From assembly GCA_012960535.1 (NCBI GenBank), contig DUBB01000007.1, positions 39,625 through 103,624 of the forward strand: 64,000 nucleotides of DNA, read 5' to 3'. A model generated the notes under the pieces. That model was not told the DNA's origin, ran no database searches, and saw nothing but the letters and a program-made list of their open reading frames with translations. Source of the DNA: Gammaproteobacteria bacterium (GTDB lineage Bacteria > Pseudomonadota > Gammaproteobacteria > Pseudomonadales > Azotimanducaceae). This document shows, one piece after another, positions 1-64,000 of this stretch; the first letter of the stretch is position 1; every line of letters starts with the position of its first letter. Made by a program: the position numbers and the translations under genes.

Positions 1-1
1 G

Positions 2-1819
2 CGTTTTAACCACTGGGTTGTTCTGACAAAAATCACCGGTAGCCAGTTCACTGTCCACGACCCGGTTGAAGGCCGACTTCCTCTGCCCCACGCGGTGATC
101 TCTCAGTTATACACGGGCATTGCTATTGAATTTTCAAAACTGACTTCTATTGAGAATAAATCTAATAAAAATTATATTAAAATCAATAGTATACTAAGTA
201 AAACTAATTTGAACCCCATGGCAATTGGTTTGCTGTTTCTGACTATGGGATTATTTTACCTCCTGGTACTCACCCTACCATTATTTCTGAAACTGGTGGT
301 GGATGATGTCCTGGTGCGCAGAGACCATAACTTACTGTTTACCCTGGCAGCCGGATTTACAATCCTGGGTTTAACTGCACAGTTCCTCTACTGGTTGCAG
401 GGAAAGCTTGCTCTTTACCTGGCCCTACAATTGCAAGTTGATTTATCAACATCAATTCTTGAGCGATTATTGCGCTTGCCTCCACATTACTTTCGAACAA
501 GAACCCCACCTGCACTACTGTCCAGGCTGGCGTCGATCAGGCCAGTGCAGCAATTTATATCGCAGGGGTTAATCCAGATGGCCATAAACACTATCATGCT
601 GTGTCTGTGTCTAATCACGATCAGCAATCTGGTACCGGTAGCGGGGATGATATTAGTGGCTTTTATCACCGCGCTGTTTTGCATCTACTATCTGGCTATA
701 CCTAGACTCAAAAAGACCGGCGAATCAGCCCTTATCAAAGAGACTTCATTTCAATCAGAGGCAAATGATGTATTCCAGAACATCTCCTCCATCCAGCGAT
801 ACCAGGCGGAAACCTTTTCGAAACTCAGGCTCCAGGAAAAGCAAATGCAAGCCCTGGTGGCCGAAAACAATAGTGCTGGCATCCAGTTAGCACTCACCAC
901 TGCACAGAATCTGCTGTTACATCTCAGCCACGTTATGCTTATATTCATCCTCAGTAGCCAGGTGATGGCCGGCAGTATCAGTTTAGGCACCTGTTATCTA
1001 ATTTTATCGTATCGACATTTTCTTACTGAGGCTACGAAAGGACTGGGTTGCGAACTGCTCGGAATACTAGCAATGCGCCTGCATCTGGATAGAATATCGG
1101 ACTTTTATGTATACCAGCCCAGTGAGCCTGCTACCCACGTAAGCAGCATCGAATCCGGTTCGCTGATACTGCAGAATCTGAGCATAGTCAGAAAGGACAG
1201 AAGGCTGCACTACCCTTTTAAAATACAACTTAATCCAGGACAACTACTCATTATTCAAGGACCATCGGGTTGCGGAAAATCAACCCTGGTTGAAGCAATA
1301 GCAGGCTCAATTCCGATAGCCGCAGGCACATTATCCTGGGGTTCTAAACCGGCAGGCACAACATTACATCAATGGTCACCGCAACAGGTAGGCAGCGTGC
1401 TAGGCGGTGACCGGCTTCATCTGGGCACCATAGCCAGCAACATCAGAATGCACCAGCCTGGCGGCGATCCAGATCAGCTGCGAACAGCCGCTTGTACCAC
1501 CCTGCTCCACCAGGACATAATGGCCCTCCCTTTAGCCTACGATACCCTAATCTCCGCTTCGAACGTGCCGTTATCCCTGGGCCAGATACAGAAGCTGCTC
1601 ATTGCCAGGGCGATATACCACAAGCCGAAACTTCTGCTGCTGGACGAGTCAACAGCAAACCTCGACCCACTGGCAGAAGAGCAGTTGTTAAGCAACCTGC
1701 GCCAGGCTGGAATGACTTTGGTCATAGCCACTCACAGAGACAATCTAACCCTTCAGGCTGACGTGCTTTTAATAAATACAAGTACTGGCTGGCAGATCAA
1801 ACAACAATCTGACGGCTAA
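2..1819 (+). CDS. C39-peptidase ABC exporter of the CvaB/RaxB type, 5' end cut by window edge
   Basis: Exporters of this family sit in the inner membrane, cut the double-glycine leader of a bacteriocin-like peptide and pump it out. The frame is open from nucleotide 2. Codons 4-20 carry HWVVL and VHDP, the His and Asp motifs of the C39 peptidase, so the catalytic Cys lies before the window and the GTG at 95 is an internal codon. A six-helix membrane domain follows (about nt 200-1100). The ATPase has Walker A GPSGCGKST (nt 1259), a signature LSLGQ (third position Leu instead of Gly, nt 1571), Walker B LLLLDES and an H-loop THRD. No leader-peptide gene or HlyD-type partner is visible here. It ends 1 bp from the oppositely oriented next gene. 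The family call is firm; the cargo is unknown. Confidence 0.88.
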   Translation, partial: RFNHWVVLTKITGSQFTVHDPVEGRLPLPHAVISQLYTGIAIEFSKLTSIENKSNKNYIKINSILSKTNLNPMAIGLLFLTMGLFYLLVLTLPLFLKLVVDDVLVRRDHNLLFTLAAGFTILGLTAQFLYWLQGKLALYLALQLQVDLSTSILERLLRLPPHYFRTRTPPALLSRLASIRPVQQFISQGLIQMAINTIMLCLCLITISNLVPVAGMILVAFITALFCIYYLAIPRLKKTGESALIKETSFQSEANDVFQNISSIQRYQAETFSKLRLQEKQMQALVAENNSAGIQLALTTAQNLLLHLSHVMLIFILSSQVMAGSISLGTCYLILSYRHFLTEATKGLGCELLGILAMRLHLDRISDFYVYQPSEPATHVSSIESGSLILQNLSIVRKDRRLHYPFKIQLNPGQLLIIQGPSGCGKSTLVEAIAGSIPIAAGTLSWGSKPAGTTLHQWSPQQVGSVLGGDRLHLGTIASNIRMHQPGGDPDQLRTAACTTLLHQDIMALPLAYDTLISASNVPLSLGQIQKLLIARAIYHKPKLLLLDESTANLDPLAEEQLLSNLRQAGMTLVIATHRDNLTLQADVLLINTSTGWQIKQQSDG

Positions 1820-1820
1820 A

Positions 1821-3071
1821 TTAAGACCCATCGTTGATTAAATCAGCTTTTTCTGAAGCCTGACTTCGACGGGTCAGAGGAAAGACCAGTGCCAGCCATA
1901 AAAAACTCATCACCAGACCTATTAACAGGTAGTAACTGGACATGACCACGCCAATTTTTTGCATGAATACCACAGCAAGTGCTGACCCACCCTTGCCCGT
2001 TCGATAACCGAACACATCAATTATTTCCTTAGCACGATATCTAGAATCAAAGTCCAGGGGCATATAAATCAATTCTTTTGCACCCCGAAACAGCGAGTAA
2101 TCAAACACTTTAAAAGTGAACAAAGCCAATCCGACCGACATCAGACTCGGTGACCAGAGCGCATAACCAATCACACAAACCTGTAACAAAGGCATCAACA
2201 GATGAACAAATCGTAATGCAACAAAGCTGAGCAACAAGGGCGTCAATAAAAACTGTGATGCAACCGCAACTGAATTCAGATAAAACCAGAAATCACCCTG
2301 GAATGCTGTTTCTGCATCTGCTTGACCAACAAAATCGGCTGATAGCATGGTTTGGAATTTAAAATCCAAAACTGCAGCAATCACCTGAGCCGACAGAATA
2401 ATCAATAAAAGGCTCGCCAATTTACGATTCCTGGCAATCACCGACCAGCCCATGTGGCTGATGACAGAGCCTTTCTGGGCTTTTTCTGGTAATACGGGTT
2501 CACCAAAGTGCAGATAGGCCGCATTAGCAACAATACCCGCCGGTAGTATCGCCACAGCCGCTAGTAATATAAGCGTCTCAGTGCCCAAGGGCACGGCACT
2601 GACGGAGACCAGGTACGCTCCAAGCACGCTACCTAAACCGGCGATACCGGTTATTGGCCCATTAACTTTTTTTGCGGTCTGTTCAGTTAACGAGGAATTG
2701 ATGTAACTCCAGTACTGTTCTATCAACAACACAACATAAAATTCTTTCAGTAGAAAAAGCAGTGGTGTCACCATCTCAATACCCTGCCTTACGGCCAGGT
2801 AACCAGCAAAGATCAATAGTGCTGAACCGTAACTGGTCACCATCAGCGTCCGTCTAGGACCCAGTCTTGTGAGCAACCAGCCATAGCCTGCCACGCCAAT
2901 AAATACGACTAATGGCATTGCCATCATCACCAGGGGTAGATTTTCGGCTCCATAGGCATTTTTGAACAACACCGTCGACGCAGACCGCATAAATTCATAA
3001 CCTGCCAGCGTGAACATTGCCGAAACGGCCATTACAAAAGCAAGTTGGATGTCCTTTCTCACTGTTATCAC
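1821..3071 (-). CDS. Npt1/Npt2 (ADP/ATP translocase-like) family membrane carrier
   Basis: A 416-residue protein with about 11-12 hydrophobic helices. Motifs such as EQYWSYINSSLTEQTAKK (about residue 118) and the late RAKEIIDVFGYRTGKGGSA resemble the TLC/Npt nucleotide carriers of the MFS clan (residues EQxW, AKxxxxPIxGIAGLGSVLG and KxxIDxxxxRxGK). Parasite members exchange ATP for ADP; free-living relatives of this size have no assigned substrate, so the substrate here is open. The start is the first ATG after the divergent spacer with serC. The 3' end abuts the exporter gene tail to tail. It could also be called simply an MFS protein. Confidence 0.68.
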   Translation of the reverse strand: MITVRKDIQLAFVMAVSAMFTLAGYEFMRSASTVLFKNAYGAENLPLVMMAMPLVVFIGVAGYGWLLTRLGPRRTLMVTSYGSALLIFAGYLAVRQGIEMVTPLLFLLKEFYVVLLIEQYWSYINSSLTEQTAKKVNGPITGIAGLGSVLGAYLVSVSAVPLGTETLILLAAVAILPAGIVANAAYLHFGEPVLPEKAQKGSVISHMGWSVIARNRKLASLLLIILSAQVIAAVLDFKFQTMLSADFVGQADAETAFQGDFWFYLNSVAVASQFLLTPLLLSFVALRFVHLLMPLLQVCVIGYALWSPSLMSVGLALFTFKVFDYSLFRGAKELIYMPLDFDSRYRAKEIIDVFGYRTGKGGSALAVVFMQKIGVVMSSYYLLIGLVMSFLWLALVFPLTRRSQASEKADLINDGS

Positions 3072-3189
3072 TTTAGCTGCCTGCTTAAATCACAATTGAT
3101 CGGGTTTTATCGTTCTTGTCTGGGACAGGAATCTGAGGATACCTTATACTTCACATCCCTTACCTCTGTATAGTTTAAGATACCTGCAA

Positions 3190-4338
3190 ATGACTAGACC
3201 TGCGAAAAAACCACTCAATCCCTGCTTTTCATCCGGCCCAACATCCAAACATCCTGGCTGGAATCTGAGCCGGCTAAGCACAGAGAATTTAGGGCGTTCG
3301 CATCGGGCCGCCAGTCCCAAAGGTCAGCTTCAACGGATCATTGAAGACAGCAAGGAGATCCTGCAAATGCCCGCGGACTATCGCCTTGCCATAGTACCAG
3401 CATCGGATACCGGTGCATTCGAAATGGCGATGTGGTCTATGCTGGGTCAAAGAGGTATCGATGTCCTCAGCTGGGAAAGTTTTGGCCAGGGCTGGCGTAC
3501 AGACATTGAAAAACAGTTACGTCTGAGCGATGTGAATTACTTCTCAGCAGAATACGGCGCCTTACCCGATCTTGCGCTCGTTGACAGCGTCAAGAGAGAC
3601 ATCGTGTTCACCTGGAATGGCACAACCTCGGGCGTTAAGGTTGACAACGCAGACTGGATCAAACCATCGAGGCAGGGTCTTACTTTCTGTGATGCCACCT
3701 CAGCCGCTTTTGCCATGCACCTGCCGTGGCAAAAACTGGATGTGATCACCTGGTCCTGGCAAAAAGTAATGGGTGGCGAAGGCGCCCATGGCATGCTCGC
3801 CTTATCACCCAACGCTATATCAAGACTGGAGAATTACCAACCCAGCTGGCCTCTGCCAAAAATCTTCCGACTCACTAAAGCAGGCAAGATCATCGAAGGA
3901 CTGTTCCAGGGAGCAACAATCAACACACCATCCATGCTCGCTGTACAGGATCACCTGGCGGGCCTTCAATGGGCAAAATCAATTGGCGGCATAGACAAGC
4001 TGGTACAACGCAGTGAAGAAAACCTGCGGGTTATTGATGATTGGGTAAAACAAACGGCCTGGGTCGATTTCCTGGCGACAGAGCCAGCAACCAGATCAAG
4101 CACGTCCATCTGCCTGAAAATTATCGATCCGGAATTCACCGAACTAAGCGAAAACGGCCAGAGAGACAGAATCAAGTCCATGACCCAACAACTGGAGTCG
4201 GATGATATCGCCTATGACATCGCTGCCTATAGAGATGCACCACCCGGCCTAAGAATCTGGGGTGGAGCAACCGTTGAAAGCAGTGACATCGAATGCCTGA
4301 CCCAATGGCTTGACTGGGCCTGGCAAGCTACCTGCTGA
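3190..4338 (+). CDS. serC: Phosphoserine aminotransferase, Methanosarcina-type
   Basis: PLP enzyme of serine synthesis, converting 3-phosphohydroxypyruvate and glutamate to phosphoserine and 2-oxoglutarate in the cytosol. Length 382 fits the archaeal/alphaproteobacterial SerC branch (TIGR01365-like), which is distinct from the E. coli type. Seen in the sequence: the opening NPCFSSGPTSKHPGW (substrate phosphate loop), the FCDATSAAFAM segment with the PLP-holding Asp, and the Schiff-base Lys192 in WSWQKVMGGEG. It is divergent from the carrier gene upstream and 15 bp ahead of tctC. No serA or serB is nearby. The last codons are TGC TGA GGT TAG; I take the TGA as the stop. Confidence 0.9.
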   Translation: MTRPAKKPLNPCFSSGPTSKHPGWNLSRLSTENLGRSHRAASPKGQLQRIIEDSKEILQMPADYRLAIVPASDTGAFEMAMWSMLGQRGIDVLSWESFGQGWRTDIEKQLRLSDVNYFSAEYGALPDLALVDSVKRDIVFTWNGTTSGVKVDNADWIKPSRQGLTFCDATSAAFAMHLPWQKLDVITWSWQKVMGGEGAHGMLALSPNAISRLENYQPSWPLPKIFRLTKAGKIIEGLFQGATINTPSMLAVQDHLAGLQWAKSIGGIDKLVQRSEENLRVIDDWVKQTAWVDFLATEPATRSSTSICLKIIDPEFTELSENGQRDRIKSMTQQLESDDIAYDIAAYRDAPPGLRIWGGATVESSDIECLTQWLDWAWQATC

Positions 4339-4353
4339 GGTTAGCCTCAAATT

Positions 4354-5343
4354 ATGGCCAATCTACCTAAATTAGTTCTGCTAGGCTTGTGTTGTCTCAT
4401 GTCATGGCCATTACCATGCCAGGCCGACGGGCCTGACACCATGACCAAGATTCACTTCCTCATTCCCGCAGGGCCAGGCGGTGGATGGGATGGTACAGCG
4501 CGCGGTATTGGCCTGGCACTCAAGTCATCAGGTCTGGTTGAGCATCTCTCTTACGAAAACCTTTCAGGAGGCGGTGGTGGCAGAGCTATCGCTAAAATGA
4601 TTGAAACAGCTCGTCGCCAACAGAATACCCTACTCATAAATTCTACGCCAATCATAGTAAGGTCTCTGCAGGGCATTTTTCCACAGAGCTTCAGGGACCT
4701 GGTGCCGATCGCATCAGTGATTGCCGATTACAGCTGCTTCGCCGTCCGAGCCGATTCCAAGTTCAAGACTTTTAAAGACCTTTCTCAACAGTTCATTCAA
4801 GATCCTGAGTCCATTATTGTGGCCGGCGGTTCAGTCAGGGGAAATACGGATCATTTTGTTTTAGCTAGAGCTTTACAACTGGCCGGGGGTGATCCCAGGA
4901 TGGTCAATTACCTGTCCTATGATGGTGGCGGTAGAGCCATGGCCGGTATCTTGTCAGGCGAGGCCAGCGTACTATCTACAGGACTTAGTGAAGCCATACA
5001 GATGCAGAGAAGCGGTCTTATTCGCATTCTGGCAGTAACCGCCCCTGCACCCCTTAACGATGCACCTGATCTGCCTATTCTCAAACGCCAGGGAATTAAT
5101 CTTGAGTTTGCAAACTGGAGAGGGTTTTTTGCTGCCAAAGGGCTAAGCCAAGTCCAGTATGACAAAATGACAGGTGTTCTCAGCAAACTTGTCAGGACAC
5201 CCGAATTTGAAGTGATTCGAGCGAGAAACAGCTGGGCCAGACTGCACAGGCAAGGTCCAGAGTTTTATGCATTCCTTGAACAACAGGAAATTCAGATTAC
5301 GGCGCTTATGCGCGCAGTCGGATACCTGAGACCCAAAAGATAG
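4354..5343 (+). CDS. tctC: Tripartite tricarboxylate transporter periplasmic binding protein (TctC/Bug family)
   Basis: Extracytoplasmic solute receptor that delivers a carboxylate to TctAB. An N-terminal signal peptide of about 24 residues (hydrophobic LVLLGLCCLMSWPLP, likely cut after CQA) precedes the Bug motif FLIPAGPGGGWDGTARGIG (about residues 30-48). The later GGGRAIAKM and VAGGSVRGNTDHF segments are the ligand loops of the family, whose members bind carboxylates through main-chain contacts. Length 329 is normal. It leads a tctC-tctB-tctA gene set whose order and tight spacing support one transport operon. The substrate (citrate, tartrate, other dicarboxylates) cannot be told from sequence. 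Confidence 0.88.
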   Translation: MANLPKLVLLGLCCLMSWPLPCQADGPDTMTKIHFLIPAGPGGGWDGTARGIGLALKSSGLVEHLSYENLSGGGGGRAIAKMIETARRQQNTLLINSTPIIVRSLQGIFPQSFRDLVPIASVIADYSCFAVRADSKFKTFKDLSQQFIQDPESIIVAGGSVRGNTDHFVLARALQLAGGDPRMVNYLSYDGGGRAMAGILSGEASVLSTGLSEAIQMQRSGLIRILAVTAPAPLNDAPDLPILKRQGINLEFANWRGFFAAKGLSQVQYDKMTGVLSKLVRTPEFEVIRARNSWARLHRQGPEFYAFLEQQEIQITALMRAVGYLRPKR

Positions 5344-5361
5344 CTATATGAAAGCTGAAAC

Positions 5362-5838
5362 GTGATTTTAGAAAAATGGGTATCCGTTACCCTGGCCTTT
5401 TTTTTTGGAAGCTATATCTTTCTAACCGGAGATATCTACCTTGATGTCTGGGAAAGAGACGACAGCTTCAATGCCAGAACAATTCCTTACCTGGTCGGCT
5501 CAATAGGCCTTGCCGGCTCAGCTGTGTTGCTATATAGCTTGATCTGGGCGGACAAACCTGCTTCAACCTATTTGAAGATCACGCCAATAGTAAAACGTAT
5601 CATCTGGCTCATTATCCTCGTTGTTCTTTACATTAGCCTCCTTGAGATACTCGGTTTTATCCCCAGCAGCGTGTTGTTTCTGAGCGTATCTGCCTATTTA
5701 CTCGGCGAACGCAGGATAGCCTTACTTCTGATCACAGGCATCGCTATTCCCTTGTCCCTTTGGGGAATCCTGACGTTTCTTGGAATATACCTGAGCCCGG
5801 GCACCTGGGTTCTTCAGGTTAAGGATCTGATGCAATGA
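5362..5838 (+). CDS. tctB: Tripartite tricarboxylate transporter small membrane subunit TctB
   Basis: Small 158-residue integral membrane partner of TctA. Four hydrophobic helices are visible (about residues 8-25, 40-60, 75-95 and 115-150), as usual for TctB (DUF1468). The start is GTG at 5362; an ATG at 5348 runs straight into a TGA in another frame. No clear Shine-Dalgarno is seen, so translation may depend on tctC. The stop overlaps the tctA start by 4 bp, the usual coupling of these subunits. Confidence 0.82.
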   Translation: MILEKWVSVTLAFFFGSYIFLTGDIYLDVWERDDSFNARTIPYLVGSIGLAGSAVLLYSLIWADKPASTYLKITPIVKRIIWLIILVVLYISLLEILGFIPSSVLFLSVSAYLLGERRIALLLITGIAIPLSLWGILTFLGIYLSPGTWVLQVKDLMQ

Positions 5839-7331
5839 TAGAAGGCATTTTATTGGGACTTGAAACAATACTAACTATCCAGAATCTTGCCCTGATCGCC
5901 TGTGGCTGCATTGCTGGCAGCCTGATTGGTATGCTGCCCGGACTGGGACCGATATCGGCCATCGCGCTGATGATTCCAATTAGCTATAACCTGGCACCTG
6001 CCAGCGGTATGATTCTGCTGTCAGGTGTTTACTATGGTGCTATTTTTGGTGGTTCCACGTCTTCTATACTCATTAATGCACCCGGTGTTGCAGGGACGGT
6101 TGCCACCAGCTTTGATGGCTATCCCCTGGCCATGCGCGGCCACGCCGGCAAAGCCCTGGCAACCGCTGCATATGCCTCTTTTGCAGGCGGGACTATCGCT
6201 GTAATATTACTGATGATCTGCGCACCTTACCTGGCTGATCTGTCGCTCAGCTTCCAGTCAGCCGATTATTTCCTGCTCATGATCCTGGGATTAAGCCTGG
6301 TTACGGCATTTGCGGAAAAAGGCAATTATGCCAAGGCACTGATTATGACCTGCCTTGGCTTGAGCCTGGCTACCGTGGGGACTGACCTGGCGTCAGGAGT
6401 CGAGAGGTTCACTTTCGGGCGAGCAGACCTCATCGACGGCATCAGCTTCCTGTTAGTGGCGATGGCAACCTTTGCCCTGACAGAAGCATTCCTTATGGTT
6501 CTGCATCAGAGTCAGGAACAAAAACAACTGCCTAAACTAAAACAGGGCGCGCTCCTGCTAACAAAGCAGGAAGTGAAAGACATCGCGCCCGTCATCTCCA
6601 GGAGTTCTGTACTCGGCTTTCTGATCGGTGTGCTTCCTGGCGCCGGCGCTACCGTCGCGTCTTTTCTAGCCTATGGGGCCGAGCGTACCTTGGCCGGCGA
6701 GCAAAGCAAGACTTTCGGCAAAGGTAGCCTCAAGGGCCTGTCCGCTCCTGAGGCAGCTAATAACGCGGCTTGCTCAGGATCGTTTGTGCCTTTATTAACG
6801 CTAGGAATACCAGGTTCAGGAACAACCGCTATACTGCTAGGCGCCCTGGTTTCCTATGGAATCCAACCAGGTCCGCGTCTTTACCTTGACGAACCGGCTC
6901 TATTCTGGTCTGTTGTTATATCCATGTATTTTGGAAACCTTATCCTGTTGCTGCTAAATCTACCGCTCATCCCTTATATAGCAAAATTGCTGTTAATTCC
7001 TCGAGCGCTTCTGGTGCCGCTAATCATATTTTTCTCGCTCACCGGGGTCTACCTGATTTCCTTTAATACCTTTGACCTATACCTGATGTTACTGTTTACA
7101 TTAGCTGCCCTATTTCTACGCCATTCAGGCTTCCCTATGGCGCCACTGCTATTAGGCTTCATCCTTGGAGGAATGCTAGAGGATAACCTTCGCAGGGCGA
7201 TGACCATTAGCCAAGGGGATCTCAGCTTCCTCTGGGATCGACCAAGCTCACTCACGCTGATGATTATAATCTCTATCGTCCTGCTAACACCCCTGGCTAA
7301 ATGTCTGTTACCGTTGGCTAAAACAGCATGA
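5835..7331 (+). CDS. tctA: Tripartite tricarboxylate transporter large membrane subunit TctA
   Basis: Main permease of the Na+- or H+-driven binding-protein-dependent TTT system. The 498 residues hold about 11-12 helices and the two hallmark repeats: GMLPGLGPISAIALMIP near residue 33 and GVLPGAGATVASFLAYG near residue 265. Further family blocks are YYGAIFGGSTSSILINAPG and VPLLTLGIPGSGTTAILLG. ATGA overlaps join it to tctB upstream and to rsgA downstream. Regulation is not visible; no two-component tctDE pair is in the window. Confidence 0.92.
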   Translation: MIEGILLGLETILTIQNLALIACGCIAGSLIGMLPGLGPISAIALMIPISYNLAPASGMILLSGVYYGAIFGGSTSSILINAPGVAGTVATSFDGYPLAMRGHAGKALATAAYASFAGGTIAVILLMICAPYLADLSLSFQSADYFLLMILGLSLVTAFAEKGNYAKALIMTCLGLSLATVGTDLASGVERFTFGRADLIDGISFLLVAMATFALTEAFLMVLHQSQEQKQLPKLKQGALLLTKQEVKDIAPVISRSSVLGFLIGVLPGAGATVASFLAYGAERTLAGEQSKTFGKGSLKGLSAPEAANNAACSGSFVPLLTLGIPGSGTTAILLGALVSYGIQPGPRLYLDEPALFWSVVISMYFGNLILLLLNLPLIPYIAKLLLIPRALLVPLIIFFSLTGVYLISFNTFDLYLMLLFTLAALFLRHSGFPMAPLLLGFILGGMLEDNLRRAMTISQGDLSFLWDRPSSLTLMIIISIVLLTPLAKCLLPLAKTA

Positions 7332-8311
7332 TCGACAAAACCTGGTTACACAATCTTGGCTGGAAGCACCTGGATAACGCAAATATGCTGCTGGAGGATT
7401 CAGCCTACACTATCGGCAGAATCACCCGACAGGACCGCCAGCACTATACAGTCATTACCCGTTCAGGACTGAAACGGGCGCAACTCATGGGTAAAACCCG
7501 CAATAAAAGCTTCAATAAATCTGATCTCCCTGTGGTCGGTGACTGGATTGGCATTGAAACTGATACCGGGGCCGAAAGTGCTGCCCGAATTCTCCAGCAA
7601 TACCCGAGAAAATCTGCACTATGTCGACAAGCGGCCGGTGAGGTAAAGGAAAAGCAGATCCTGGCAGCAAATATTGACACTGTTTTCGTAATCAGTGGAC
7701 TTGATCAGAATTTTAACGTCAATCGAATTGAAAGGTTTCTGATGATGGCCTGGAGCAGTAACCTACCCGTTGTATTACTGCTCAATAAAGCCGATCTTTT
7801 TCCTGACTACAGTACCCAGTTGCAAGCGCTTGAGCCAATCCTATCCGGATCTCCAGTGCATGCTGTCAGTGCCCTTGCTGGCACGGCGACAGATACCATT
7901 TTGTCTTATCTCGGACCGGGAAAGAGTGCCGCACTGGTAGGCTCTTCTGGCGTGGGTAAATCTACCCTGGTGAATCAATTAATGGGTACAAGCCACATGA
8001 AAACCAAGGAGGTACGAGCATTCGATGACAAAGGCAGACATACAACAACACATCGCGAACTATGCATATTACCCAATGACCAGGGTATTCTGATTGATAC
8101 ACCAGGCATGCGAGAAGCTCAGTTGTGGGTTGAACCAGGCGATATCTCTAATCGCTACAGCGATATTGTCAGCCTATCAGCAAGCTGCAAGTACAGCGAT
8201 TGTCGACATAGCCAGGAACCACGCTGCAATGTAAGAGCAGCCGTTGCAGAGGGTACGCTATCCCAGTACAGACTGACTCAATATCAAAAACTAACTGCTT
8301 ATCTTATTTGA
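7328..8311 (+). CDS. rsgA: Ribosome small-subunit maturation GTPase RsgA (YjeQ)
   Basis: Circularly permuted GTPase that binds the 30S subunit late in assembly and releases RbfA. The order is an OB-fold N-terminus, then G4 NKAD (residues 153-156), then the P-loop GSSGVGKS (205-212), then G2/G3 with the TTTHR and DTPGMRE motifs. This G4-G1-G3 order is diagnostic. The C-terminal zinc knuckle is C287, C292, H294 and C300. Length 327 matches the shorter forms. The start codon overlaps the tctA stop by 4 bp, an unusual place for a ribosome assembly factor, which normally sits alone or beside orn or psd. No in-window partner of ribosome assembly is seen. Confidence 0.93.
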   Translation: MIDKTWLHNLGWKHLDNANMLLEDSAYTIGRITRQDRQHYTVITRSGLKRAQLMGKTRNKSFNKSDLPVVGDWIGIETDTGAESAARILQQYPRKSALCRQAAGEVKEKQILAANIDTVFVISGLDQNFNVNRIERFLMMAWSSNLPVVLLLNKADLFPDYSTQLQALEPILSGSPVHAVSALAGTATDTILSYLGPGKSAALVGSSGVGKSTLVNQLMGTSHMKTKEVRAFDDKGRHTTTHRELCILPNDQGILIDTPGMREAQLWVEPGDISNRYSDIVSLSASCKYSDCRHSQEPRCNVRAAVAEGTLSQYRLTQYQKLTAYLI

Positions 8312-8470
8312 AGGTACTACTCTGAAAGGATATCGCAGTGCTGCAGCGACACAGGTTGGTTCGGTATTATCAATGATGCCAGATAGTCTCTACCACCTAC
8401 TGGCACACATCGGAAGCTGTGCTACAGTTCGTACACGACTTATACACGAACCCCTGAATTAAACCAACCG

Positions 8471-9826
8471 CTAACCATTTAGCATATCTTTCAGGGCAGC
8501 CTGGCGCTTTTTCTCGCCGGTAATATATCGAATATATTGACGTGTCTGTTTAGCCATCTTTTTATTGAGCTTTCCTGCCTGGCGAAAAGCGGTCGATGCC
8601 AGGTTCCAGTTTTCCAGCGACATATGTGATATGGCCATCCAGAAAAGAGTATCACTACGATTATCCAATTCATCATCTTCTAGCGCTTTACGGTAAGCTC
8701 CCACAGCTTCCTTATGTCGATCTTGCTGAGCTAAAGCCTGTGCCAGTCGGTAATGGATCTCACCATCTTCATCAAATTCTGAGGCCCTTCGCCAGGCCTC
8801 AATAGCTTTGGTCATTTCCTGGGCCACCGTATAACAAGTCGCTAACAGACGCAGATTCTTCTCATCAATATTAAGTATTTTGTCCTTGAAGCCCTTTTCC
8901 AACACCATAGCCGCTTCATATGAAACATCGGCATTGAGTAACCGCTGGGCCAACATGACAATTTCAGAATTTTTAGCTAGCAGCCCCTGCAAGTAAATCG
9001 CGTAATAAGCGGATAAAGCCCGGCTCTCCCATTCTTTTTCACTATACATTCCTGCAAGGTGCATCCAGTACATTTTTTTAGGAAACCTGACAACCATGGT
9101 TTCCAGCACCCTGATGACATTATCAATATCTTCGAGTTCGTTATATAAGACCACCTGCAGATAAAACCAGTTTTCCTTCATCTCACGACCATCCAGGGCG
9201 ACGATTCGCTCAAGGTCTATAGCCCACTTGAGTGAATCCCGGTATTTTTCCAGCTGGTAATAGGCGGTTGCCTTCAAGTAGGTTACCTGGGCATCAGGTT
9301 TACCATTTAATATCTCCCAACGAACAATGTAGTGAAGGGATCGAGTATAATTTTCCCGCGAATAGTACAGTTGAAATAGTGCCCGCAGGGAGTTTTTTTC
9401 CAGCGCTTCAGTAATAGGGCCTGCCTCCCCCGCCTTCAATACCTGTTCATAAGCTCGAATTGTGTTCGGCACATCACCGAGGGTGTAATAGCCAAATGCC
9501 AGCAGATTCCATAGTTGTGAAAGCTCATTGGAATTAATTCTTCGCTTTTTGGTCAGTGCGAGTAATTTATCTATGCCATCCTGAGGCGTTCCCTTGGGCA
9601 CCGGTACCGGTTCACCTTCCTCTCTAGGCATGGATTCTGGATCAATCATGATCTGAGCTTCGGAAAGGTTCTTGTAGAAGCTCTGACTGATTGCTGGCAC
9701 TCTACGGGGTTTCTTTTTCTTTTCAGTCTCTGCAGCCTGGGAGGAGTTGAAAACAGGAATATCACATACTGTCAGGCTAAAAGCACCCAACATCATTAAT
9801 GTCATCAACTGAATAAACTGCTTCAT
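8471..9826 (-). CDS. TPR-repeat protein closing the TonB operon
   Basis: About 451 residues with an N-terminal hydrophobic signal (MKQFIQLMTLMMLGAFSLTV) and a series of tetratricopeptide-like helix pairs, for example the late LAQALAQQDRHKEAVGAYRK and WMAISHMSLENWNLASTAF. I start it at 9826 rather than at an upstream in-frame codon because a GGAG stands 7 bp before that ATG and a signal peptide then comes first. It begins 13 bp after tonB. In TonB2/TonB3-type loci of Vibrio and Shewanella a secreted TPR protein follows tonB, so it probably acts in the periplasm with this complex; its exact role is not known. Confidence 0.85.
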   Translation of the reverse strand: MKQFIQLMTLMMLGAFSLTVCDIPVFNSSQAAETEKKKKPRRVPAISQSFYKNLSEAQIMIDPESMPREEGEPVPVPKGTPQDGIDKLLALTKKRRINSNELSQLWNLLAFGYYTLGDVPNTIRAYEQVLKAGEAGPITEALEKNSLRALFQLYYSRENYTRSLHYIVRWEILNGKPDAQVTYLKATAYYQLEKYRDSLKWAIDLERIVALDGREMKENWFYLQVVLYNELEDIDNVIRVLETMVVRFPKKMYWMHLAGMYSEKEWESRALSAYYAIYLQGLLAKNSEIVMLAQRLLNADVSYEAAMVLEKGFKDKILNIDEKNLRLLATCYTVAQEMTKAIEAWRRASEFDEDGEIHYRLAQALAQQDRHKEAVGAYRKALEDDELDNRSDTLFWMAISHMSLENWNLASTAFRQAGKLNKKMAKQTRQYIRYITGEKKRQAALKDMLNG

Positions 9827-9839
9827 TCTAAAGCTCCGG

Positions 9840-10490
9840 CTACGAATCTGCCAATTCAAAAATAATTCTGTTCTGTACACCTGTTGTCGCAACTGGCTGG
9901 CCATCGATTACTTTTGGTTTGTATTTAAACTTCACCGCGGCTTTTACAGCAGAATTGTTAAATACCGTATTCGGGCTATCTACGCAATCACCCGGTGCCC
10001 GCATATTAGGAATATAACCACAATTGGATACCACAAAAGGGTCACGAACAGTACCTTGCTCAGTCACCGTAAATTCGACTATTACCCAGCCAGCCATGCC
10101 TCTCGACAAGGCGCGACGAGGGTATTGTGGGGCCACTTTAACAATGGGCAGGTACTCGCCATCGGTAATTCCAAAACCACCTCCGCCAACATCCACACTG
10201 ACACTTAAATCTACATTCGACATCGAAAAACTGGCAGAATCAACGGCTACATTAAAGTTCTGTGGAGGAATATCCGGCGGTGGTTCATCAGGTGGTGGAG
10301 GTTTCTTCGGTTTACGTTGCTTGGTCTGTACTTCCTGATCCTGCTTAACCCGCACAAAATCAACCAGATTACCTATCTTGTCATCGCTAAGCGCATTTTC
10401 AGCACCTTGTATCAGGTATTGCATGAGGTAGAACAATGCCAGGGTTACAAAAACACCTACAATGGTCGAAATACTGAACCTAATTATCAT
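9840..10490 (-). CDS. tonB: Energy transducer TonB (TonB2/TonB3-like)
   Basis: Carries proton-motive energy from ExbB/ExbD to outer-membrane TonB-dependent receptors. The 216 residues show one N-terminal anchor helix (about 4-28), a short proline-rich stretch (61-76, KPPPPDEPPPDIPP) and a C-terminal TonB fold with the YPRRALSRGMAGWVIVEFTV element. The short proline arm is typical of TonB2-class proteins, which often need TtpC to span the periplasm. It lies 11 bp after exbD. A Cys pair around NCGYIP and GDCVD in the C-domain may form a disulfide. Confidence 0.92.
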   Translation of the reverse strand: MIIRFSISTIVGVFVTLALFYLMQYLIQGAENALSDDKIGNLVDFVRVKQDQEVQTKQRKPKKPPPPDEPPPDIPPQNFNVAVDSASFSMSNVDLSVSVDVGGGGFGITDGEYLPIVKVAPQYPRRALSRGMAGWVIVEFTVTEQGTVRDPFVVSNCGYIPNMRAPGDCVDSPNTVFNNSAVKAAVKFKYKPKVIDGQPVATTGVQNRIIFELADS

Positions 10491-10501
10491 GCATTAATCC
10501 T

Positions 10502-10900
10502 TCAATTCTCTTCGGAGGCAATAGCCACCTGAGTAATTCCGATCTGCCTGGCAGACTCCATTATGGCCAGCACATTCTCGACTTTAGAAATACTGTCTGC
10601 CTGGATAACCAATCCACCTTTTGGGTTCTCCGCATGCAGCCTTTCCATGATCGGTCGGACACTTCTGATATCTACCTTTTTCTTATCAATCCAAATCCCA
10701 CTATCCGGACCGACACCTACCAGTAACGACACTGTCTTTTTCATCTCAGCGGTTTTAGTATCCGGCCGATTTATCTCAACCCCTGTCTCTTTGATGAAAG
10801 TCGCCGTAACGATGAAAAAAATAAGCATGATAAATACAACGTCCAGCATCGGCGTTAAATCTGCTACTTTTTCATCTGTCTGAGTCTTTAATTTTCGCAT
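10502..10900 (-). CDS. exbD: Biopolymer transport protein ExbD
   Basis: Inner-membrane partner in the TonB proton channel. The 132 residues have one transmembrane helix (about 17-37) holding the conserved proton-path Asp20 in the sequence TPMLDVVFIMLIFF, then a periplasmic domain ending in the usual ITQVAIASEE strand. It sits 30 bp after exbB and 11 bp before tonB, in the same transcript. Confidence 0.93.
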   Translation of the reverse strand: MRKLKTQTDEKVADLTPMLDVVFIMLIFFIVTATFIKETGVEINRPDTKTAEMKKTVSLLVGVGPDSGIWIDKKKVDIRSVRPIMERLHAENPKGGLVIQADSISKVENVLAIMESARQIGITQVAIASEEN

Positions 10901-10930
10901 TCTACCTAACCGTTATACATCGCTATAGAT

Positions 10931-11446
10931 TCAGTGATCAGCCGTAAGAGTGTCTTCCAGGAAATTAGATTCCGCCTCTACTTTGCTGACAAGAAAAGTG
11001 TTAGCCAGTACGCCTGAGAGTGTCGCTACCATGCCAGACATCGTCGGGATGGTAGCCATGGAAACACCAGCGGCCATTGAACGCGCGTTACCGCCTGAGT
11101 AGGTCATCGCTTCAAATACGGAAACCATACCTGTTACTGTGCCGAGCAGGCCCAGCAGAGGCAACAGAGCAATTAAGGTCTTAATCACGCCCATATTAGC
11201 TTTCAGCCTTTCATTCACTTCGGATATAAGGCGTTCTCTGATCAAGCGAGCAGTCCAGGATTTTCGCTCCGGTCGCCCTTCCCAATATTCCAATGCAGCA
11301 CCGACGTCTTTTCTATGTTCAGTACGAATAAACCAATAGCGTTCACAGATGACCGCCCACATGAAGAACGTGGCGCCTGCAATCAGGTACAAAACCTGAC
11401 CGCCTGCTTCCATGAACGTCCGAATTGCGACTATAATTTCTTCCAC
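10931..11446 (-). CDS. exbB: MotA/TolQ/ExbB proton-channel protein (ExbB2 type)
   Basis: A 171-residue channel subunit with three helices: residues 13-33, then a pair around LIALLPLLGLLGTVTGMVSVF and MATIPTMSGMVATLSGVLANTFLV, the signature blocks of the ExbB/TolQ family. It is the short ExbB that works with ExbD and TonB. It starts 2 bp after the ttpC stop, so translation is probably coupled. Two ExbB-family proteins in one operon is the hallmark of the TtpC-containing TonB2 systems. Confidence 0.9.
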   Translation of the reverse strand: MEEIIVAIRTFMEAGGQVLYLIAGATFFMWAVICERYWFIRTEHRKDVGAALEYWEGRPERKSWTARLIRERLISEVNERLKANMGVIKTLIALLPLLGLLGTVTGMVSVFEAMTYSGGNARSMAAGVSMATIPTMSGMVATLSGVLANTFLVSKVEAESNFLEDTLTADH

Positions 11447-11448
11447 AA

Positions 11449-12825
11449 CTAGCCGCCTGTCTTTTCCGCATGCTCGGCGATCAAACCGCCGCTCTGCTCA
11501 TTGAGAATTTGCATAATACCCTGTGCACGTGTATTCACGAAGTAATGCAGCAGCACGGTTGGAATAGCAACAGTCAAGCCCAGTACCGTCGTTACAAGCG
11601 CCTGCGAAATACCACCCGCCATCGTCTTTGGATCACCTGTGCCAAACAATGTAATGGCCTGGAAGGTCACAATCATACCGATAACCGTACCCAGCAGGCC
11701 TAACAGAGGCGCCACCATCGAGATTATCTTAATGAAGCCAATAAAACGGTTAATGCTAGGTTGTTCCTTGAGTATCCCTTCATCAATTTTAAGCATCAAA
11801 GTTTCTGAATCCACAGCCTTGTTATCTTCATAAATTGCTAGAATCCGTCCAAGGGGATTCTTCATGTTGGCCGTATCAGGGTTCTTCGCCTGGCGGTTAA
11901 CACTCATTCCAACCAAAGTCAGGGCAGTGAACTTGTAAATAGCAATTGCCAAAGCAATGACGCCAAGGAAAATAATGACGTAGCCGGGTGTACCGCCCTG
12001 ATGGACTCTTTCCTCGAGGGTGGGCACCTGTACCTGTAGTGCCAGGAGTTGTCCCCGGGTCGGATCCAGTCCAAACGGAACGTATCCGGAAGTAGCAGCA
12101 CCCAGTTCAACCGTGGAATCCACAAACCGCGCTGACGGTTGTTTAGGCAGCTCTGCAATAATCTGGTTATCGATATCGTAGGCAACGTAACCACCTTCAC
12201 TGATCAGGTTGAAAGCGCCTATACGAATAACGTCCTGTTCTTTCTCCTCTCCGTCCAGTTTGATGACATTGGCCCTGAAACGGCTGACTTTGGCCGATTC
12301 AGTCATCTCTTCCTGCATCAGAAACCAGAGCCTTTCAATCTCTTGGATTGTCGCCAGTTTAGAACTCTTACCCATGGATTTTGCGAAATCGCTCAACCAC
12401 TCACCCCGACCCGGCAGTTCTGCACTAATAATTGAACCCTCGAAAACGCCCTGGGTATCCCCGCTGACCTGCTGCAATACGCCAAATAACTCGCGCAATG
12501 AACCGAGTCGCTTCGCCAGGATCTCTTGCTGAGCCGCTATATTCTGCTCATTTTTTTCAAATTGGGCTTCGAGTCGTTCAGATCGGGCCTCTTCATTTGC
12601 CTGCTGCCTTCGACCATTTCGCAACGCCTGATTCTGCCTCGACTTGTCGGCGAGAAATTCCTTCTCGCGACGTTGGTTGATACGGCCATTAACAACCTTG
12701 CCTTCCTTTACCATGTTTAACAGTTCCGAAAGCGAACTCGCTTGCACTGCCTCTTCTGCTGCCTGAGCACCAAAGCTCGCTATTAACAGCAATCCTGCCA
12801 GATTCTTTAACAAAAATTTCATCAC
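11449..12825 (-). CDS. ttpC: TtpC-like long ExbB-family protein
   Basis: A 458-residue inner-membrane protein with a signal peptide (MMKFLLKNLAGLLLIASFGAQA), a charged coiled-coil periplasmic region (about residues 45-135, rich in Glu, Gln and Arg), a globular middle, and a C-terminal MotA/TolQ/ExbB channel domain with MVAPLLGLLGTVIGMIVTF. In Vibrio, TtpC is required for TonB2-dependent uptake of iron-siderophores and links the short TonB to its receptors. It abuts the DUF3450 gene with no spacer and stands 2 bp before exbB. Size and order match known ttpC loci, so the call is firm by family; the substrate is unknown. Confidence 0.88.
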   Translation of the reverse strand: MMKFLLKNLAGLLLIASFGAQAAEEAVQASSLSELLNMVKEGKVVNGRINQRREKEFLADKSRQNQALRNGRRQQANEEARSERLEAQFEKNEQNIAAQQEILAKRLGSLRELFGVLQQVSGDTQGVFEGSIISAELPGRGEWLSDFAKSMGKSSKLATIQEIERLWFLMQEEMTESAKVSRFRANVIKLDGEEKEQDVIRIGAFNLISEGGYVAYDIDNQIIAELPKQPSARFVDSTVELGAATSGYVPFGLDPTRGQLLALQVQVPTLEERVHQGGTPGYVIIFLGVIALAIAIYKFTALTLVGMSVNRQAKNPDTANMKNPLGRILAIYEDNKAVDSETLMLKIDEGILKEQPSINRFIGFIKIISMVAPLLGLLGTVIGMIVTFQAITLFGTGDPKTMAGGISQALVTTVLGLTVAIPTVLLHYFVNTRAQGIMQILNEQSGGLIAEHAEKTGG

Positions 12826-13602
12826 CTACTCTCCTGCCGCTCTTACTGGTAGTTTCACAAGGTCCGCTGTTTTGGTCTTGCGCGCTATACGTAGCGCGTC
12901 TCTAACGCCCGCCCTGTATTCATCTCCTAGGATCACCCAGTCACGCTTGCTATTATCCCAGACACCGGTGGTTTCACCATTCAACGTCTGAAAAACCAGC
13001 GAAACGCGCCCCCACTTCAACATGTCGACCGAAGTTGACTTTCCATTGACATCAATCATGTCTGTGTAGGGCTCAATAGTGGAACCATAGGCATTTTCAA
13101 CCTGATAGGCCTGCATAACCTGGCTGAACTTTTCAGCTACGCTGACATCAGCCCGATCCAGAGTCTCGCGAAGAAACGCGATTCGATCGTCGCGTTCGTC
13201 CATAAGGAAGGGCACATCGAGCTCAACAAATTTAGCCAGATTATCTATCATCCTTTCAATCAGGGGACCGATCTGCCTTTCGATCACGGTGACACTGTCA
13301 ATAGAATTAGCAAGTTCAGCCAGCTCTTCATTCTGATTTCTGATCAGTCTCTCCTGCTGAAGGTTGTATACTTTCAAACCATCAACGATTTTCATCACCC
13401 TTTTATATTGCGACAGCAGATCGCGGGTATCATCTTTAAGCTCATCTATTTTAGCTTGGGATCTCTTCCCTTCTAGGGTTGTGGCCTCTCGAATCCCCAA
13501 TACTTCATCAAGACTTTGTGCTTGTACTGTTATTACCGATACCAATGACACCAAGAGGAGCAGTGCTGCTAACAGCCCTGAACTGGATTGCAGTTGTTTC
13601 AT
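12826..13602 (-). CDS. DUF3450 family periplasmic coiled-coil protein, first gene of the TonB operon
   Basis: About 258 residues. A signal peptide (LLAALLLLVSLVSVITVQA) is followed by a long coiled coil (about residues 30-110) and a C-terminal domain with WGRVSLVFQTLNGE, the typical end of DUF3450 proteins. I start it at 13602 (MKQLQSSSG) because AGG stands 7 bp before that ATG and the signal peptide then lies at the N-terminus; a longer in-frame reading would put 45 polar residues in front. DUF3450 proteins head TtpC/ExbB/ExbD/TonB operons in several gammaproteobacteria. The biochemical role is not known; a scaffold for TtpC is my inference. Confidence 0.85.
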   Translation of the reverse strand: MKQLQSSSGLLAALLLLVSLVSVITVQAQSLDEVLGIREATTLEGKRSQAKIDELKDDTRDLLSQYKRVMKIVDGLKVYNLQQERLIRNQNEELAELANSIDSVTVIERQIGPLIERMIDNLAKFVELDVPFLMDERDDRIAFLRETLDRADVSVAEKFSQVMQAYQVENAYGSTIEPYTDMIDVNGKSTSVDMLKWGRVSLVFQTLNGETTGVWDNSKRDWVILGDEYRAGVRDALRIARKTKTADLVKLPVRAAGE

Positions 13603-13723
13603 GATCTTACCTATTCGGATTATTACTCTTATGAACTTGTCTTCTGTAAGCCTTACCTTTAGTTCTACAGCGTTTCTGGCATTGCTCACAAAATACACAG
13701 TCGAAGGATGTAGAAGCATCCAT

Positions 13724-13740
13724 TGTTTGTCAAGCAAACA
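13724..13740. promoter_or_regulatory. 17-bp perfect inverted repeat over a -35-like TTGACA, upstream of the TonB operon
   Basis: TGTTTG-TCAAG-CAAACA has two perfect 6-bp arms around a 5-bp centre. On the minus strand the centre reads through TTGACA (13734-13729), a perfect sigma-70 -35 box, about 127 bp before the DUF3450 start. No good -10 lies 17 bp on, so the promoter is unproven. It does not resemble a Fur box. A repressor or activator site is an inference from its symmetry and place. Confidence 0.3.
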
Positions 13741-13831
13741 GTATAAGGATATTCACTTATGCACTAAAACTTTAGGAAATAGCACAGAATTCCTGTTTTT
13801 TCTGTATTAGCATGCAAAACACGCGCGGTTA

Positions 13832-14536
13832 TTATAAGGACTCTTTCTCATCGTGCAAACCAAATAACGCCTTTTTAGCAATTTTAGTATCAAAATCGCC
13901 TGAGCCAATAAGTGACTCACCCACTGCAAAACCCGCTTTCACACCGGGCCTGGCCAGCAAGGCCTGATACCAGCGTTCTACGCTGGGGTAATCCTGCAGG
14001 TCAATGCCATGCCGTTCATGCCTGAAAACCCACGCCAGGCAGGCGATATCGGCAATGCTGTATTCGCCTGCCAGGAATCGACGGCGCGCCAGTTGAAGAT
14101 TAAGCACATCATACAAGCGCGCACATTCCGCCTGGTAGCGCTGGATCGCATATTCATGTCTGTCTTGTGCATACAAACGGAAGTGATGAGCCTGGCCCGC
14201 TATAGGCCCTAATCCACCGACCTGCCAGAACAACCATTGCATACAAGTCATTCTGGCATCAGCTTCTTGCGGCATTAACCGCTGATGCTTTTCCGCCAGA
14301 TACAAAAGAATTGCTCCGGATTCAAATATCATGCGCTTTTCCTCACCCTGGGTCGGGCAATGGTCTACCAGCGCAGGAATCTTGTGATTGGGTGATATAG
14401 CGACAAAATCAGCATGATGTTGTTCTCCCACGGAGATATTGACCGGGCAGAGATTGTAAGGCAGCTCAAGTTCTTCCAGCGCAATGGAAACTTTGTATCC
14501 GTTCGGTGTTGGCCAGAAATAAAAATCGTAAGCCAC
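13832..14536 (-). CDS. Glutathione S-transferase, Nu/YfcG-like
   Basis: Cytosolic thiol-disulfide or conjugating enzyme. The 234 residues begin with the thioredoxin-like N-domain: FYFWPTPNGYKVSIALEELELPY, then the cis-Pro glutathione loop HKIPALVD and the FESGAILLYLAEK helix. The helical C-domain holds the ILLYLAEKHQRLMPQ to DIACLAWVF core. The TPNGYKV start is the one seen in E. coli YfcG and YghU, which reduce disulfides with glutathione. It lies 12 bp after the dienelactone hydrolase gene on the same strand, so the two are probably co-transcribed. The substrate is unknown. Confidence 0.87.
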   Translation of the reverse strand: MAYDFYFWPTPNGYKVSIALEELELPYNLCPVNISVGEQHHADFVAISPNHKIPALVDHCPTQGEEKRMIFESGAILLYLAEKHQRLMPQEADARMTCMQWLFWQVGGLGPIAGQAHHFRLYAQDRHEYAIQRYQAECARLYDVLNLQLARRRFLAGEYSIADIACLAWVFRHERHGIDLQDYPSVERWYQALLARPGVKAGFAVGESLIGSGDFDTKIAKKALFGLHDEKESL

Positions 14537-14548
14537 TGGGCGCTCCTG

Positions 14549-15223
14549 TCAGTCTAAATGAGCAGCAAAAAACTCCAGGCTCCGACTTAGTGCCAGATCT
14601 GCTGCTGCAGCATCGAAACTGGCCCTGTGATTACAGTTAAACCCGTGGTCCGCTTCATAGACATGAACATCTGAATCCAGGCAGGCCTCAGCAACAGCGT
14701 TAACCTCGGCCATCGGGATATGAGCATCCAACCGGCCAAAGTGAAACAGTACCGGCACCTTCGCGGACCGGTCCAATTCACCGCTGACACCACCACCATA
14801 ATAACTAACGGCACATTCTATACCTGCCAGTTCACAACTCGCCAGCCAGCTCATCAAGCCACCAAAACAATATCCGACCAGCCCGGTTTTATGATCTCCA
14901 TTGAGATAATCTATAGCAGCCTGAATATCCAGCAAGGTCTCATTGATCCTCAGCTTACCTCGGGCTATATCCACACCCTGCATCATGTCAGAACCACCAT
15001 AACCCAATTCAATGCCTGGTTTGACACGGTCGAATAACGCCGGCGCAAGCGCTCGATAACCATCGGCAGCATAACCATCACAGACCTCCCTGATATGGGC
15101 ATTAACACCAAATATTTCCTGAATAACCACAATCGCCCCTTTGGCGGGTTGGTCTGGCTCTGCGAGATAACCCTTGAACAGATGCTCATCTGCACTTGAC
15201 AGCTGAACTTGACGACTAGTCAT
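14549..15223 (-). CDS. Dienelactone hydrolase family protein
   Basis: Alpha/beta-hydrolase with a Cys nucleophile. The 224 residues show the triad Cys119 in GYCFGG, Asp166 in GRLDAHIP and His193 in ADHGF, plus Glu36 in QEIFGVN that gates the Cys in the model enzyme. DLH proper opens dienelactone in chloroaromatic breakdown; most chromosomal relatives act on other, unknown esters. A GGGGAG 6 bp before ATG 15223 gives a strong ribosome site, which is the tail of a 49-codon ORF described separately. GST follows by 12 bp. Confidence 0.88.
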   Translation of the reverse strand: MTSRQVQLSSADEHLFKGYLAEPDQPAKGAIVVIQEIFGVNAHIREVCDGYAADGYRALAPALFDRVKPGIELGYGGSDMMQGVDIARGKLRINETLLDIQAAIDYLNGDHKTGLVGYCFGGLMSWLASCELAGIECAVSYYGGGVSGELDRSAKVPVLFHFGRLDAHIPMAEVNAVAEACLDSDVHVYEADHGFNCNHRASFDAAAADLALSRSLEFFAAHLD

Positions 15224-15226
15224 GCT

Positions 15227-15376
15227 TTACTCCCCTCTTATTGTCTCGGTTGTTTGATTTTGATTAACTTCGAGTTTGTTTAATTTCACAGCCATAACGC
15301 CTATTAATTGCTTATCAAGGCAAGCTGTTATCTGCAGGGTCGCGAATCCACCTACTTCAATCCTTTGAATGCTCAT
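15227..15376 (-). CDS. Possible 49-residue small protein or leader ORF ahead of dienelactone hydrolase
   Basis: ATG at 15376 follows a strong AGGGGGT 6 bp upstream; the ORF runs 49 codons and stops with TAA 3 bp before the dienelactone hydrolase ATG, its end providing the next gene's ribosome site. The product begins MSIQRIEVGGFATLQ and ends in ETIRGE; it has no membrane segment or motif I recognise. Its placement suggests a coupled small gene, but chance remains possible. The rest of the 260-bp spacer to the M16C gene holds nothing else I can name. Confidence 0.38.
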   Translation of the reverse strand: MSIQRIEVGGFATLQITACLDKQLIGVMAVKLNKLEVNQNQTTETIRGE

Positions 15377-15483
15377 GCTGCTACCCCCTTACCCAGGATT
15401 TCCTGGCACATCAAATGGCACAAGCAGAGCCTGCTTAAACCTGTGCAGCAACAACCAGCACCAATACAGAAACCCATGGCTAT

Positions 15484-18384
15484 TCATACTCGATGAACCT
15501 CGAAATTCTTCAACAGACTATGTTTATCAGCAGATCCAGTAACCACCGATCGAGCGATCTCTCCCTGTAAATACTGAACTGCGACGCGCTGCACATCTTC
15601 GGCGGTAACCTTCAGAATTTCTCGGCGCTGAGTACCTCGCCAATCAGCATCACGGCCATGCAGGGCCAGGTGAAATGACTGCCGGGCTTCTCCTGCAGGT
15701 GAACCGGGTGCGTCTATTGTGCTGGCAATGCCAAGAATAGCTTCTTCCACTGCAGCACCGTCTACCTGCTGCTGCCTGGCCCAGAGGATGGCGTCATCGA
15801 ATATCTCATAGGTTTTTTCCAGTTCTGGATCTCGATAAGAATAAAGCCTGAATACCCCGCTGTTAGCATCAAAGTTTGCGCCGCCCCCATAAGCCCCACC
15901 TTTTTCCCTGATCTCACTATGCAGATAATGATTGCGCAGGACGCTGGCCAATACACTGAGCGCTGCACTATCAGCATCTGAGACAGGCAATGCAGCATAA
16001 GCCAGAGCACAGAAGTTCACTTGGGTATTGGTAATATAAGCTGTATCTGAATTGCTACCGCGCTCATTCAGCACAATCCTGCTGCTCGGCAAGGCGGCTC
16101 GATCCGGCCACAGGTTCAAGAGTGCCTGGCACAGATCCTCCGACTGATCGGCGTCGGATATCAGCAACTGGACTTTTCCAGAATTCAAAAGCAATTCATG
16201 CAAGACGGTCAACTGATCTGCCAGGATGGCAGGTCCCGACTTGTGAACCTGTTGATCGAGCCTCTTTAGATGCTCAAGTCCGGCCAATCCACTCAATCGA
16301 TGGTTAATAGCAGCCACCGGGCTAAACCAGGCAGAGGCGGCCAGCATGGCAAGACTATGGCCCTGCCCGGTCACCCCCATTTCCCGCCTCGCTCGAATCT
16401 GCCCGACCAGATCTACAATTCGGTCCTGTTCATCAAAACGAACCGTCTCCAGTGTTTCTTTGAGCAACGTCAGCATTGGTATCGCATTACGTCGCAATGC
16501 TCGACTGCCCAGTACAAAAAAAGCACGTTGGTGAGTGTAGTCGTTAACACAGGACCTTAAAGAACTATAGGCACTCAAACCACCGGTAATGGCATGCTGG
16601 ACATCCTGGGTTTCCAGGTAATTACGGCCACCGCTACCTAACTCGCCGATTAACTGTCCCAATAAAGGCAGTATCTGCCATTGTTCTTCTCTGAGGCCGG
16701 CAGCTTCGGTAACGATCTGGTGGTATACCAGGCCATTGCAACTGGCTTCATAACGTGTGATACCCGATGTGGACGTGGGCTCGGGATAGCTAACCAGATC
16801 CGGAATATCTGACAGCGTGACGCTGGGCAATACGGATAAATCTTCCGGCAGTGCCTGCCGTTCATTCAAATCCTGGCTCTGCTTTAGAATATCCTGACGT
16901 TGAAGATCAGTCAGGCCGTTTTTAATCAGGTCCAATCGCTGGCTTTCCTGCTCATCCTGAAGTTGGGACAGCTGGGAGTCCGGCACCATGGTTAGACGAA
17001 CCCTATGCGCATTGTTCAATAGTAAATCCTTCACCTGGGTCTTGATAAATTCAGGATCTTCTATATCTCTGCGTAGCTTTTCCAAAGCACTGTCTAGATC
17101 CAGCAGGTTCATCGGGCTTCCCCGGTGTACCGCAGCAGACATACAGGAAAAAATGAGCTGCAACCCATAGGGCATACCATCACCACCGATTTCTCGCTGC
17201 GACAGTTCGAGTTGATGCAGTACCGCTTCCAGGCGGTCTTTGGCAATACCATCCTCAGCGACCTGCTTCAACACATCCAGAATCAATGCCTGTAAGTCAT
17301 CTGCATGCTCAGCTTCACTGCCTTCAACCCCACAGACAAAGCTCATCTCATGATTGTTTTCCTCCAAACCGGTCAGCGGCGATACCGCCGTACTATGAGA
17401 AAAACCTTCCAGAGCCAGCCTAAGCGGGGATGCGCTGGTATCCAGCAAGGCATCCGATAACAGATTAGCGGTTAACAGATTCTCAAGATCTGTGTTCTTG
17501 CCTAATAACCAGGCCAGGACAATGTGGGTTTTTGCAGCCGTTTCCTGTCCATCAACGGCATAAGACTCAGTCACCTCAATAGGCACTGACATTCGTTTTT
17601 CAGGTGGAACCTCGATGACGGTGTCACGACGCTGAAATCGCTGCAAAGCACGTTCTTCAAAAATAGCCTGCAGCGCTTCCACCTCTATATCACCGAAAGT
17701 CATTAATACTGCGTTACTTGGATGATAGTGTGTCTTATAGAAGTCAAGCAATGCCGGATAGGTCAGAGAGGGGATATCTGATGGATCGCCACCGCTGTTA
17801 TAGTGATAGGTCACACTGGGGAATAAGTGCTTTTGCAATTGATCCAAAAGCATCGATACGGGTGAACTCATGGCACCTTTCATTTCATTATAGACAACGC
17901 CCTTATAGACTAAATTCGAAGCGCTATTGTCAGGTTCCTTAAATTCAAGGCGATGGCCCTCCTGAGCAAAATCAAGCGGATCCAGCCGGCTGAAAAATAC
18001 CGCATCCAGATAAACATCCAGGAGATTGAAAAAATCCTTACGGTTAGTGCTGGCAAAAGGATAAGCCGTATAATCACTGGTGGTAAAAGCATTCATGAAA
18101 GTATTCAAAGATCGCCTTAACATCAGGAAAAAAGGATCTCGGACCGGAAATCGCTCACTGCCACACAATGCCGTATGCTCAAGAATATGAGCGACCCCAG
18201 TTGAATCCGTAGGTACCGTTCGCAGCGCAACCATAAACACATTTTCTTGATGATCCGAAGCAAGGTGCAAGTGCCGCGCGCCGGTCGCTACATGCTCATA
18301 TTCCAGCATTTCAAGGTTTAAACTGGCTATCTGTCGACTTTGGACCAGACGAAACGGCAATGACTTCTCTACTGCCATGGTCAT
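15484..18384 (-). CDS. M16C zinc metalloprotease (presequence-protease/insulinase family)
   Basis: A 966-residue peptidase that degrades short peptides inside a closed chamber. The inverted zinc motif HILEH is at residues 66-70, with the third ligand Glu in the [11 protein letters not shown] helix near 166. The [18 protein letters not shown] block after the zinc motif is characteristic of the PreP/M16C group rather than of PtrA. The C-terminal half is the usual inactive twin, including [11 protein letters not shown]. No signal peptide is seen, so it should be cytosolic. The start overlaps the stop of the upstream symporter by 4 bp (ATGA), making a two-gene unit. Confidence 0.92.
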
Positions 18385-20057
18385 GACTCGGAATTTTCCT
18401 GCCTGAATTTAATCCAATAGTCTTCTATGCCCTGTTTCATTTCTTTACGCAGCATTAAAATAGAGAACAAATTGGGTATGGTCATCAGGGCAATCGTGAT
18501 AGCAGAGATCAGCCAGATCAGAGAAGTATCTGATATGGCAGCTATAAAAAAGCCAAACACGTAGGCCAATCGATAAGCCGTCAAGGAACCCGTTCCGAAC
18601 AAATAGGTCATGGCTCGATCACCATAATACGACCAGGCCACCGCCGTGGTAAAAGCAAACAGCAATAAGCCAATAGATACAATATAACGGCCATATTCGC
18701 CGAATACGCTGCGAGTAAATGCAATTGATGTCAGATCAACCGAGTGCACCAGAGACCTGCCCCTCAGTGCCACAGGTTCCATGAGTTTGCCCTCCCTGAC
18801 GGTCAACATTCCAGTATAGCGGCTGCCTCCCTCCTCAAAACGGACATCCTCGGCGATCGAACGGTTGTGAAGAATCGTGTACTCGGCCGAGTTAGCAATG
18901 CCATCGACGACCCTGATATCACCACTGAAAGGCTCAATTGAGCTTTCACCAAAATTCAAGTAAGCAAATAATTCCGAACGGTTACCCGGTCTATCCTCAT
19001 GCCAGGTTCCTGCTATGAACTGGGTATCAAACTTTTGAAAGTCCGTTTCGTGCTTCTCGTTCCATACGCCCGAAGCCAGAATTACAAGGCCAGTCAGGCT
19101 ACAGATAATGATGGTGTCAATAAACGGCTCCAGTATAGATACCATGCCCTCGGAAATGGGCTCATCTGCTCTTGCTGCAGCATGGGCAATTGGCGCGCTT
19201 CCCTGGCCGGCCTCATTCGAGAAAAGGCCCCGATTAACACCTCTGTTAAAAGCGTAAGCAAAGCTCGCGCCGAGAAAACCGCCAGCAGCTGCAGAACCGC
19301 TAAAGGCATCTTGAATAACGCTCAGGAAGGACGGCAGCACCTGTTCAATATTCGCTGCAATGACGGCAAGCCCTCCTAAAAAGTAGATAACAGCCATCGT
19401 AGGTACAAGCTTTTCGGCCACTTTAACAATTCGCTTGATACCGCCTAATATGACCATTCCTAACAAAATGGCGAGGCTCAAGCCTGTGATCCAGGCCGGA
19501 ATACCAAAGGTGGACAGCATCCCACTGGCAATATTATTACTTTGCGGCATATTGCCACTACCGAAACTGCTGACCACTGTCGCTATGGCAAACAAAACAG
19601 CCAGCCATTTCAAATTCAACCCTTTTTCCATCACAAACATTGGCCCGCCGACAATAAAACCGTGATCATCTGTCTGGCGATATTTGTGAGACAGGGACAC
19701 TTCGACAAATTTGGTTGTCATGCCAAAAAAGGCAGTCATCCACATCCAGAACAATGCTGCCGGCCCACCCAGATAAATAGCCAGGGCAACACCACCGATA
19801 TTACCGGTACCAACGGTTCCGGCAATTGCCGTGGTTAAAGCCTGAAAATGGGTCGCATCACCTAAATGGTGTGGCTTATCATACTTGCCGCGGACGACCC
19901 GCCATGCGTGGGTAAAATAACGCACCTGGGGTACTTTCAGATACAGCGTAAAAAACACGCCCGTACCCAGTAATAGATAAGGAAAATAAAAAGCCGAGCC
20001 CAACAGGCTATCCATCCAGCTCAACGATCCCTCAACACCCGTTATTAATTCATCCAA
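18381..20057 (-). CDS. Sodium:alanine/glycine symporter (AGCS family) with an inserted hydrophilic domain
   Basis: Inner-membrane Na+-coupled carrier for alanine or glycine. Family blocks are [20 protein letters not shown] (about 80-99) and [15 protein letters not shown] (276-290). Length 558 exceeds the usual 440-490 because about 105 polar residues (about 334-440), containing no hydrophobic helix, sit between the helix ending [13 protein letters not shown] and the next one starting [10 protein letters not shown]. The frame is open across the insertion and its composition resembles the flanks, so it is not a frameshift. It is translationally coupled to the M16C protease. Alanine uptake would fit the alanine dehydrogenase elsewhere in the window, but that link is only inferred. 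Confidence 0.88.
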
Positions 20058-20147
20058 TACCCTGCTCCCTCATTTACAGATATCAGCACGTTAGCAAATA
20101 TCGATGAGGGAAACTACGTTACTGAACCGGCACGCTTCCTGGCTGTG

Positions 20148-20849
20148 TCATAAACGACCCGCAGGGATCATCATGTTCGAGGAAATTCCAAATTCATCGA
20201 CAACCGTATGCGCCAGTAAAGGGGTCGGTTCGAATAACGATAAGGCGAATAATACCGCTGCATCAAGAATGTCATCAACGGCCACCTGTGAACGACGATA
20301 CCGGCCAGCCTGCTGATCAAGCAGCGCGGTGATGGGCAGACCCGCGTTGTCTAGCAGCTCTATTCTCTGTTTGCGTCCTTCCTGGGTCTGTTTTGAGAAC
20401 TGCATGGGACTACCCTTTAATAGACAAAATACCAGTTCAGGGTGGGCTTCAAGAAATTCCATGGCCGAACCGCCGTGCCTTATAAACTGATCAAGCTGTT
20501 TTATCTTGGCACACAAATTCCAGGTCTGCCGGGACAACTTCATTCCCCTGAGGGAAAAATTTATGGCACAGCTTGCTGCATAACTGCTGGCATAAACTGC
20601 GCTGCGACTGGGCACTGAAAAAACACAGCAAGCGCGCTTGCCTAAAAAGGATCTTGCTTTTTTTTCCACCTGGCGTGCTTCGCCTTCAGGCAAACCAATC
20701 GGCATATCTATATAGGCCGTGTAGCCAGGCAAAGACTGAGCCAGGTCCTCAATTGTGGCGAACAAGCGGATCTGCACATCTTCATTTTGCCGGAAGCATG
20801 CCAACCAGCCAGCTCGACAACCGTCCACGCCTACAACCTGCTCTATCAT
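20148..20849 (-). CDS. DUF429 family protein
   Basis: 233 residues opening with GVDGCRAGWLAC, followed by YIDMPIGLP and, later, EAHPELVFCLL and AVDDILDAAVLF. These acidic motifs mark DUF429, a group with an RNase-H-like fold and a likely nuclease active site made of the Asp residues in VDGCRAGW, IDMPIGL and DDILDA. The function is not established. It starts 8 bp after gor on the same strand, so it is likely expressed with it. The Cys content (for example RACCVFSV) is high for its size. Confidence 0.8.
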   Translation of the reverse strand: MIEQVVGVDGCRAGWLACFRQNEDVQIRLFATIEDLAQSLPGYTAYIDMPIGLPEGEARQVEKKARSFLGKRACCVFSVPSRSAVYASSYAASCAINFSLRGMKLSRQTWNLCAKIKQLDQFIRHGGSAMEFLEAHPELVFCLLKGSPMQFSKQTQEGRKQRIELLDNAGLPITALLDQQAGRYRRSQVAVDDILDAAVLFALSLFEPTPLLAHTVVDEFGISSNMMIPAGRL

Positions 20850-20857
20850 TGACTAAT

Positions 20858-22222
20858 TCAACCTGCGGCACTCACCGCTTCTCTCATGGTTACAAATTCT
20901 TCAGCCGCGGTAGGGTGAATGCCGACCGTGCTGTCAAATACGGCTTTAGTCACACCTGCCTTGACTGCGATGGCCATACCCTGGATTATCTCGCCCGCAT
21001 CGCTACCCACCATGTGGACACCAACAACCCTGTCTGTCTGGTTATCGACAATCAATTTCATAAGAGATTGCTCATTACTGCCGCTCAGAGTGTGTTTCAG
21101 CGGCCTGAATCTGGACAGGTAGATTCTTATATCAGCAAATCTGGATCTGGCCTCGGTTTCGGTTAAACCCACTGTGCCAATGTTCGGCTGGCAGAACACC
21201 GCCGTCGCGATATTCTCGTAGTCCATTTTGCTGGCCACGCCAAGAAACTGACTACTGGCAAAACACATGGCCTCTTTAATCGCCACAGGTGTCAACTGTA
21301 TTTTGTCGATAACATCGCCCAGTGCAAAGATATTCGGTTCACTGGTTCGAAAGTCCTCATCAACGATAATCGCCCCATTGTCCCGCATGGCCACATTGAC
21401 ATGTTCCAGGCCCAGGTCAGCAACCGCTGGGAGTCGGCCTGTCGCCGCCAGGATCAAATCTGTTTCTATCTGCTGGCCATCCTCATAGGTTGCCGAAAAT
21501 GAACCATCCGGTTTTTTTTGAATAGAGGCGACACAGGAATTAAAATGCAGTTTGATAGCCTTTTTTTCGAGCTCGTCGCGAACCATACTGCGAACGTCAT
21601 CATCGAAATGTCTCAGGAACAGTTCGCCCCGATAAGCCAACGTAGTTTCCACCCCCAGCCCGGCAAAAATGCCCGCGAATTCGACGGCGATATAACCACC
21701 GCCTAGAATCAGTATGCGCTTTGGCAGTGCATCCAGGTAAAAAGCATCGTTGGATGTGATCAGATGCTCGTTACCAGGAATATCCTGGACAGTCGGGTTA
21801 CCACCCGAGGCAATCAGGATTTTTTCAGTGGACACCCGCTGATCTCCCACTTGAATATGATGCGCATCGATAATTCTGGCACGGCCATCAAAATGTGTGA
21901 CACCCGCCTGATCCAGCATGCCCTTATAGATCTGGTTCAGTCGCGTTATTTCTTTATCCTTGTTCTTGATAAGCGTCGGCCAGTTAAATTCTGCCTGGCC
22001 CATCTCCCACCCGTAACCGCGTGCATCACCATAATCTTCATGATAATGCGAAGCATAAACCAGCAGTTTTTTAGGAATACAGCCAACATTGACGCAGGTG
22101 CCGCCCATGTATTTTTCTTCGGCAGTGGCAACGCGTGCACCATACTGGGCACACATACGTGCAGCTCTGACACCGCCTGAACCGACACCAATAACAAAGA
22201 GATCGAAATTATAATCTGCCAT
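20858..22222 (-). CDS. gor: Glutathione-disulfide reductase
   Basis: FAD enzyme that regenerates glutathione with NADPH. Residues 1-40 bear the FAD loop GVGSGGVRAARMCA; the redox disulfide is C43-C48 in GTCVNVGC; the NAD(P) loop is GGGYIAVEFAGI; the C-terminal GIHPTAAEEF carries the catalytic His. The length of 454 and the lack of a lipoamide-type signature separate it from Lpd and MerA. It supplies reduced glutathione that the GST and the selenocysteine glutathione peroxidase in this window could use. A 74-bp spacer divides it from the divergent DOMON-like gene. Confidence 0.95.
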   Translation of the reverse strand: MADYNFDLFVIGVGSGGVRAARMCAQYGARVATAEEKYMGGTCVNVGCIPKKLLVYASHYHEDYGDARGYGWEMGQAEFNWPTLIKNKDKEITRLNQIYKGMLDQAGVTHFDGRARIIDAHHIQVGDQRVSTEKILIASGGNPTVQDIPGNEHLITSNDAFYLDALPKRILILGGGYIAVEFAGIFAGLGVETTLAYRGELFLRHFDDDVRSMVRDELEKKAIKLHFNSCVASIQKKPDGSFSATYEDGQQIETDLILAATGRLPAVADLGLEHVNVAMRDNGAIIVDEDFRTSEPNIFALGDVIDKIQLTPVAIKEAMCFASSQFLGVASKMDYENIATAVFCQPNIGTVGLTETEARSRFADIRIYLSRFRPLKHTLSGSNEQSLMKLIVDNQTDRVVGVHMVGSDAGEIIQGMAIAVKAGVTKAVFDSTVGIHPTAAEEFVTMREAVSAAG

Positions 22223-22296
22223 ACACTATCCTTGATCAGACGTTTACCTAGACTAGGTCTGAGTCTGCTAGGATACACCAACAATAACGTCAAGGG

Positions 22297-22839
22297 ATGG
22301 ACAAATACTTGGAGTTCCTGCTTCAGCCATTTCAACCCTGTCACTGGATTGATAACCTTACCGTCCGGCTGACGCTGGAGCAGCCGGATCTGCTGTTTTT
22401 CCAGATAGCGCTAAAAGGAGACCCGCTATTCTTAGCTCAATTGCCTGAGGCCCAACCAGGTAATCGAGCCTACGGGTTGTGGGAAGAAACCTGCTTTGAG
22501 CTGTTTATCGGCGTAGACAACTGCCCGGGTTATATAGAATGGAATCTCGCTGCGACAGGCGATTGGAACTGTTTTTCCTTTCATAGCGAAAGAACCGGCA
22601 TGCTAACGAGCGACCTGCTCAAACTGCACAGTGCATCATCCAGTTCAACCCCCAGGAGCTATCTCATGAACTGCCGGATTCAACTACCCGACTCGTTACA
22701 GGCAATTATCAGGCAGTGCTGCCTGGGCGTTGCCGCAGTACTGAAATCCTCAGACAGTACAGCTTATTTTGCCTTAGCTCACGGTTTACAGGCCGACTTT
22801 CATGACCGCCGCTATCACCAGCAGGTATGCCTGTCATGA
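22297..22839 (+). CDS. DOMON-like domain protein
   Basis: 180 residues forming a predicted beta-sandwich. The strongest match is WEETCFELFIGVDNCPGYIEWNLAATGDWNCFSF (cited in short: WEETCFELFI and YIEWNLAATGDW), a block of bacterial DOMON-like proteins related to carbohydrate- or heme-binding sandwich domains. No signal peptide. The stop overlaps the start of the NamZ-like gene (ATGA), so the two are coupled, and such pairs recur in gammaproteobacteria to my knowledge. A ligand is not known; sugar binding would fit the neighbour. Confidence 0.72.
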   Translation: MDKYLEFLLQPFQPCHWIDNLTVRLTLEQPDLLFFQIALKGDPLFLAQLPEAQPGNRAYGLWEETCFELFIGVDNCPGYIEWNLAATGDWNCFSFHSERTGMLTSDLLKLHSASSSSTPRSYLMNCRIQLPDSLQAIIRQCCLGVAAVLKSSDSTAYFALAHGLQADFHDRRYHQQVCLS

Positions 22840-24041
22840 GCTTCCAGTTCGGCCTTGATCAACTGCTAGCAGACGAGCAGCGACTGGCCCAGTTGAGGAC
22901 CCTGTCAGTCGGGCTGGTGGCGCATCCTGCATCGGTTACCTCGGTGCTGCAGCCCAGTGCCGATGCCCTTCTGGCTGCTGGTGTCAACCTGGTTCGCCTG
23001 TTCGGACCACAACATGGTATGCGTGGTGACAAGCAGGACAACATGATTGAATCTGAGGACTATGTTGATCCCTTGCATGAGATTCCGGTGCTCAGCCTGT
23101 ATGGCCAGTATCGACGACCGACACCTGAGATGCTCTCTGGTCTAGATGTGATCCTGTTTGATCTACAGGATATCGGTTGTCGTATTTATACCTATATCAC
23201 TACTTTGCGATACTTCATGGAAGCCTGCGCACAGGACTCTATAGAAATGTGGATCCTAGATAGACCGAATCCGGCAGGAAGGCCCATAGATGGCCTGCTG
23301 CTTGAATCCGGTCAGGAAAGTTTTGTTGGCGTCGATAGCCTGCCCTGTCGGCATGGCCTGACCACTGGCGAGCTTGCCCAGTGGTTCAACACCAGACTGG
23401 TTATGCCAGCCGATATTACAGTCATAACCATGACTGAGTATGTTATCAATGAGAATCCAGGCTACGGCTGGCCCAGTCACCGTCAACCCTGGATTAACCC
23501 CAGTCCTAATGCGAGCAGCCTCAATATGGCGCGCTGTTTCCCTGGGACCGTGCTCATTGAGGGAACCAATCTATCCGAGGGCCGAGGAACAACAACACCG
23601 CTCGAACTGATGGGCGCTCCCGATTTTCCCACTGCCGATATCCTGCAGTTACTGGCCGAAAAAGCCCCTCAGCTCAGCCAGGGGATTATTCTAAGGCCCT
23701 GCAATTTCGAGCCTGCATTTCAAAAGCATAGCTCGATGATCTGCTCTGGCATCCAGTTCCATACGCAACTGCCATCTTATCGGCACCAGGACTTCCAGCC
23801 CTATGCCCTGATCGCGACCCTGTTAAAACTGCTACGCAATCTACGTCCCGACTATGAATTATGGCGCTACCACGACTATGAATATGAGACTGAACGCATT
23901 CCCATCGATGTTATCAATGGCGGTCCCTGGCTCAGGCACTGGATAGATGATCCAGATCGGGACCTGCCCGAACTGTACCAGGCAATAGAGATGGCCAGGC
24001 AAAGCTGGTCCAGCACTAGACAAGACTATCTGCTGTATTAA
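22836..24041 (+). CDS. DUF1343 / exo-beta-N-acetylmuramidase NamZ-like protein
   Basis: 401 residues of the DUF1343 family; the characterised member, B. subtilis NamZ, releases N-acetylmuramic acid from the non-reducing end of peptidoglycan fragments (GH171). Motifs are LFGPQHGMRGDKQDNM, LFDLQDIGCRIYTYI, WILDRPNPAGR and TNLSEGRGTTTP. I start it at ATG 22836, which overlaps the upstream stop and has AGG 10 bp before it; the ATG at 22827 would leave only 1 bp. There is no signal peptide, unlike the secreted NamZ, so this copy probably works in the cytosol on recycled muropeptides. That role is inferred. Confidence 0.82.
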   Translation: MSFQFGLDQLLADEQRLAQLRTLSVGLVAHPASVTSVLQPSADALLAAGVNLVRLFGPQHGMRGDKQDNMIESEDYVDPLHEIPVLSLYGQYRRPTPEMLSGLDVILFDLQDIGCRIYTYITTLRYFMEACAQDSIEMWILDRPNPAGRPIDGLLLESGQESFVGVDSLPCRHGLTTGELAQWFNTRLVMPADITVITMTEYVINENPGYGWPSHRQPWINPSPNASSLNMARCFPGTVLIEGTNLSEGRGTTTPLELMGAPDFPTADILQLLAEKAPQLSQGIILRPCNFEPAFQKHSSMICSGIQFHTQLPSYRHQDFQPYALIATLLKLLRNLRPDYELWRYHDYEYETERIPIDVINGGPWLRHWIDDPDRDLPELYQAIEMARQSWSSTRQDYLLY

Positions 24042-24176
24042 AACAAAGCCCTGAAAACGGATTCTGGCTGCCGACACCCCAACTCAGAATCAGTAACCGG
24101 TTATCACCTTATCAGCAGTATCCGTCACCTGATCTCAGTTGCCATGCTAAACTGCATTTTTTTTAAGAGATTGCTC

Positions 24177-25286
24177 ATGACCAATGCCTACAAGATCGCT
24201 ATTCTGGCCGGAGATGCCATTGGCCCGGAGATTATGGCTCAAGCCGTACGGGTCTTCAGTTTACTCAACCAGCATCGGGACCTGGCCTTTGAGCTTCTAC
24301 CAGCACCCTTTGGCGCCAGCGCCTATTTCAGCCACGGCCATGCCTTCCCCGATGAGACCAAGGCACTATGCGACTCAGCAGATGCCATACTCAAAGGTCC
24401 GGTTGGCCTGAGTTATGAGGAGTCAAAGAAAATACCGGTTGAAGAGCAGGCCGAGAGGGGCGCTATATTACCTTTACGGGCACGTTATGAAACTTTCGCC
24501 AATTTTCGGCCCATTTATCTAAGCAAGGATATGATTCAATTTTCACCACTTAAGGCCAGTGTCATTCCCGATGGCATCGATATATTGCTGATCAGGGAGT
24601 TGGTCGGTGGACTCTACTTCGGCAAGAAGGACAGGGGCGTTAATTCAGAGGGTAGACGCTATGTGCATGAAACCCTGGAATATACAGAAGACCAGATCCG
24701 GCAGGTGCTAAGGGTCGGCTTCCAGCAGGCTCAAAAACGCAAGCACCGCCTGCACAATATTCACAAGAGTAATGTGCTCATGTCCAGTGTATTGTGGAAC
24801 GAGGTCCTGGAAGAAGTTCAGGTGGAATTCCCCGATGTGGAAGTCATTCACCTGCTGGTCGATGCGGCGGCAACCGCGCTTTGCCTGAATCCCGGGCAGT
24901 TCGATGTCATGGTAATGGAAAACATGTTCGGTGATATTCTTTCTGATCAGGGCGGCGGGATACTCGGTTCTCTGGGGCTCATGCCTTCGGCCTGTATGGG
25001 CCCTGAGAAAGCCTATTACGAACCATCGCATGGCTCCGCACCGGATATCGCCGGGAAAAATATAGCGAACCCCTACTCCATGATCGGATCTGTCGCAATG
25101 ATGCTGGAAATGAGTTTTGGTCTGGAGCAGGAGGCTGCGCATGTATGGAGCGCGATGAAAGCAGTATTTGAAGCTGGCTATACCACAGCAGACCTTAACC
25201 CGAATACAGAAGATTCTTCGCTGGTATCGACAACGGAGTTTGGTGACCTGGTGATGGATCGGCTTGAAGCTCTGCTAACGAACTAG
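24177..25286 (+). CDS. leuB: Isopropylmalate/isocitrate dehydrogenase family protein (LeuB-like)
   Basis: NAD-dependent beta-decarboxylating dehydrogenase of 369 residues. Seen: GDAIGPEIM at the N-terminus, the substrate arginines in LRARYETFANFRP, the catalytic Lys in HKSNVL, the metal-binding Asp in NMFGDILSDQ, and EPSHGSAPDIAGKNIANP near the C-terminus. LeuB oxidises 3-isopropylmalate in leucine synthesis. The usual DKANVL and DILSDEAAM are replaced by HKSNVL and DILSDQGGG, and no leuA, leuC or leuD is nearby, so a paralogue for another malate-type acid is possible. I start at 24177 because residues before it are not conserved. Confidence 0.72.
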   Translation: MTNAYKIAILAGDAIGPEIMAQAVRVFSLLNQHRDLAFELLPAPFGASAYFSHGHAFPDETKALCDSADAILKGPVGLSYEESKKIPVEEQAERGAILPLRARYETFANFRPIYLSKDMIQFSPLKASVIPDGIDILLIRELVGGLYFGKKDRGVNSEGRRYVHETLEYTEDQIRQVLRVGFQQAQKRKHRLHNIHKSNVLMSSVLWNEVLEEVQVEFPDVEVIHLLVDAAATALCLNPGQFDVMVMENMFGDILSDQGGGILGSLGLMPSACMGPEKAYYEPSHGSAPDIAGKNIANPYSMIGSVAMMLEMSFGLEQEAAHVWSAMKAVFEAGYTTADLNPNTEDSSLVSTTEFGDLVMDRLEALLTN

Positions 25287-25303
25287 CAATCAGCTCAACA
25301 AGC

Positions 25304-25345
25304 TTGCTGCTATATGTATGCTGCTACATGCTGCTATATAAGCCC
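25304..25345. repeat. Short GCTGCTATAT direct repeats
   Basis: Three imperfect copies of a roughly 13-bp word (GCTGCTATATGTAT, GCTGCTACAT, GCTGCTATAT) follow the leuB-like stop. There is no T-tract, so it is not a plain terminator. No function can be assigned. Confidence 0.4.
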
Positions 25346-25392
25346 GCAACTAAACAAACCCATAACAGGCAGTGGCGGGTCAACCGGCGGCT

Positions 25393-25557
25393 TTAAAAGT
25401 TCAGGCTTGCCGCGGTCTGCACGATACTGGTCAGCATCACCAGAACTGCCAGCCAGCCCCAGCCAATGAATAACCAATTGATCATAGGCTGTTCGAAAAG
25501 ATCACCCAGAATATTGACCAGACTATCCACAAATATAAATTTAAGAACTGATTTCAT
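25393..25557 (-). CDS. Small 54-residue membrane protein
   Basis: A short ORF with AGGA 9 bp before ATG 25557, ending in TAA at 25393. The product begins MKSVLKFIFVDSLVN and has one strongly hydrophobic helix (about residues 28-46, including WLFIGWGWLAVLVML). It follows the DUF3806 gene by 60 bp on the same strand. Base composition and codon use match real genes around it. I do not recognise a family. The remaining spacer up to the leuB-like stop (25287-25392) contains only a short repeat of GCTGCTA(T/C)AT. Confidence 0.5.
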   Translation of the reverse strand: MKSVLKFIFVDSLVNILGDLFEQPMINWLFIGWGWLAVLVMLTSIVQTAASLNF

Positions 25558-25617
25558 GCAATTGGTTCCTTTCCTTTCCGCCCGGGATTGTACAGATTCC
25601 GGCCAGGTTTTACACCT

Positions 25618-26196
25618 TCAAGGCAATCTTAATCGCTGTTCATAAGCCTTGAATCCGTCAATGACCCCAGATAGCTCTTTATAGAGGTCTTTCATGACAA
25701 TATCCTGCTTGAATTGAACCCGCCTGGAAAACAAGGTGATCGGGAAAACAAAATTTGCTGTCTCTTTCCACTGCAGCGCCTTACTCGAACCATCTTCGTC
25801 TTCATAAAAGACCCATTTAAGCCGATGTTGCTTAACAAGAATATCACCGAATATAACGCCGATGGCCTGCCATGAACGGATATCGCTCTTTGCAATGAAT
25901 TTCTGGTCGACCAGTGACTGCAGAGCTTTCAGGTCTGTTTCGGACTGGCTTAAACTCAAGATACCCACACGCCTTGCCAGCAAATCCATTACCAATTGGC
26001 GCTGCGAAGACAGAATATACTGTTGACCCACATTTAATGCTGTGACCACCGCAGGATCTTCTTGCTCGGTCTCGAAAGTATAATTAGCAAGCTCTTCGGG
26101 CGACAGGGTTAATACTTCTGCCTCGGCAGATTGGTCAGCAGTTAACAAACAAGGCAAGCACAGGATGAAAAAACTGACTATGATACGTTCCAGCAT
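25618..26196 (-). CDS. DUF3806 family exported protein
   Basis: 192 residues with a signal peptide (MLERIIVSFFILCLPCLLTA) and a domain containing WQAIGVIFGDILVKQHRLKW, then FPITLFSRRV and a C-terminal DLYKELSGVID helix. These match the DUF3806 pattern as I know it. The ATG at 26196 has a perfect AGGAGG 9 bp upstream, which decides the start over a further in-frame codon. Predicted periplasmic. No function is known for the family. It is divergent from the fusion gene and followed by the small membrane protein. Confidence 0.66.
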   Translation of the reverse strand: MLERIIVSFFILCLPCLLTADQSAEAEVLTLSPEELANYTFETEQEDPAVVTALNVGQQYILSSQRQLVMDLLARRVGILSLSQSETDLKALQSLVDQKFIAKSDIRSWQAIGVIFGDILVKQHRLKWVFYEDEDGSSKALQWKETANFVFPITLFSRRVQFKQDIVMKDLYKELSGVIDGFKAYEQRLRLP

Positions 26197-26247
26197 GGAT
26201 ACAAACCTCCTGATTACTTCCATGGATTAAATAAAAGGATAGAACCA

Positions 26248-27378
26248 GTGCAAATCTCGGTGATCCAGGCCATTCACACCGCCAATATCTCAGGTGTTAT
26301 CGCCCTGGCAGGTGGTGGCTCACAGGCCCTTGCCGATCTGCTCAAGCAACCTGGAGCATCATCCACAATCCTGGAAGCTATTGTACCGTACAGTGGCAGC
26401 GCCATGGTGAACTTTTTAGGGAGAGCGCCAGACCATGCCTGTAGTGCCTTAACAGCCAGGCAGATGGCCATGCAGGCCTGGCAGCGAGCACGACAGCTTT
26501 CCTCAAAACAACCTGACACCCTGTTTGGACTCGGCCTGACAGCAGCTTTAACAACCCAGCCTCAGCGAAAAGGTTCAGACCGCTGCTATATAGCACTGCA
26601 GACGCTAACCGAGACACTGGAACTGGCCATTGATTTCACCCTGCCGGCCTCAGCACAGTTAAGACAACAGCAGGAAAACCTGTGCGCCGAGCAGGCCCTT
26701 GGCTTACTGGGCCATCTGATCGGTCGAGAAACCAGCGCCCAGCAGGGTAAAGACAGTCGCGGCCAATACCAGCGCTCGTTTAGCTGCACAGCCGGTAAGC
26801 CTGACTGGCAATCGGTCTTGCTGGGCAAGCAAAGCAGCACCCTTCAGGTCGCAGGGCCATCTCTGATATTTCCGGGCGCCTTTGATCCCATTCATAAAGG
26901 CCATATGGAAATGAAGCGAATTGCTGAGAAACACGCCGCTATGAGTGCACTATTTGAGATTTCAGTTGTTAATGTCGACAAGCCTCCTCTGGACTACTGG
27001 GAAATGCAGAAACGCCAAGCCAGCCTCACCGACCTGGGTGAACTGGTGTTTACTTCTGCTGCAACCTTTGTAGAGAAAGCCGCTATTTTTCCCGAAGCCA
27101 CTTTCATCGTCGGCGCGGACACCATCAAACGTATCGCCAATATTACTTATTACCAGCAGGACCCGCAGCACCGAGATAGGGCCATTAACAAACTGGTGCG
27201 CAGGGGCGCCCGATTTCTGGTGTTTGGACGGTTTAACGATGGTCACTTCGATACTTTAGAAGACCTTGATTTACCTGTGGATTTACAGGCTATCTGTGAA
27301 CAGGTCCCTGAGTCCAGGTTTCGCGACGACGTCAGTTCGACCCTGATAAGACGGGATCAGCATAAAGACCCTGCCTAG
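26248..27378 (+). CDS. CinA-like (NMN-deamidase-type) domain fused to an HxGH nucleotidyltransferase
   Basis: 376 residues in two parts. Residues 1-160 follow the CinA C-terminal/PncC pattern: GVIALAGGGSQALADLL, GASSTILEAIVPYS, and a SALTARQMA helix. Residues 204-370 are a cytidylyltransferase-like fold with FPGAFDPIHKGHMEM (HxGH at 216-219), the later FIVGADTIKRI and a C-terminal VSSTLIRR. PncC turns nicotinamide mononucleotide into nicotinate mononucleotide and NadD-type enzymes adenylylate that product, so the fusion could channel two steps of NAD salvage. That pathway is inferred; the usual Ser/Lys of active PncC is not obvious. The GTG start at 26248 has AGGA 8 bp upstream. Confidence 0.75.
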   Translation: MQISVIQAIHTANISGVIALAGGGSQALADLLKQPGASSTILEAIVPYSGSAMVNFLGRAPDHACSALTARQMAMQAWQRARQLSSKQPDTLFGLGLTAALTTQPQRKGSDRCYIALQTLTETLELAIDFTLPASAQLRQQQENLCAEQALGLLGHLIGRETSAQQGKDSRGQYQRSFSCTAGKPDWQSVLLGKQSSTLQVAGPSLIFPGAFDPIHKGHMEMKRIAEKHAAMSALFEISVVNVDKPPLDYWEMQKRQASLTDLGELVFTSAATFVEKAAIFPEATFIVGADTIKRIANITYYQQDPQHRDRAINKLVRRGARFLVFGRFNDGHFDTLEDLDLPVDLQAICEQVPESRFRDDVSSTLIRRDQHKDPA

Positions 27379-27480
27379 CACTAGCCAAGGCCTGCAAGCT
27401 GTTTAAGACCCACCAGCCTGTTCCTGCCGGAACGTCTGCAACCGGGCCCCGCCAGGCCGACCCCGCCAGGCAGGCCACGA

Positions 27481-27972
27481 TTACAAATTCATTTTCAACC
27501 GGATTGCGCTGACAATTTCAGCGGGAGAGTCACTGATGTCAACCATCAGAGCGTCCCCGGGCTGTTCAAGAATTTCATACTGACTATCGAGTAGCTCAGG
27601 CGGCATATAGTGAGCCTGTCGGCGCGCCAATCGCCTGGCGATTAGCGCCTTGGGGCCCCTCAGATGAATGTATACCACCTGTTCGGCATCCATCCTGCCT
27701 GTCAGCAGCGAACGATAACTTGCCTTCAGCGCAGAGCAGGCCAGTACCGAACCAGTGGACAGTTCACTCCAGCAACCAATCCGGCCAGCCAACTGAAGCA
27801 GCCAGGGCCGGCGATCCTGGTCCGTCAATGCTTGCCCGGCTGCCATCTTCTGCTTATTGGCGCTCGAGTGGAAATCATCGGCATCATAAAAAGGCCAACC
27901 CAGCGCTGTAGCCAGCGCCCTGCCAATGGTCGTCTTACCGCTACCGGCTACCCCCATAAGAATAATAACCAT
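27481..27972 (-). CDS. gntK: Gluconokinase, GntK type
   Basis: Phosphorylates gluconate to 6-phosphogluconate. 163 residues with P-loop GVAGSGKTT (7-15), then YDADDFHSSANKQKMAAGQALTD, the gluconate-contact block of GntK, and WLLQLAGRIG. The start is the first ATG of the P-loop strand (MVIILMG). No gntR, gntT or edd/eda gene is beside it; it stands alone between a convergent fusion gene and the acyl-CoA dehydrogenase. Confidence 0.92.
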   Translation of the reverse strand: MVIILMGVAGSGKTTIGRALATALGWPFYDADDFHSSANKQKMAAGQALTDQDRRPWLLQLAGRIGCWSELSTGSVLACSALKASYRSLLTGRMDAEQVVYIHLRGPKALIARRLARRQAHYMPPELLDSQYEILEQPGDALMVDISDSPAEIVSAIRLKMNL

Positions 27973-28194
27973 GATCTTTCTACGGAAATCGCGTCATTAT
28001 TACGTCCTTATTACGTCCTTCGATGAGGCCGCCTTGTGGCTGCCAATTTCACAACAGGCAGGCACGTTGATCAAAGCCGTACCGCTCTGGTCGGCAATGA
28101 TCGACAACCGGCAAGTATCCGTTAATGCCAAACATAACCCAGAGCATACAATGCTGACCGCCTTGGATTAGTACCTGTTATGACCCTGCCTTCC

Positions 28195-29421
28195 CTAAAG
28201 CAGTTCACCACCACAGGCAGATGCCGTCGTGCCATGTTGTTCAAACGCTTTAATCACATTAGCACCGGTTCGCCAGCGATGAACCTCATCCGGACCATCG
28301 ACCAGGCGCTGGCTTCTGATACCGGTATACCAGCGCGCCAATGGCGTGTCATGACTGTAACCAAGAGCGCCATGCAACTGCAGCGCTGTATCGACGACCT
28401 GGTGAACCATGTGCGCCAGGAACACTTTGGCAATCCCATTTTCCTGCCGCAGGTCTTCTCCTCTCTCCGCCTTGTAGGCGATGTGCAGGAGCATCAAACG
28501 CGCTTTATAAATCTCCGCAGCGCAATCTGCCAGCATCCAGCGGACACCCTGACGGTCAGCCAGGCGTGTACCAAAGGTGGACCGTTGAACCACGTGTCCG
28601 GCAGCCAGGTCGAGTGCTCGTTGCGCCATCGCTACATTGTGCATACCATGGCGCAACCGGCCATAAGCCAGGCGGTGCTGGCCCATGTTAAACCCCTGGC
28701 CGCGCCCTCCCAGGATATTCTCACGGGGCACCTTGAGATTATCGATCTTGATTTCCGAATGCGACCCACCCAGCTTTAAGCCCAGGTCGGTGTGTGGCTG
28801 CATCGTCTCAATATTTCGCAATATCTGATAACCCGGATTAGGCAGTTCAACGATAAACGTGCTGTATTGTTCATGCCGGGCCGCATCAGGATCTGTTTTG
28901 GCCATGACCACTGCTATATCGGCTACACTGGCTGATGAACTGAACCATTTCTCGCCATTAAGAACCCAGTTATCGCCTTCAAGTACCGCGCTGGTCTGCA
29001 TACCGGTTGCATCTGCACCGGCTGCTTTTTCGGTCATGGAATAACAAATGCGCTTATTGCCCTCCAGCAAGGGCCCCAGGAACTTCTCTTTCTGATGGTC
29101 AGTACCGTGTTCCAGCAAGGTCAACATCGTGGCGTCATCCGGGCCCTGCGTGTTCAATGCCAAAGCTCCCAGAAAACTTTCGCCCAGTTCCATCTGCACC
29201 AGCGCATTAGCCAGTGGTCTAAGCCCCATACCGCCGTGTTCAGGTGGGATAAAAGGACACCACAAACCCTGGGCGCGGGCCTTACCTCGAAGTTCCTTGA
29301 GAACAGCATCAAAATTCTCTGCAGTGCATATCTCCTCGGCTGCTACGCATTCCTTCTGTACAAACGCACGGACTTTGGCTCGAATAGCTTTGGTTTCTTC
29401 GGGTATTTCAAAATCAATCAT
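28195..29421 (-). CDS. Acyl-CoA dehydrogenase family protein
   Basis: FAD flavoenzyme of 408 residues that makes the first double bond in an acyl-CoA. N-terminal helices, the middle strand block CYSMTEKAAGADATGMQT (FAD/substrate), and the C-terminal ALGYSHDTPLARWYTG then LVDGPDEVHRW. The DGPDEVH ending is the ACAD10/11-like form where Asp, not Glu, takes the base position, which points to branched or 4-hydroxy-acyl substrates rather than plain beta-oxidation. An AAGGA lies 8 bp before ATG 29421. It shares strand with the acetoacetyl-CoA synthetase 149 bp upstream; co-transcription is possible. The 222 bp between it and gntK hold only an 11-bp tandem TTATTACGTCC pair. Confidence 0.9.
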   Translation of the reverse strand: MIDFEIPEETKAIRAKVRAFVQKECVAAEEICTAENFDAVLKELRGKARAQGLWCPFIPPEHGGMGLRPLANALVQMELGESFLGALALNTQGPDDATMLTLLEHGTDHQKEKFLGPLLEGNKRICYSMTEKAAGADATGMQTSAVLEGDNWVLNGEKWFSSSASVADIAVVMAKTDPDAARHEQYSTFIVELPNPGYQILRNIETMQPHTDLGLKLGGSHSEIKIDNLKVPRENILGGRGQGFNMGQHRLAYGRLRHGMHNVAMAQRALDLAAGHVVQRSTFGTRLADRQGVRWMLADCAAEIYKARLMLLHIAYKAERGEDLRQENGIAKVFLAHMVHQVVDTALQLHGALGYSHDTPLARWYTGIRSQRLVDGPDEVHRWRTGANVIKAFEQHGTTASACGGELL

Positions 29422-29570
29422 CTTGGCAATCCTTTTTTTGGGTTCAATGGCTAGGACTATATACGCTGAGCATATTGCCAGTCCAATAGATAACCCTCAG
29501 CTATACAGACACCTCACTGACTCTGGCAGCCAGGCCAGGGGTAAATTCAGCGCTGAATTCAGGGCTTATT

Positions 29571-31532
29571 CTAAAACTGCAGTTCGCTCAAGTTTTCAAA
29601 CAGTTTCAGCGCTTGCGGATTGGCCAGCGCATCGGTATTGGTCACGGCTTCACCGTGTACCACCTTACGTACAGCCAGTTCGACAATTTTACCGCTGATA
29701 GTTCTGGGAATATCGGTCACTGCAATGACTTTTGCAGGAACATGACGAGGTGTTGTTTCGCGCCTGATAGCCTGTTTTATATTCAGCAGCAACTCAGGCG
29801 TCAATGATAAACCGTCCCTTAATACAACAAATAACACCACTCGGACATCACTCTGCCAATTTTGGCCAATACAGATACTGTCGAGGATCTCATCAAACCT
29901 TTCTACCTGGCGATAGATCTCCGCTGTACCAATACGAACCCCCTGGGGATTGAGCACAGCGTCAGAGCGGCCATGAATAATCATGCCCTGATGTTCAGTG
30001 ACCTCACCGTAATCGCCGTGCGCCCAGATCTCTGGGTAGGTTTCAAAATAGGCACTCTGATATTTCTCTCCATCCGGATCATTCCAGAAATAGATGGGTG
30101 CACTCGGAAAAGGCCTGGTACAGACCAGTTCACCTTTTGCCTGGCTGATGTGGTTACCCTGTTCATCCCATATTTCGACTGCCATGCCCAGTCCAAGACA
30201 CTGGATTTCTCCTGCCCACACCGGCAGACAGGGATTACCCAGCACGAAACACGATATGATATCGGTTCCTCCAGAGATTGATGACAGGCACAGGTCCGCT
30301 TTTATATCACGGTAAACGTATTCAAAGCTCTCATGGGACAGAGGTGATCCGGTTGACAGCAGTACCCTTAAATTTTCAAGGTTGTGAGTCTCTCTGGGTA
30401 CCACATAGGCCTTTTCAAGCGACGCAATATATTTAGCGCTAGCGCCAAATACACTGACCTTTTCCTGCTCAGCCATATCGATCAAGGACTTGGCTTGCGG
30501 ATAGAAAGGCGAGCCATCGTAGAGCAACAAGGTTGCCTCAGAGGCCAGCGCTGTAGTCAGCCAGTTCCACATCATCCAACCACAGGTAGTGAAATAGAAC
30601 AGCACATCATCGGCTCGCAGGTCGACATGCAACTGCTGTTCCTTGAGTTGCTGCAGCAAGGTACCACCGGCACCATGGACAATACATTTAGGCACACCGG
30701 TTGTTCCCGATGAGTACATGATATACAGCGGATGATCGAAGGGTAGTTGCTCAAAAATCAGTTCCGGTGGTTCACCCGTCGCTAACAAGTCATCAAATAA
30801 ATCGGTATAAGTAACCGAACCCGGTAATCCCTGCGCGTCAGCCTGGCCGGTAACCTCAACCAGAACTAAAAGCACAATACCTGAAATCCTGGAGGCAATC
30901 TGGCGCACAGTAGGCAGGCTGTTGTGGGTCTGGCCGTTATAAAAATAACCATCACAGCAAAACAGTACTTTAGGCTTGATCTGGCCAAACCGATCCATAA
31001 CACCATCAATACCAAAGTCGGGAGAGCACGATGACCAGATAGCGCCGATACTGCTTGCAGCCAACATGGCAACCACCGTTTCAGGTACATTAGGCATAAA
31101 ACCGGCAACCCGGTCACCCGCTACAACACCCTGCGCTCTGAGCACCGCCGCCAGTCGAGCTACCTGCTGATAAAGCTGCCGATAACTCAGCGTAACCCGC
31201 TGGCCATTCTCCAGTCGGCTGATCAAGGCCGTCTTGTCGCTTCTATTACGCAGCAGGTTTTCTGCAAAATTCAGTCGCGCACCCTCAAACCAGGTCGCTT
31301 GCTGGAACCGACCAGGGTGAATCAAAACCCGATCCCAGGGCCTGGAACAACGAACATTGGTAAATTGCCAGAGGCTGGACCAGAACTGTTCGGGGTTTTC
31401 CACCGACCACTGATGCAGTTGCTGATAATCTTCAATGTCCAGCCCTGTCGCGACACGCACTTCCTGGGTGAAACGGTATAATTGCGTGGTCTTTATGTGC
31501 TCGGCGCTCGGCTGCCAGAGAGGCTTGTTCAC
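29571..31532 (-). CDS. Acetoacetate-CoA ligase (acetoacetyl-CoA synthetase)
   Basis: AMP-forming ligase that activates acetoacetate for lipid or ketone-body use. 653 residues, the family size. Adenylation motifs: MYSSGTTGVPKCIVHGAGG (about 268-286, A3), SGGTDI, and HGRSDAVLNPQGVRIGTAE (A7/A8), then the C-terminal SGKIVELAVRK with the catalytic Lys. The N-terminal WSVENPEQFWSSLWQF block and the FTTCGWMMWNW segment separate AACS from acetyl-CoA synthetase. The neighbour acyl-CoA dehydrogenase suggests a fatty or ketoacid degradation unit. Confidence 0.93.
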   Translation of the reverse strand: MNKPLWQPSAEHIKTTQLYRFTQEVRVATGLDIEDYQQLHQWSVENPEQFWSSLWQFTNVRCSRPWDRVLIHPGRFQQATWFEGARLNFAENLLRNRSDKTALISRLENGQRVTLSYRQLYQQVARLAAVLRAQGVVAGDRVAGFMPNVPETVVAMLAASSIGAIWSSCSPDFGIDGVMDRFGQIKPKVLFCCDGYFYNGQTHNSLPTVRQIASRISGIVLLVLVEVTGQADAQGLPGSVTYTDLFDDLLATGEPPELIFEQLPFDHPLYIMYSSGTTGVPKCIVHGAGGTLLQQLKEQQLHVDLRADDVLFYFTTCGWMMWNWLTTALASEATLLLYDGSPFYPQAKSLIDMAEQEKVSVFGASAKYIASLEKAYVVPRETHNLENLRVLLSTGSPLSHESFEYVYRDIKADLCLSSISGGTDIISCFVLGNPCLPVWAGEIQCLGLGMAVEIWDEQGNHISQAKGELVCTRPFPSAPIYFWNDPDGEKYQSAYFETYPEIWAHGDYGEVTEHQGMIIHGRSDAVLNPQGVRIGTAEIYRQVERFDEILDSICIGQNWQSDVRVVLFVVLRDGLSLTPELLLNIKQAIRRETTPRHVPAKVIAVTDIPRTISGKIVELAVRKVVHGEAVTNTDALANPQALKLFENLSELQF

Positions 31533-31670
31533 TATTCATTTCCGGTTCACTGACAAGCCGTTAATGTGGGTCAATATGGGCTAAAAAGCAACCTGGACTG
31601 TTGTGGATTCTGGCAAACAAGTATTCATGGGGAAACGTATCAGCCGTTTGAGCCATCTCGGCATTAGCAG

Positions 31671-33083
31671 CTAATCACTGACTACTTCATTTGCGGATCG
31701 ACGCAGAATACCAAAACCGAGATAGGCGAGAACGATGGACACCACCGGGTTGACCAGCGCCAGTAAGACAAAGGGTGCATACTCCCAGGCCGTGACGCCA
31801 AGAATGGAAAAATAAAAAGCCGCTGACGGCGACCAGGGGACCAGCGAAGTCGTCAGGGTACCTCCCTCTTCAACACAACGAGACAATAATCGACTTTGCA
31901 GGCCCTGCTGCTGGTATTTTTCCTTAAAGACCTGGCAGCCCATGATAATAGACAGATAGGAGTCCCCCAGGGTCATGTTACCAACAAAGCAGGCAGCAAT
32001 CGTTGTCGTCATCAACGTCGCCGCCGCCTGAATCCTGTTTAGCAGACCTCGCAACAGCACGGTAAGAAAATCAAAGGTATGCATGAGACCGCCGAGTGCA
32101 AATGCCAGTAACGACAATGACAGTGTCCACATCATGCTCTGGATACCCCCTTTATTCAGCAGGGCGTCAATATTTGCTTGACCCGTGCTGATCACATAGC
32201 CGCCCTGCAGACTGTCCATCAAATCAGTGAAACCGCGATCCTGCAACACCATCGCCAACACTGCAGCAACGACGATACTGGCGACCATACAAGGCTCAGG
32301 CGCGATGCCGCGGAAACTCAGGGCCAGTAGTACCGCCAGTGGAATGAATGTCCAGGGCGAAATTGCAAATATCTGCGATAACCCGGTTTTAAACTGGTTA
32401 ATTTCTGCCGCAGATACCTGCCCCTGGCCATATTCCAGCCCTAACCAGGTGAATAGCAGCAGACAGATAACATAGCTCGGTAGGGTGGTGTATAGCATGG
32501 CCCTGATATGACCGTACAAATCAGCGCCGGCACAGGTCGCCGCCAGATTGGTGGTATCCGAGACAGGTGACATCTTGTCACCGAAAATAGCCCCTGAAAT
32601 AACCATGCCAGCAATAAGAGGCAGGGGTATCTGCAGCGCAGAACCAATGCCGAGCAGGATCAGGCCAACCGTGCCCACCGTGCCCCAGGAAGTTCCCGTG
32701 GCCAGCGACATGAAGCTGCACAATAACAGGCCAGCAGGCAGGAATATCATTGGATGCACTAGATCGAATGCATAGTAAACAATCGATGCAATAGTGCCGC
32801 TTTCGATAAAAGCAGCTACCAGCACGCCAATTAAGATAAAGATATAGATGATACTCAGGCCACGCTCCAGACCCGATGTCATTGCACCCTTGATGGCCAC
32901 AAAATCCGCGCCTAGCACAGCGGCGTTACAGCACACCCAGAGGACACACAGAAACAGTAAACTGTGGCTGTTAATGTGAAGGACCTGGAACCCGATTGCA
33001 AGAATGATCATCACCCCGGAAAAGCACACCAGCGCATGACTGAAACTAGGCATCTGCCACCGAGGGTTTGCGGAATCATTCAC
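31671..33083 (-). CDS. nhaC: NhaC-family Na+/H+ antiporter
   Basis: 470 residues with about 12 helices. NhaC blocks seen: SLATGTSWGTVGTVGLILLG, ISGAIFGDKMSPVSDTTNLA (ion-binding Asp and Ser) and the late GGTLTTSLVPWSPSAAF. Members exchange Na+ for H+, and some carry organic acids or amino acids against Na+. The ATG overlaps the Rieske oxygenase stop by 4 bp, so the two are one operon, suggesting the carrier could move an aromatic acid or a counter-ion for that catabolism; this is only inferred. Confidence 0.88.
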   Translation of the reverse strand: MNDSANPRWQMPSFSHALVCFSGVMIILAIGFQVLHINSHSLLFLCVLWVCCNAAVLGADFVAIKGAMTSGLERGLSIIYIFILIGVLVAAFIESGTIASIVYYAFDLVHPMIFLPAGLLLCSFMSLATGTSWGTVGTVGLILLGIGSALQIPLPLIAGMVISGAIFGDKMSPVSDTTNLAATCAGADLYGHIRAMLYTTLPSYVICLLLFTWLGLEYGQGQVSAAEINQFKTGLSQIFAISPWTFIPLAVLLALSFRGIAPEPCMVASIVVAAVLAMVLQDRGFTDLMDSLQGGYVISTGQANIDALLNKGGIQSMMWTLSLSLLAFALGGLMHTFDFLTVLLRGLLNRIQAAATLMTTTIAACFVGNMTLGDSYLSIIMGCQVFKEKYQQQGLQSRLLSRCVEEGGTLTTSLVPWSPSAAFYFSILGVTAWEYAPFVLLALVNPVVSIVLAYLGFGILRRSANEVVSD

Positions 33084-34117
33084 TGCTGCTGTTTCCTGGC
33101 TGTCTGCTCTTGCCTGACCATCTCATCCAGCAGCCGCCGCAGCCTGGCACTGCCCGCGTCGATCTGCAGATGAATCAGTTCAGCTCGGGTATTTTTGATG
33201 CCGCGGTGGACAGCCTCAAGTATCAGTACATCTTCATTAAAGGCGGTAATGAAGTCCTCGGTCAGCAGGGCACTCACTGCTGCATCCTGCGGATCAAAAT
33301 TGCGAACCTGGAACCAGTAATAACGGCAACTATCAGCCGTGACAGGGGTGAGGAAATTATAGGAATCAAGCAGGAACGAATCCGGGTGGATATCGCCCTG
33401 AGGCGCACCACTTCCAGCCGGTGAAATCACATCTTTGATAACAGCCGAACAAGGCAGCCGTACTTCATAGTGCTGCAGGCGGTCCGCTTTACCGGAAAAC
33501 TTCATATACGGTTGAAAAAAGGGTGCCACCACCGCATTTTTAATCCAACGGCTGACAATAACAGCATTACCTTTCTCCTCTGTGATGACCGGGATACCGA
33601 CAGTCGCTTCATTTCCCAGAGAAGATTTATGGACATAGCTGACGTGTGACGGGTCGACCAGGTTGTCGGTCATGTAACGATAGTCGCAGTCGATAGGCAT
33701 GGCCGGGCCGCGATTAATAGCCCACTTGGGATCCTCATAATGCGCTATATCGATAATGTCACTGGCATCTGCAGTGGCTGCTTCACCCATCCACAGCCAC
33801 AGCAACCCCCAACGTTCAACAACCGGGTAGCTTCTGACTTTGGCACGTTGGGAAATTTCCCGTTGCCCCGGGATATGAACGCATTGCCCGGTACAGTCAA
33901 ATTCCAGGCCATGATAGCCACATTGAATCAGATCGCCTTTCAGAGTTCCCATGGACAGGGGTAATTTTCGGTGCGGGCAGGCGTCTTCAAGTGCTACTGC
34001 GCCACCATCGCGTTTTCGATAAAGCACAATGGCTTCGTCAAGCAGCGTTCTATGCAGCGGTTGCCTTTCAACTTCGCTTGCCCACGCAGCGATATACCAG
34101 GCATTGTAAACAAACAT
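33080..34117 (-). CDS. Rieske non-heme iron oxygenase, VanA (vanillate demethylase)-like
   Basis: 345 residues. The [2Fe-2S] Rieske ligands are C47, H49, C66 and H69 (ACPHR ... CGYHG). The mononuclear iron site is in DNLVDPSHVSYVHKS with D155 bridge and H158 and H163. Length and the DPSHVSYVH motif match vanillate O-demethylase oxygenase and related methyl-ether or dicamba-type demethylases. The ferredoxin reductase partner (VanB) is not in the window. A 4-bp overlap couples it to nhaC. Confidence 0.88.
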   Translation of the reverse strand: MFVYNAWYIAAWASEVERQPLHRTLLDEAIVLYRKRDGGAVALEDACPHRKLPLSMGTLKGDLIQCGYHGLEFDCTGQCVHIPGQREISQRAKVRSYPVVERWGLLWLWMGEAATADASDIIDIAHYEDPKWAINRGPAMPIDCDYRYMTDNLVDPSHVSYVHKSSLGNEATVGIPVITEEKGNAVIVSRWIKNAVVAPFFQPYMKFSGKADRLQHYEVRLPCSAVIKDVISPAGSGAPQGDIHPDSFLLDSYNFLTPVTADSCRYYWFQVRNFDPQDAAVSALLTEDFITAFNEDVLILEAVHRGIKNTRAELIHLQIDAGSARLRRLLDEMVRQEQTARKQQQ

Positions 34118-34517
34118 AACGTCCTCGAATTAATCTACCCTAGTTTGCCATCATAGCTATCGTCCAGCACATGGCCACCCCACTATACTCATACTGTGTT
34201 CTCGTTGCCTGCGGTCGGTAACCGCCTTTTGCTTTCTTACATCGATGTCTGACCCATTGATGCCCGCCTTTCATTGATAACCCCCTAGCCAGCGATTCAA
34301 TCAGCGAGGCCGACCGCAAGACGCATTATAACATCGACTTGCCTGATCCACAGGTGTGGCGATGCGAAGCAGGTATAACATCGGCTTATCCAGGGTCTTT
34401 ACCCTGTGACGAAAATGTATAAGGCTAAATGTGGACATCTTCCGCCTGGATGCCTACACCAGTCCGGCCAGCCAGGATGAACCTCTCGTTAACCTGTGCT
34501 AATTTACAATAGCGATT
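34118..34517. other. Intergenic region without a supported gene
   Basis: About 400 bp between the divergent Rieske oxygenase gene and the 14-bp repeat array. It contains a 9-bp inverted pair TGCGGTCGG ... CCGACCGCA about 100 bp apart and two copies of a TATAACATCG(A/G)CTT word. I see no ORF with a ribosome site, no tRNA and no riboswitch I recognise. Confidence 0.5.
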
Positions 34518-34699
34518 GCGCTTTATAGGTAGCACTTTATAGATAGCACTTTATAGATAGCGCTTTATAGATAGCACTTTATAGATAACGCTTCATGGTA
34601 AGCGCTTTATAAGTAGCACTTTATAGATAACGCTTCATGGATAACGCTTTATAGGTAGCGCTTAATACAAAGCGCTTGATAAAAAGCGCTTAATAACAG
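34518..34699. repeat. 13-copy 14-bp tandem repeat (unit GCGCTTTATAGATA)
   Basis: 182 bp made of 13 head-to-tail 14-bp units related to GCGCTTTATAGATA, with variants GCACTTTATAGATA, ACGCTTCATGGATA and, at the 3' end, GCGCTTAATAACAG; one unit is 13 bp and its neighbour 15. Units have no unique spacers, so it is not a CRISPR. The array stops 12 bp before the ATG of the UPWC selenoprotein gene. Each unit carries AGCGCT or its near form, a 6-bp palindrome, so the phase repeats every 14 bp. Confidence 0.9.
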
Positions 34700-34711
34700 A
34701 CAGGTACAAAC

Positions 34712-35335
34712 ATGATCCCGCTCCATATCGAAATTTTCAGCGACTATATCTGACCCTGGTGTTATCTCAGTACCGTGAGTATTGAACGCCTGCAGACCGA
34801 GCACGGCATCTCAACCAGTTGGATCCATTTTCCCCTGCATCCGAAAATTGCCGACGAGGGCATGCCAGTCAGGGACCTGTTTCCTAATCGAGACCCTGAA
34901 GACATGAAGGCCATGAGCAACCAGATGCGCGCACTCATGGAACAAGCCGGCCTGCCCTACGGCAAAAGGGACATGACCTACAACAGCAGGTTAGCCCAGG
35001 AACTGGGATCCTGGGCGGATACCCAGGAAGGCGGCAGCACCATTCATGATAGGTTGTTCAAGGCGTATTTCGTGGACAACGTCAACATCGGCGACAAAAA
35101 CATTCTGCTTGAAATAGCCAAAGACAGCGGGCTGGATGGTGACCAGGCTCGTGATGTGCTCGATCATCGCCTATTCAGTCCCCAGGTCACCGCAGACTGG
35201 CAACGGGCCTGGGAAAATGGCATTACCGGCGTACCGACCTTTACCAGCCAGGAACTTTACGTGGTCGGCAATCAGCCCTATGAAATTCTGCTACGGTTCA
35301 TCAATCACCTGCGTGAACTCAACACTGAAAAATAA
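34712..35335 (+). CDS. DsbA/FrnE-family oxidoreductase with selenocysteine (UPWC), UGA at 34751
   Basis: A 207-residue thioredoxin-fold protein if UGA is read as Sec. ATG 34712 has CAGG 7 bp upstream. The N-terminus reads MIPLHIEIFSDYI-U-PWC, where family members have FSDxxCPWC, so codon 14 (TGA, 34751-34753) falls exactly on the first redox Cys. The rest has the FrnE pattern: NPRDPED-like FPNRDPEDM, YNSRLAQELG, and the late GITGVPTFTSQELYVVGNQPYE with the cis-Pro loop. A 33-nt hairpin starts 4 nt after UGA (given separately). FrnE proteins act as cytosolic disulfide oxidoreductase/isomerase. Without recoding the product would end at 13 residues. Sec is the best reading; a point mutation is the alternative. 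Confidence 0.88.
34758..34790 (+). promoter_or_regulatory. Bacterial SECIS-type hairpin of the FrnE-family selenoprotein
   Basis: Starting 4 nt after the UGA: lower stem GGTGTT (34758-34763) pairs with AACGCC (34785-34790, one G-U), a 2-nt bulge, then AT with AT, a bulged U at 34780, and an upper stem CTCA/TGAG (34766-34769 with 34776-34779) closing a 6-nt loop GTACCG. The loop opens with GU, and the apex is 16-22 nt after UGA, the spacing used by E. coli SelB. Structure was worked out by eye. Confidence 0.75.
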
Positions 35336-35424
35336 GCGATCCCGCCAAGTCGTTTTCATTTACACGTTACTGTACAATTGTTAAGTTATGGTCCAGATAT
35401 TCTGGATTACTGAGGTTTAGCCCT

Positions 35425-36591
35425 ATGACTTACGCCCAGCACCGACGCATTATTGACGCAGACAGTCACCTTATAGAACTCGATGACTTCCTCACTAACG
35501 CTGCCACCCATGAACATATTGATAAAATCCAGCCGATGTCGGCGCAAACCGAACTGCCCACCAACCAGGCCGGCCTGGATCGAGGTAGAGATTTATTCCA
35601 AAAGCGCCAGGCCAATCCTGAAACCATGGCAAAGTTTGAGGCAGCCCTGCTTGACAACAGCAAGAGCGGCTGGAATCGGATCGGCGCATTTGACCCGCGC
35701 GAACGTTCCCATGCTCTAGATCTGTTTGGCTTTGAAATTCAATGGGTACTACCCACCTTCGCCTTTCACCAGGTCGCCCATGTTGGCACCCATGACTTAC
35801 TTGAAGCCGGAGCCTACACGCTAAATAAAGCCATGGGTGAATTCTGTAGCCACGACCCAAGACTAAAAGCCATTGGTTATGTTCCCTTGAGCCTGGGCCC
35901 GGACAGAGCACTGGCTATTGCCCGACAGGGGCTCATGGATGGCTGTTACACCTTTATGGTTGACACCAACGAACCGGATGACAAGGCACTGTCCTTTACC
36001 CACCTGGATTTCGATCCCTTCTGGGCGTTATTCAGCCAAGCTCGAATTCCGATAGTCTGCCACGTTGCCGTGAATGGTCATTATCGTGCCGTCCCGCAAA
36101 GTTTTAAGAACAATGGTAAGACCAGCCTGGAACTGGGCGGTGATGCACCTGCTGGCGAACTGGGCCTGATGACCATTGGCAACAGTGTGCAGATATTCCT
36201 GGCTGCCCTTATCTTTGATGGTGTATTTGAACGCCACCCCGGCCTGCGCTGCATCTCTATGGAACACGCCTGTTCCTGGCTGCCGAGCTGGCTGAGATCG
36301 CTGGATTACACCGCAGGTCTGTTCAAGCGAAAGCGAAAGTTTACCGAGCTGCCGTCTGATACAGCCAGGCAGCGCATCAAGGTATCGCCCTTTGCCGGTG
36401 AACCGGTAGGCTGGATCATCGATAACGTAGGATCCGAGATGCTGGTGTTCGCGTCGGATTATCCCCACCCAGAGGGAACATCGGATCCCATCAGAAAATT
36501 CGAAGCCGCCATGACGGATTGCGACGAACAAACCATGGATGCGTTCTACTATGGGAATATGGCCAATCTCATGGGCCTTGAAGGCCAGTAA
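35425..36591 (+). CDS. Amidohydrolase-2 family metal-dependent hydrolase/decarboxylase
   Basis: 388-residue TIM-barrel protein. Seen: IIDADSHLIE at the N-terminus (D-x-D/H metal motif, here DADSH), PIVCHVAVNGHY in mid-protein with the metal His, and FASDYPHPEGTSDP near the C-terminus with the catalytic Asp. This is the PF04909 pattern, which includes decarboxylases and hydrolases of aromatic acids. The substrate is unknown. It sits 89 bp after the selenoprotein on the same strand; co-transcription is possible. Confidence 0.86.
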   Translation: MTYAQHRRIIDADSHLIELDDFLTNAATHEHIDKIQPMSAQTELPTNQAGLDRGRDLFQKRQANPETMAKFEAALLDNSKSGWNRIGAFDPRERSHALDLFGFEIQWVLPTFAFHQVAHVGTHDLLEAGAYTLNKAMGEFCSHDPRLKAIGYVPLSLGPDRALAIARQGLMDGCYTFMVDTNEPDDKALSFTHLDFDPFWALFSQARIPIVCHVAVNGHYRAVPQSFKNNGKTSLELGGDAPAGELGLMTIGNSVQIFLAALIFDGVFERHPGLRCISMEHACSWLPSWLRSLDYTAGLFKRKRKFTELPSDTARQRIKVSPFAGEPVGWIIDNVGSEMLVFASDYPHPEGTSDPIRKFEAAMTDCDEQTMDAFYYGNMANLMGLEGQ

Positions 36592-36970
36592 ACGCACAGA
36601 CAATCCACACAATAATCTAGACTTTAAGCCTGCGATGGCTGATGGTTCCCTGTGTTCGGGCCTACCGCTATTAATACTGAACCTACCTGAGAACCTACCT
36701 TCATAGCATGGAAATCACATCGCTGACTGCAGACGCAGAACCTGATCTTGCCAGGTCTAGCCCAAATTGATTTCAGGTTATTGTCTTCATAACAAAGCGG
36801 CCACGCGAGCCAACAATTCGAGTGACCCAGGATGACAACAGTTGCATCTAAAATAGGTCAGAGAAAGGCAGTTGAAACCGATGTTGACCCGGACCGATGC
36901 CGGAAACTAACAGCACAGCTTCCGGCGAGCAATCTGCCCGAGCCTCGCCTGCGCCAGCAAAGACCATTTT
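36592..36970. other. 379-bp intergenic region with one hairpin
   Basis: Between the amidohydrolase and coxM stops, which face each other. A perfect 7-bp inverted repeat GCCGGAA/TTCCGGC lies at 36899-36905 and 36920-36926 with a 14-nt loop, 73 bp after the coxM stop, where it may help end cox transcription; there is no T-run. I see no supported ORF or RNA gene in the rest. Confidence 0.45.
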
Positions 36971-37762
36971 CTAGATTGACGCCACCGCTCGAGCAGCCAT
37001 AACGCCACACAGATGGGCTCGATATTCTGCACCAGCATGAATATCGGCATTCATATCATCGCTGGCAAGCCTGACTTCGGCCAGCGCCTCAACGCTGAAA
37101 TTGTCATTCAGCACCTGTTCCATCTCGGTTGCCCTGAACACACTGGCAGCCGCGCCGGTGATTGCTACGCGTACCCCGCCGGCTGTTTTTGCTACCAGCA
37201 CACCTACCGTTGCGTAACGCGAGGCTGGATTCGGGAATTTCGCATAAGCCGCTGAGGCTGTAGTTGGAAAGCGAATAGCCGTTATCAACTCGCCATCCGC
37301 AAGTGCCGTTTCAAACATATCCTGAAAAAAATCATCAGCTGCTATTTCCCGCCGATCTGTGACGATGCTTGCACCCAAACCTAATACCGCTGCAGGGTAG
37401 TCTGCAGCAGGATCACTGTTTGCAACAGAACCACCGATGGTACCCCTGTTGCGAACCTGCCGATCACCTATTCCAGATGCCAGAGCGGCAAGCACAGGCG
37501 CCTCTGCTGATACCACTTCAGATTCTGCTACCTGACTATGGGTAACCGTTGAGCCTATCAGCAAGCTCCCGTCCTTTGCCTGTATTTCACCAAGCGACTG
37601 GATTGCGGACAGATCAATGAGATCCGTCGGGGCTCTCAACCTTTGCTTCATGGCAGGGATCAAGGTATGGCCACCTGCAAGGTACATGGCATCCTCCGCT
37701 GCGTTAAATAAAGCAACCGCATCAGCTACGGTGTCCGGTTTATGATAATTAAAATCGTACAT
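36971..37762 (-). CDS. coxM: CO dehydrogenase-type medium (FAD) subunit CoxM
   Basis: 263-residue FAD-binding flavoprotein of the xanthine dehydrogenase/CODH family. Motifs: YLAGGHTLIPAMKQRL (family AGGHSL, about residues 28-44) and the second FAD loop GTIGGSVANSDPAADYPAA. It passes electrons from the iron-sulfur subunit to the quinone or another acceptor. It starts 9 bp after coxL and ends the operon. Smaller than the usual 285-290 residues, mainly at the C-terminus. Confidence 0.9.
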   Translation of the reverse strand: MYDFNYHKPDTVADAVALFNAAEDAMYLAGGHTLIPAMKQRLRAPTDLIDLSAIQSLGEIQAKDGSLLIGSTVTHSQVAESEVVSAEAPVLAALASGIGDRQVRNRGTIGGSVANSDPAADYPAAVLGLGASIVTDRREIAADDFFQDMFETALADGELITAIRFPTTASAAYAKFPNPASRYATVGVLVAKTAGGVRVAITGAAASVFRATEMEQVLNDNFSVEALAEVRLASDDMNADIHAGAEYRAHLCGVMAARAVASI

Positions 37763-37771
37763 ACGGCCTCC

Positions 37772-40129
37772 TTAATTTGATGCAGCAGCATTCTGAATGG
37801 CTTGCCAGACTTTTTCCGAAGTGGCTGGCATATCCATATCGGTCTGGCCCAAAGCGTTCAGTACGGCATTCATGACGGCAGGCGGTGAGCCGATAGCACC
37901 GGCTTCACCGCAGCCTTTTGCACCAACCGGGTTATGGGTACAGGGCGTACAGGTCATACCCACATCAAACGAAGGCACATCATCCGCTCGTGGCATGCAA
38001 TAATCCATATAGGAACCCGTCACCAGCTGACCTTCGGTGTCGTAAACGCAATTTTCAAGCAGCGCCTGACCAATCCCCTGAACCAGCCCGCCGTGCACCT
38101 GACCTTCAACAATCATGGGATTGATCAAGGTGCCAAAATCATCCACCGCTGTAAATTTCGTGATTTCGGTTACCCCGGTATCAGGGTCAATTTCCACTTC
38201 GCAGATGTGTGTGCCTGCCGGGTAGGTGAAATTGACAGGATCATAAAACGCTTTTTCCGTGAGGCCTGGTTCCAGTTCATCGATTGGAAAATCATGGTTT
38301 ACGTATGCAGCAAAGGCGATTTCCTGAATCGTTTTACCTTCGTTACTGTCAATGACCTTGAATTCTCCAGCATCGAATTCGATATTCTCAGCATCCGTCT
38401 GAAGCAGGTGGGCCGCTATCTTTGTGCCTTTAGCTATCACCTTATCGGCAGCCCGGGAAAGCGCAGAACCGCCCACGGCTAAAGATCTTGATCCGTAGGT
38501 ACCAAGGCCAAAATCCATTTTACCGGTGTCGCCGTGAACCACGTCGATATCGTCAATGGGAATACCCAGCTTAGCGGACACCAATTGGGCAAAAGTGGTC
38601 TCGTGACCCTGGCCATGACTATGACTACCGGTCAGCACGGTTACAGAGCCGGTTGGATTGACCCTGATCTCGCCTGATTCCCACAGCCCGACTCCAGCTC
38701 CCAGGGAGCCCGCCAGCGCCGATGGCGCCAAGCCACAGGCTTCGATATAACAGCTCAGGCCAATACCCCGTAGCTTGCCTGCTCTCTGCGAGGCATCTTT
38801 TCTAGAAGCAAATCCTGCGTAATCGGACATCTCCAGGGCTTTATCGAGACTTGCCTCGTAGTCGCCAATATCATACTCAAGGGCAACCGGGGTCTGATAA
38901 GGGAACTGATCCTTGCCGATGAAATTCCTGCGTCGCAATTCAGCTGGATCTATGGCCAACTCGCTGGCAGCCTTTTCAACCAATCGTTCGAGCACATAAG
39001 TCGCCTCGGGTCGACCGGCACCACGATAGGCATCTACCGGTGCTGTATTAGTAAAAACCGCATCTACTTCTACATAAATACTGGGTGTGCGGTATTGTCC
39101 TGCCAACAAAGTCCCATATAAATAAGTGGGAACCGCCGATGCGAAGGTCGATAAATAGGCGCCCATGTTAGCCGTGGTTTTCACATTCAGAGCGAGAAAA
39201 TTGCCCTCCTCATCCAAAGCCAATTCAGCCATAGTATGATGGTCACGACCGTGCGCATCCGTCAGGAAAGACTCACTGCGCTCGGCTGTCCATTTAATCG
39301 GCCTGCCAATTTTTTTAGATGCCCATGAGATAGTTGTTTCTTCCGAATACACAAAAATTTTCGAACCAAAGCCACCGCCCACATCCGGCGCAATAACTCT
39401 CAGCTTGTGTTCAGGCGCTATTTGAACGAAAGCGGTAAATATCAATCGAGCCAGGTGCGGATTCTGACTGGTCGTGTATAAAATGAGTTCCTCAGTGCCG
39501 GTGTTGTAATCTGCGATAGCGGCACGAGGCTCCATCGCATTGGGTATCAAACGGTTATTGATGAGTTCAATTCGGGTAATATGGGCCGCCTCAGCCAGAC
39601 CCTGTGAGGTCGCCTCGGCATCGCCTAATTCCCAGTTATAGCAGGTATTTGCTGGGATATCCGGGTAAATATCAGCCTGCTCTGCAGCGCTACTGGTATC
39701 GACCACTGCCTGCAGGACTTCATAATCAACCGCTACCTGTTCAACTGCATTTTTGGCTTGCTCATAAGTATCAGCAATCACAACAGCCACCGGCTCACCA
39801 GCATAGTTTACCTTCTCTCCAGCCATGATCGGGTGCATGGGCTGCTTCATCTCAGAACCGTCTTTGGAGTGCAGCATCCAACCACAGGGCAACCCGCCCA
39901 GGCCATCTTCCAGGACCTGCAGCCCGGTCAGCACAGCAACGACCCCCGGTGCATTTTCAGCGGCGCTGATATGGAATCCTTTTATATTCGCATGGGCATG
40001 CGGAGACCTGACAAAGCAGGCATAGGTCTGCCCGGCCAGGTTAATATCATCGGTATAGCGCCCCTTACCAGTAATAAATCGATTGTCTTCCTTCCTTAGA
40101 ACTCTTGCTCCTATTAATTCGTTGCTCAT
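37772..40129 (-). CDS. coxL: CO dehydrogenase-type large (molybdopterin) subunit CoxL, form II
   Basis: 785-residue molybdenum hydroxylase subunit. The active-site loop reads AYRGAGR (367-373), the mark of form II (putative) CODH; the true CO-oxidising form I has AYRCSFR with the Cu-holding Cys. Other blocks: [11 protein letters not shown] (about 249-259) and [18 protein letters not shown] near the C-terminus, with the catalytic Glu in GEAG. So CO oxidation is not assured and another substrate is likely. The gene starts 3 bp after coxS. Confidence 0.92.
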
Positions 40130-40132
40130 CGC

Positions 40133-40609
40133 TCACGCCTCCCGCATTTTCTGGCCGGCACTTGCCACCGCAGATACAATATTGTGATAGCCCGTGCAAC
40201 GGCAGATATTTCCCTCCAGCCCCTCTCGAATTTCTGGCTCGGTCAGATCCATACCTGACTGCACCAGATCAATTGAGGCCATAATCATTCCCGGCGTACA
40301 AAAGCCACATTGCAGGCCGTGACATTCCTTAAAGGCAGCCTGCATGGCGTGCTGTTCACCTTGATTGGCGATACCTTCAATAGTGGTAATCTCCGAGCCG
40401 TCAACCTGAACGGCGAGTATGGTGCAGGATTTAACGGCCTTACCATCCACGTGCACAGTACACGCGCCGCACTGACTGGTATCGCAACCAACATGGGTTC
40501 CAGTAAGCATCAGGTGCTCCCGCAACAATTGCGACAGGGTGGTGTTAGCAGAACATGACACCGCTTTATCCTGTCCATTTACGATCAAATTCACGGTTTC
40601 TGACATCAA
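40133..40609 (-). CDS. coxS: CO dehydrogenase-type small [2Fe-2S] subunit CoxS
   Basis: 158 residues with two [2Fe-2S] clusters: the plant-type C-x4-C-x2-C ... C in GCDTSQCGACTVHVDG and KSC, and the second CGFCTPGMIM with CRCTGY. These are the hallmarks of the small subunit of molybdenum hydroxylases. It overlaps coxG by 4 bp and is 3 bp before coxL. Confidence 0.93.
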   Translation of the reverse strand: MMSETVNLIVNGQDKAVSCSANTTLSQLLREHLMLTGTHVGCDTSQCGACTVHVDGKAVKSCTILAVQVDGSEITTIEGIANQGEQHAMQAAFKECHGLQCGFCTPGMIMASIDLVQSGMDLTEPEIREGLEGNICRCTGYHNIVSAVASAGQKMREA

Positions 40610-41103
40610 CCTTCTCCTTGTATTGTTTCTATTACTACATCCATTGCTTCCTGTTTACAAACAATTCGGACAAATTCCGTAAAAAACTGTTTAGCTATTT
40701 TTCGCGCTGCACCATTAATCAGCCTACCGCCTACCTGAGCCAGTTTGCCACCTACAGTTGCAATGACCACGTAGGTCATCAGGGTTGCCGGCTGCGCGAC
40801 TGTACCGGCAGGGACCAGAGATACCTGCGCCCCTCCTTTGGCGAAGCCAGCCACGCCTCCTTGACCCTGCCCTGAAATCCGGTAAGCCCTGGGCGGATCC
40901 ATTTCAGTCAGCATGACCTCCCCTTTGAAAACGGCCTTTACCGGCCCTACCTTAGCCTGGACTGTCATCTCAAAACAATTCTCTGCTGTTGCTTCAAATC
41001 TCTGGCACCCCGGTAAACACTGCATCAGGATAAGCGGGTCATTGAGCGCATCCCAGACCACCTGATTGGATACTGGGATCTCAAGTCGTTGCGTTAATTC
41101 CAT
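40606..41103 (-). CDS. coxG: CoxG-like SRPBCC protein (CODH subunit G)
   Basis: 165-residue START/SRPBCC-fold protein. The CoxG block CLPGCQRFE followed by FEMTVQAKVGPVKAVFKGEV is present, as is GGKLAQVGGRLI. In Oligotropha, CoxG recruits the enzyme to the membrane. The long hydrophobic C-tail of that protein is missing here (this copy is short), so membrane binding may differ. Overlaps: 10 bp with the oligopeptidase gene upstream and 4 bp with coxS downstream. Confidence 0.86.
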   Translation of the reverse strand: MELTQRLEIPVSNQVVWDALNDPLILMQCLPGCQRFEATAENCFEMTVQAKVGPVKAVFKGEVMLTEMDPPRAYRISGQGQGGVAGFAKGGAQVSLVPAGTVAQPATLMTYVVIATVGGKLAQVGGRLINGAARKIAKQFFTEFVRIVCKQEAMDVVIETIQGEG

Positions 41104-43253
41104 TGGGTTGTTTCCTTGTTAGCCAGATCATTCGCCAAATCCAGAATAAAGGCATATTCCAGCGCCGTTTTACGATAACGCTGATACCGACCTGAACTGC
41201 CGCCATGACCGGAGGTCATATCAATATCGAGCAACAATTGATTCTCATCTGTTTTCAATCTACGCAGGCGAGACACCCATTTCACCGGTTCAAAATACTG
41301 TACCTGGGAATCAAACAGACCCGTGGTAACCAGCATGTTGGTGTAACCCTGCGATTTGATCTGGTCATAGGGTGAATATGACAACATGTAATCATAGTCT
41401 GCCCTGTTTCTGGGATCTCCCCACTCCCGAAATTCCAGATTAGTCAGTGGAATTGACCCATCCAGCATAGTTGTGATCACATCGACGAAGGGAACCCTGG
41501 CTATAATTCCCCGGTATAACTGGGGCGCCTGATTGGCTATAACACCCATCAACAGGCCACCAGCAGAGCCACCCGATGCAAAGGCACGGTCGGCATCGAT
41601 AAGCTCATTTTCAGCCAGGAATCGGGTACCATCAATAAAGTCATTGAAGGTGTTTTTCTTGTTCAGAAGCCGTCCCTGATCGTACCAGCTGCGACCCAGT
41701 TCCTGCCCCCCACGGACATGAATAATCGCGAAAACGAAACCCCGGTCGATAAGTGAGAAAATGGATTTACGGAAATAAGGCGAACTGGAAAATCCATAAG
41801 CACCGTAGCCATAAAGGTACGCAGGATTCTGCCCTGCCCGATAAAGTCCCTGGTGATAGACCATAGATACTGGCACCTTGACGCCATCACGTGCGCTAAA
41901 TTCGAATCGCGAAGAATGATACAAAGCTGGATCATAGTTGCCGACAATCTTGTCTTGTTTCAATAAAATAGACTGCCTGGCATGGACATCAAATTCGAAT
42001 ACCGAGTCCGGCGTAATCAAACTGCTGAACTGATAACGAACCCTATCACTGGCTGATTCAGGATTACTCGCCAGCGCAATGGTATACGGCGTCTGGCTAA
42101 CAGGAATTGTAATATCTTCTCGATCGTCAAGAAACCTGATCTCCAGCGTTGATAACCCCTGAGCACGCTCCTCCACCACAATGAATTCATCAAATATCTC
42201 AAAATCACTGATCAATACATCGTCTCTGGCAGGGATGATTTCCTGCCAGGACTGCCTTGAATTTAACTGATCATCAGCCACCCGCATTAATCGAAAATTG
42301 CGGGCTTGCCAATTTGTTAACAGATAGAAGTAGCGATCATGGTGACGAACCCGATACTCGTGCTTTTCTTGCCGAGCCAGCAAGGTTGCAATTTCCAGCT
42401 CTGGCTGACCTGCCGGTATCACGCTGACCTCTGTACTGTCCGTGCTTTCATGGCGAATCAGGATGAATGCTTTAGAGCGGCTTTCCGATACCGAAACAGA
42501 AAAAGCAGTGTCCTCCTCGGTATAGATCAGCACATCCTTGTCAGATGATGTGCCGACGCTATGCCGATAAACTTCAAACTCCCGTAGCGTCTGGGGATGC
42601 TTCCTTACGTAGAACAGATACTGTCCATCGGCACTCCAGGCAAGCGAGGTCGCAGCACCTGTAATGGTATCAACCAGATCTTGCTGATCGGCAATATTTC
42701 TTATCTTAATGCTGAATAATCGTCGGCTCAGCGTATCTTCTGCATAGGCTATCTGCTGGTGATTCGGACTGACTTTCCAATTCCCCAACCGATAAAAATC
42801 GTGCCCTTGTGATAAACTGTTAGCATCCAGCAAAAGCTGTTTAGCTTCGGGCGCAGCTACCGGATAGCGAACGTAAACAGGATACTCTCCCCCTTTATTA
42901 AATCGCCTTACATAGAAAAACGGCCCATTCCTGACCGGAACGCTCATATCCGAATCTGTCAGTCGACCGGTGATTTCCTCAAACAGTGTCTGTTGTAGTT
43001 TCTCTGTGTGAGCTAAGACCTGGGCTGTATAGGCATTTTCAGCCTCTAACAGGCCCAATACCTGGGGGTCAGTACGACTATCGTCTCGTATCCAGTAATA
43101 TTCATCCCGTCTTCTCTGGTCACCTGAACCTATCCAGGTGTCAACCTGGTTAGCAATGGGTGGTGAGATTACAGCGCTGTGGCCCGATTCAGGTTTGTCG
43201 CAGGAAGATAGCAGGACGAGTAAGGCTGCAATCAAAAAGGCTAACAGCTTCAT
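41094..43253 (-). CDS. Oligopeptidase B-like S9A serine peptidase, lipoprotein
   Basis: 719 residues. A lipoprotein signal ends in LLVLLSSC (Cys18 lipid site), unusual for oligopeptidase B, which is cytosolic. A beta-propeller fills about residues 60-410. The catalytic domain has GGSAGG with Ser563, then GLFDSQVQY with the Asp and DMTSGHGGSSGRY with the His. The PLTNLEFREWGDPRN segment is the PtrB hallmark that reads basic P1 residues. It heads the transcript that runs into coxG with a 10-bp overlap, so it is expressed with the CODH genes; a role for it in that pathway is unexplained. Confidence 0.9.
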   Translation of the reverse strand: MKLLAFLIAALLVLLSSCDKPESGHSAVISPPIANQVDTWIGSGDQRRRDEYYWIRDDSRTDPQVLGLLEAENAYTAQVLAHTEKLQQTLFEEITGRLTDSDMSVPVRNGPFFYVRRFNKGGEYPVYVRYPVAAPEAKQLLLDANSLSQGHDFYRLGNWKVSPNHQQIAYAEDTLSRRLFSIKIRNIADQQDLVDTITGAATSLAWSADGQYLFYVRKHPQTLREFEVYRHSVGTSSDKDVLIYTEEDTAFSVSVSESRSKAFILIRHESTDSTEVSVIPAGQPELEIATLLARQEKHEYRVRHHDRYFYLLTNWQARNFRLMRVADDQLNSRQSWQEIIPARDDVLISDFEIFDEFIVVEERAQGLSTLEIRFLDDREDITIPVSQTPYTIALASNPESASDRVRYQFSSLITPDSVFEFDVHARQSILLKQDKIVGNYDPALYHSSRFEFSARDGVKVPVSMVYHQGLYRAGQNPAYLYGYGAYGFSSSPYFRKSIFSLIDRGFVFAIIHVRGGQELGRSWYDQGRLLNKKNTFNDFIDGTRFLAENELIDADRAFASGGSAGGLLMGVIANQAPQLYRGIIARVPFVDVITTMLDGSIPLTNLEFREWGDPRNRADYDYMLSYSPYDQIKSQGYTNMLVTTGLFDSQVQYFEPVKWVSRLRRLKTDENQLLLDIDMTSGHGGSSGRYQRYRKTALEYAFILDLANDLANKETTQWN

Positions 43254-43426
43254 AGGGTCCCCTAAAGTAATCTCAATAACAGTTCCAATCCATCAATCAT
43301 CAAATCGACGATGACGATTCACAGAGAGTTTACTGCCATTGGGTTAGATAACCTATTAAGGATGCTGATTGATCCCAGATCACCTTGAGACCAGCCACTG
43401 ATCTAAAATTGCTGTGCCCGGATTGA

Positions 43427-44539
43427 TTAAAGAATCGTTAAACCTTCGTGGTAATCCATGTCATGAGCCTGCGCCACGGATGCGTTGGTGACCTTACCAT
43501 GACAGACATTCAGTCCATTCAGCAAATGGCCATTGTCTCGCAATGCACACTCGATACCCTTATCTGCCAACTCTAGGACAAATGGCAGAGTCGCATTATT
43601 CAAGGCCAGACTGGAGGTCCGCGCCACTGCACCTGGCATATTGGCAACACAGTAATGAACAACATCATCAATCAGATAAGTGGGCTCTGCATGGGTAGTC
43701 GCAGTTGACGTTTCCGAACATCCTCCCTGATCGATGGCAACGTCGACCAGGACACTACCCTGGCGCATGGCCTGAATCATGGCCCTGGAAATCAATTTGG
43801 GTGCAGAAGCACCTGGAATCAGTACCGAACCGACGACCAGATCAGCATCCAGAACAAATCGATGCACAGTATCCTGCGTTGAAAAAAGGGTTTGAACACG
43901 ATTTCCAAAGCATTCATCAATGTGACGAAGCGCATCCAGGCTTCGATCAATGACGGTAACATCGGCACCCATACCCACAGCCATCATGGTGGCATTCCTG
44001 CCAACCACGCCGCCACCGAGTATAACGACTTTGGCCTGAGGTGAGCCGGGCACACCACCCAGCAATACACCGCTGCCACCATGAGATTTTTCGAGGCACA
44101 TGGCTCCCGCCTGAATCGACATTCTTCCAGCCACTTCCGACATGGGTGCCAGCAGTGGCAAGCGACCTGCAGCATCCGTTACCGTCTCATAAGCGATGCA
44201 AACAGCATTACTGTCGATCAGATCTTGGGTCTGGGCAAGATCCGGCGCGAGATGAAGATAGGTAAACAGCGTTTGCCCGGACCTTAATAAAGCTCTTTCC
44301 TTTTCCAGGGGTTCTTTCACCTTGACAATCAGTTCTGCCTCACTGAACACGGCTGAAGCACTGGCTACGATTTCTGCACCGACCTGCTGATAGGCCTCAT
44401 CAAGGAAGCCAATACCTTCCCCTGCACCTGTTTCAACCATGACTTGATGACCATGATGGATCAACTCCAGGGCTGAACCAGGTAATAGACCAACACGATA
44501 CTCATGGTTCTTTATTTCTTTAGGTACACCGATTTTCAT
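43427..44539 (-). CDS. ald: Alanine dehydrogenase
   Basis: Reversible NAD-dependent deamination of L-alanine to pyruvate and ammonia. 370 residues, the family length. N-terminal GVPKEIKNHEYRVGLLP, then the active Lys/His in IVKVKEPL and FTYLHLAPD, and the NAD loop GGGVVGRNATMMAVGMGADV. The gene is divergent from an Lrp-type regulator across a 147-bp AT-rich spacer holding a 26-bp palindrome, the classic arrangement in which Lrp/AldR controls ald in response to alanine. Control by that regulator is inferred from location. Confidence 0.94.
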   Translation of the reverse strand: MKIGVPKEIKNHEYRVGLLPGSALELIHHGHQVMVETGAGEGIGFLDEAYQQVGAEIVASASAVFSEAELIVKVKEPLEKERALLRSGQTLFTYLHLAPDLAQTQDLIDSNAVCIAYETVTDAAGRLPLLAPMSEVAGRMSIQAGAMCLEKSHGGSGVLLGGVPGSPQAKVVILGGGVVGRNATMMAVGMGADVTVIDRSLDALRHIDECFGNRVQTLFSTQDTVHRFVLDADLVVGSVLIPGASAPKLISRAMIQAMRQGSVLVDVAIDQGGCSETSTATTHAEPTYLIDDVVHYCVANMPGAVARTSSLALNNATLPFVLELADKGIECALRDNGHLLNGLNVCHGKVTNASVAQAHDMDYHEGLTIL

Positions 44540-44606
44540 TGCTGTAACTTCCTGACTGATCTTGTTCTGGGGTCTATATTATAGAAGACTGAAAAGAAGT
44601 TTTTCT

Positions 44607-44632
44607 CACTAAATAATTGAATTAATTTAGTG
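44607..44632. promoter_or_regulatory. 26-bp palindrome between ald and lrp, likely Lrp-type operator
   Basis: Two perfect 8-bp arms, CACTAAAT (44607-44614) and ATTTAGTG (44625-44632), flank a 10-bp AT-only centre apart from one G. It lies 68 bp before ald and 55 bp before lrp. Lrp/AsnC proteins prefer AT-rich dyads of about 15 bp, so this fits a shared operator for both genes. Confidence 0.55.
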
Positions 44633-44686
44633 TAATAATACAATTACCGTTAATTATATATAGTTTTCTACTAAGGATATTCACTT

Positions 44687-45166
44687 ATGAAGGGCAAATC
44701 ACTAGATAGAATCGATTTACGCATCCTACATCACCTGCAAGCCAATGCCCGCGTTACTAATACAGAACTCGCCAAAATAGTGGGTCTCAGTGCTACACCC
44801 TGCAGTGAGCGCGTAAAAACCCTTGAAAATCAAGGATACATAACGGGCTATCATGCAAAACTGAATCCGCACCTGACCCAACTCGGTTTGCTGGTTTTCG
44901 TTGAGATCAGCCTGGTGCGCACCTCCCCGGATATCTTTGCCGAATTCTCAGCTGCAGTCCTGCAGCTTCCGGAAATCCTGGAATGTCACCTTGTATCAGG
45001 TAATTTTGACTATCTGATCAAAGCAAGGGTTGCAGATATGTCAGCATACAGACTACTCCTGGGGGAGACCCTGCTAACCCTACCCGGTGTCCGGGAATCA
45101 AAGACTTATGTTGTCATGGAAGAGGTGAAGGAATATCACACCTTAGCTCTGAAATTAAAAAGCTAG
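44687..45166 (+). CDS. Lrp/AsnC family transcriptional regulator
   Basis: 159 residues. N-terminal winged helix: DLRILHHLQANARVTNTELAKIVGLS (helix-turn-helix about 18-42), then TPCSERVKTLENQGYITGYHA. C-terminal RAM ligand domain about 70-155, including LECHLVSGNFDYLIKARV. The HTH matches E. coli Lrp better than AsnC. AAGGA 9 bp before ATG gives a strong start. Placed divergent from ald, it is most likely the alanine-responsive activator of that gene. Confidence 0.9.
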   Translation: MKGKSLDRIDLRILHHLQANARVTNTELAKIVGLSATPCSERVKTLENQGYITGYHAKLNPHLTQLGLLVFVEISLVRTSPDIFAEFSAAVLQLPEILECHLVSGNFDYLIKARVADMSAYRLLLGETLLTLPGVRESKTYVVMEEVKEYHTLALKLKS

Positions 45167-45249
45167 CCTGGAAATCAACCTTGAAACAGCAAGTTCCCAT
45201 CCATTTTAACCATGCTAGAATATTTTTTTTATGATCCAGGAGCATCAGC

Positions 45250-45906
45250 GTGAAAGTAAGCCAAGCCATTGCTACCCGAAAGTCAATCCGTGCTTTCAAA
45301 AACGACCCCATTTCAAACCAGACCCTGGCAGACCTGCTTACAAAATCAGCACGGACACCCTCTGGAGGAAATGTCCAGCCGTGGCGTATTTTCGTGATTA
45401 ATGACCAGGCAATGATTCGTTTTAAACAATATGTTCTCGATCATCCACAATCGGAAGAACCCGCCTACTCGATCTACCCAGCTAAACTAACCGAACCTTA
45501 TCGATCGTCTCGATTCCTGGTGGGCGAACAAATGTATGCCCTGCTAGGTATTCCCAGAGAAGATAAACCCGCTCGTCTCAGACGATTGGCCGAAAATTTC
45601 CAGTTCTTTGGTGCGCCTGCGGCAATTTTCTGTTTTGTCGACCGGCAAATGGGCCTGCCACAATGGTCTGACCTGGGCATGTTCCTGCAGAGTTTTATGC
45701 TTCTGGCCAAGGAAGCAGGATTCGACACCTGCGCCCAAGAGTCCTGGGCAGCAAAGCCCAGGACTGTCAGCGAATTTGTTAAGGCGCCGGATGAACTCAG
45801 ATTGTTTTGCGGCGTGGCCATTGGTAAAGCAGATCAGGAAGCTCCTGTTAACGATCTGGTCAGCGAACGCGAGCCCCTTGAGAATTTCACGACTTTTGTC
45901 GAATAA
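45250..45906 (+). CDS. Nitroreductase-family FMN oxidoreductase
   Basis: 218 residues opening with AIATRKSIRAFKNDPI, the FMN-phosphate block, then ARTPSGGNVQPWRI and, in the C-terminal half, LGMFLQSFMLLAKEAGFDTCAQESWAA. It reduces quinones or nitro compounds with NAD(P)H; the true substrate is unknown. GTG at 45250 has AGGAG 9 bp upstream. It lies 83 bp after lrp and before the SOS promoter of imuA. Confidence 0.88.
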   Translation: MKVSQAIATRKSIRAFKNDPISNQTLADLLTKSARTPSGGNVQPWRIFVINDQAMIRFKQYVLDHPQSEEPAYSIYPAKLTEPYRSSRFLVGEQMYALLGIPREDKPARLRRLAENFQFFGAPAAIFCFVDRQMGLPQWSDLGMFLQSFMLLAKEAGFDTCAQESWAAKPRTVSEFVKAPDELRLFCGVAIGKADQEAPVNDLVSEREPLENFTTFVE

Positions 45907-46031
45907 CCCAGTTTGCTCCCTGAGTGAGTATTGCCGAGCAGGCACCAGTCTGAGCTGATTCGCCCTTAAAAATTCGAGTCTTACTGAGCCATTTCAATTT
46001 TCTTGGCCCAGTCACGGCATATGAAACACAC

Positions 46032-46060
46032 TTGACTCAATTACTGTATATATGTACAGT
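46032..46060 (+). promoter_or_regulatory. Sigma-70 promoter of imuA-imuB
   Basis: -35 TTGACT (46032-46037) and -10 TACAGT (46055-46060) with a 17-bp spacer. The LexA box (next entry) lies within this spacer and covers most of the -10. Expected RNA start near 46067 gives a short leader of about 22 nt to ATG 46089. Confidence 0.6.
46044..46059. promoter_or_regulatory. LexA (SOS) box upstream of imuA
   Basis: CTGTATATATGTACAG matches the gammaproteobacterial LexA consensus CTGT-N8-ACAG with both arms perfect. It overlaps the imuA promoter, so repression by LexA and release during DNA damage is expected. Confidence 0.85.
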
Positions 46061-46088
46061 AGTTTATCTATTAAAAGCCACTCCCCGT

Positions 46089-46970
46089 ATGACCGAGATA
46101 TCTGAATTACAGCAACTTATGCAGGAAACCGGACTGTGGCGAGCGAATCACCTGCCCGCATCATTGGCCAAAGGAATTCCAACCGGATTTCCCGAACTGG
46201 ACCCTTGGCTGCCCGATAACGGTTGGCCCAGAGAATCAGTTACCGAACTGCTATACCCTTATTCGGGGATAGGCGAACTGAGATTATTAGCACCTGCTCT
46301 AGCCTTACTCAGCCAGCAACAGAGCCGTTGGATCGCCTGGATTGGTTCGCCCTACATACCCTATGCCCCGGCACTGATCCAGGCAGGTATCAAGATAGAA
46401 ACCATCCTTATCATCAGGCCAAAATCAACAGCAGATCAGTTATGGGCAATAGAAAAATCTCTGGCGTCGGGTGCCTGCAGCGCCGTACTTGCCTGGCCAG
46501 AAAAAAGCATACAATCAAAGCATATCCGCCGCCTGCAACTGGCCTGTAAGGCAGGCCAAAGCTGGGGACTGGTATTTCGCTCCGACAAAGCAGCGGAACA
46601 GTCGTCACCGGCACCATTACGATTACACCTGCAACCCAATAGAAAAAGTAATTTATCAAAAAAATCAGATATTTGTGTGTCCATTATAAAGCGACCTGGA
46701 GGATGGGCTTCAGGTCCCATCGATATTCAGTTTAAAGGTGACTTAGACTTACGCAGGCCACACGCCCCTGTCACCACTATTCAAAAGGTCTCTTCTCAGA
46801 AAGTCTCTTCACCACGGAAATTTCAATACCGACAGGCAGCAACTGACACCAAGGCCGGATTGGTCTGGCCGGACCAAACCAGGCCGGACCAAACCAGGCC
46901 GGACCAAACCAGGCCGGACCAAACTTTAGTCCATCCCAGCCTGGGCAATAGCTTTGATAGAAAACAATAA
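46089..46970 (+). CDS. imuA: Translesion synthesis protein ImuA
   Basis: A 293-residue RecA-like accessory protein of the SOS mutasome. Family blocks: TGFPELDPWLPDNGWPRESVTELLYP, a SRWIAWIGSPYIPYAPAL strand, and RRLQLACKAGQSWGLVFR. No true Walker A is present, as in other ImuA/ImuA' proteins. I start at 46089 because an upstream TTG (46032) lies before the promoter and LexA box. The C-terminal tail (after about residue 230) is extended and ends with four RPDQT repeats encoded by 15-bp DNA units. The stop is 22 bp before imuB. Confidence 0.86.
   Translation: MTEISELQQLMQETGLWRANHLPASLAKGIPTGFPELDPWLPDNGWPRESVTELLYPYSGIGELRLLAPALALLSQQQSRWIAWIGSPYIPYAPALIQAGIKIETILIIRPKSTADQLWAIEKSLASGACSAVLAWPEKSIQSKHIRRLQLACKAGQSWGLVFRSDKAAEQSSPAPLRLHLQPNRKSNLSKKSDICVSIIKRPGGWASGPIDIQFKGDLDLRRPHAPVTTIQKVSSQKVSSPRKFQYRQAATDTKAGLVWPDQTRPDQTRPDQTRPDQTLVHPSLGNSFDRKQ
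46865..46924. repeat. Four 15-bp tandem copies in the imuA 3' end
   Basis: Four units of CAGGCCGGACCAAAC (first copy starts CTGG) encode PDQT(R) in frame. Near-identical copies suggest a recent and length-variable expansion. The repeat length is a multiple of 3, so gain or loss keeps frame. Confidence 0.9.
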
Positions 46971-46992
46971 AGCAATCAATCAATACCATGGA

Positions 46993-48681
46993 ATGATCAG
47001 CAACACACCTAAGCAAAGACTATGGCTCTGCCTCCACTTCTCCAGGCTTCCCCTGGAAGTATTCAGCCGCTCAATAGCAGAGCCTTCAGCTTATAAAGAG
47101 CCTTCAGCCCATAAAGAGCCCTCAGCGAACAAAGAGCCCTCAGCCCATAAAGAGCCTTCAGCCCATAAAGAGCCCTCAGCGGACAAAGAGCCCTCAGCCC
47201 ATAAAGAGCCTTCAGCCCATAAAGAGCCGTCAGCTCATAGAGAGCCCTCAACACACAAAGAACAAAAAAAGCCGTTGGCTAACAACTTCGAAGCGTTGAT
47301 AACCCCCGTCTCTATTACATCAGCTGGTCGTATCTTTATGAGTAATACTGCAGCCTGCGCAGCAGGAATAGAAACCGGCAGCATTGCCAGCAGTGCGCAC
47401 GCTATTTGCAGCAACCTAAAATGTATTAGCCGAAATGAAGAAAAAGAAACCCGGGCATTACTACAACTCGCCCACTGGGCTTATCAATTCACCCCCAATG
47501 TCGCTGTAAGGGAACCTCACTGCCTGCTGCTTGATATCACTGGCTGCCTTACCCTGTTTACCGGGCTTGCCAACCTGAAGAAGCAGATCACTGAAAATTT
47601 AATCCCGCTTGGGTACAGTGCAGCAATAGGTGTTAATGTGACACCGCTAGCTGCGTTAATGAGTGCGGAAGCGGGCATTAAAGACAATATCGAGGAAAGC
47701 CCGGCAGAGATCCTTGGTCAGGTCAGCATTCATTACTTACGCATTGAGCTAAAAATTATCAGCCAGTTACAACGAATGGGCATACAAACCCTAGAAGATC
47801 TCTTCAAATTACCCCCATCCGGGTTAAGCCGGCGCTTTGGCAGCGACTTAGACCAGTGCTTATCAAAACTGAAGGGGCTGATACCGGATCCCCAGAAATT
47901 TGTCCCTCAAAAAGTTTCATTCCAGTCCGAATTAAATTTCATGACCGATATCAGCAATCTGCAATCACTGCTCTTTCCAATGAAACGACTCATCGGCGAA
48001 TTCTGTGGATTTACCCGAAGCCGACAGTTATACGCCCATAGTTTTACGATAGAGCTCACCCACCGAAGCCATCCTGCAAAGAAAATCACGATAGATCTGG
48101 CAAAACCGGATAACGACCAGGATATGTTCCTGGCATTGACCCAATTACAACTGGATAGAATCCATGACATGCCAGAAGTCGACAGCCTGGCACTGAAATC
48201 AACTCAATTCTGCCCTGCTAAAACCAGGACAGCTCCGCTGTTTCCGGAAGACCCTGGTTCTACCTTTGGAGTCATGGAGCAGGATAAAAATTCAGCTTAT
48301 CTACTCAACATGCTGACAGCCCGATTAGGGCACGATACCTGTTTCTGTCTGGCCATAGGCAATGATCACAGGCCGGAAAAAACCTGGCAGGCTACCCAGG
48401 TAAAAAAGATTCGCAGCAAGACCATAACCCAGGACCCTGTTAGAGCAACCAGGCCCCTGTTCCTGCTTGACCAACCTAAAAAATTATACGCTCACACCGA
48501 TAGGTCATCACTGAACAGCTTAGGACTAATACAAGGTCCGGAGAGAATCTGTTTTGGCTGGTGGGACGAAAATGGCTTCAGCAGAGATTACTATATCTGT
48601 CAGCACAGCAATGGGGCTATTTACTGGATTTACTACCAGGATTATGAATCCGAATGGTATCTGCATGGATTATTTTCGTAA
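46993..48681 (+). CDS. imuB: ImuB, catalytically dead Y-family polymerase-like protein with EPSAHK repeats
   Basis: 562 residues; about 80 longer than usual (near 480). ImuB is the SOS mutasome hub that links DnaE2 and ImuA to the beta clamp. It begins with the normal QRLWLCLHFSRLPLEVFSRS strand, which is cut off from the rest by 10 copies of a six-residue unit (EPSAHK). Then ALLQLAHWAYQFTPNVAV, LLLDITGCLTLF (the D-E acidic pair of real Y-polymerases is replaced) and LGYSAAIGVNVTPLAALMSA; the tail WYLHGLFS is typical. ATG 46993 is chosen as the longer frame starts with TTG and no conserved sequence precedes it. It shares the imuA promoter. Confidence 0.88.
   Translation: MISNTPKQRLWLCLHFSRLPLEVFSRSIAEPSAYKEPSAHKEPSANKEPSAHKEPSAHKEPSADKEPSAHKEPSAHKEPSAHREPSTHKEQKKPLANNFEALITPVSITSAGRIFMSNTAACAAGIETGSIASSAHAICSNLKCISRNEEKETRALLQLAHWAYQFTPNVAVREPHCLLLDITGCLTLFTGLANLKKQITENLIPLGYSAAIGVNVTPLAALMSAEAGIKDNIEESPAEILGQVSIHYLRIELKIISQLQRMGIQTLEDLFKLPPSGLSRRFGSDLDQCLSKLKGLIPDPQKFVPQKVSFQSELNFMTDISNLQSLLFPMKRLIGEFCGFTRSRQLYAHSFTIELTHRSHPAKKITIDLAKPDNDQDMFLALTQLQLDRIHDMPEVDSLALKSTQFCPAKTRTAPLFPEDPGSTFGVMEQDKNSAYLLNMLTARLGHDTCFCLAIGNDHRPEKTWQATQVKKIRSKTITQDPVRATRPLFLLDQPKKLYAHTDRSSLNSLGLIQGPERICFGWWDENGFSRDYYICQHSNGAIYWIYYQDYESEWYLHGLFS
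47080..47259. repeat. Ten 18-bp tandem copies within imuB
   Basis: Ten head-to-tail units of the form GAGCCTTCAGCCCATAAA encode EPSAHK variants (fifth residue H, Y, N or D; last K or R). Third-position changes (CCT/CCC, TCA) show some age, while several units are identical. Multiple of 3, so frame is kept. Confidence 0.92.
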
Positions 48682-48712
48682 CCTTGCTGGCAATTAACCG
48701 TAGATCATGGAA

Positions 48713-48731
48713 AATAATTATCATCATTATC
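48713..48731. promoter_or_regulatory. Fur-like box upstream of the selenocysteine glutathione peroxidase
   Basis: AATAATTATCATCATTATC matches 16 of 19 positions of the classic Fur consensus GATAATGATAATCATTATC. It is in the 63-bp spacer after imuB, ending 13 bp before the peroxidase ATG. Iron control is an inference. Confidence 0.45.
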
Positions 48732-48744
48732 AGGGACCTTCACA

Positions 48745-49203
48745 ATGTCAGACTTATATGCAATCGAAGTAGAAACAATTACAGGTGAAACCATCTCTTT
48801 AGCAGAATTTAAAGATCAGGCGCTACTGATCGTAAATCTGGCCAGCCAGTGAGGTATGACTCCACAGTACGCAGGTCTGCGTACACTGCATGAAGAAAAT
48901 GATGACCTCCAGGTACTGGGTTTTCCCTGTAATCAATTCGGCGCTCAAGAACCTGGCAGCAATGCAGAAATTCTTGATTTTGCCAGGTCAAAATACAATG
49001 TAACCTTTCCGATGTTTTCGAAAACCGATGTGAATGGTGATAATGAGAGCCCTCTATTTAGTTTACTCAAACGAGAACAACCAGGTGATATCGGCTGGAA
49101 TTTTACTAAATTCCTGGTCAATCGAGACGGTAAGGTTGTTGCCCGTTTCGACCCTCGCACGTCACCAGAAGAGATTGCCGGAAAATTGTCGGAGATGCTT
49201 TAG
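48745..49203 (+). CDS. gpx: Glutathione peroxidase, selenocysteine-containing (UGA at 48850)
   Basis: 152 residues when UGA is read as Sec. ATG 48745 has GGGA 8 bp upstream. The motif is NLASQ-U-GMTPQYAGL with Sec36 at the place of catalytic Cys/Sec in all GPx. The tetrad partners Gln68 (GAQEP), Trp118 and Asn119 (WNF) are in place, as is LGFPCNQFG. Residues FARSKYNVTFP lack the resolving Cys of thioredoxin-dependent GPx (FC...), which fits a one-selenol, glutathione-using enzyme. A hairpin after the UGA is listed separately. If UGA were a stop the product would have 35 residues, while the downstream frame is perfectly conserved. It could use glutathione kept reduced by gor. Confidence 0.93.
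48867..48884 (+). promoter_or_regulatory. SECIS-type hairpin of glutathione peroxidase, fdhF-like apex
   Basis: GTACGCA-GGTC-TGCGTAC is a perfect 7-bp stem with a 4-nt loop, starting 14 nt after UGA (48852). The core GCAGGTCTGC is identical to the apex of the E. coli fdhF SECIS, including the GGUC loop contacted by SelB; it lies 3 nt farther from the UGA than in fdhF. Confidence 0.85.
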
Positions 49204-49295
49204 ACCAAGCGCGTTTCTGAGCGATTAGAAAGACCACATGGACACACCATTGTAGGAGATCAGGATGACCCTGTGCCTGTCTACGCAGAAAACTA

Positions 49296-50063
49296 ATGAC
49301 TGAATCAACCTGGGCACAACAGCGCGAACTATTCGATGACATGATCACCCTATACGGTCGTAAAACGACCCTTGAAATACTCAAGAACACCAACTTGAAG
49401 GTATTTCGCCTGCACCTTGCAACCAGCAACAAGCCAGCCCCGATAATCTCGGAAATGAAGCAACTAGCAATCTCGCGAAACATTGAAATACGTATTCACA
49501 ATAAAAAGAACTTGTCACATATATCCAGAAATGCCCGACAGGATCAGGGTGTCGCAATTGACCTCATCGCACCACACTATCGCAAACTGGAACACTTAAT
49601 TAGGTCTGATCTTAAACCGGGAGCCGAGTTCATACTGGTCGATCGAATCACCAATCCCCAAAATCTCGGCATGATTATAAGAAGCATTGCAGCCTCACCC
49701 ATGACTGGTCTGATCCTGCCTACCCAGGGCTGCGCAACAATCGACCCCCTGGTCTATAAAGCCAGTGCCGGATGTCTGCTGAAAACCGACATCTATCGGT
49801 GCAAAACAAGCTTAGATGGTGCCCTGGCGCTACAAGAGAAAGGCTATCAATTGATAGGGCTAAGTGCAGATGGCCGGCTTCGATTAAATGAACTTGACAA
49901 TGAAACACCAAAAATCATGCTACTGGGAAATGAAACTGAAGGTCTTTCAGCAGAATTGCAGGCCGCCTGTGACCAATTACTGGGTATACCCATGGCTAAT
50001 GCTGTGGATTCTCTCAATGTAGCGGTCACCGCTGGCATTATATCCTTCCACCGTATCCGTTAA
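49296..50063 (+). CDS. SpoU/TrmH-family RNA ribose methyltransferase
   Basis: 255 residues. An N-terminal substrate-binding part (about 1-95) with a LYGRKTTLEIL opening like RlmB, then the knotted SPOUT domain: LVDRITNPQNLGMIIRSI (motif 1), LLGNETEGL (motif 2) and IPMANAVDSLNVAVTAGI (motif 3). It uses SAM to methylate a ribose 2'-OH in rRNA or tRNA. The exact target (RlmB G2251 or another site) is unclear since the N-domain is short. Confidence 0.9.
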   Translation: MTESTWAQQRELFDDMITLYGRKTTLEILKNTNLKVFRLHLATSNKPAPIISEMKQLAISRNIEIRIHNKKNLSHISRNARQDQGVAIDLIAPHYRKLEHLIRSDLKPGAEFILVDRITNPQNLGMIIRSIAASPMTGLILPTQGCATIDPLVYKASAGCLLKTDIYRCKTSLDGALALQEKGYQLIGLSADGRLRLNELDNETPKIMLLGNETEGLSAELQAACDQLLGIPMANAVDSLNVAVTAGIISFHRIR

Positions 50064-50142
50064 CGTAGCTTTACACGCTATTTCACTGGAATCTGTTGCC
50101 AATTTCTATTATTGTTGCGGCATCATTGATTCATCCCCAACT

Positions 50143-52059
50143 ATGAAAGCTACTTTATTCACAATTATTGTCTTATTGTCTGTGCTGGGCCTGTCAGGCT
50201 GCGGCAGTGATCCGGGCTTCGATAAGCATGCAGCCTCTCCGTCGGGCCTAGTTCGAGTCATTCATGCCGTTCCTGATGCACCACTACTAGTCGCCGAATT
50301 CGGCAAACAATCCCTCGGTCAGATCAACTATGGTGAATCTGGTGCAATCACCAGAGTCATACCGGACCTATCCAGAGAGACAACCATCAGTTTTGTCGAA
50401 CAAAACAAGTTAACCGCATTAACCACTGTTGACGTGATGGTCCCTCAGAACCAGTTGATTACACTGATCATAGCCGGGACCATGGCCGAGCCTCAGATTA
50501 TCCAGATTAATGAACATGCCGATGATAGTGCCGAAAGCGAAACTAATGCTGGGTTTTCTTTTGTTCATGCTGCCGCTAAAGGACCCGAAGAAATTCAACT
50601 GACGCTGACTGATGATCTTGCCGATTCGGATACTGTCGTCAATGTATCCAAGTACACCAGTTCACCCTATGTTTCAGTGGTTACACGAAAGACTTTGATA
50701 ATCATCTTCGCGTTCAGTGAAGCAGTGACCGGCTTTGCGGACGACGACATTGTCGTGTCGAGCGGTACGCTGAGCAATATCAGCCCTGGCGAGATTGGCA
50801 CGAGCTACACGGCGACGTTCACGCCAAACGACGAATACGATGGGAATATCAGTATTTCGGTTGCCAATGACGCCTATACAGACAGTGATGGTAATCCCGG
50901 CCTGGGCGATACTATAACAATCCAGGCAAGCACGGCTACACCGAGAATGGCCATTACATCGACTCCTGCGGACTTCGCAGCTGGCGAGACGGCGACAATC
51001 ACCTTCACATTCAGTGAAACGACCTTGGGCTTTACCGATAGTGACATCACGGTGTCCGGCGGCACCCTGGATGCGATTAACTCTAGTGATGAAGGCCTGA
51101 CCTACACGGCGATATTCACACCAGCGCCGGAACACGATGGCAATTTCGGCATCGCAGTTGCCAATGACGCCTACACCGACAGTGATGACAACTATGGCAC
51201 GGGCGATGTATGGGCAATCCAGGCGACTACAGACACCCCCACACTCGCCATCGTCACAAATACTGACAATCCGTATAGTTTGAGCGCCATGAACACTTCA
51301 GGAATGAGTACTATCTGGCAATCTGGCACTTTCCAGGCAACCGCTGCGACCCGGTCTTTGATAGTTGTACTGGATCATCACGGTCCTGACCCCGGAAAAA
51401 CAAGAGCATTGCTGGTTAATGGTTCTGGTGCCTATACCTTCCCTGAAGAAAACCTGCAAGCCGCCCTCAGGCTGGTCAATCTAATCCCTGACCAAACTGC
51501 GGTGGACATCTACTCAAACGACGAGTTGATAAGCGAAGACTTGTTGTTCACTGATCAGGTACCTTACATGCCATTAAACTCTGGCAATTACCTGATCAAA
51601 GTAACCACTGCAAACGACCCGGAAAATATCCTGCTGGAAGAGCTTACCTTCGTTTACAGTGGCGAGTATCATTCTCTTTATGTCACCGGGCTTGCTGATG
51701 CAATCAGTCCTTTACTGGTGATCGATAATAACCGAACCATTACAAACCTGGCCCAACTGAACATAATCCAAAATGCGCCTTCATCTGCCTTGCTTGATCT
51801 CTATCTCGTGAAGCAGGGTGAATCAATTGCTGATGTGAATCCCAATGGCAACGACATCAACCCACTTACCATCGCCGGGTTCACCGTCGAAGCTGACTCC
51901 TACGATGTCGTCGTAACCGGCCCTTCTGATAAAACGATACTGGCTGGCCCGGAAACAGTGCAGATGGATGCCGGTCACCTTTATCGCATACTTATCCGGG
52001 ATCCCCAGGGCGGCGGTAGCCCACCGGTGATAGTGATAACCGAGGAAGGCACACAATAA
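50143..52059 (+). CDS. Exported lipoprotein with DUF4397-like and bacterial Ig-like domains
   Basis: 638 residues. Lipoprotein signal ends LGLSGC (Cys20). Residues 30-165 and 395-630 show DUF4397-like sequence (VRVIHAVPDAP, LRLVNLIPDQTAVDIYSNDE and LNIIQNAPSSALLDLY). Between them, about 185-375, two bacterial Ig-like repeats interrupt it: each has ITFTFSE...GF, DI.V..G.L, TATFTP and ISVANDAYTDSDGN. The Ig part is richer in GC than its flanks. Function not known; surface or periplasmic binding is likely. It stands alone between two unrelated genes. Confidence 0.8.
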   Translation: MKATLFTIIVLLSVLGLSGCGSDPGFDKHAASPSGLVRVIHAVPDAPLLVAEFGKQSLGQINYGESGAITRVIPDLSRETTISFVEQNKLTALTTVDVMVPQNQLITLIIAGTMAEPQIIQINEHADDSAESETNAGFSFVHAAAKGPEEIQLTLTDDLADSDTVVNVSKYTSSPYVSVVTRKTLIIIFAFSEAVTGFADDDIVVSSGTLSNISPGEIGTSYTATFTPNDEYDGNISISVANDAYTDSDGNPGLGDTITIQASTATPRMAITSTPADFAAGETATITFTFSETTLGFTDSDITVSGGTLDAINSSDEGLTYTAIFTPAPEHDGNFGIAVANDAYTDSDDNYGTGDVWAIQATTDTPTLAIVTNTDNPYSLSAMNTSGMSTIWQSGTFQATAATRSLIVVLDHHGPDPGKTRALLVNGSGAYTFPEENLQAALRLVNLIPDQTAVDIYSNDELISEDLLFTDQVPYMPLNSGNYLIKVTTANDPENILLEELTFVYSGEYHSLYVTGLADAISPLLVIDNNRTITNLAQLNIIQNAPSSALLDLYLVKQGESIADVNPNGNDINPLTIAGFTVEADSYDVVVTGPSDKTILAGPETVQMDAGHLYRILIRDPQGGGSPPVIVITEEGTQ

Positions 52060-52128
52060 TCAGCACCTGCACAACCTTACCGCCCCGGAACGAACGCTTC
52101 AAGGATGGCTAGGATGATGAAAGACTGG

Positions 52129-53061
52129 CTAGGGGTGTAGCAGCACTTTATAAACCGTTGGATCATCGACAAGCTGGAAGGCTTGCTCACAGGCATCGAA
52201 ACCGAGGCTGGTTATCCTGGGCAACTCAAAATATCCGCCACTAAGCCAGTCAATGGCCCGTTGCATGGGACCACAGCGTGACCCGAGCAGACGAATCTCG
52301 TTTACCATGATCGCCCCCAGGTCAAATTGGCTCAGTTCGGGAAACGTACTCTTCAGCACCAGGGTGCCTCTGGGCTCAAGGCTCGCCAGAGCAGCAGCAA
52401 AGCCCGCCGGACTCCCTGTACAATCGACTGCCAGCGAATAGTGCATCTCGCCGGTGTCAGCCTTGACACTAATGCTGCTATCTTGGATGTGTTGTAACCG
52501 CTGTTGATTTCTCATCAGCAAAGTAACCTCACTGCCTGCCGATGACAGCACATGAGCGACCAGCATTCCCAACCGACCCGCACCGACAACCAGGACACGT
52601 TCCGGAATTTGATCTGCCAGTTGCTCCAGTATTTCAAACGCAGCCGCTGTCGGCTCAGTCAGCACAGCCAGAGAATCCGGCAAGCTATCAGGAATCGTCA
52701 ACAGGTTGTTTTCGGGAACTGCCAAAAACTCAGCAAAAGCACCAGGTCGGTTTTTGATTCCAATTACTTTCCTATCCAGGCAATGCCTGTGCAGGTCCTG
52801 CCGACAGTGCAGACAGTTACCGCAGCCTATATTAATGTCGGCAACAACTCGCTGACCCCGGCGCGGCCCTGTGCTGATCTCGCCTACAAATTCATGACCT
52901 GGAATACCCTTGAACCGGTAATAACCCTGCTGAAGCTCAATATCGGTTCCACAAATGCCCGCATATCTCACCTTTACCAGTAGTTCATCACTACCGAGCA
53001 CGGGCATAGGCAAGCTATCCTGGTAGCTCATGGTTCCTTTTTCTAGCCAGATTCCCCTCAT
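52129..53061 (-). CDS. Zinc-dependent alcohol/polyol dehydrogenase (MDR family)
   Basis: About 310 residues. Catalytic-zinc residues in YAGICGTDIE and GHEFVGE; structural zinc Cys in CGNCLHCRQDLHRHC; NAD(P) loop GAGRLGMLVAHVL. Same layout as threonine or sorbitol dehydrogenases. Shorter than the usual 340-350, with a compact C-terminal part. ATG 53061 (MRGIWLEKG) is favoured over an upstream TTG. Substrate unknown. Divergent from tauD by about 140 bp. Confidence 0.84.
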   Translation of the reverse strand: MRGIWLEKGTMSYQDSLPMPVLGSDELLVKVRYAGICGTDIELQQGYYRFKGIPGHEFVGEISTGPRRGQRVVADINIGCGNCLHCRQDLHRHCLDRKVIGIKNRPGAFAEFLAVPENNLLTIPDSLPDSLAVLTEPTAAAFEILEQLADQIPERVLVVGAGRLGMLVAHVLSSAGSEVTLLMRNQQRLQHIQDSSISVKADTGEMHYSLAVDCTGSPAGFAAALASLEPRGTLVLKSTFPELSQFDLGAIMVNEIRLLGSRCGPMQRAIDWLSGGYFELPRITSLGFDACEQAFQLVDDPTVYKVLLHP

Positions 53062-53201
53062 AGATGACAGTTCCCGATATCCACTGATCAACTCATCGAC
53101 AGCATAATCCAGGCCAAATTAACCGGAAACAGGCAGCATTGAGTTTTCATTAACCTCTGGTTCGTTTATTCTCGATCCTTTAATAAAGCGAGTTTACCTA
53201 A

Positions 53202-54092
53202 ATGGATACCTTAATTGCACCGCCACACTGGACTGTAAAACGATTATCCGGCTCACTGGGTGCAGAAGTGAGTGGATTTGAGCTGGCAGCGCTTTCTCAG
53301 CAGGAAATCGCGACCATCAAAGAACTGCTGATGCAGCACCAGGTGCTCTTTTTTCCCGGACAAAGCCCTACTGTTGAAGAACACGTTGCATTTGGCGAAA
53401 ACTTCGGCCCCCTGGAAGGGCACCCGAACCTCAAGAGCGAGACCGGCACCCACCCTAAAATATTCAAATTAGAGGCCAGCAAAGGGGGTATTGCAGATGA
53501 GTGGCACACCGATATAACGTTTCAGGACCGACCTGCCCTGATGTCCATTCTGCACATGGTCACTTGTCCTGATATTGGCGGCGACACCATGTGGGCCAAT
53601 CTTTATCAAGCCTACAATGAACTGTCCGAGCCCATGAGAGAGCTTTGCCTGGGGCTGACTGCTTTACACGATGCACATCCTCACAACCATCCAGAGCAAA
53701 TGGCGAAACACCCCGTTGTCAGATTACATCCTGAAACAGGACTTCCAGCGCTTTACGTGAATGAGCATTTCACACGACGGATTGTTGAGTTGAATGCATC
53801 TGAAAGTGAGGTATTGCTGCGCTATCTGACGAATTGGGTTACCAGCCCAAAATTCACGGTACGCTATCAATGGACAGCAGGAACCGTATGTATCTGGGAT
53901 AACCGATGTACGCAGCATTTTGTTATAAACGACTTTCAGGGAGAAAGGGTCATTCAAAGAGTCACAGTAATGGGAGATCAGGTCAAAGCCGCCCGGCCAT
54001 CACCCTGGCAGCCTTATCTTCGTAACGGCCCACTTTCAGCAACCAGCCGTCACGACAGGCAACTTTTTAGTTATTTGAGCGAGAGCAACTGA
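53202..54092 (+). CDS. TauD/TfdA-family 2-oxoglutarate-dependent dioxygenase
   Basis: 296-residue non-heme Fe(II) enzyme. Iron ligands H102 and D104 in EWHTDITF and H239 in CTQHFVI; R253 in VIQRVTV binds 2-oxoglutarate. N-terminal GAEVSGFELAALSQQE and HQVLFFPGQ are TauD family blocks. It probably hydroxylates a sulfonate, phenoxy acid or similar compound; the neighbours do not name it. Tail to tail with the GNAT gene (1 bp gap). Confidence 0.9.
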   Translation: MDTLIAPPHWTVKRLSGSLGAEVSGFELAALSQQEIATIKELLMQHQVLFFPGQSPTVEEHVAFGENFGPLEGHPNLKSETGTHPKIFKLEASKGGIADEWHTDITFQDRPALMSILHMVTCPDIGGDTMWANLYQAYNELSEPMRELCLGLTALHDAHPHNHPEQMAKHPVVRLHPETGLPALYVNEHFTRRIVELNASESEVLLRYLTNWVTSPKFTVRYQWTAGTVCIWDNRCTQHFVINDFQGERVIQRVTVMGDQVKAARPSPWQPYLRNGPLSATSRHDRQLFSYLSESN

Positions 54093-54093
54093 T

Positions 54094-54711
54094 TCAATCA
54101 GATAACTTTCTGGCAAAACGAATTGAACTGGAGCCTGAATCGAGAACCTTAAACCCTACCCCGCCGTAAAAACCAATGGCATTAAGATTGCGGCGACTAA
54201 CATCCAGGTGCACGCCATTAATCCCCATTTCCTTTAATCGATTACAGAACACATCGATGAGTACCTTACCCCAGCCCCGTTTCTGCCCTATGGGCAGGAG
54301 ATCGATGTGCAAATGGGCCGAATAATCCTCTATTCCCTGGGGCACCTGGTAGCCCTGGTGCATTAACCCAATCATCTGCTGAGTCCAGGTGTCATTTTCA
54401 CCAGCGCCGGGGTAATTCTGCCTTAAAGGGCCCCACCAATTTGTATCTGCCCATTCCGCAAAAGCGTTGGAATCGCTGGTTCCCATAATATAACCCACCG
54501 GGACAGCTTCCCTGACCAGAATCCAGCACAGGTCAGGTTCGAAATGAACATAAGGCGCCGCATAAAAATGGCCGAGGATTCGCTCATCCACCAATCCGGT
54601 CGCATCCTGCCCGGCATCACCTGTTTGTAAACAGATGCTGTAGAGATACGAAAGATCCTCTGGTTTATACTGCCGTAGAGCAAAACCTTTATTATCTTCA
54701 AGGTTTCTAAT
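54094..54711 (-). CDS. GNAT acetyltransferase with probable AUU start
   Basis: About 205 residues. Conserved sequence (family pattern TGDAGQDAT, then LLGHVYAAPY-like ILGHFYAAPY) extends well upstream of TTG 54594: in-frame codons read FALRQYKPEDLSYLYSICLQ, the true GNAT N-terminus. No ATG, GTG or TTG exists before that point up to an in-frame TAA. An ATT at 54711 has TGAGG 8 bp upstream and gives the right length. The C-domain has IGQKRGWGKVLIDVF (acetyl-CoA loop) and NAIGFYGGVGFKVL. Alternatives are a short frameshift or a start at TTG with a lost N-terminus. Substrate unknown. Confidence 0.62.
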   Translation of the reverse strand: MRNLEDNKGFALRQYKPEDLSYLYSICLQTGDAGQDATGLVDERILGHFYAAPYVHFEPDLCWILVREAVPVGYIMGTSDSNAFAEWADTNWWGPLRQNYPGAGENDTWTQQMIGLMHQGYQVPQGIEDYSAHLHIDLLPIGQKRGWGKVLIDVFCNRLKEMGINGVHLDVSRRNLNAIGFYGGVGFKVLDSGSSSIRFARKLSD

Positions 54712-54768
54712 TCTTAGAACCTCACTTATGATTGTCCCTTCATATTAACCCATGAGAGAAAAATAGCA

Positions 54769-55986
54769 GTGGCTTCACCATTAGATAATATCACCGTAAT
54801 TGAAATAGATAACTGGATGGCAGCGCCAAGCGCCGGTGCCATTCTTGCAGATATGGGGGCGCGGGTGATTAAAATTGAGCCCCCCGCCGGAGACCCTATG
54901 AGAGACATGGGTAGAACACCCAAGGTCGACGCACCAGTACGTGAATTTGATCTGCAATTTGATGTGGATAATCGCGGCAAAGAGTCCCTGGTAGTAGATT
55001 TAACCCAGAAGGGCGGTATAGAAATAGTCCACCGGCTCTGTCAGCAGGCGGATATCTTCATGTGTAATCTATTGCTGGAGCGGCAGCAAAGATACCGACT
55101 GGATCCTGCCTCCCTATTCGACATCAACAAAAAACTGGTACATGCAACCTTAACGGGGTATGGCACAACCGGCCCGGATGCCTGGCGTCCAGGATACGAT
55201 GTCACTGCTTTTTTTGGTCGGTCAGGATTATACGATGCGATGAGAGAAGGCGATGATGGCTGCGTCCCTCAGGCCAGGCCAGCCCAGGGTGACCATACCA
55301 CCGGTCTTGCTCTGGTTGCCGGTATTCTGGCCGCACTCCGACAAGCTGAATCCTCAGGAGAAGGACAGACCATTGAAACCTCACTCTATGAAACAGCTGT
55401 GTGGACCCAGGCCAGCGATTATGCCACGACAGCAAATGACCTTGCCCCGGTGAGAAGACGCGCCAGGCATAACCTGTTGACGCCTACAGCAAACCGCTAC
55501 CCCTGCGGCGATGGAAAATGGATTGTATTTAATATGCCGGGGCCGGAACAATGGCCCGCCTTCTGTGAGGCATTGGGTCTGGGCCATTGGTTAAAAGTGG
55601 ACAAATATGCCACTGGCAAAGGTCGCTATGACCATATGCCAGAACTGACCGACGGCGTGGACCAGGCCTTGTCTGAAAGGAGCAGAGATGAATGGGCCCC
55701 CATTTTCGATGCCGCAGGATTAATCTGGGGACCGGTACTGGGGTTGCACGAGGTGCCTGCTGATCCCCAGGCAGAGGCGATCAATCTGTTTCCACGGATA
55801 AGCAATGAAGAAATTGGTGAATATAAAACCGTAGGCATCCCTATCCGCTTTGGCCAGGCAGAAGTCGGTCCCAGACACAGTGCGCCGAAACTGGGCCAGG
55901 ACAGTAATGCCATACTCCAAGAACTGGGCCTGGATCAAGACACCATCAATACGCTCATCGATCAAGGCGTGGTGACTCGATCATGA
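54769..55986 (+). CDS. CaiB/BaiF-type class III CoA-transferase
   Basis: 405 residues. N-terminal VIEIDNWMAAPSAGAILADMGARVIKIEPPAGD, the CoA-binding block, then KESLVVDLTQKGG and the catalytic Asp175 in AQGDHTTGL. Moves CoA between carboxylic acids. GTG start at 54769 with GAGAGA about 9 bp upstream. The stop overlaps the Nudix gene (ATGA) and enoyl-CoA hydratase follows, so the three form an acyl-CoA catabolic unit. Confidence 0.9.
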   Translation: MASPLDNITVIEIDNWMAAPSAGAILADMGARVIKIEPPAGDPMRDMGRTPKVDAPVREFDLQFDVDNRGKESLVVDLTQKGGIEIVHRLCQQADIFMCNLLLERQQRYRLDPASLFDINKKLVHATLTGYGTTGPDAWRPGYDVTAFFGRSGLYDAMREGDDGCVPQARPAQGDHTTGLALVAGILAALRQAESSGEGQTIETSLYETAVWTQASDYATTANDLAPVRRRARHNLLTPTANRYPCGDGKWIVFNMPGPEQWPAFCEALGLGHWLKVDKYATGKGRYDHMPELTDGVDQALSERSRDEWAPIFDAAGLIWGPVLGLHEVPADPQAEAINLFPRISNEEIGEYKTVGIPIRFGQAEVGPRHSAPKLGQDSNAILQELGLDQDTINTLIDQGVVTRS

Positions 55987-56714
55987 AAAAACAGCCCATT
56001 AGACCTGCAGCAACCGTCATTCTGGTCCGACATGCCTTACCCCAGTATGAAATCCTCATGCTCAAAAGAACAACCAGCGCCGCCTTCGCCGGCGGTATGT
56101 ATGTTTTCCCAGGCGGACGGGTCGATGAATCGGACTACCGTACTAACTATGAGAAACACATGGTGCCACTGACCACTGATCAGATCTATCAGAAAGAAGC
56201 TCTCGGTGATGACTGGCTGGGCTGCTGGGTCGCAGCCATACGTGAAACCTTCGAAGAATCTGGTTTACTACTCGCCTACGATGAGCAGGGTCAGGAAATA
56301 AACAACCAGCATCAGCGAGTATCGGATTACCGACAACAGTTGCGAGACAACGACCTTCAAATTGATACGATCTGTGCTCAAGAGGGCTGGCTTTTAGCGA
56401 CCGACCAGATTCATTTTTATAACCGCTGGGTAACGCCACCTGGCAGGCCACGACGTTTTGATACCCGATTCTTCATCGGTGCCGCGCCTGCCTGGCAACA
56501 GGAGCTTCACGATGGTGAAGAAACCACCGACAGTATTTGGATATCTCCCACTGAAGCACTTGTTCAAAATAAACAGGGTGATTTTGCCATGATGGCGGTG
56601 ACCGTAAAGCAGCTTCAGGATCTGAATCAGTACCGGGACTCTGCCAGCCTGTTACGCATGGCTAAATCCAGTCGAGACTTCCCCCATCACCGACCCGACG
56701 GCTCTGCCAGGTAG
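55983..56714 (+). CDS. Nudix hydrolase with long insert in its Nudix box (NUDT19-like)
   Basis: 243 residues. The Nudix box starts FPGGRVDESD (about 42-51) but its second half, AAIRETFEESGLLL, only comes at 84-97: about 30 residues split the box, a trait of NUDT19/RP2p-type acyl-CoA diphosphatases. REXXEE (87-92) is intact, so metal binding should work. Coupled by ATGA to the CoA-transferase, which fits a CoA or acyl-CoA pyrophosphatase role; inferred. Confidence 0.8.
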   Translation: MKKQPIRPAATVILVRHALPQYEILMLKRTTSAAFAGGMYVFPGGRVDESDYRTNYEKHMVPLTTDQIYQKEALGDDWLGCWVAAIRETFEESGLLLAYDEQGQEINNQHQRVSDYRQQLRDNDLQIDTICAQEGWLLATDQIHFYNRWVTPPGRPRRFDTRFFIGAAPAWQQELHDGEETTDSIWISPTEALVQNKQGDFAMMAVTVKQLQDLNQYRDSASLLRMAKSSRDFPHHRPDGSAR

Positions 56715-56792
56715 GTTACCTGCTCGGTGCAGATGGGCACGCTGATCTTTAGTTCCAAGAGCAGACCAACGAAAGTGAGCAAGGATAAAAAA

Positions 56793-57590
56793 ATGGATAC
56801 CAACACAACCCGATTTGAAGTGCATGACAAGGTAGCCTGGATCACCCTGAACAGACCTGAAGCCATGAACTCCCTCAACCCTGAGCTGCGCTGGCAATTA
56901 TCCGAGCACCTCGACGAGGTCGAGCGCAATGACGATATCTGGCTGGCCATTATCACCGGGGCGGGCAGTAGATCCTTCTGTGCCGGTGCCGATCTGAAAC
57001 ATCGAGCCATCGAAAGCCAAGCCAGTGACCAGCAGAAACGGCTGTGGCGAGAACAGGCCGGGCAAACAAAACACATTGCAGAACGATGGCATTTCTGCAA
57101 ACCACTTATTGCCATGGTTAATGGCTTTGCACTTGGCGGAGGATTAGAGATCGCGCTGGCCTGCGATATTATCATCGCCGCTGATCATGCCGAATTTGGT
57201 CTACCCGAACCCAGGCGAGGCCTGATTGCTGGCGCGGCAGGGGTTCACAGATTACCGCGGCAGATTGGCCTCAAACCGGCTATGGGCTTTCTGCTCACCG
57301 GCAGGCATATGACAGCGATGCGGGCCTATGAGCTGGGATTAATCAACGAGGTGGTTGAGGCCAGTGCGTTAAAATCAACCGTAGACAGTTATGTCCAGGA
57401 TATCCTGCGCTGTGCACCACTGGCCATTCGAGCGACCAAAGCCTGTGCCATGCAAGGCCTGGATTATCCTCTGGCAGTAGCTCATGAGCGGGAATATCCT
57501 GAAGAAACCTTGCGCAGGCACAGCAAAGATGCGCAGGAGGGCCCACTTGCTTTTGCTGAGAAACGACAACCTAAATGGCAGGGTAAATAA
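56793..57590 (+). CDS. Enoyl-CoA hydratase/isomerase family protein
   Basis: 265 residues of the crotonase fold. Oxyanion-hole blocks SFCAGADLKH (about 69-78) and GFALGGGLEIALACD; then EFGLPEPRRGLIAGAAG, which carries Glu in the catalytic region. ATG 56793 (MDTNTTRFEV) follows AGGA by 8 bp and matches family N-termini, while a longer frame adds 22 unconserved residues. Same strand as the Nudix gene, 78 bp downstream. Substrate unknown. Confidence 0.9.
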   Translation: MDTNTTRFEVHDKVAWITLNRPEAMNSLNPELRWQLSEHLDEVERNDDIWLAIITGAGSRSFCAGADLKHRAIESQASDQQKRLWREQAGQTKHIAERWHFCKPLIAMVNGFALGGGLEIALACDIIIAADHAEFGLPEPRRGLIAGAAGVHRLPRQIGLKPAMGFLLTGRHMTAMRAYELGLINEVVEASALKSTVDSYVQDILRCAPLAIRATKACAMQGLDYPLAVAHEREYPEETLRRHSKDAQEGPLAFAEKRQPKWQGK

Positions 57591-57614
57591 TTGCCGAGTA
57601 CTAATTTTCGAACA

Positions 57615-58106
57615 TCAGTGATCATCGTTCTGGCCATCAAAACCATGACTATGACCATGTGCCAATTCCGACGAGGTCGCCGCCCTGATTTTTTCAATGG
57701 TCACAGTGAAGGTCAAATGTTTATCTGCATAGGGATGATTGCTATCAATATCAACATTAAATTTCCCAGCCTTAATAACAACCGCATCCCTTGCACCAGA
57801 TTCAGTATTCAACCTCACCAGTGTACCCGGTGGCATTTTTCTGGGTGGCTTAATCAGGTATTTCTTAGGCACCCGTCGAACGGCTTTGGGGTCTCTCAAT
57901 CCATAGGCCCGCTCTGGTGGAAGAATCACCTCTATCAGTGCACCTTCCTGCAGGCCAGATAGCGCAGCCTCCAATTCTGGAAGAATATTTCTGTGGCCAT
58001 GCAGGTAAACCATGGGTGAGGCTTCACTAGAACGTTCCAGTTCATTACCTTCCTGGTCAGTCAGCACGTATTGCATGGCGACTACCGTTGCTTTTTCTAT
58101 TTTCAT
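57615..58106 (-). CDS. SlyD-like FKBP peptidyl-prolyl isomerase
   Basis: 163 residues. FKBP core in MKIEKATVVAMQYVLTDQEG and YLHGHRNILPELEAALSG, an insert-in-flap chaperone domain with PERAYGLRDP and RVPKKYL, and a His-rich tail GHSHGFDGQNDDH that can bind Ni2+. The tail is short compared with E. coli SlyD. Acts as a cytosolic folding helper and metal chaperone. Tail to tail with enoyl-CoA hydratase. Confidence 0.9.
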   Translation of the reverse strand: MKIEKATVVAMQYVLTDQEGNELERSSEASPMVYLHGHRNILPELEAALSGLQEGALIEVILPPERAYGLRDPKAVRRVPKKYLIKPPRKMPPGTLVRLNTESGARDAVVIKAGKFNVDIDSNHPYADKHLTFTVTIEKIRAATSSELAHGHSHGFDGQNDDH

Positions 58107-58327
58107 ATTAGTGTCAACTCATATCTGTTGTACTTCACATCGATGTATTCCCAGCAATGCCAGTGGTTTATCTTAAATGAGTAGCCGATACGCTGTTGTC
58201 TGGTTTACCTTATCGATCCAGTGCAACAACCTTCGGGTATGCTGCTTGCCGCAGACTCTGAGCGCTGGACCCTGCAGTTGAATAAGCCGAGCTCATTTTC
58301 TGGTAGTGCTCGCGGCCAACTTTAATT

Positions 58328-58810
58328 TCAACTGCTCGAAGCCAGATAACGGTCGAGTTGGTTTGCAAATCGCTGCCGATCCTTCGCCGAAAAAACCGCG
58401 GGACCGCCACTGTGAACACCACTGGCGCGCAGCGTATCCATAAAATCCCGCATGGTCAAACGAGCCTTGATGTTCTCCACTGAAAAAGGCTCTCCCCGAG
58501 GCGTGATAACCTGGCCATTTTTTTCTATTACCTCAGCTGCAAGAGGAATATCAGCGGTGACCACAAGATCACCCGCACAGACTAGTTCGACGATCTTGTT
58601 ATCCGCTAAATCAAAGCCATTGCTCACCTGTAGAAAATTCACGTTACTAGCAGGTGGGATCCGCATAGCGTGGTTTGCCACCAGCGTTACCTGAACGCCA
58701 GTGCGCACAGCTGCACGGAATAGCATCTCTTTTACTGGCACCGGACAGGCATCTGCGTCCACCCAGATCTGCGGGCTACTTTTATTCACCTTAACGCGGT
58801 TCTGGCTCAC
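58328..58810 (-). CDS. YaiI/YqxD family protein (DUF188)
   Basis: 160 residues: [20 protein letters not shown] at the N-terminus and [12 protein letters not shown] later, with [12 protein letters not shown]; these acid-rich motifs place it in DUF188, a PIN-like group with no set function. The start GTG 58810 overlaps the oxidoreductase by 20 bp; no ribosome site is clear. The 221 bp after it towards slyD have nothing I can support. Confidence 0.86.
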
Positions 58811-59816
58811 CGAGTTTCAATAACTGTTTACCCAGGTTTTGACCTGAAAATAACCGCTGCAGCGTGGCTGGAATATTTTCAAAACCCGTCTGTATATCTT
58901 CAGCATGAACAATCTTACCTTCCTGCAGCCATTGCCCCATATCTTCGATAAATTCAGCCATCCGCTGCAGATAGTCAATTACGATAAAGCCTTCCATTCG
59001 TGACCGGGTAATTACCAGGTTCATGAGGTTATTGGGTCCCGGACTAGGTTCAAGCGCATTGTATCCTGAGATTCCACCACACAAAACCACTCGAGCATTC
59101 ATAGCCAACTGACCTAAAGCTGTTTCAAGAATAGAACCCCCAACATTATCAAAATAGATATTTAACCGTTCCGGGCACAGTTCCTGCACACGCTGTTCGA
59201 CATCTTCATGCTTGTAGTCTATGGCCGCGTCAAAACCTGCTGATTCCAGTAACCATCGACATTTGTCCGGTCCGCCGGCTATACCAACCACCTTACAACC
59301 TTTAATCTTTGCTATCTGACCGGCAATAGAGCCAGTGGCGCCTGCGGCACCAGAGACTAATACGGTATCGCCTGGTATAGGCTCGGCGATATCTAACAAG
59401 CCGAAGTAAGCCGTTAACCCTGTTGTGCCCAGAACCCCCAGTGCCATTTCCGGGGTCACGCCCTGAGGTAGCTGATTCAGTGCCGCACCCTGAGTTACGA
59501 AGTAATCCTGCCAGCCACCTAAACCCTGCACCAGGTCACCTATTCGAAAAGCATCGCTGTTTGAGTCAACCACCTGACCTACCGATCCGGCCCGCATAAC
59601 CTCCCCGAGGGCGACCGGGGGCATATAACTTTCCATATCATTCACCCAGCCTCTTTGAGTCGGATCAAAAGACAAGCACAGCGTCTTCATCAGAACCTCG
59701 CCAGGGCCTAGCTCGGGCACCTCAGTCTCAACGCATTCAAAATGTTCCTGACTGATCATGCCCTCAGGGCGTTTTCGTAATAACCATTGTCTGTTCTTGG
59801 TCACTTCATTCTCCAA
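58791..59816 (-). CDS. NADP-dependent double-bond reductase (CurA/PtgR-like MDR)
   Basis: 341 residues of the zinc-free MDR group. Start [12 protein letters not shown] matches family members; the cofactor loop is [20 protein letters not shown] (about 154-173), and [11 protein letters not shown] follows. These enzymes saturate enones such as curcumin or 15-oxo-prostaglandins; natural bacterial substrates are unknown. The tail overlaps DUF188 by 20 bp. Confidence 0.9.
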
Positions 59817-59909
59817 CTCTTTTCACTCATTTTCGATTCGAATCCCCATGCTGCAGCCAACAGGGCGGCTCAACCATGATTGCGGATTCCTGCCATTCCT
59901 ATAAATGAT

Positions 59910-60506
59910 TCAATGCGGTGCCGTGTTGTTACTAAAGTAACGCTGGTGGAAGTGTTTCCTGCACACCGATACATACTGATCGTTACCCCCTATTTCCACC
60001 TGTTTGCCCCTGGTCACGACCCGACCATCTGCATCGATTCGCAACACCATGGTTGCCTTGCTGCCACAATGACAGATGGCTTTAAGCTCTTTCAGGCTGT
60101 CCGCCCAACTGAGCAGATACTGGCTTCCCTCAAAGGACTCACCCTGGAAGTCAGTCCGCAACCCATATGCCAGTACCGGAATATTGATTTCATCACAGAC
60201 TCGACCTAACTGATAGACCTGCTCCTTTTTCAGAAACTGCGCCTCATCTATCATCACACAGTGGATCGCCTGGCTATCCAGGTGCCGAGTCACTAACTGG
60301 AGCAAATCTTCATGCTGATCAAACATAACGGCTTCTTCCTCTATACCCAGTCGTGAAGTAATCCGGCCCTGTCCATGACGATCATCCAATTCCGGGCACA
60401 GCAATAGCGTTGACATACCTCGTTCTCTGTAATTATGACTAGACTGTAGCAAGGAGGTCGATTTTCCCGCATTCATGGAGGAGTAATAAAAATAGAGTTT
60501 TGCCAT
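59910..60506 (-). CDS. tdk: Thymidine kinase, type II
   Basis: 198 residues. P-loop SSMNAGKST (9-17), the catalytic Glu region MIDEAQFL (about 87-94), the lasso domain with zinc Cys in CHCGSKA and VCRKHFH, and [10 protein letters not shown]. Phosphorylates thymidine to dTMP in the salvage path. Single gene; 103 bp separate its start from the next identifiable signal. Confidence 0.94.
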
Positions 60507-60688
60507 GCTAGCTCCGGTTGCAGCTGCCAGTTTATTTACCAGTACAGTCTAGCTCATCAAGCTTTTTGATTCTGGAAAACTGTCCCTGAAGCGCCCTATT
60601 GTGGATAAGACATCGCTATTTCAAATATTGAGTAAACCGCCACAGATATCTTCTTGAGGGGACTTGAAATAACAGCTATTTCCATATA

Positions 60689-60704
60689 CTGTATATATAT
60701 ACAG
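60689..60704. promoter_or_regulatory. LexA (SOS) box upstream of dnaE2
   Basis: CTGTATATATATACAG has both CTGT/ACAG arms perfect with 8 bp between. A perfect -10 TATAAT follows at 60705, so a bound LexA would block this promoter. The leader from there to ATG 60826 is about 110 nt. Confidence 0.88.
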
Positions 60705-60727
60705 TATAATTTAATGATGCGTATTCT

Positions 60728-60795
60728 TCGTTAAGTGACTTTATTTGTTAAATAACTTTTTTTGTTAAATAGCTTTCTTTGTTAAATAGCTTTCT
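60728..60795. repeat. Four 17-bp tandem repeats in the dnaE2 leader
   Basis: Units close to TTGTTAAATAGCTTTCT at 60728, 60745, 60762 and 60779; the last two are identical and a fifth partial copy follows. The array lies in the untranslated leader between the LexA box and the start codon. Confidence 0.85.
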
Positions 60796-60825
60796 TTGTT
60801 ACCTGATTTTTTTAAATGACCCAGA

Positions 60826-63800
60826 ATGAATCGCCCTAACCCCTCTTTCACTGAAAAGCCAGCTGCAGAACAGACATTTAACCCTAAATATGCCGAACTG
60901 CATTGCATTACTAACTACTCTTTCTTAAGAGGCGCATCCCATCCTGAAGAACTAGTTCAACAGGCTGCAGCGCTCGGCTATCAGGCACTGGCCATTACTG
61001 ACGAATGCTCAATGGCAGGCATCGTCAAGGCCCATAACAAAGCTAAAGACTGCGGTTTAAAACTAATTACTGGCAGTGAATTCACCCTCGAAGAAGATAT
61101 CAAAATTGTCATGCTAGCGCGGAATCGAACTGGTTACGGGCAAATTTGCAGCCTCATCAGTCGAGCCAGACGCCGAGCAGATAAGGGTTACTACACCCTG
61201 TGGTTAAAAGACCTGCAGACTGCAACGGACCAGATTATCATTATCTGGCTGCCTGCTACGGACCAGGACAAAAATCGCGCCTATGGGAACACCCTCAAAG
61301 CGTGGTTCCCCGACCGTCTCTGGCTTGGCCTGGAAATTTTTCTCGATGGCCAGGATTTAAAAACCAATCAGCGCATTCTCGATTTAGCCAAAGACATCTC
61401 CCTACCCATGCTAGCCTGTGGTGATGTTCACATGCACAATCCCGATAGAAAACCATTACTCGATACTTTAACTGCCATCAAACTAGGTGTATCTATCAAA
61501 ATGGCAGGGCGCCTGCTGCAAAAAAATAATGAAAAGCACCTCCGTACTATCTCTGCCATACAACGACTTTATCCTCCATCCCTGCTGGAAAATACGCTAA
61601 CCATAATTAACCAGTGTCATTTTTCTTTAGATGAGCTTCGCTATGAGTACCCAGAAGAACTGGTCCCTGAAGGCAAAACAGCAACGCAGTATCTTCTCCA
61701 GTTAACTCGGGCCGGCGCGTTAAAACGCTGGCCCGGGGGAGTACAGGCAACAGTTCAATTACAAATTGACAAAGAATTACAATTAATAGCGTCGCTACAC
61801 TACGAATACTACTTTCTCACCGTATTTGATATTGTCCAGTTTGCAAAAAATCAGGGTATTCTTTGCCAGGGAAGAGGATCAGCTGCTAATAGTGCCGTTT
61901 GTTACTGTCTGGGAATCACTGAAGTAAATCCTGCAAAAATTAATTTATTATTTGAGCGTTTTATCTCCAAAGAACGCAATGAACCCCCTGATATCGACGT
62001 TGACTTCGAACACGAAAGGCGGGAAGAAGTCATTCAGTATATTTATAAAAAATACGGTCGGCACCGTGCTGCCCTGGCAGCGACAGTGATCACCTACAGG
62101 CCCAAAAGTGCTATCAGAGATGTGGGCAAAGCCATGGGGTTAGATACCCACCTGATTGATAAATTAGCCAAAACCGTATCCTGGTGGGACAAAAAAACCT
62201 CGTTACTGGAACGATTTGAAGAAGCCGGGATCAGCTCTCGCAATAGAGTTGTCAATCAATTTGTCGAGCTGATCCAGCAGATCCTCGGCTTCCCAAGACA
62301 CTTATCACAGCATGTCGGTGGCTTCATTATTTCCAGTGGCCCGCTATCCCAGCTCGTTCCTCTTGAAAATGCAGCCATGCCGGAACGAACCATTATCCAA
62401 TGGGATAAAGATGATCTTGAAGCGCTTGGCCTGCTCAAAATTGATATACTGGCACTGGGCATGCTCTCCTCCATCAGAAAATCCCTTGACCTGATTAATC
62501 AGCACCAGGGAACAACGCTCACGCTGGCTGATATTCCTGCCGAAGACCCGTTGACTTATCAAATGCTCCAGCAGGGAGATAGCATCGGTGTCTTTCAGGT
62601 TGAATCACGAGCCCAGATAGCTATGTTACCAAGGCTGAAGCCTACAAAATTCTATGACCTGGTAATCCAGGTCGCCATCGTCAGGCCTGGACCCATCCAG
62701 GGCAAAATGGTTCATCCCTATTTAAAAAGACGAAATGGCGACGAAGCCGTCAGCTATGCAAATGATGCGGTAAAGGCGGTCTTGGAACGCACCCTCGGGG
62801 TTCCTATTTTTCAGGAACAGGTTATTAAACTCGCCGTAGTCGCCGCTGGTTTCACTCCCGGTGAGGCCGATCAACTACGCAGGGCAATGGCTGCCTGGAA
62901 AAGAAAAGGGGGGCTCGAACATTTCCAAAATAAACTCATTAATGGGATGCTCGAACGGGGCCACGACCAGCACTTTGCCGAGCGGATATTCGAACAAATC
63001 AAAGGCTTCGGTGATTATGGTTTTCCAGAATCCCATGCAGCCAGCTTTGCGCTTTTAGTTTATTTTTCAGCATGGCTGAAATGTCACCATCCGGCGGCTT
63101 TCTATTGCGGCTTATTAAACAGCCAGCCCATGGGGTTTTACAGCCCATCACAGCTGGTACAGGATGCTAGCCGCCACCACATTGAAGTCCGTCCAGTGGA
63201 TGTCCTGCATAGCCACTGGGATTGTTCACTGGAATACGCTAACAAGGCAGCCCTCCGGCCAGGCATCCAACGTCATACCGGACAGCCGGCTATCCGCCTG
63301 GGTTTAGAGCGGATAAAGGGTTTAAGGGCAACCGCTGCGCTTCGTATTGTGGAAGCCCGAAAAATACACACCATTAAAAACCTGTCAGATATGGCGGCAA
63401 AAGCCCACCTAGATCAGGGAGAAATGAGTCGTCTTATTGAAGCGGGTGCATTTAAATCCTTATCCGGGAATCGTTATCAGAGCCATTGGCAGGCAACCGG
63501 AATCATACCTCGCCCACCATTGCTTGAAGCCTCTCTTGTTACCGAACGGCAGGACCACGTTAATCTAAAAGCACCGCCAGAAGCAGATGACCTGCGTGCT
63601 GATTATGAAAGCCTCGGCCTGAGTTTAGGGCGGCACCCTATGGCCATTCTCAGGGAGCAGGAAAATAAACTTAAATACTGTAAAAAAGCCTCAGAACTAG
63701 CACTTATTCAACATGGTCGGTTTGTCCAAGTTGCTGGATTGGTCACTGGCAGGCAAAGGCCCTCGACTGCGACTGGCGTGATCTTCCTGACACTCGAAGA

Positions 63801-63999
63801 TGAAACAAACAACATCAACATCGTGATATGGAGCAATATGCTGGAACGCTTTCGGGCCGCCGTATTGCGAGGTCGGCTATTGAAAATAAAAGGGATCATC
63901 GAGAGGCAAGCATCTGTTATCCACGTAGTTGCTGGGACTATCCAGGACTGCAGCGGATTACTTGAAAATTTTTCGCTAAAATCTCGAGATTTTCATTAA
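60826..63999 (+). CDS. dnaE2: Error-prone DNA polymerase DnaE2 (ImuC)
   Basis: 1057 residues, full length with stop at 63997. PHP domain at the N-terminus (LHCITNYSFLRGASHPEELV, about 25-44), then the C-family polymerase core with the catalytic Asp pair in PDIDVDFEHERREEV (about 385-399), and a C-terminal OB-fold with VAGLVTGRQRPSTATG. The size and the lack of the usual DnaE1 clamp-binding tail mark it as DnaE2, the damage-bypass polymerase that works with ImuA and ImuB. Its own LexA box lies upstream. Here it is about 12 kb from imuAB rather than in the same operon. Confidence 0.94.
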   Translation: MNRPNPSFTEKPAAEQTFNPKYAELHCITNYSFLRGASHPEELVQQAAALGYQALAITDECSMAGIVKAHNKAKDCGLKLITGSEFTLEEDIKIVMLARNRTGYGQICSLISRARRRADKGYYTLWLKDLQTATDQIIIIWLPATDQDKNRAYGNTLKAWFPDRLWLGLEIFLDGQDLKTNQRILDLAKDISLPMLACGDVHMHNPDRKPLLDTLTAIKLGVSIKMAGRLLQKNNEKHLRTISAIQRLYPPSLLENTLTIINQCHFSLDELRYEYPEELVPEGKTATQYLLQLTRAGALKRWPGGVQATVQLQIDKELQLIASLHYEYYFLTVFDIVQFAKNQGILCQGRGSAANSAVCYCLGITEVNPAKINLLFERFISKERNEPPDIDVDFEHERREEVIQYIYKKYGRHRAALAATVITYRPKSAIRDVGKAMGLDTHLIDKLAKTVSWWDKKTSLLERFEEAGISSRNRVVNQFVELIQQILGFPRHLSQHVGGFIISSGPLSQLVPLENAAMPERTIIQWDKDDLEALGLLKIDILALGMLSSIRKSLDLINQHQGTTLTLADIPAEDPLTYQMLQQGDSIGVFQVESRAQIAMLPRLKPTKFYDLVIQVAIVRPGPIQGKMVHPYLKRRNGDEAVSYANDAVKAVLERTLGVPIFQEQVIKLAVVAAGFTPGEADQLRRAMAAWKRKGGLEHFQNKLINGMLERGHDQHFAERIFEQIKGFGDYGFPESHAASFALLVYFSAWLKCHHPAAFYCGLLNSQPMGFYSPSQLVQDASRHHIEVRPVDVLHSHWDCSLEYANKAALRPGIQRHTGQPAIRLGLERIKGLRATAALRIVEARKIHTIKNLSDMAAKAHLDQGEMSRLIEAGAFKSLSGNRYQSHWQATGIIPRPPLLEASLVTERQDHVNLKAPPEADDLRADYESLGLSLGRHPMAILREQENKLKYCKKASELALIQHGRFVQVAGLVTGRQRPSTATGVIFLTLEDETNNINIVIWSNMLERFRAAVLRGRLLKIKGIIERQASVIHVVAGTIQDCSGLLENFSLKSRDFH

Positions 64000-64000
64000 A

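Follow-up and report, generated by a model that had tools for sequence, protein, structure and literature searches.

The window (the whole stretch of DNA that was analyzed, 64,000 nucleotides) contains a gene for a FrnE/DsbA-type protein, here called sec-frnE, whose reading frame is crossed by one in-frame TGA codon at the redox motif. The features at this locus are as follows.

34514..34695, plus strand: 13-copy tandem array of a 14-bp unit, preceding the gene and judged to be outside the system
34712..35335, plus strand: sec-frnE, encoding a 207-residue FrnE/DsbA-type protein with a UPWC motif (PF01323, 110.5 bits; FrnE fold)
34751..34753, plus strand: in-frame TGA at codon 14, where the first Cys of CPWC is expected, predicted to encode selenocysteine (Sec); shared by all 24 genes with at least 48% identity
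34758..34790, plus strand: lower stem, 34758-34762 with 34786-34790, formed here, sequence not conserved
34760..34762, plus strand: TGT codon for Cys17, which completes the redox pair; the sole Cys codon in the protein
34767..34785, plus strand: upper hairpin, arms 34767-34773 and 34779-34785, loop CGTGA at 34774-34778, supported by synonymous reshuffle tests, with slight covariation
34775..34777, plus strand: GTG in the hairpin loop, start of the 186-residue frame listed by the standard gene caller
35228..35242, plus strand: GVPTF, residues 173-177, with GVP present in 23 of 24 Sec genes

The TGA is the single internal stop of the frame, which reads DYI-U-PWCY around it and ends with a TAA whose last base is 35335. 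A preliminary description of this DNA had placed a TGA at 34751 where the first Cys codon of CPWC is expected, in a frame intact on both sides; both points are borne out, the first by the 24 of 24 related genes and the second by the lack of any other stop from 34712 to 35335. Standard gene calling at this place gives the 186-residue frame from GTG 34775 alone, which has no active site. The DSBA domain of the full-length protein scores well above the Pfam cut-off of 25.6 bits, and in an NCBIfam search no model passed its own cut-off. The GVPTF segment is presumably the Pro loop that adjoins the active site in DsbA-fold proteins.

When the protein is modeled by AlphaFold with Cys in place of Sec, a confident structure is obtained (pLDDT 96.5, pTM 0.91). 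In this model, examined with regard to a signal peptide, the first strand begins at residue 5 and the motif lies at residue 14, so that a signal peptide would have no space. In a Foldseek search of the PDB, the top five matches are all Deinococcus FrnE (TM 0.88-0.90), followed by SCO1869 (0.88) and then by HCCA isomerase (0.77) and others. FrnE is also first by sequence (E 3.4e-17). The protein has the characters of the FrnE subfamily, namely the DSBA domain, a CXXC-type motif, and the FrnE fold, with TGA as the codon for the first Cys.

The TGA is kept among relatives. A search of 58 related genomes gave a first set of genes with at least 48% identity, 18 in number and spread over 17 genomes; each has a single stop, a TGA, and reads UPWC. 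The motif scan of loci missed several genes, which lay on the reverse strand or had another motif (L014, L018, and L019 were recovered afterwards). A second sample of 390 genomes of the order, partly overlapping the 58, added six genes, which come from a single genus of a different family and all carry TGA at the codon. The two samples together give 24 genes at this level of identity in 23 genomes of the order, and all 24 have TGA. The second sample also added three genes at 40-42% identity from another genus of that same other family, and all three have TGC.

Database homologues were examined for the same site in the best 120 of 3056 proteins. Only 38 of these 120 cover the site: 28 have Cys, 5 Trp, 3 Arg, and 2 Gly. 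The other 82 begin behind it, and 64 of them begin exactly at residue 22, the GTG at 34775. Trp and Gly match how TGA is read under translation tables 4 and 25. All five Trp proteins have hairpin-coded residues of the Sec type and are placed among the Sec forms on the tree described below. The comparison of homologues proposed in the preliminary description thus gives TGA or Cys where the site is covered, when the five Trp and two Gly are counted as other-code readings of TGA; the exceptions are three Arg. These three proteins (P0040, P0048, and P0109) read RPWC, and we know of no translation table that gives Arg for TGA.

Behind the TGA lies a hairpin of the SECIS type, with 20 nt from the TGA to its loop. 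All 126 of 126 upper-stem pairs are formed in the first 18 genes, while 2000 reshuffles, in which synonymous codons were redrawn from each gene's own usage, had a mean of 69.6 pairs and a maximum of 86. The six further genes form 42 of 42 pairs (reshuffle mean 21.9, maximum 33), which brings the upper stem to 168 of 168 cells over 24 genes. Codon choice in the hairpin is also conserved. Pairwise identity is 0.875 for the Leu codon, 1 for each of the two Ser codons, 0.89 for Ile, and 1 for Glu, with lower values for Thr (0.69) and Val (0.56), compared with 0.41 on average across 80 degenerate downstream columns. Covariation is slight, with one two-sided change (A-U to G-C in G007) and a value as high in 31 of 500 shuffles. 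Synonymous-codon nulls were used because there is too little variation for covariation to decide. Folding of the single sequence is only mildly better than that of shuffled sequences (z about -1.8 to -1.9) and is weak evidence for the hairpin.

In the bacterial SECIS model as outlined in a review (PMC13188914), the loop has 3-9 nt with a G within its first two positions, the upper stem has 4-16 bp, the distance from TGA to loop is 16-37 nt, and the energy is -7.5 kcal/mol or lower. By the same outline, the check for a bacterial SECIS element comes out in favor of the window gene, whose hairpin has a loop of 5, a stem of 7, G as the second loop base, a distance of 20 nt, and -11.3 kcal/mol. As an isolated 45-mer, another lowest-energy fold is found in 6 of the 18 genes, and 5 of the 18 miss the -7.5 kcal/mol limit. 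The hairpin had been described as two-part with a loop starting in GU. The hairpin is present and its lower stem is formed here, but the loop is C-G-U-G-A, with G second, and the lower stem is not conserved: it is also found in some relatives (G011, G013, and G007), its 3' side differs among relatives, and only the upper seven pairs are kept. No match to the hairpin was found in an Rfam search.

A model of the hairpin searched against the 58 genomes recovers the 18 source genes, then three genes outside the model at 28 bits, and then 11 matches with E of 0.001-0.01. The three genes (L109, L110, and L111, in G022, G002, and G003) belong to a second, distant DsbA-type family with 26-30% identity and TGA in YLUPWCYN; L110 is a PF01323 protein. 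One of these 11 matches, in the own genome (G000:C42:88965-89023, E 0.0011, model R1), was considered as a second hairpin gene and rejected as chance; it sits in a different frame of a stretch that runs open with no stops. A separate observation is a distant FrnE-like frame (L036, in G039) in which TGA replaces the Trp codon of the motif, giving CPUC instead of CPWC; this is either a mutation, an error in the reads, or an oddity of another kind.

The genome encodes Sec machinery. As the preliminary description had suggested, it was searched for selA, selB, selC, and selD, and all four were found above their cut-offs: selA at 569.7 bits, selB at 425.8, selD at 255.3, and tRNA-Sec at 49.8 (gathering cut-off 47). 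selA and selB are adjacent on contig C42, with tRNA-Sec and selD about 35 kb away. The tRNA-Sec has UCA in its anticodon loop; ARAGORN labeled this stretch as tRNA-Lys rather than tRNA-Sec. SelD, 742 residues long, is a fusion protein that carries a Pyr_redox_2 domain at its N-terminus and has a CGGC motif. Its gene lies in G000:C42:131000-138000 (L088, 2642-4870, minus strand), and the tRNA-Sec is found just beyond it.

Among the 23 carrier genomes, 20 have selB above the cut-off. Among the 58 relatives it is found in 14 of 17 carriers versus 18 of 41 others (Fisher p 0.009, uncorrected for kinship), and in the other family of the order it is found in 6 of 6 genomes with TGA and 0 of 3 with TGC. 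The carriers without selB above the cut-off are G002, G030, and G032. In G002 selD is present and neither selA nor selB was found; G030 has a partial selA match, and its selD is not above the cut-off; G032 has a partial selA match that begins at base 3 of its contig. The missing genes in these three may be assembly gaps.

Because relatives keep both the TGA and the hairpin and the genome encodes Sec machinery, the TGA of sec-frnE is predicted with high confidence to be read as Sec by the genome's SelA, SelB, SelD, and tRNA-Sec, and its product is likely a cytosolic disulfide oxidoreductase. Judged from these sequence comparisons, sec-frnE is a genuine selenoprotein gene, with Sec as the predicted residue. 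It is hardly conceivable that the TGA is instead a nonsense mutation or an assembly error, leaving a gene that is dead or makes just the 186-residue protein from GTG 34775. The short frame is the only one given by a standard gene caller, and it is where 64 of the best 120 database homologues start, but it has no active site, the synonymous codons of the hairpin are fixed, and the same TGA stands in all 24 genes in frames that are otherwise open. A reading of the TGA as some other amino acid, either by a changed code (TGA as Trp) or by plain read-through, is very improbable. The same frame terminates with TGA in 6 of the 18 genes (G022, G016, G017, G025, G034a, and G032), so TGA is a stop in those six genomes. 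Furthermore, the site is either Cys or TGA, and both the hairpin and the full Sec machinery exist. In favor of such a reading are the five Trp and two Gly database homologues, as other translation codes would yield.

The predicted selenoprotein could also be real and use glutathione, as a relative of HCCA isomerase or kappa GST, rather than act as a protein-disulfide reductase. This is unlikely. Its fold is common to both of those enzymes (2imd, TM 0.77; 1yzx, TM 0.74), but FrnE structures fit better in fold (TM 0.88-0.90) as well as in sequence, and the Deinococcus FrnE, as reported in PMC8945050, is a disulfide reductase of the cytoplasm that also has isomerase activity.

In the selenoprotein reading, and as expected from known bacterial biology, Sec would be brought to residue 14 by SelB, which would arrive with Sec-tRNA and dock on the hairpin that lies 20 nt past the TGA. 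The Sec14-Cys17 pair would sit where helix 1 begins, opposite the Gly-Val-Pro loop. Like the Cys pair of Deinococcus FrnE, it would take part there in disulfide exchange with substrate proteins. The isomerase activity of the Deinococcus protein was seen in vitro, and a C-terminal CXXXXC, which is not universal among FrnE proteins, aids its regeneration, according to the account in PMC8945050. Such a C-terminal pair was found in none of 24 Sec forms, 28 close Cys proteins, 10 Cys loci, and 18 distant FrnE loci. In 13 of the 24 Sec forms, including the window protein, there is no Cys beyond the motif. The idea that Sec substitutes for the C-terminal pair was rejected, as close Cys forms are also without the pair. 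Since the window protein has no further Cys, its turnover would need reducing power from outside, for example from thioredoxin or glutathione, and the protein is likely a Sec-Cys exchanger that is reduced by an outside partner. The earlier suggestion of a strong low-potential oxidoreductase finds no support in this analysis.

A tree of 81 proteins, of which 24 have Sec at the site, 47 have Cys, and 10 have Trp, Arg, or Gly, was used to follow the history of the Sec/Cys site. The Sec label requires at least seven changes, five of them forced by well-supported branches; this count is rough because the tree has long branches (L055, L138, G034b, and others). Cys forms are nested among Sec forms. 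The seven hairpin-coded residues occur in 6 combinations in the 24 Sec forms versus 37 in the 47 Cys forms, a contrast that is suggestive rather than proof because the Cys set is more diverse overall. A Sec-type combination is also found in 5 of the 47 Cys forms, which counts against a reading of these residues as frozen. For the hairpin itself, 13 Cys loci were tried, and 12 were left after L043 was not recovered. Only one of the 12, L046 from a Geobacteraceae MAG with TGC, forms all seven pairs (3028-3072). It scores 44 bits with the hairpin model, versus 70 for the window gene, and is a possible relic SECIS after a Sec-to-Cys switch. Tentatively, and with less than even confidence, Sec-FrnE could be a reversible selenium switch, in which Sec and Cys have replaced each other several times at a single codon following the presence or loss of selB and in which the SECIS, as long as the Sec form persists, limits the helix residues beside the active site. 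If this is true, the use of Sec costs a nearly frozen substrate-facing helix, and Cys forms are free to vary.

The array of 14-bp units that precedes the gene had been pointed out as a noteworthy part of the locus. It is present with its 13 copies, but no link to Sec insertion was found. There are four copies in G011 (93% protein identity) and none in G013 (87%) or G022 (63%), and elsewhere in the own genome the unit has two single matches only, with two mismatches each. On these copy numbers and this rarity, the array was rejected as part of the Sec system. It is a young lineage-specific minisatellite and is not common to the more distant Sec genes examined. No promoter-like match was found within the array.

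Another neighbor is an operon for a CoxM/L/S/G-like molybdenum hydroxylase at 36971-41103 on the minus strand, convergent with sec-frnE. CoxL has AYRGAGR, which we take to be the form II motif. The Cox operon is convergent in 7 of the 18 loci (the own genome, G011, G013, G022, G007, G016, and G034b; the G013 contig ends after CoxM). No Cox operon was found at the remaining 11 loci, whose stretches span 4.6 to 15.5 kb and in some cases are cut short by contig ends; these mostly have other neighbors. Because it is on the opposite strand, the Cox operon is read as shared chromosome order and not as an operon with sec-frnE, and a function drawn from these gene neighbors was rejected. Other repeats in the window are in-frame coding repeats of 15 bp (PDQTR) and 18 bp (KEPSAH) at 46867-46924 and 47079-47261, which lie where a SulA/ImuA-like frame (46032-46970) ends and an ImuB-like frame (46954-48681) begins, and a 17-bp tandem repeat with 4.6 copies at 60724-60801.

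DsbA-like selenoproteins with UXXC have been reported before. Nine sequences of COG2761 were described from the Sargasso Sea in 2005 (PMC1088965), the group was named from bacterial genomes in 2006 (PMC1794560), and the GOS survey of 2008 listed DsbA 1-3, with 63 sequences in "DsbA 1" (PMC2398784). They also appear in a 2026 review (PMC13188914). The remark that DsbA-like Sec proteins are known from marine metagenomes is confirmed by the Sargasso Sea and GOS reports, as far as their accounts of the family go. Judged by titles and the openings of abstracts, no biochemical work on FrnE or DsbA proteins that contain Sec was found in the literature searched, which mostly excludes subscription journals.

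With sec-frnE, a family first known from marine metagenome sequences is now seen in whole-genome context, and most of its closest database entries are stubs without the active site. The matched sister genera, one having TGA with selB and the other TGC without it, could make the value of selenium versus sulfur measurable in one enzyme. The understanding of Sec insertion itself is unchanged by sec-frnE.

Among known systems, FrnE of Deinococcus radiodurans (DR_0659; PDB 5cnw, 5co3) is similar in fold (TM 0.88-0.90), in sequence (27-28% identity), and in the position of CPWC; both are DsbA-type, and the window protein may be cytoplasmic like the Deinococcus one. In contrast to this protein, the window protein has a predicted Sec for the first Cys and is without the C-terminal CXXXXC. 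SCO1869 of Streptomyces coelicolor (PDB 3gl5) shares the fold (TM 0.88) at 26% identity, and the window protein differs from it by the predicted Sec in place of Cys. The SelD fusion of the own genome resembles the Ndh-SelD fusions with CxxC that are described for marine sequences in the GOS survey (PMC2398784). In a comparison with the published tables and legends, at the level of the family (DsbA 1 or DsbA 2), no difference was found from the COG2761 family or GOS DsbA 1; the likeness includes PF01323, Sec at the first Cys of CXXC, a presumed marine source, and a hairpin after the TGA whose small loop contains G. sec-frnE is a well-supported new case of a selenoprotein family known since 2005, and it is less unusual than first noted.
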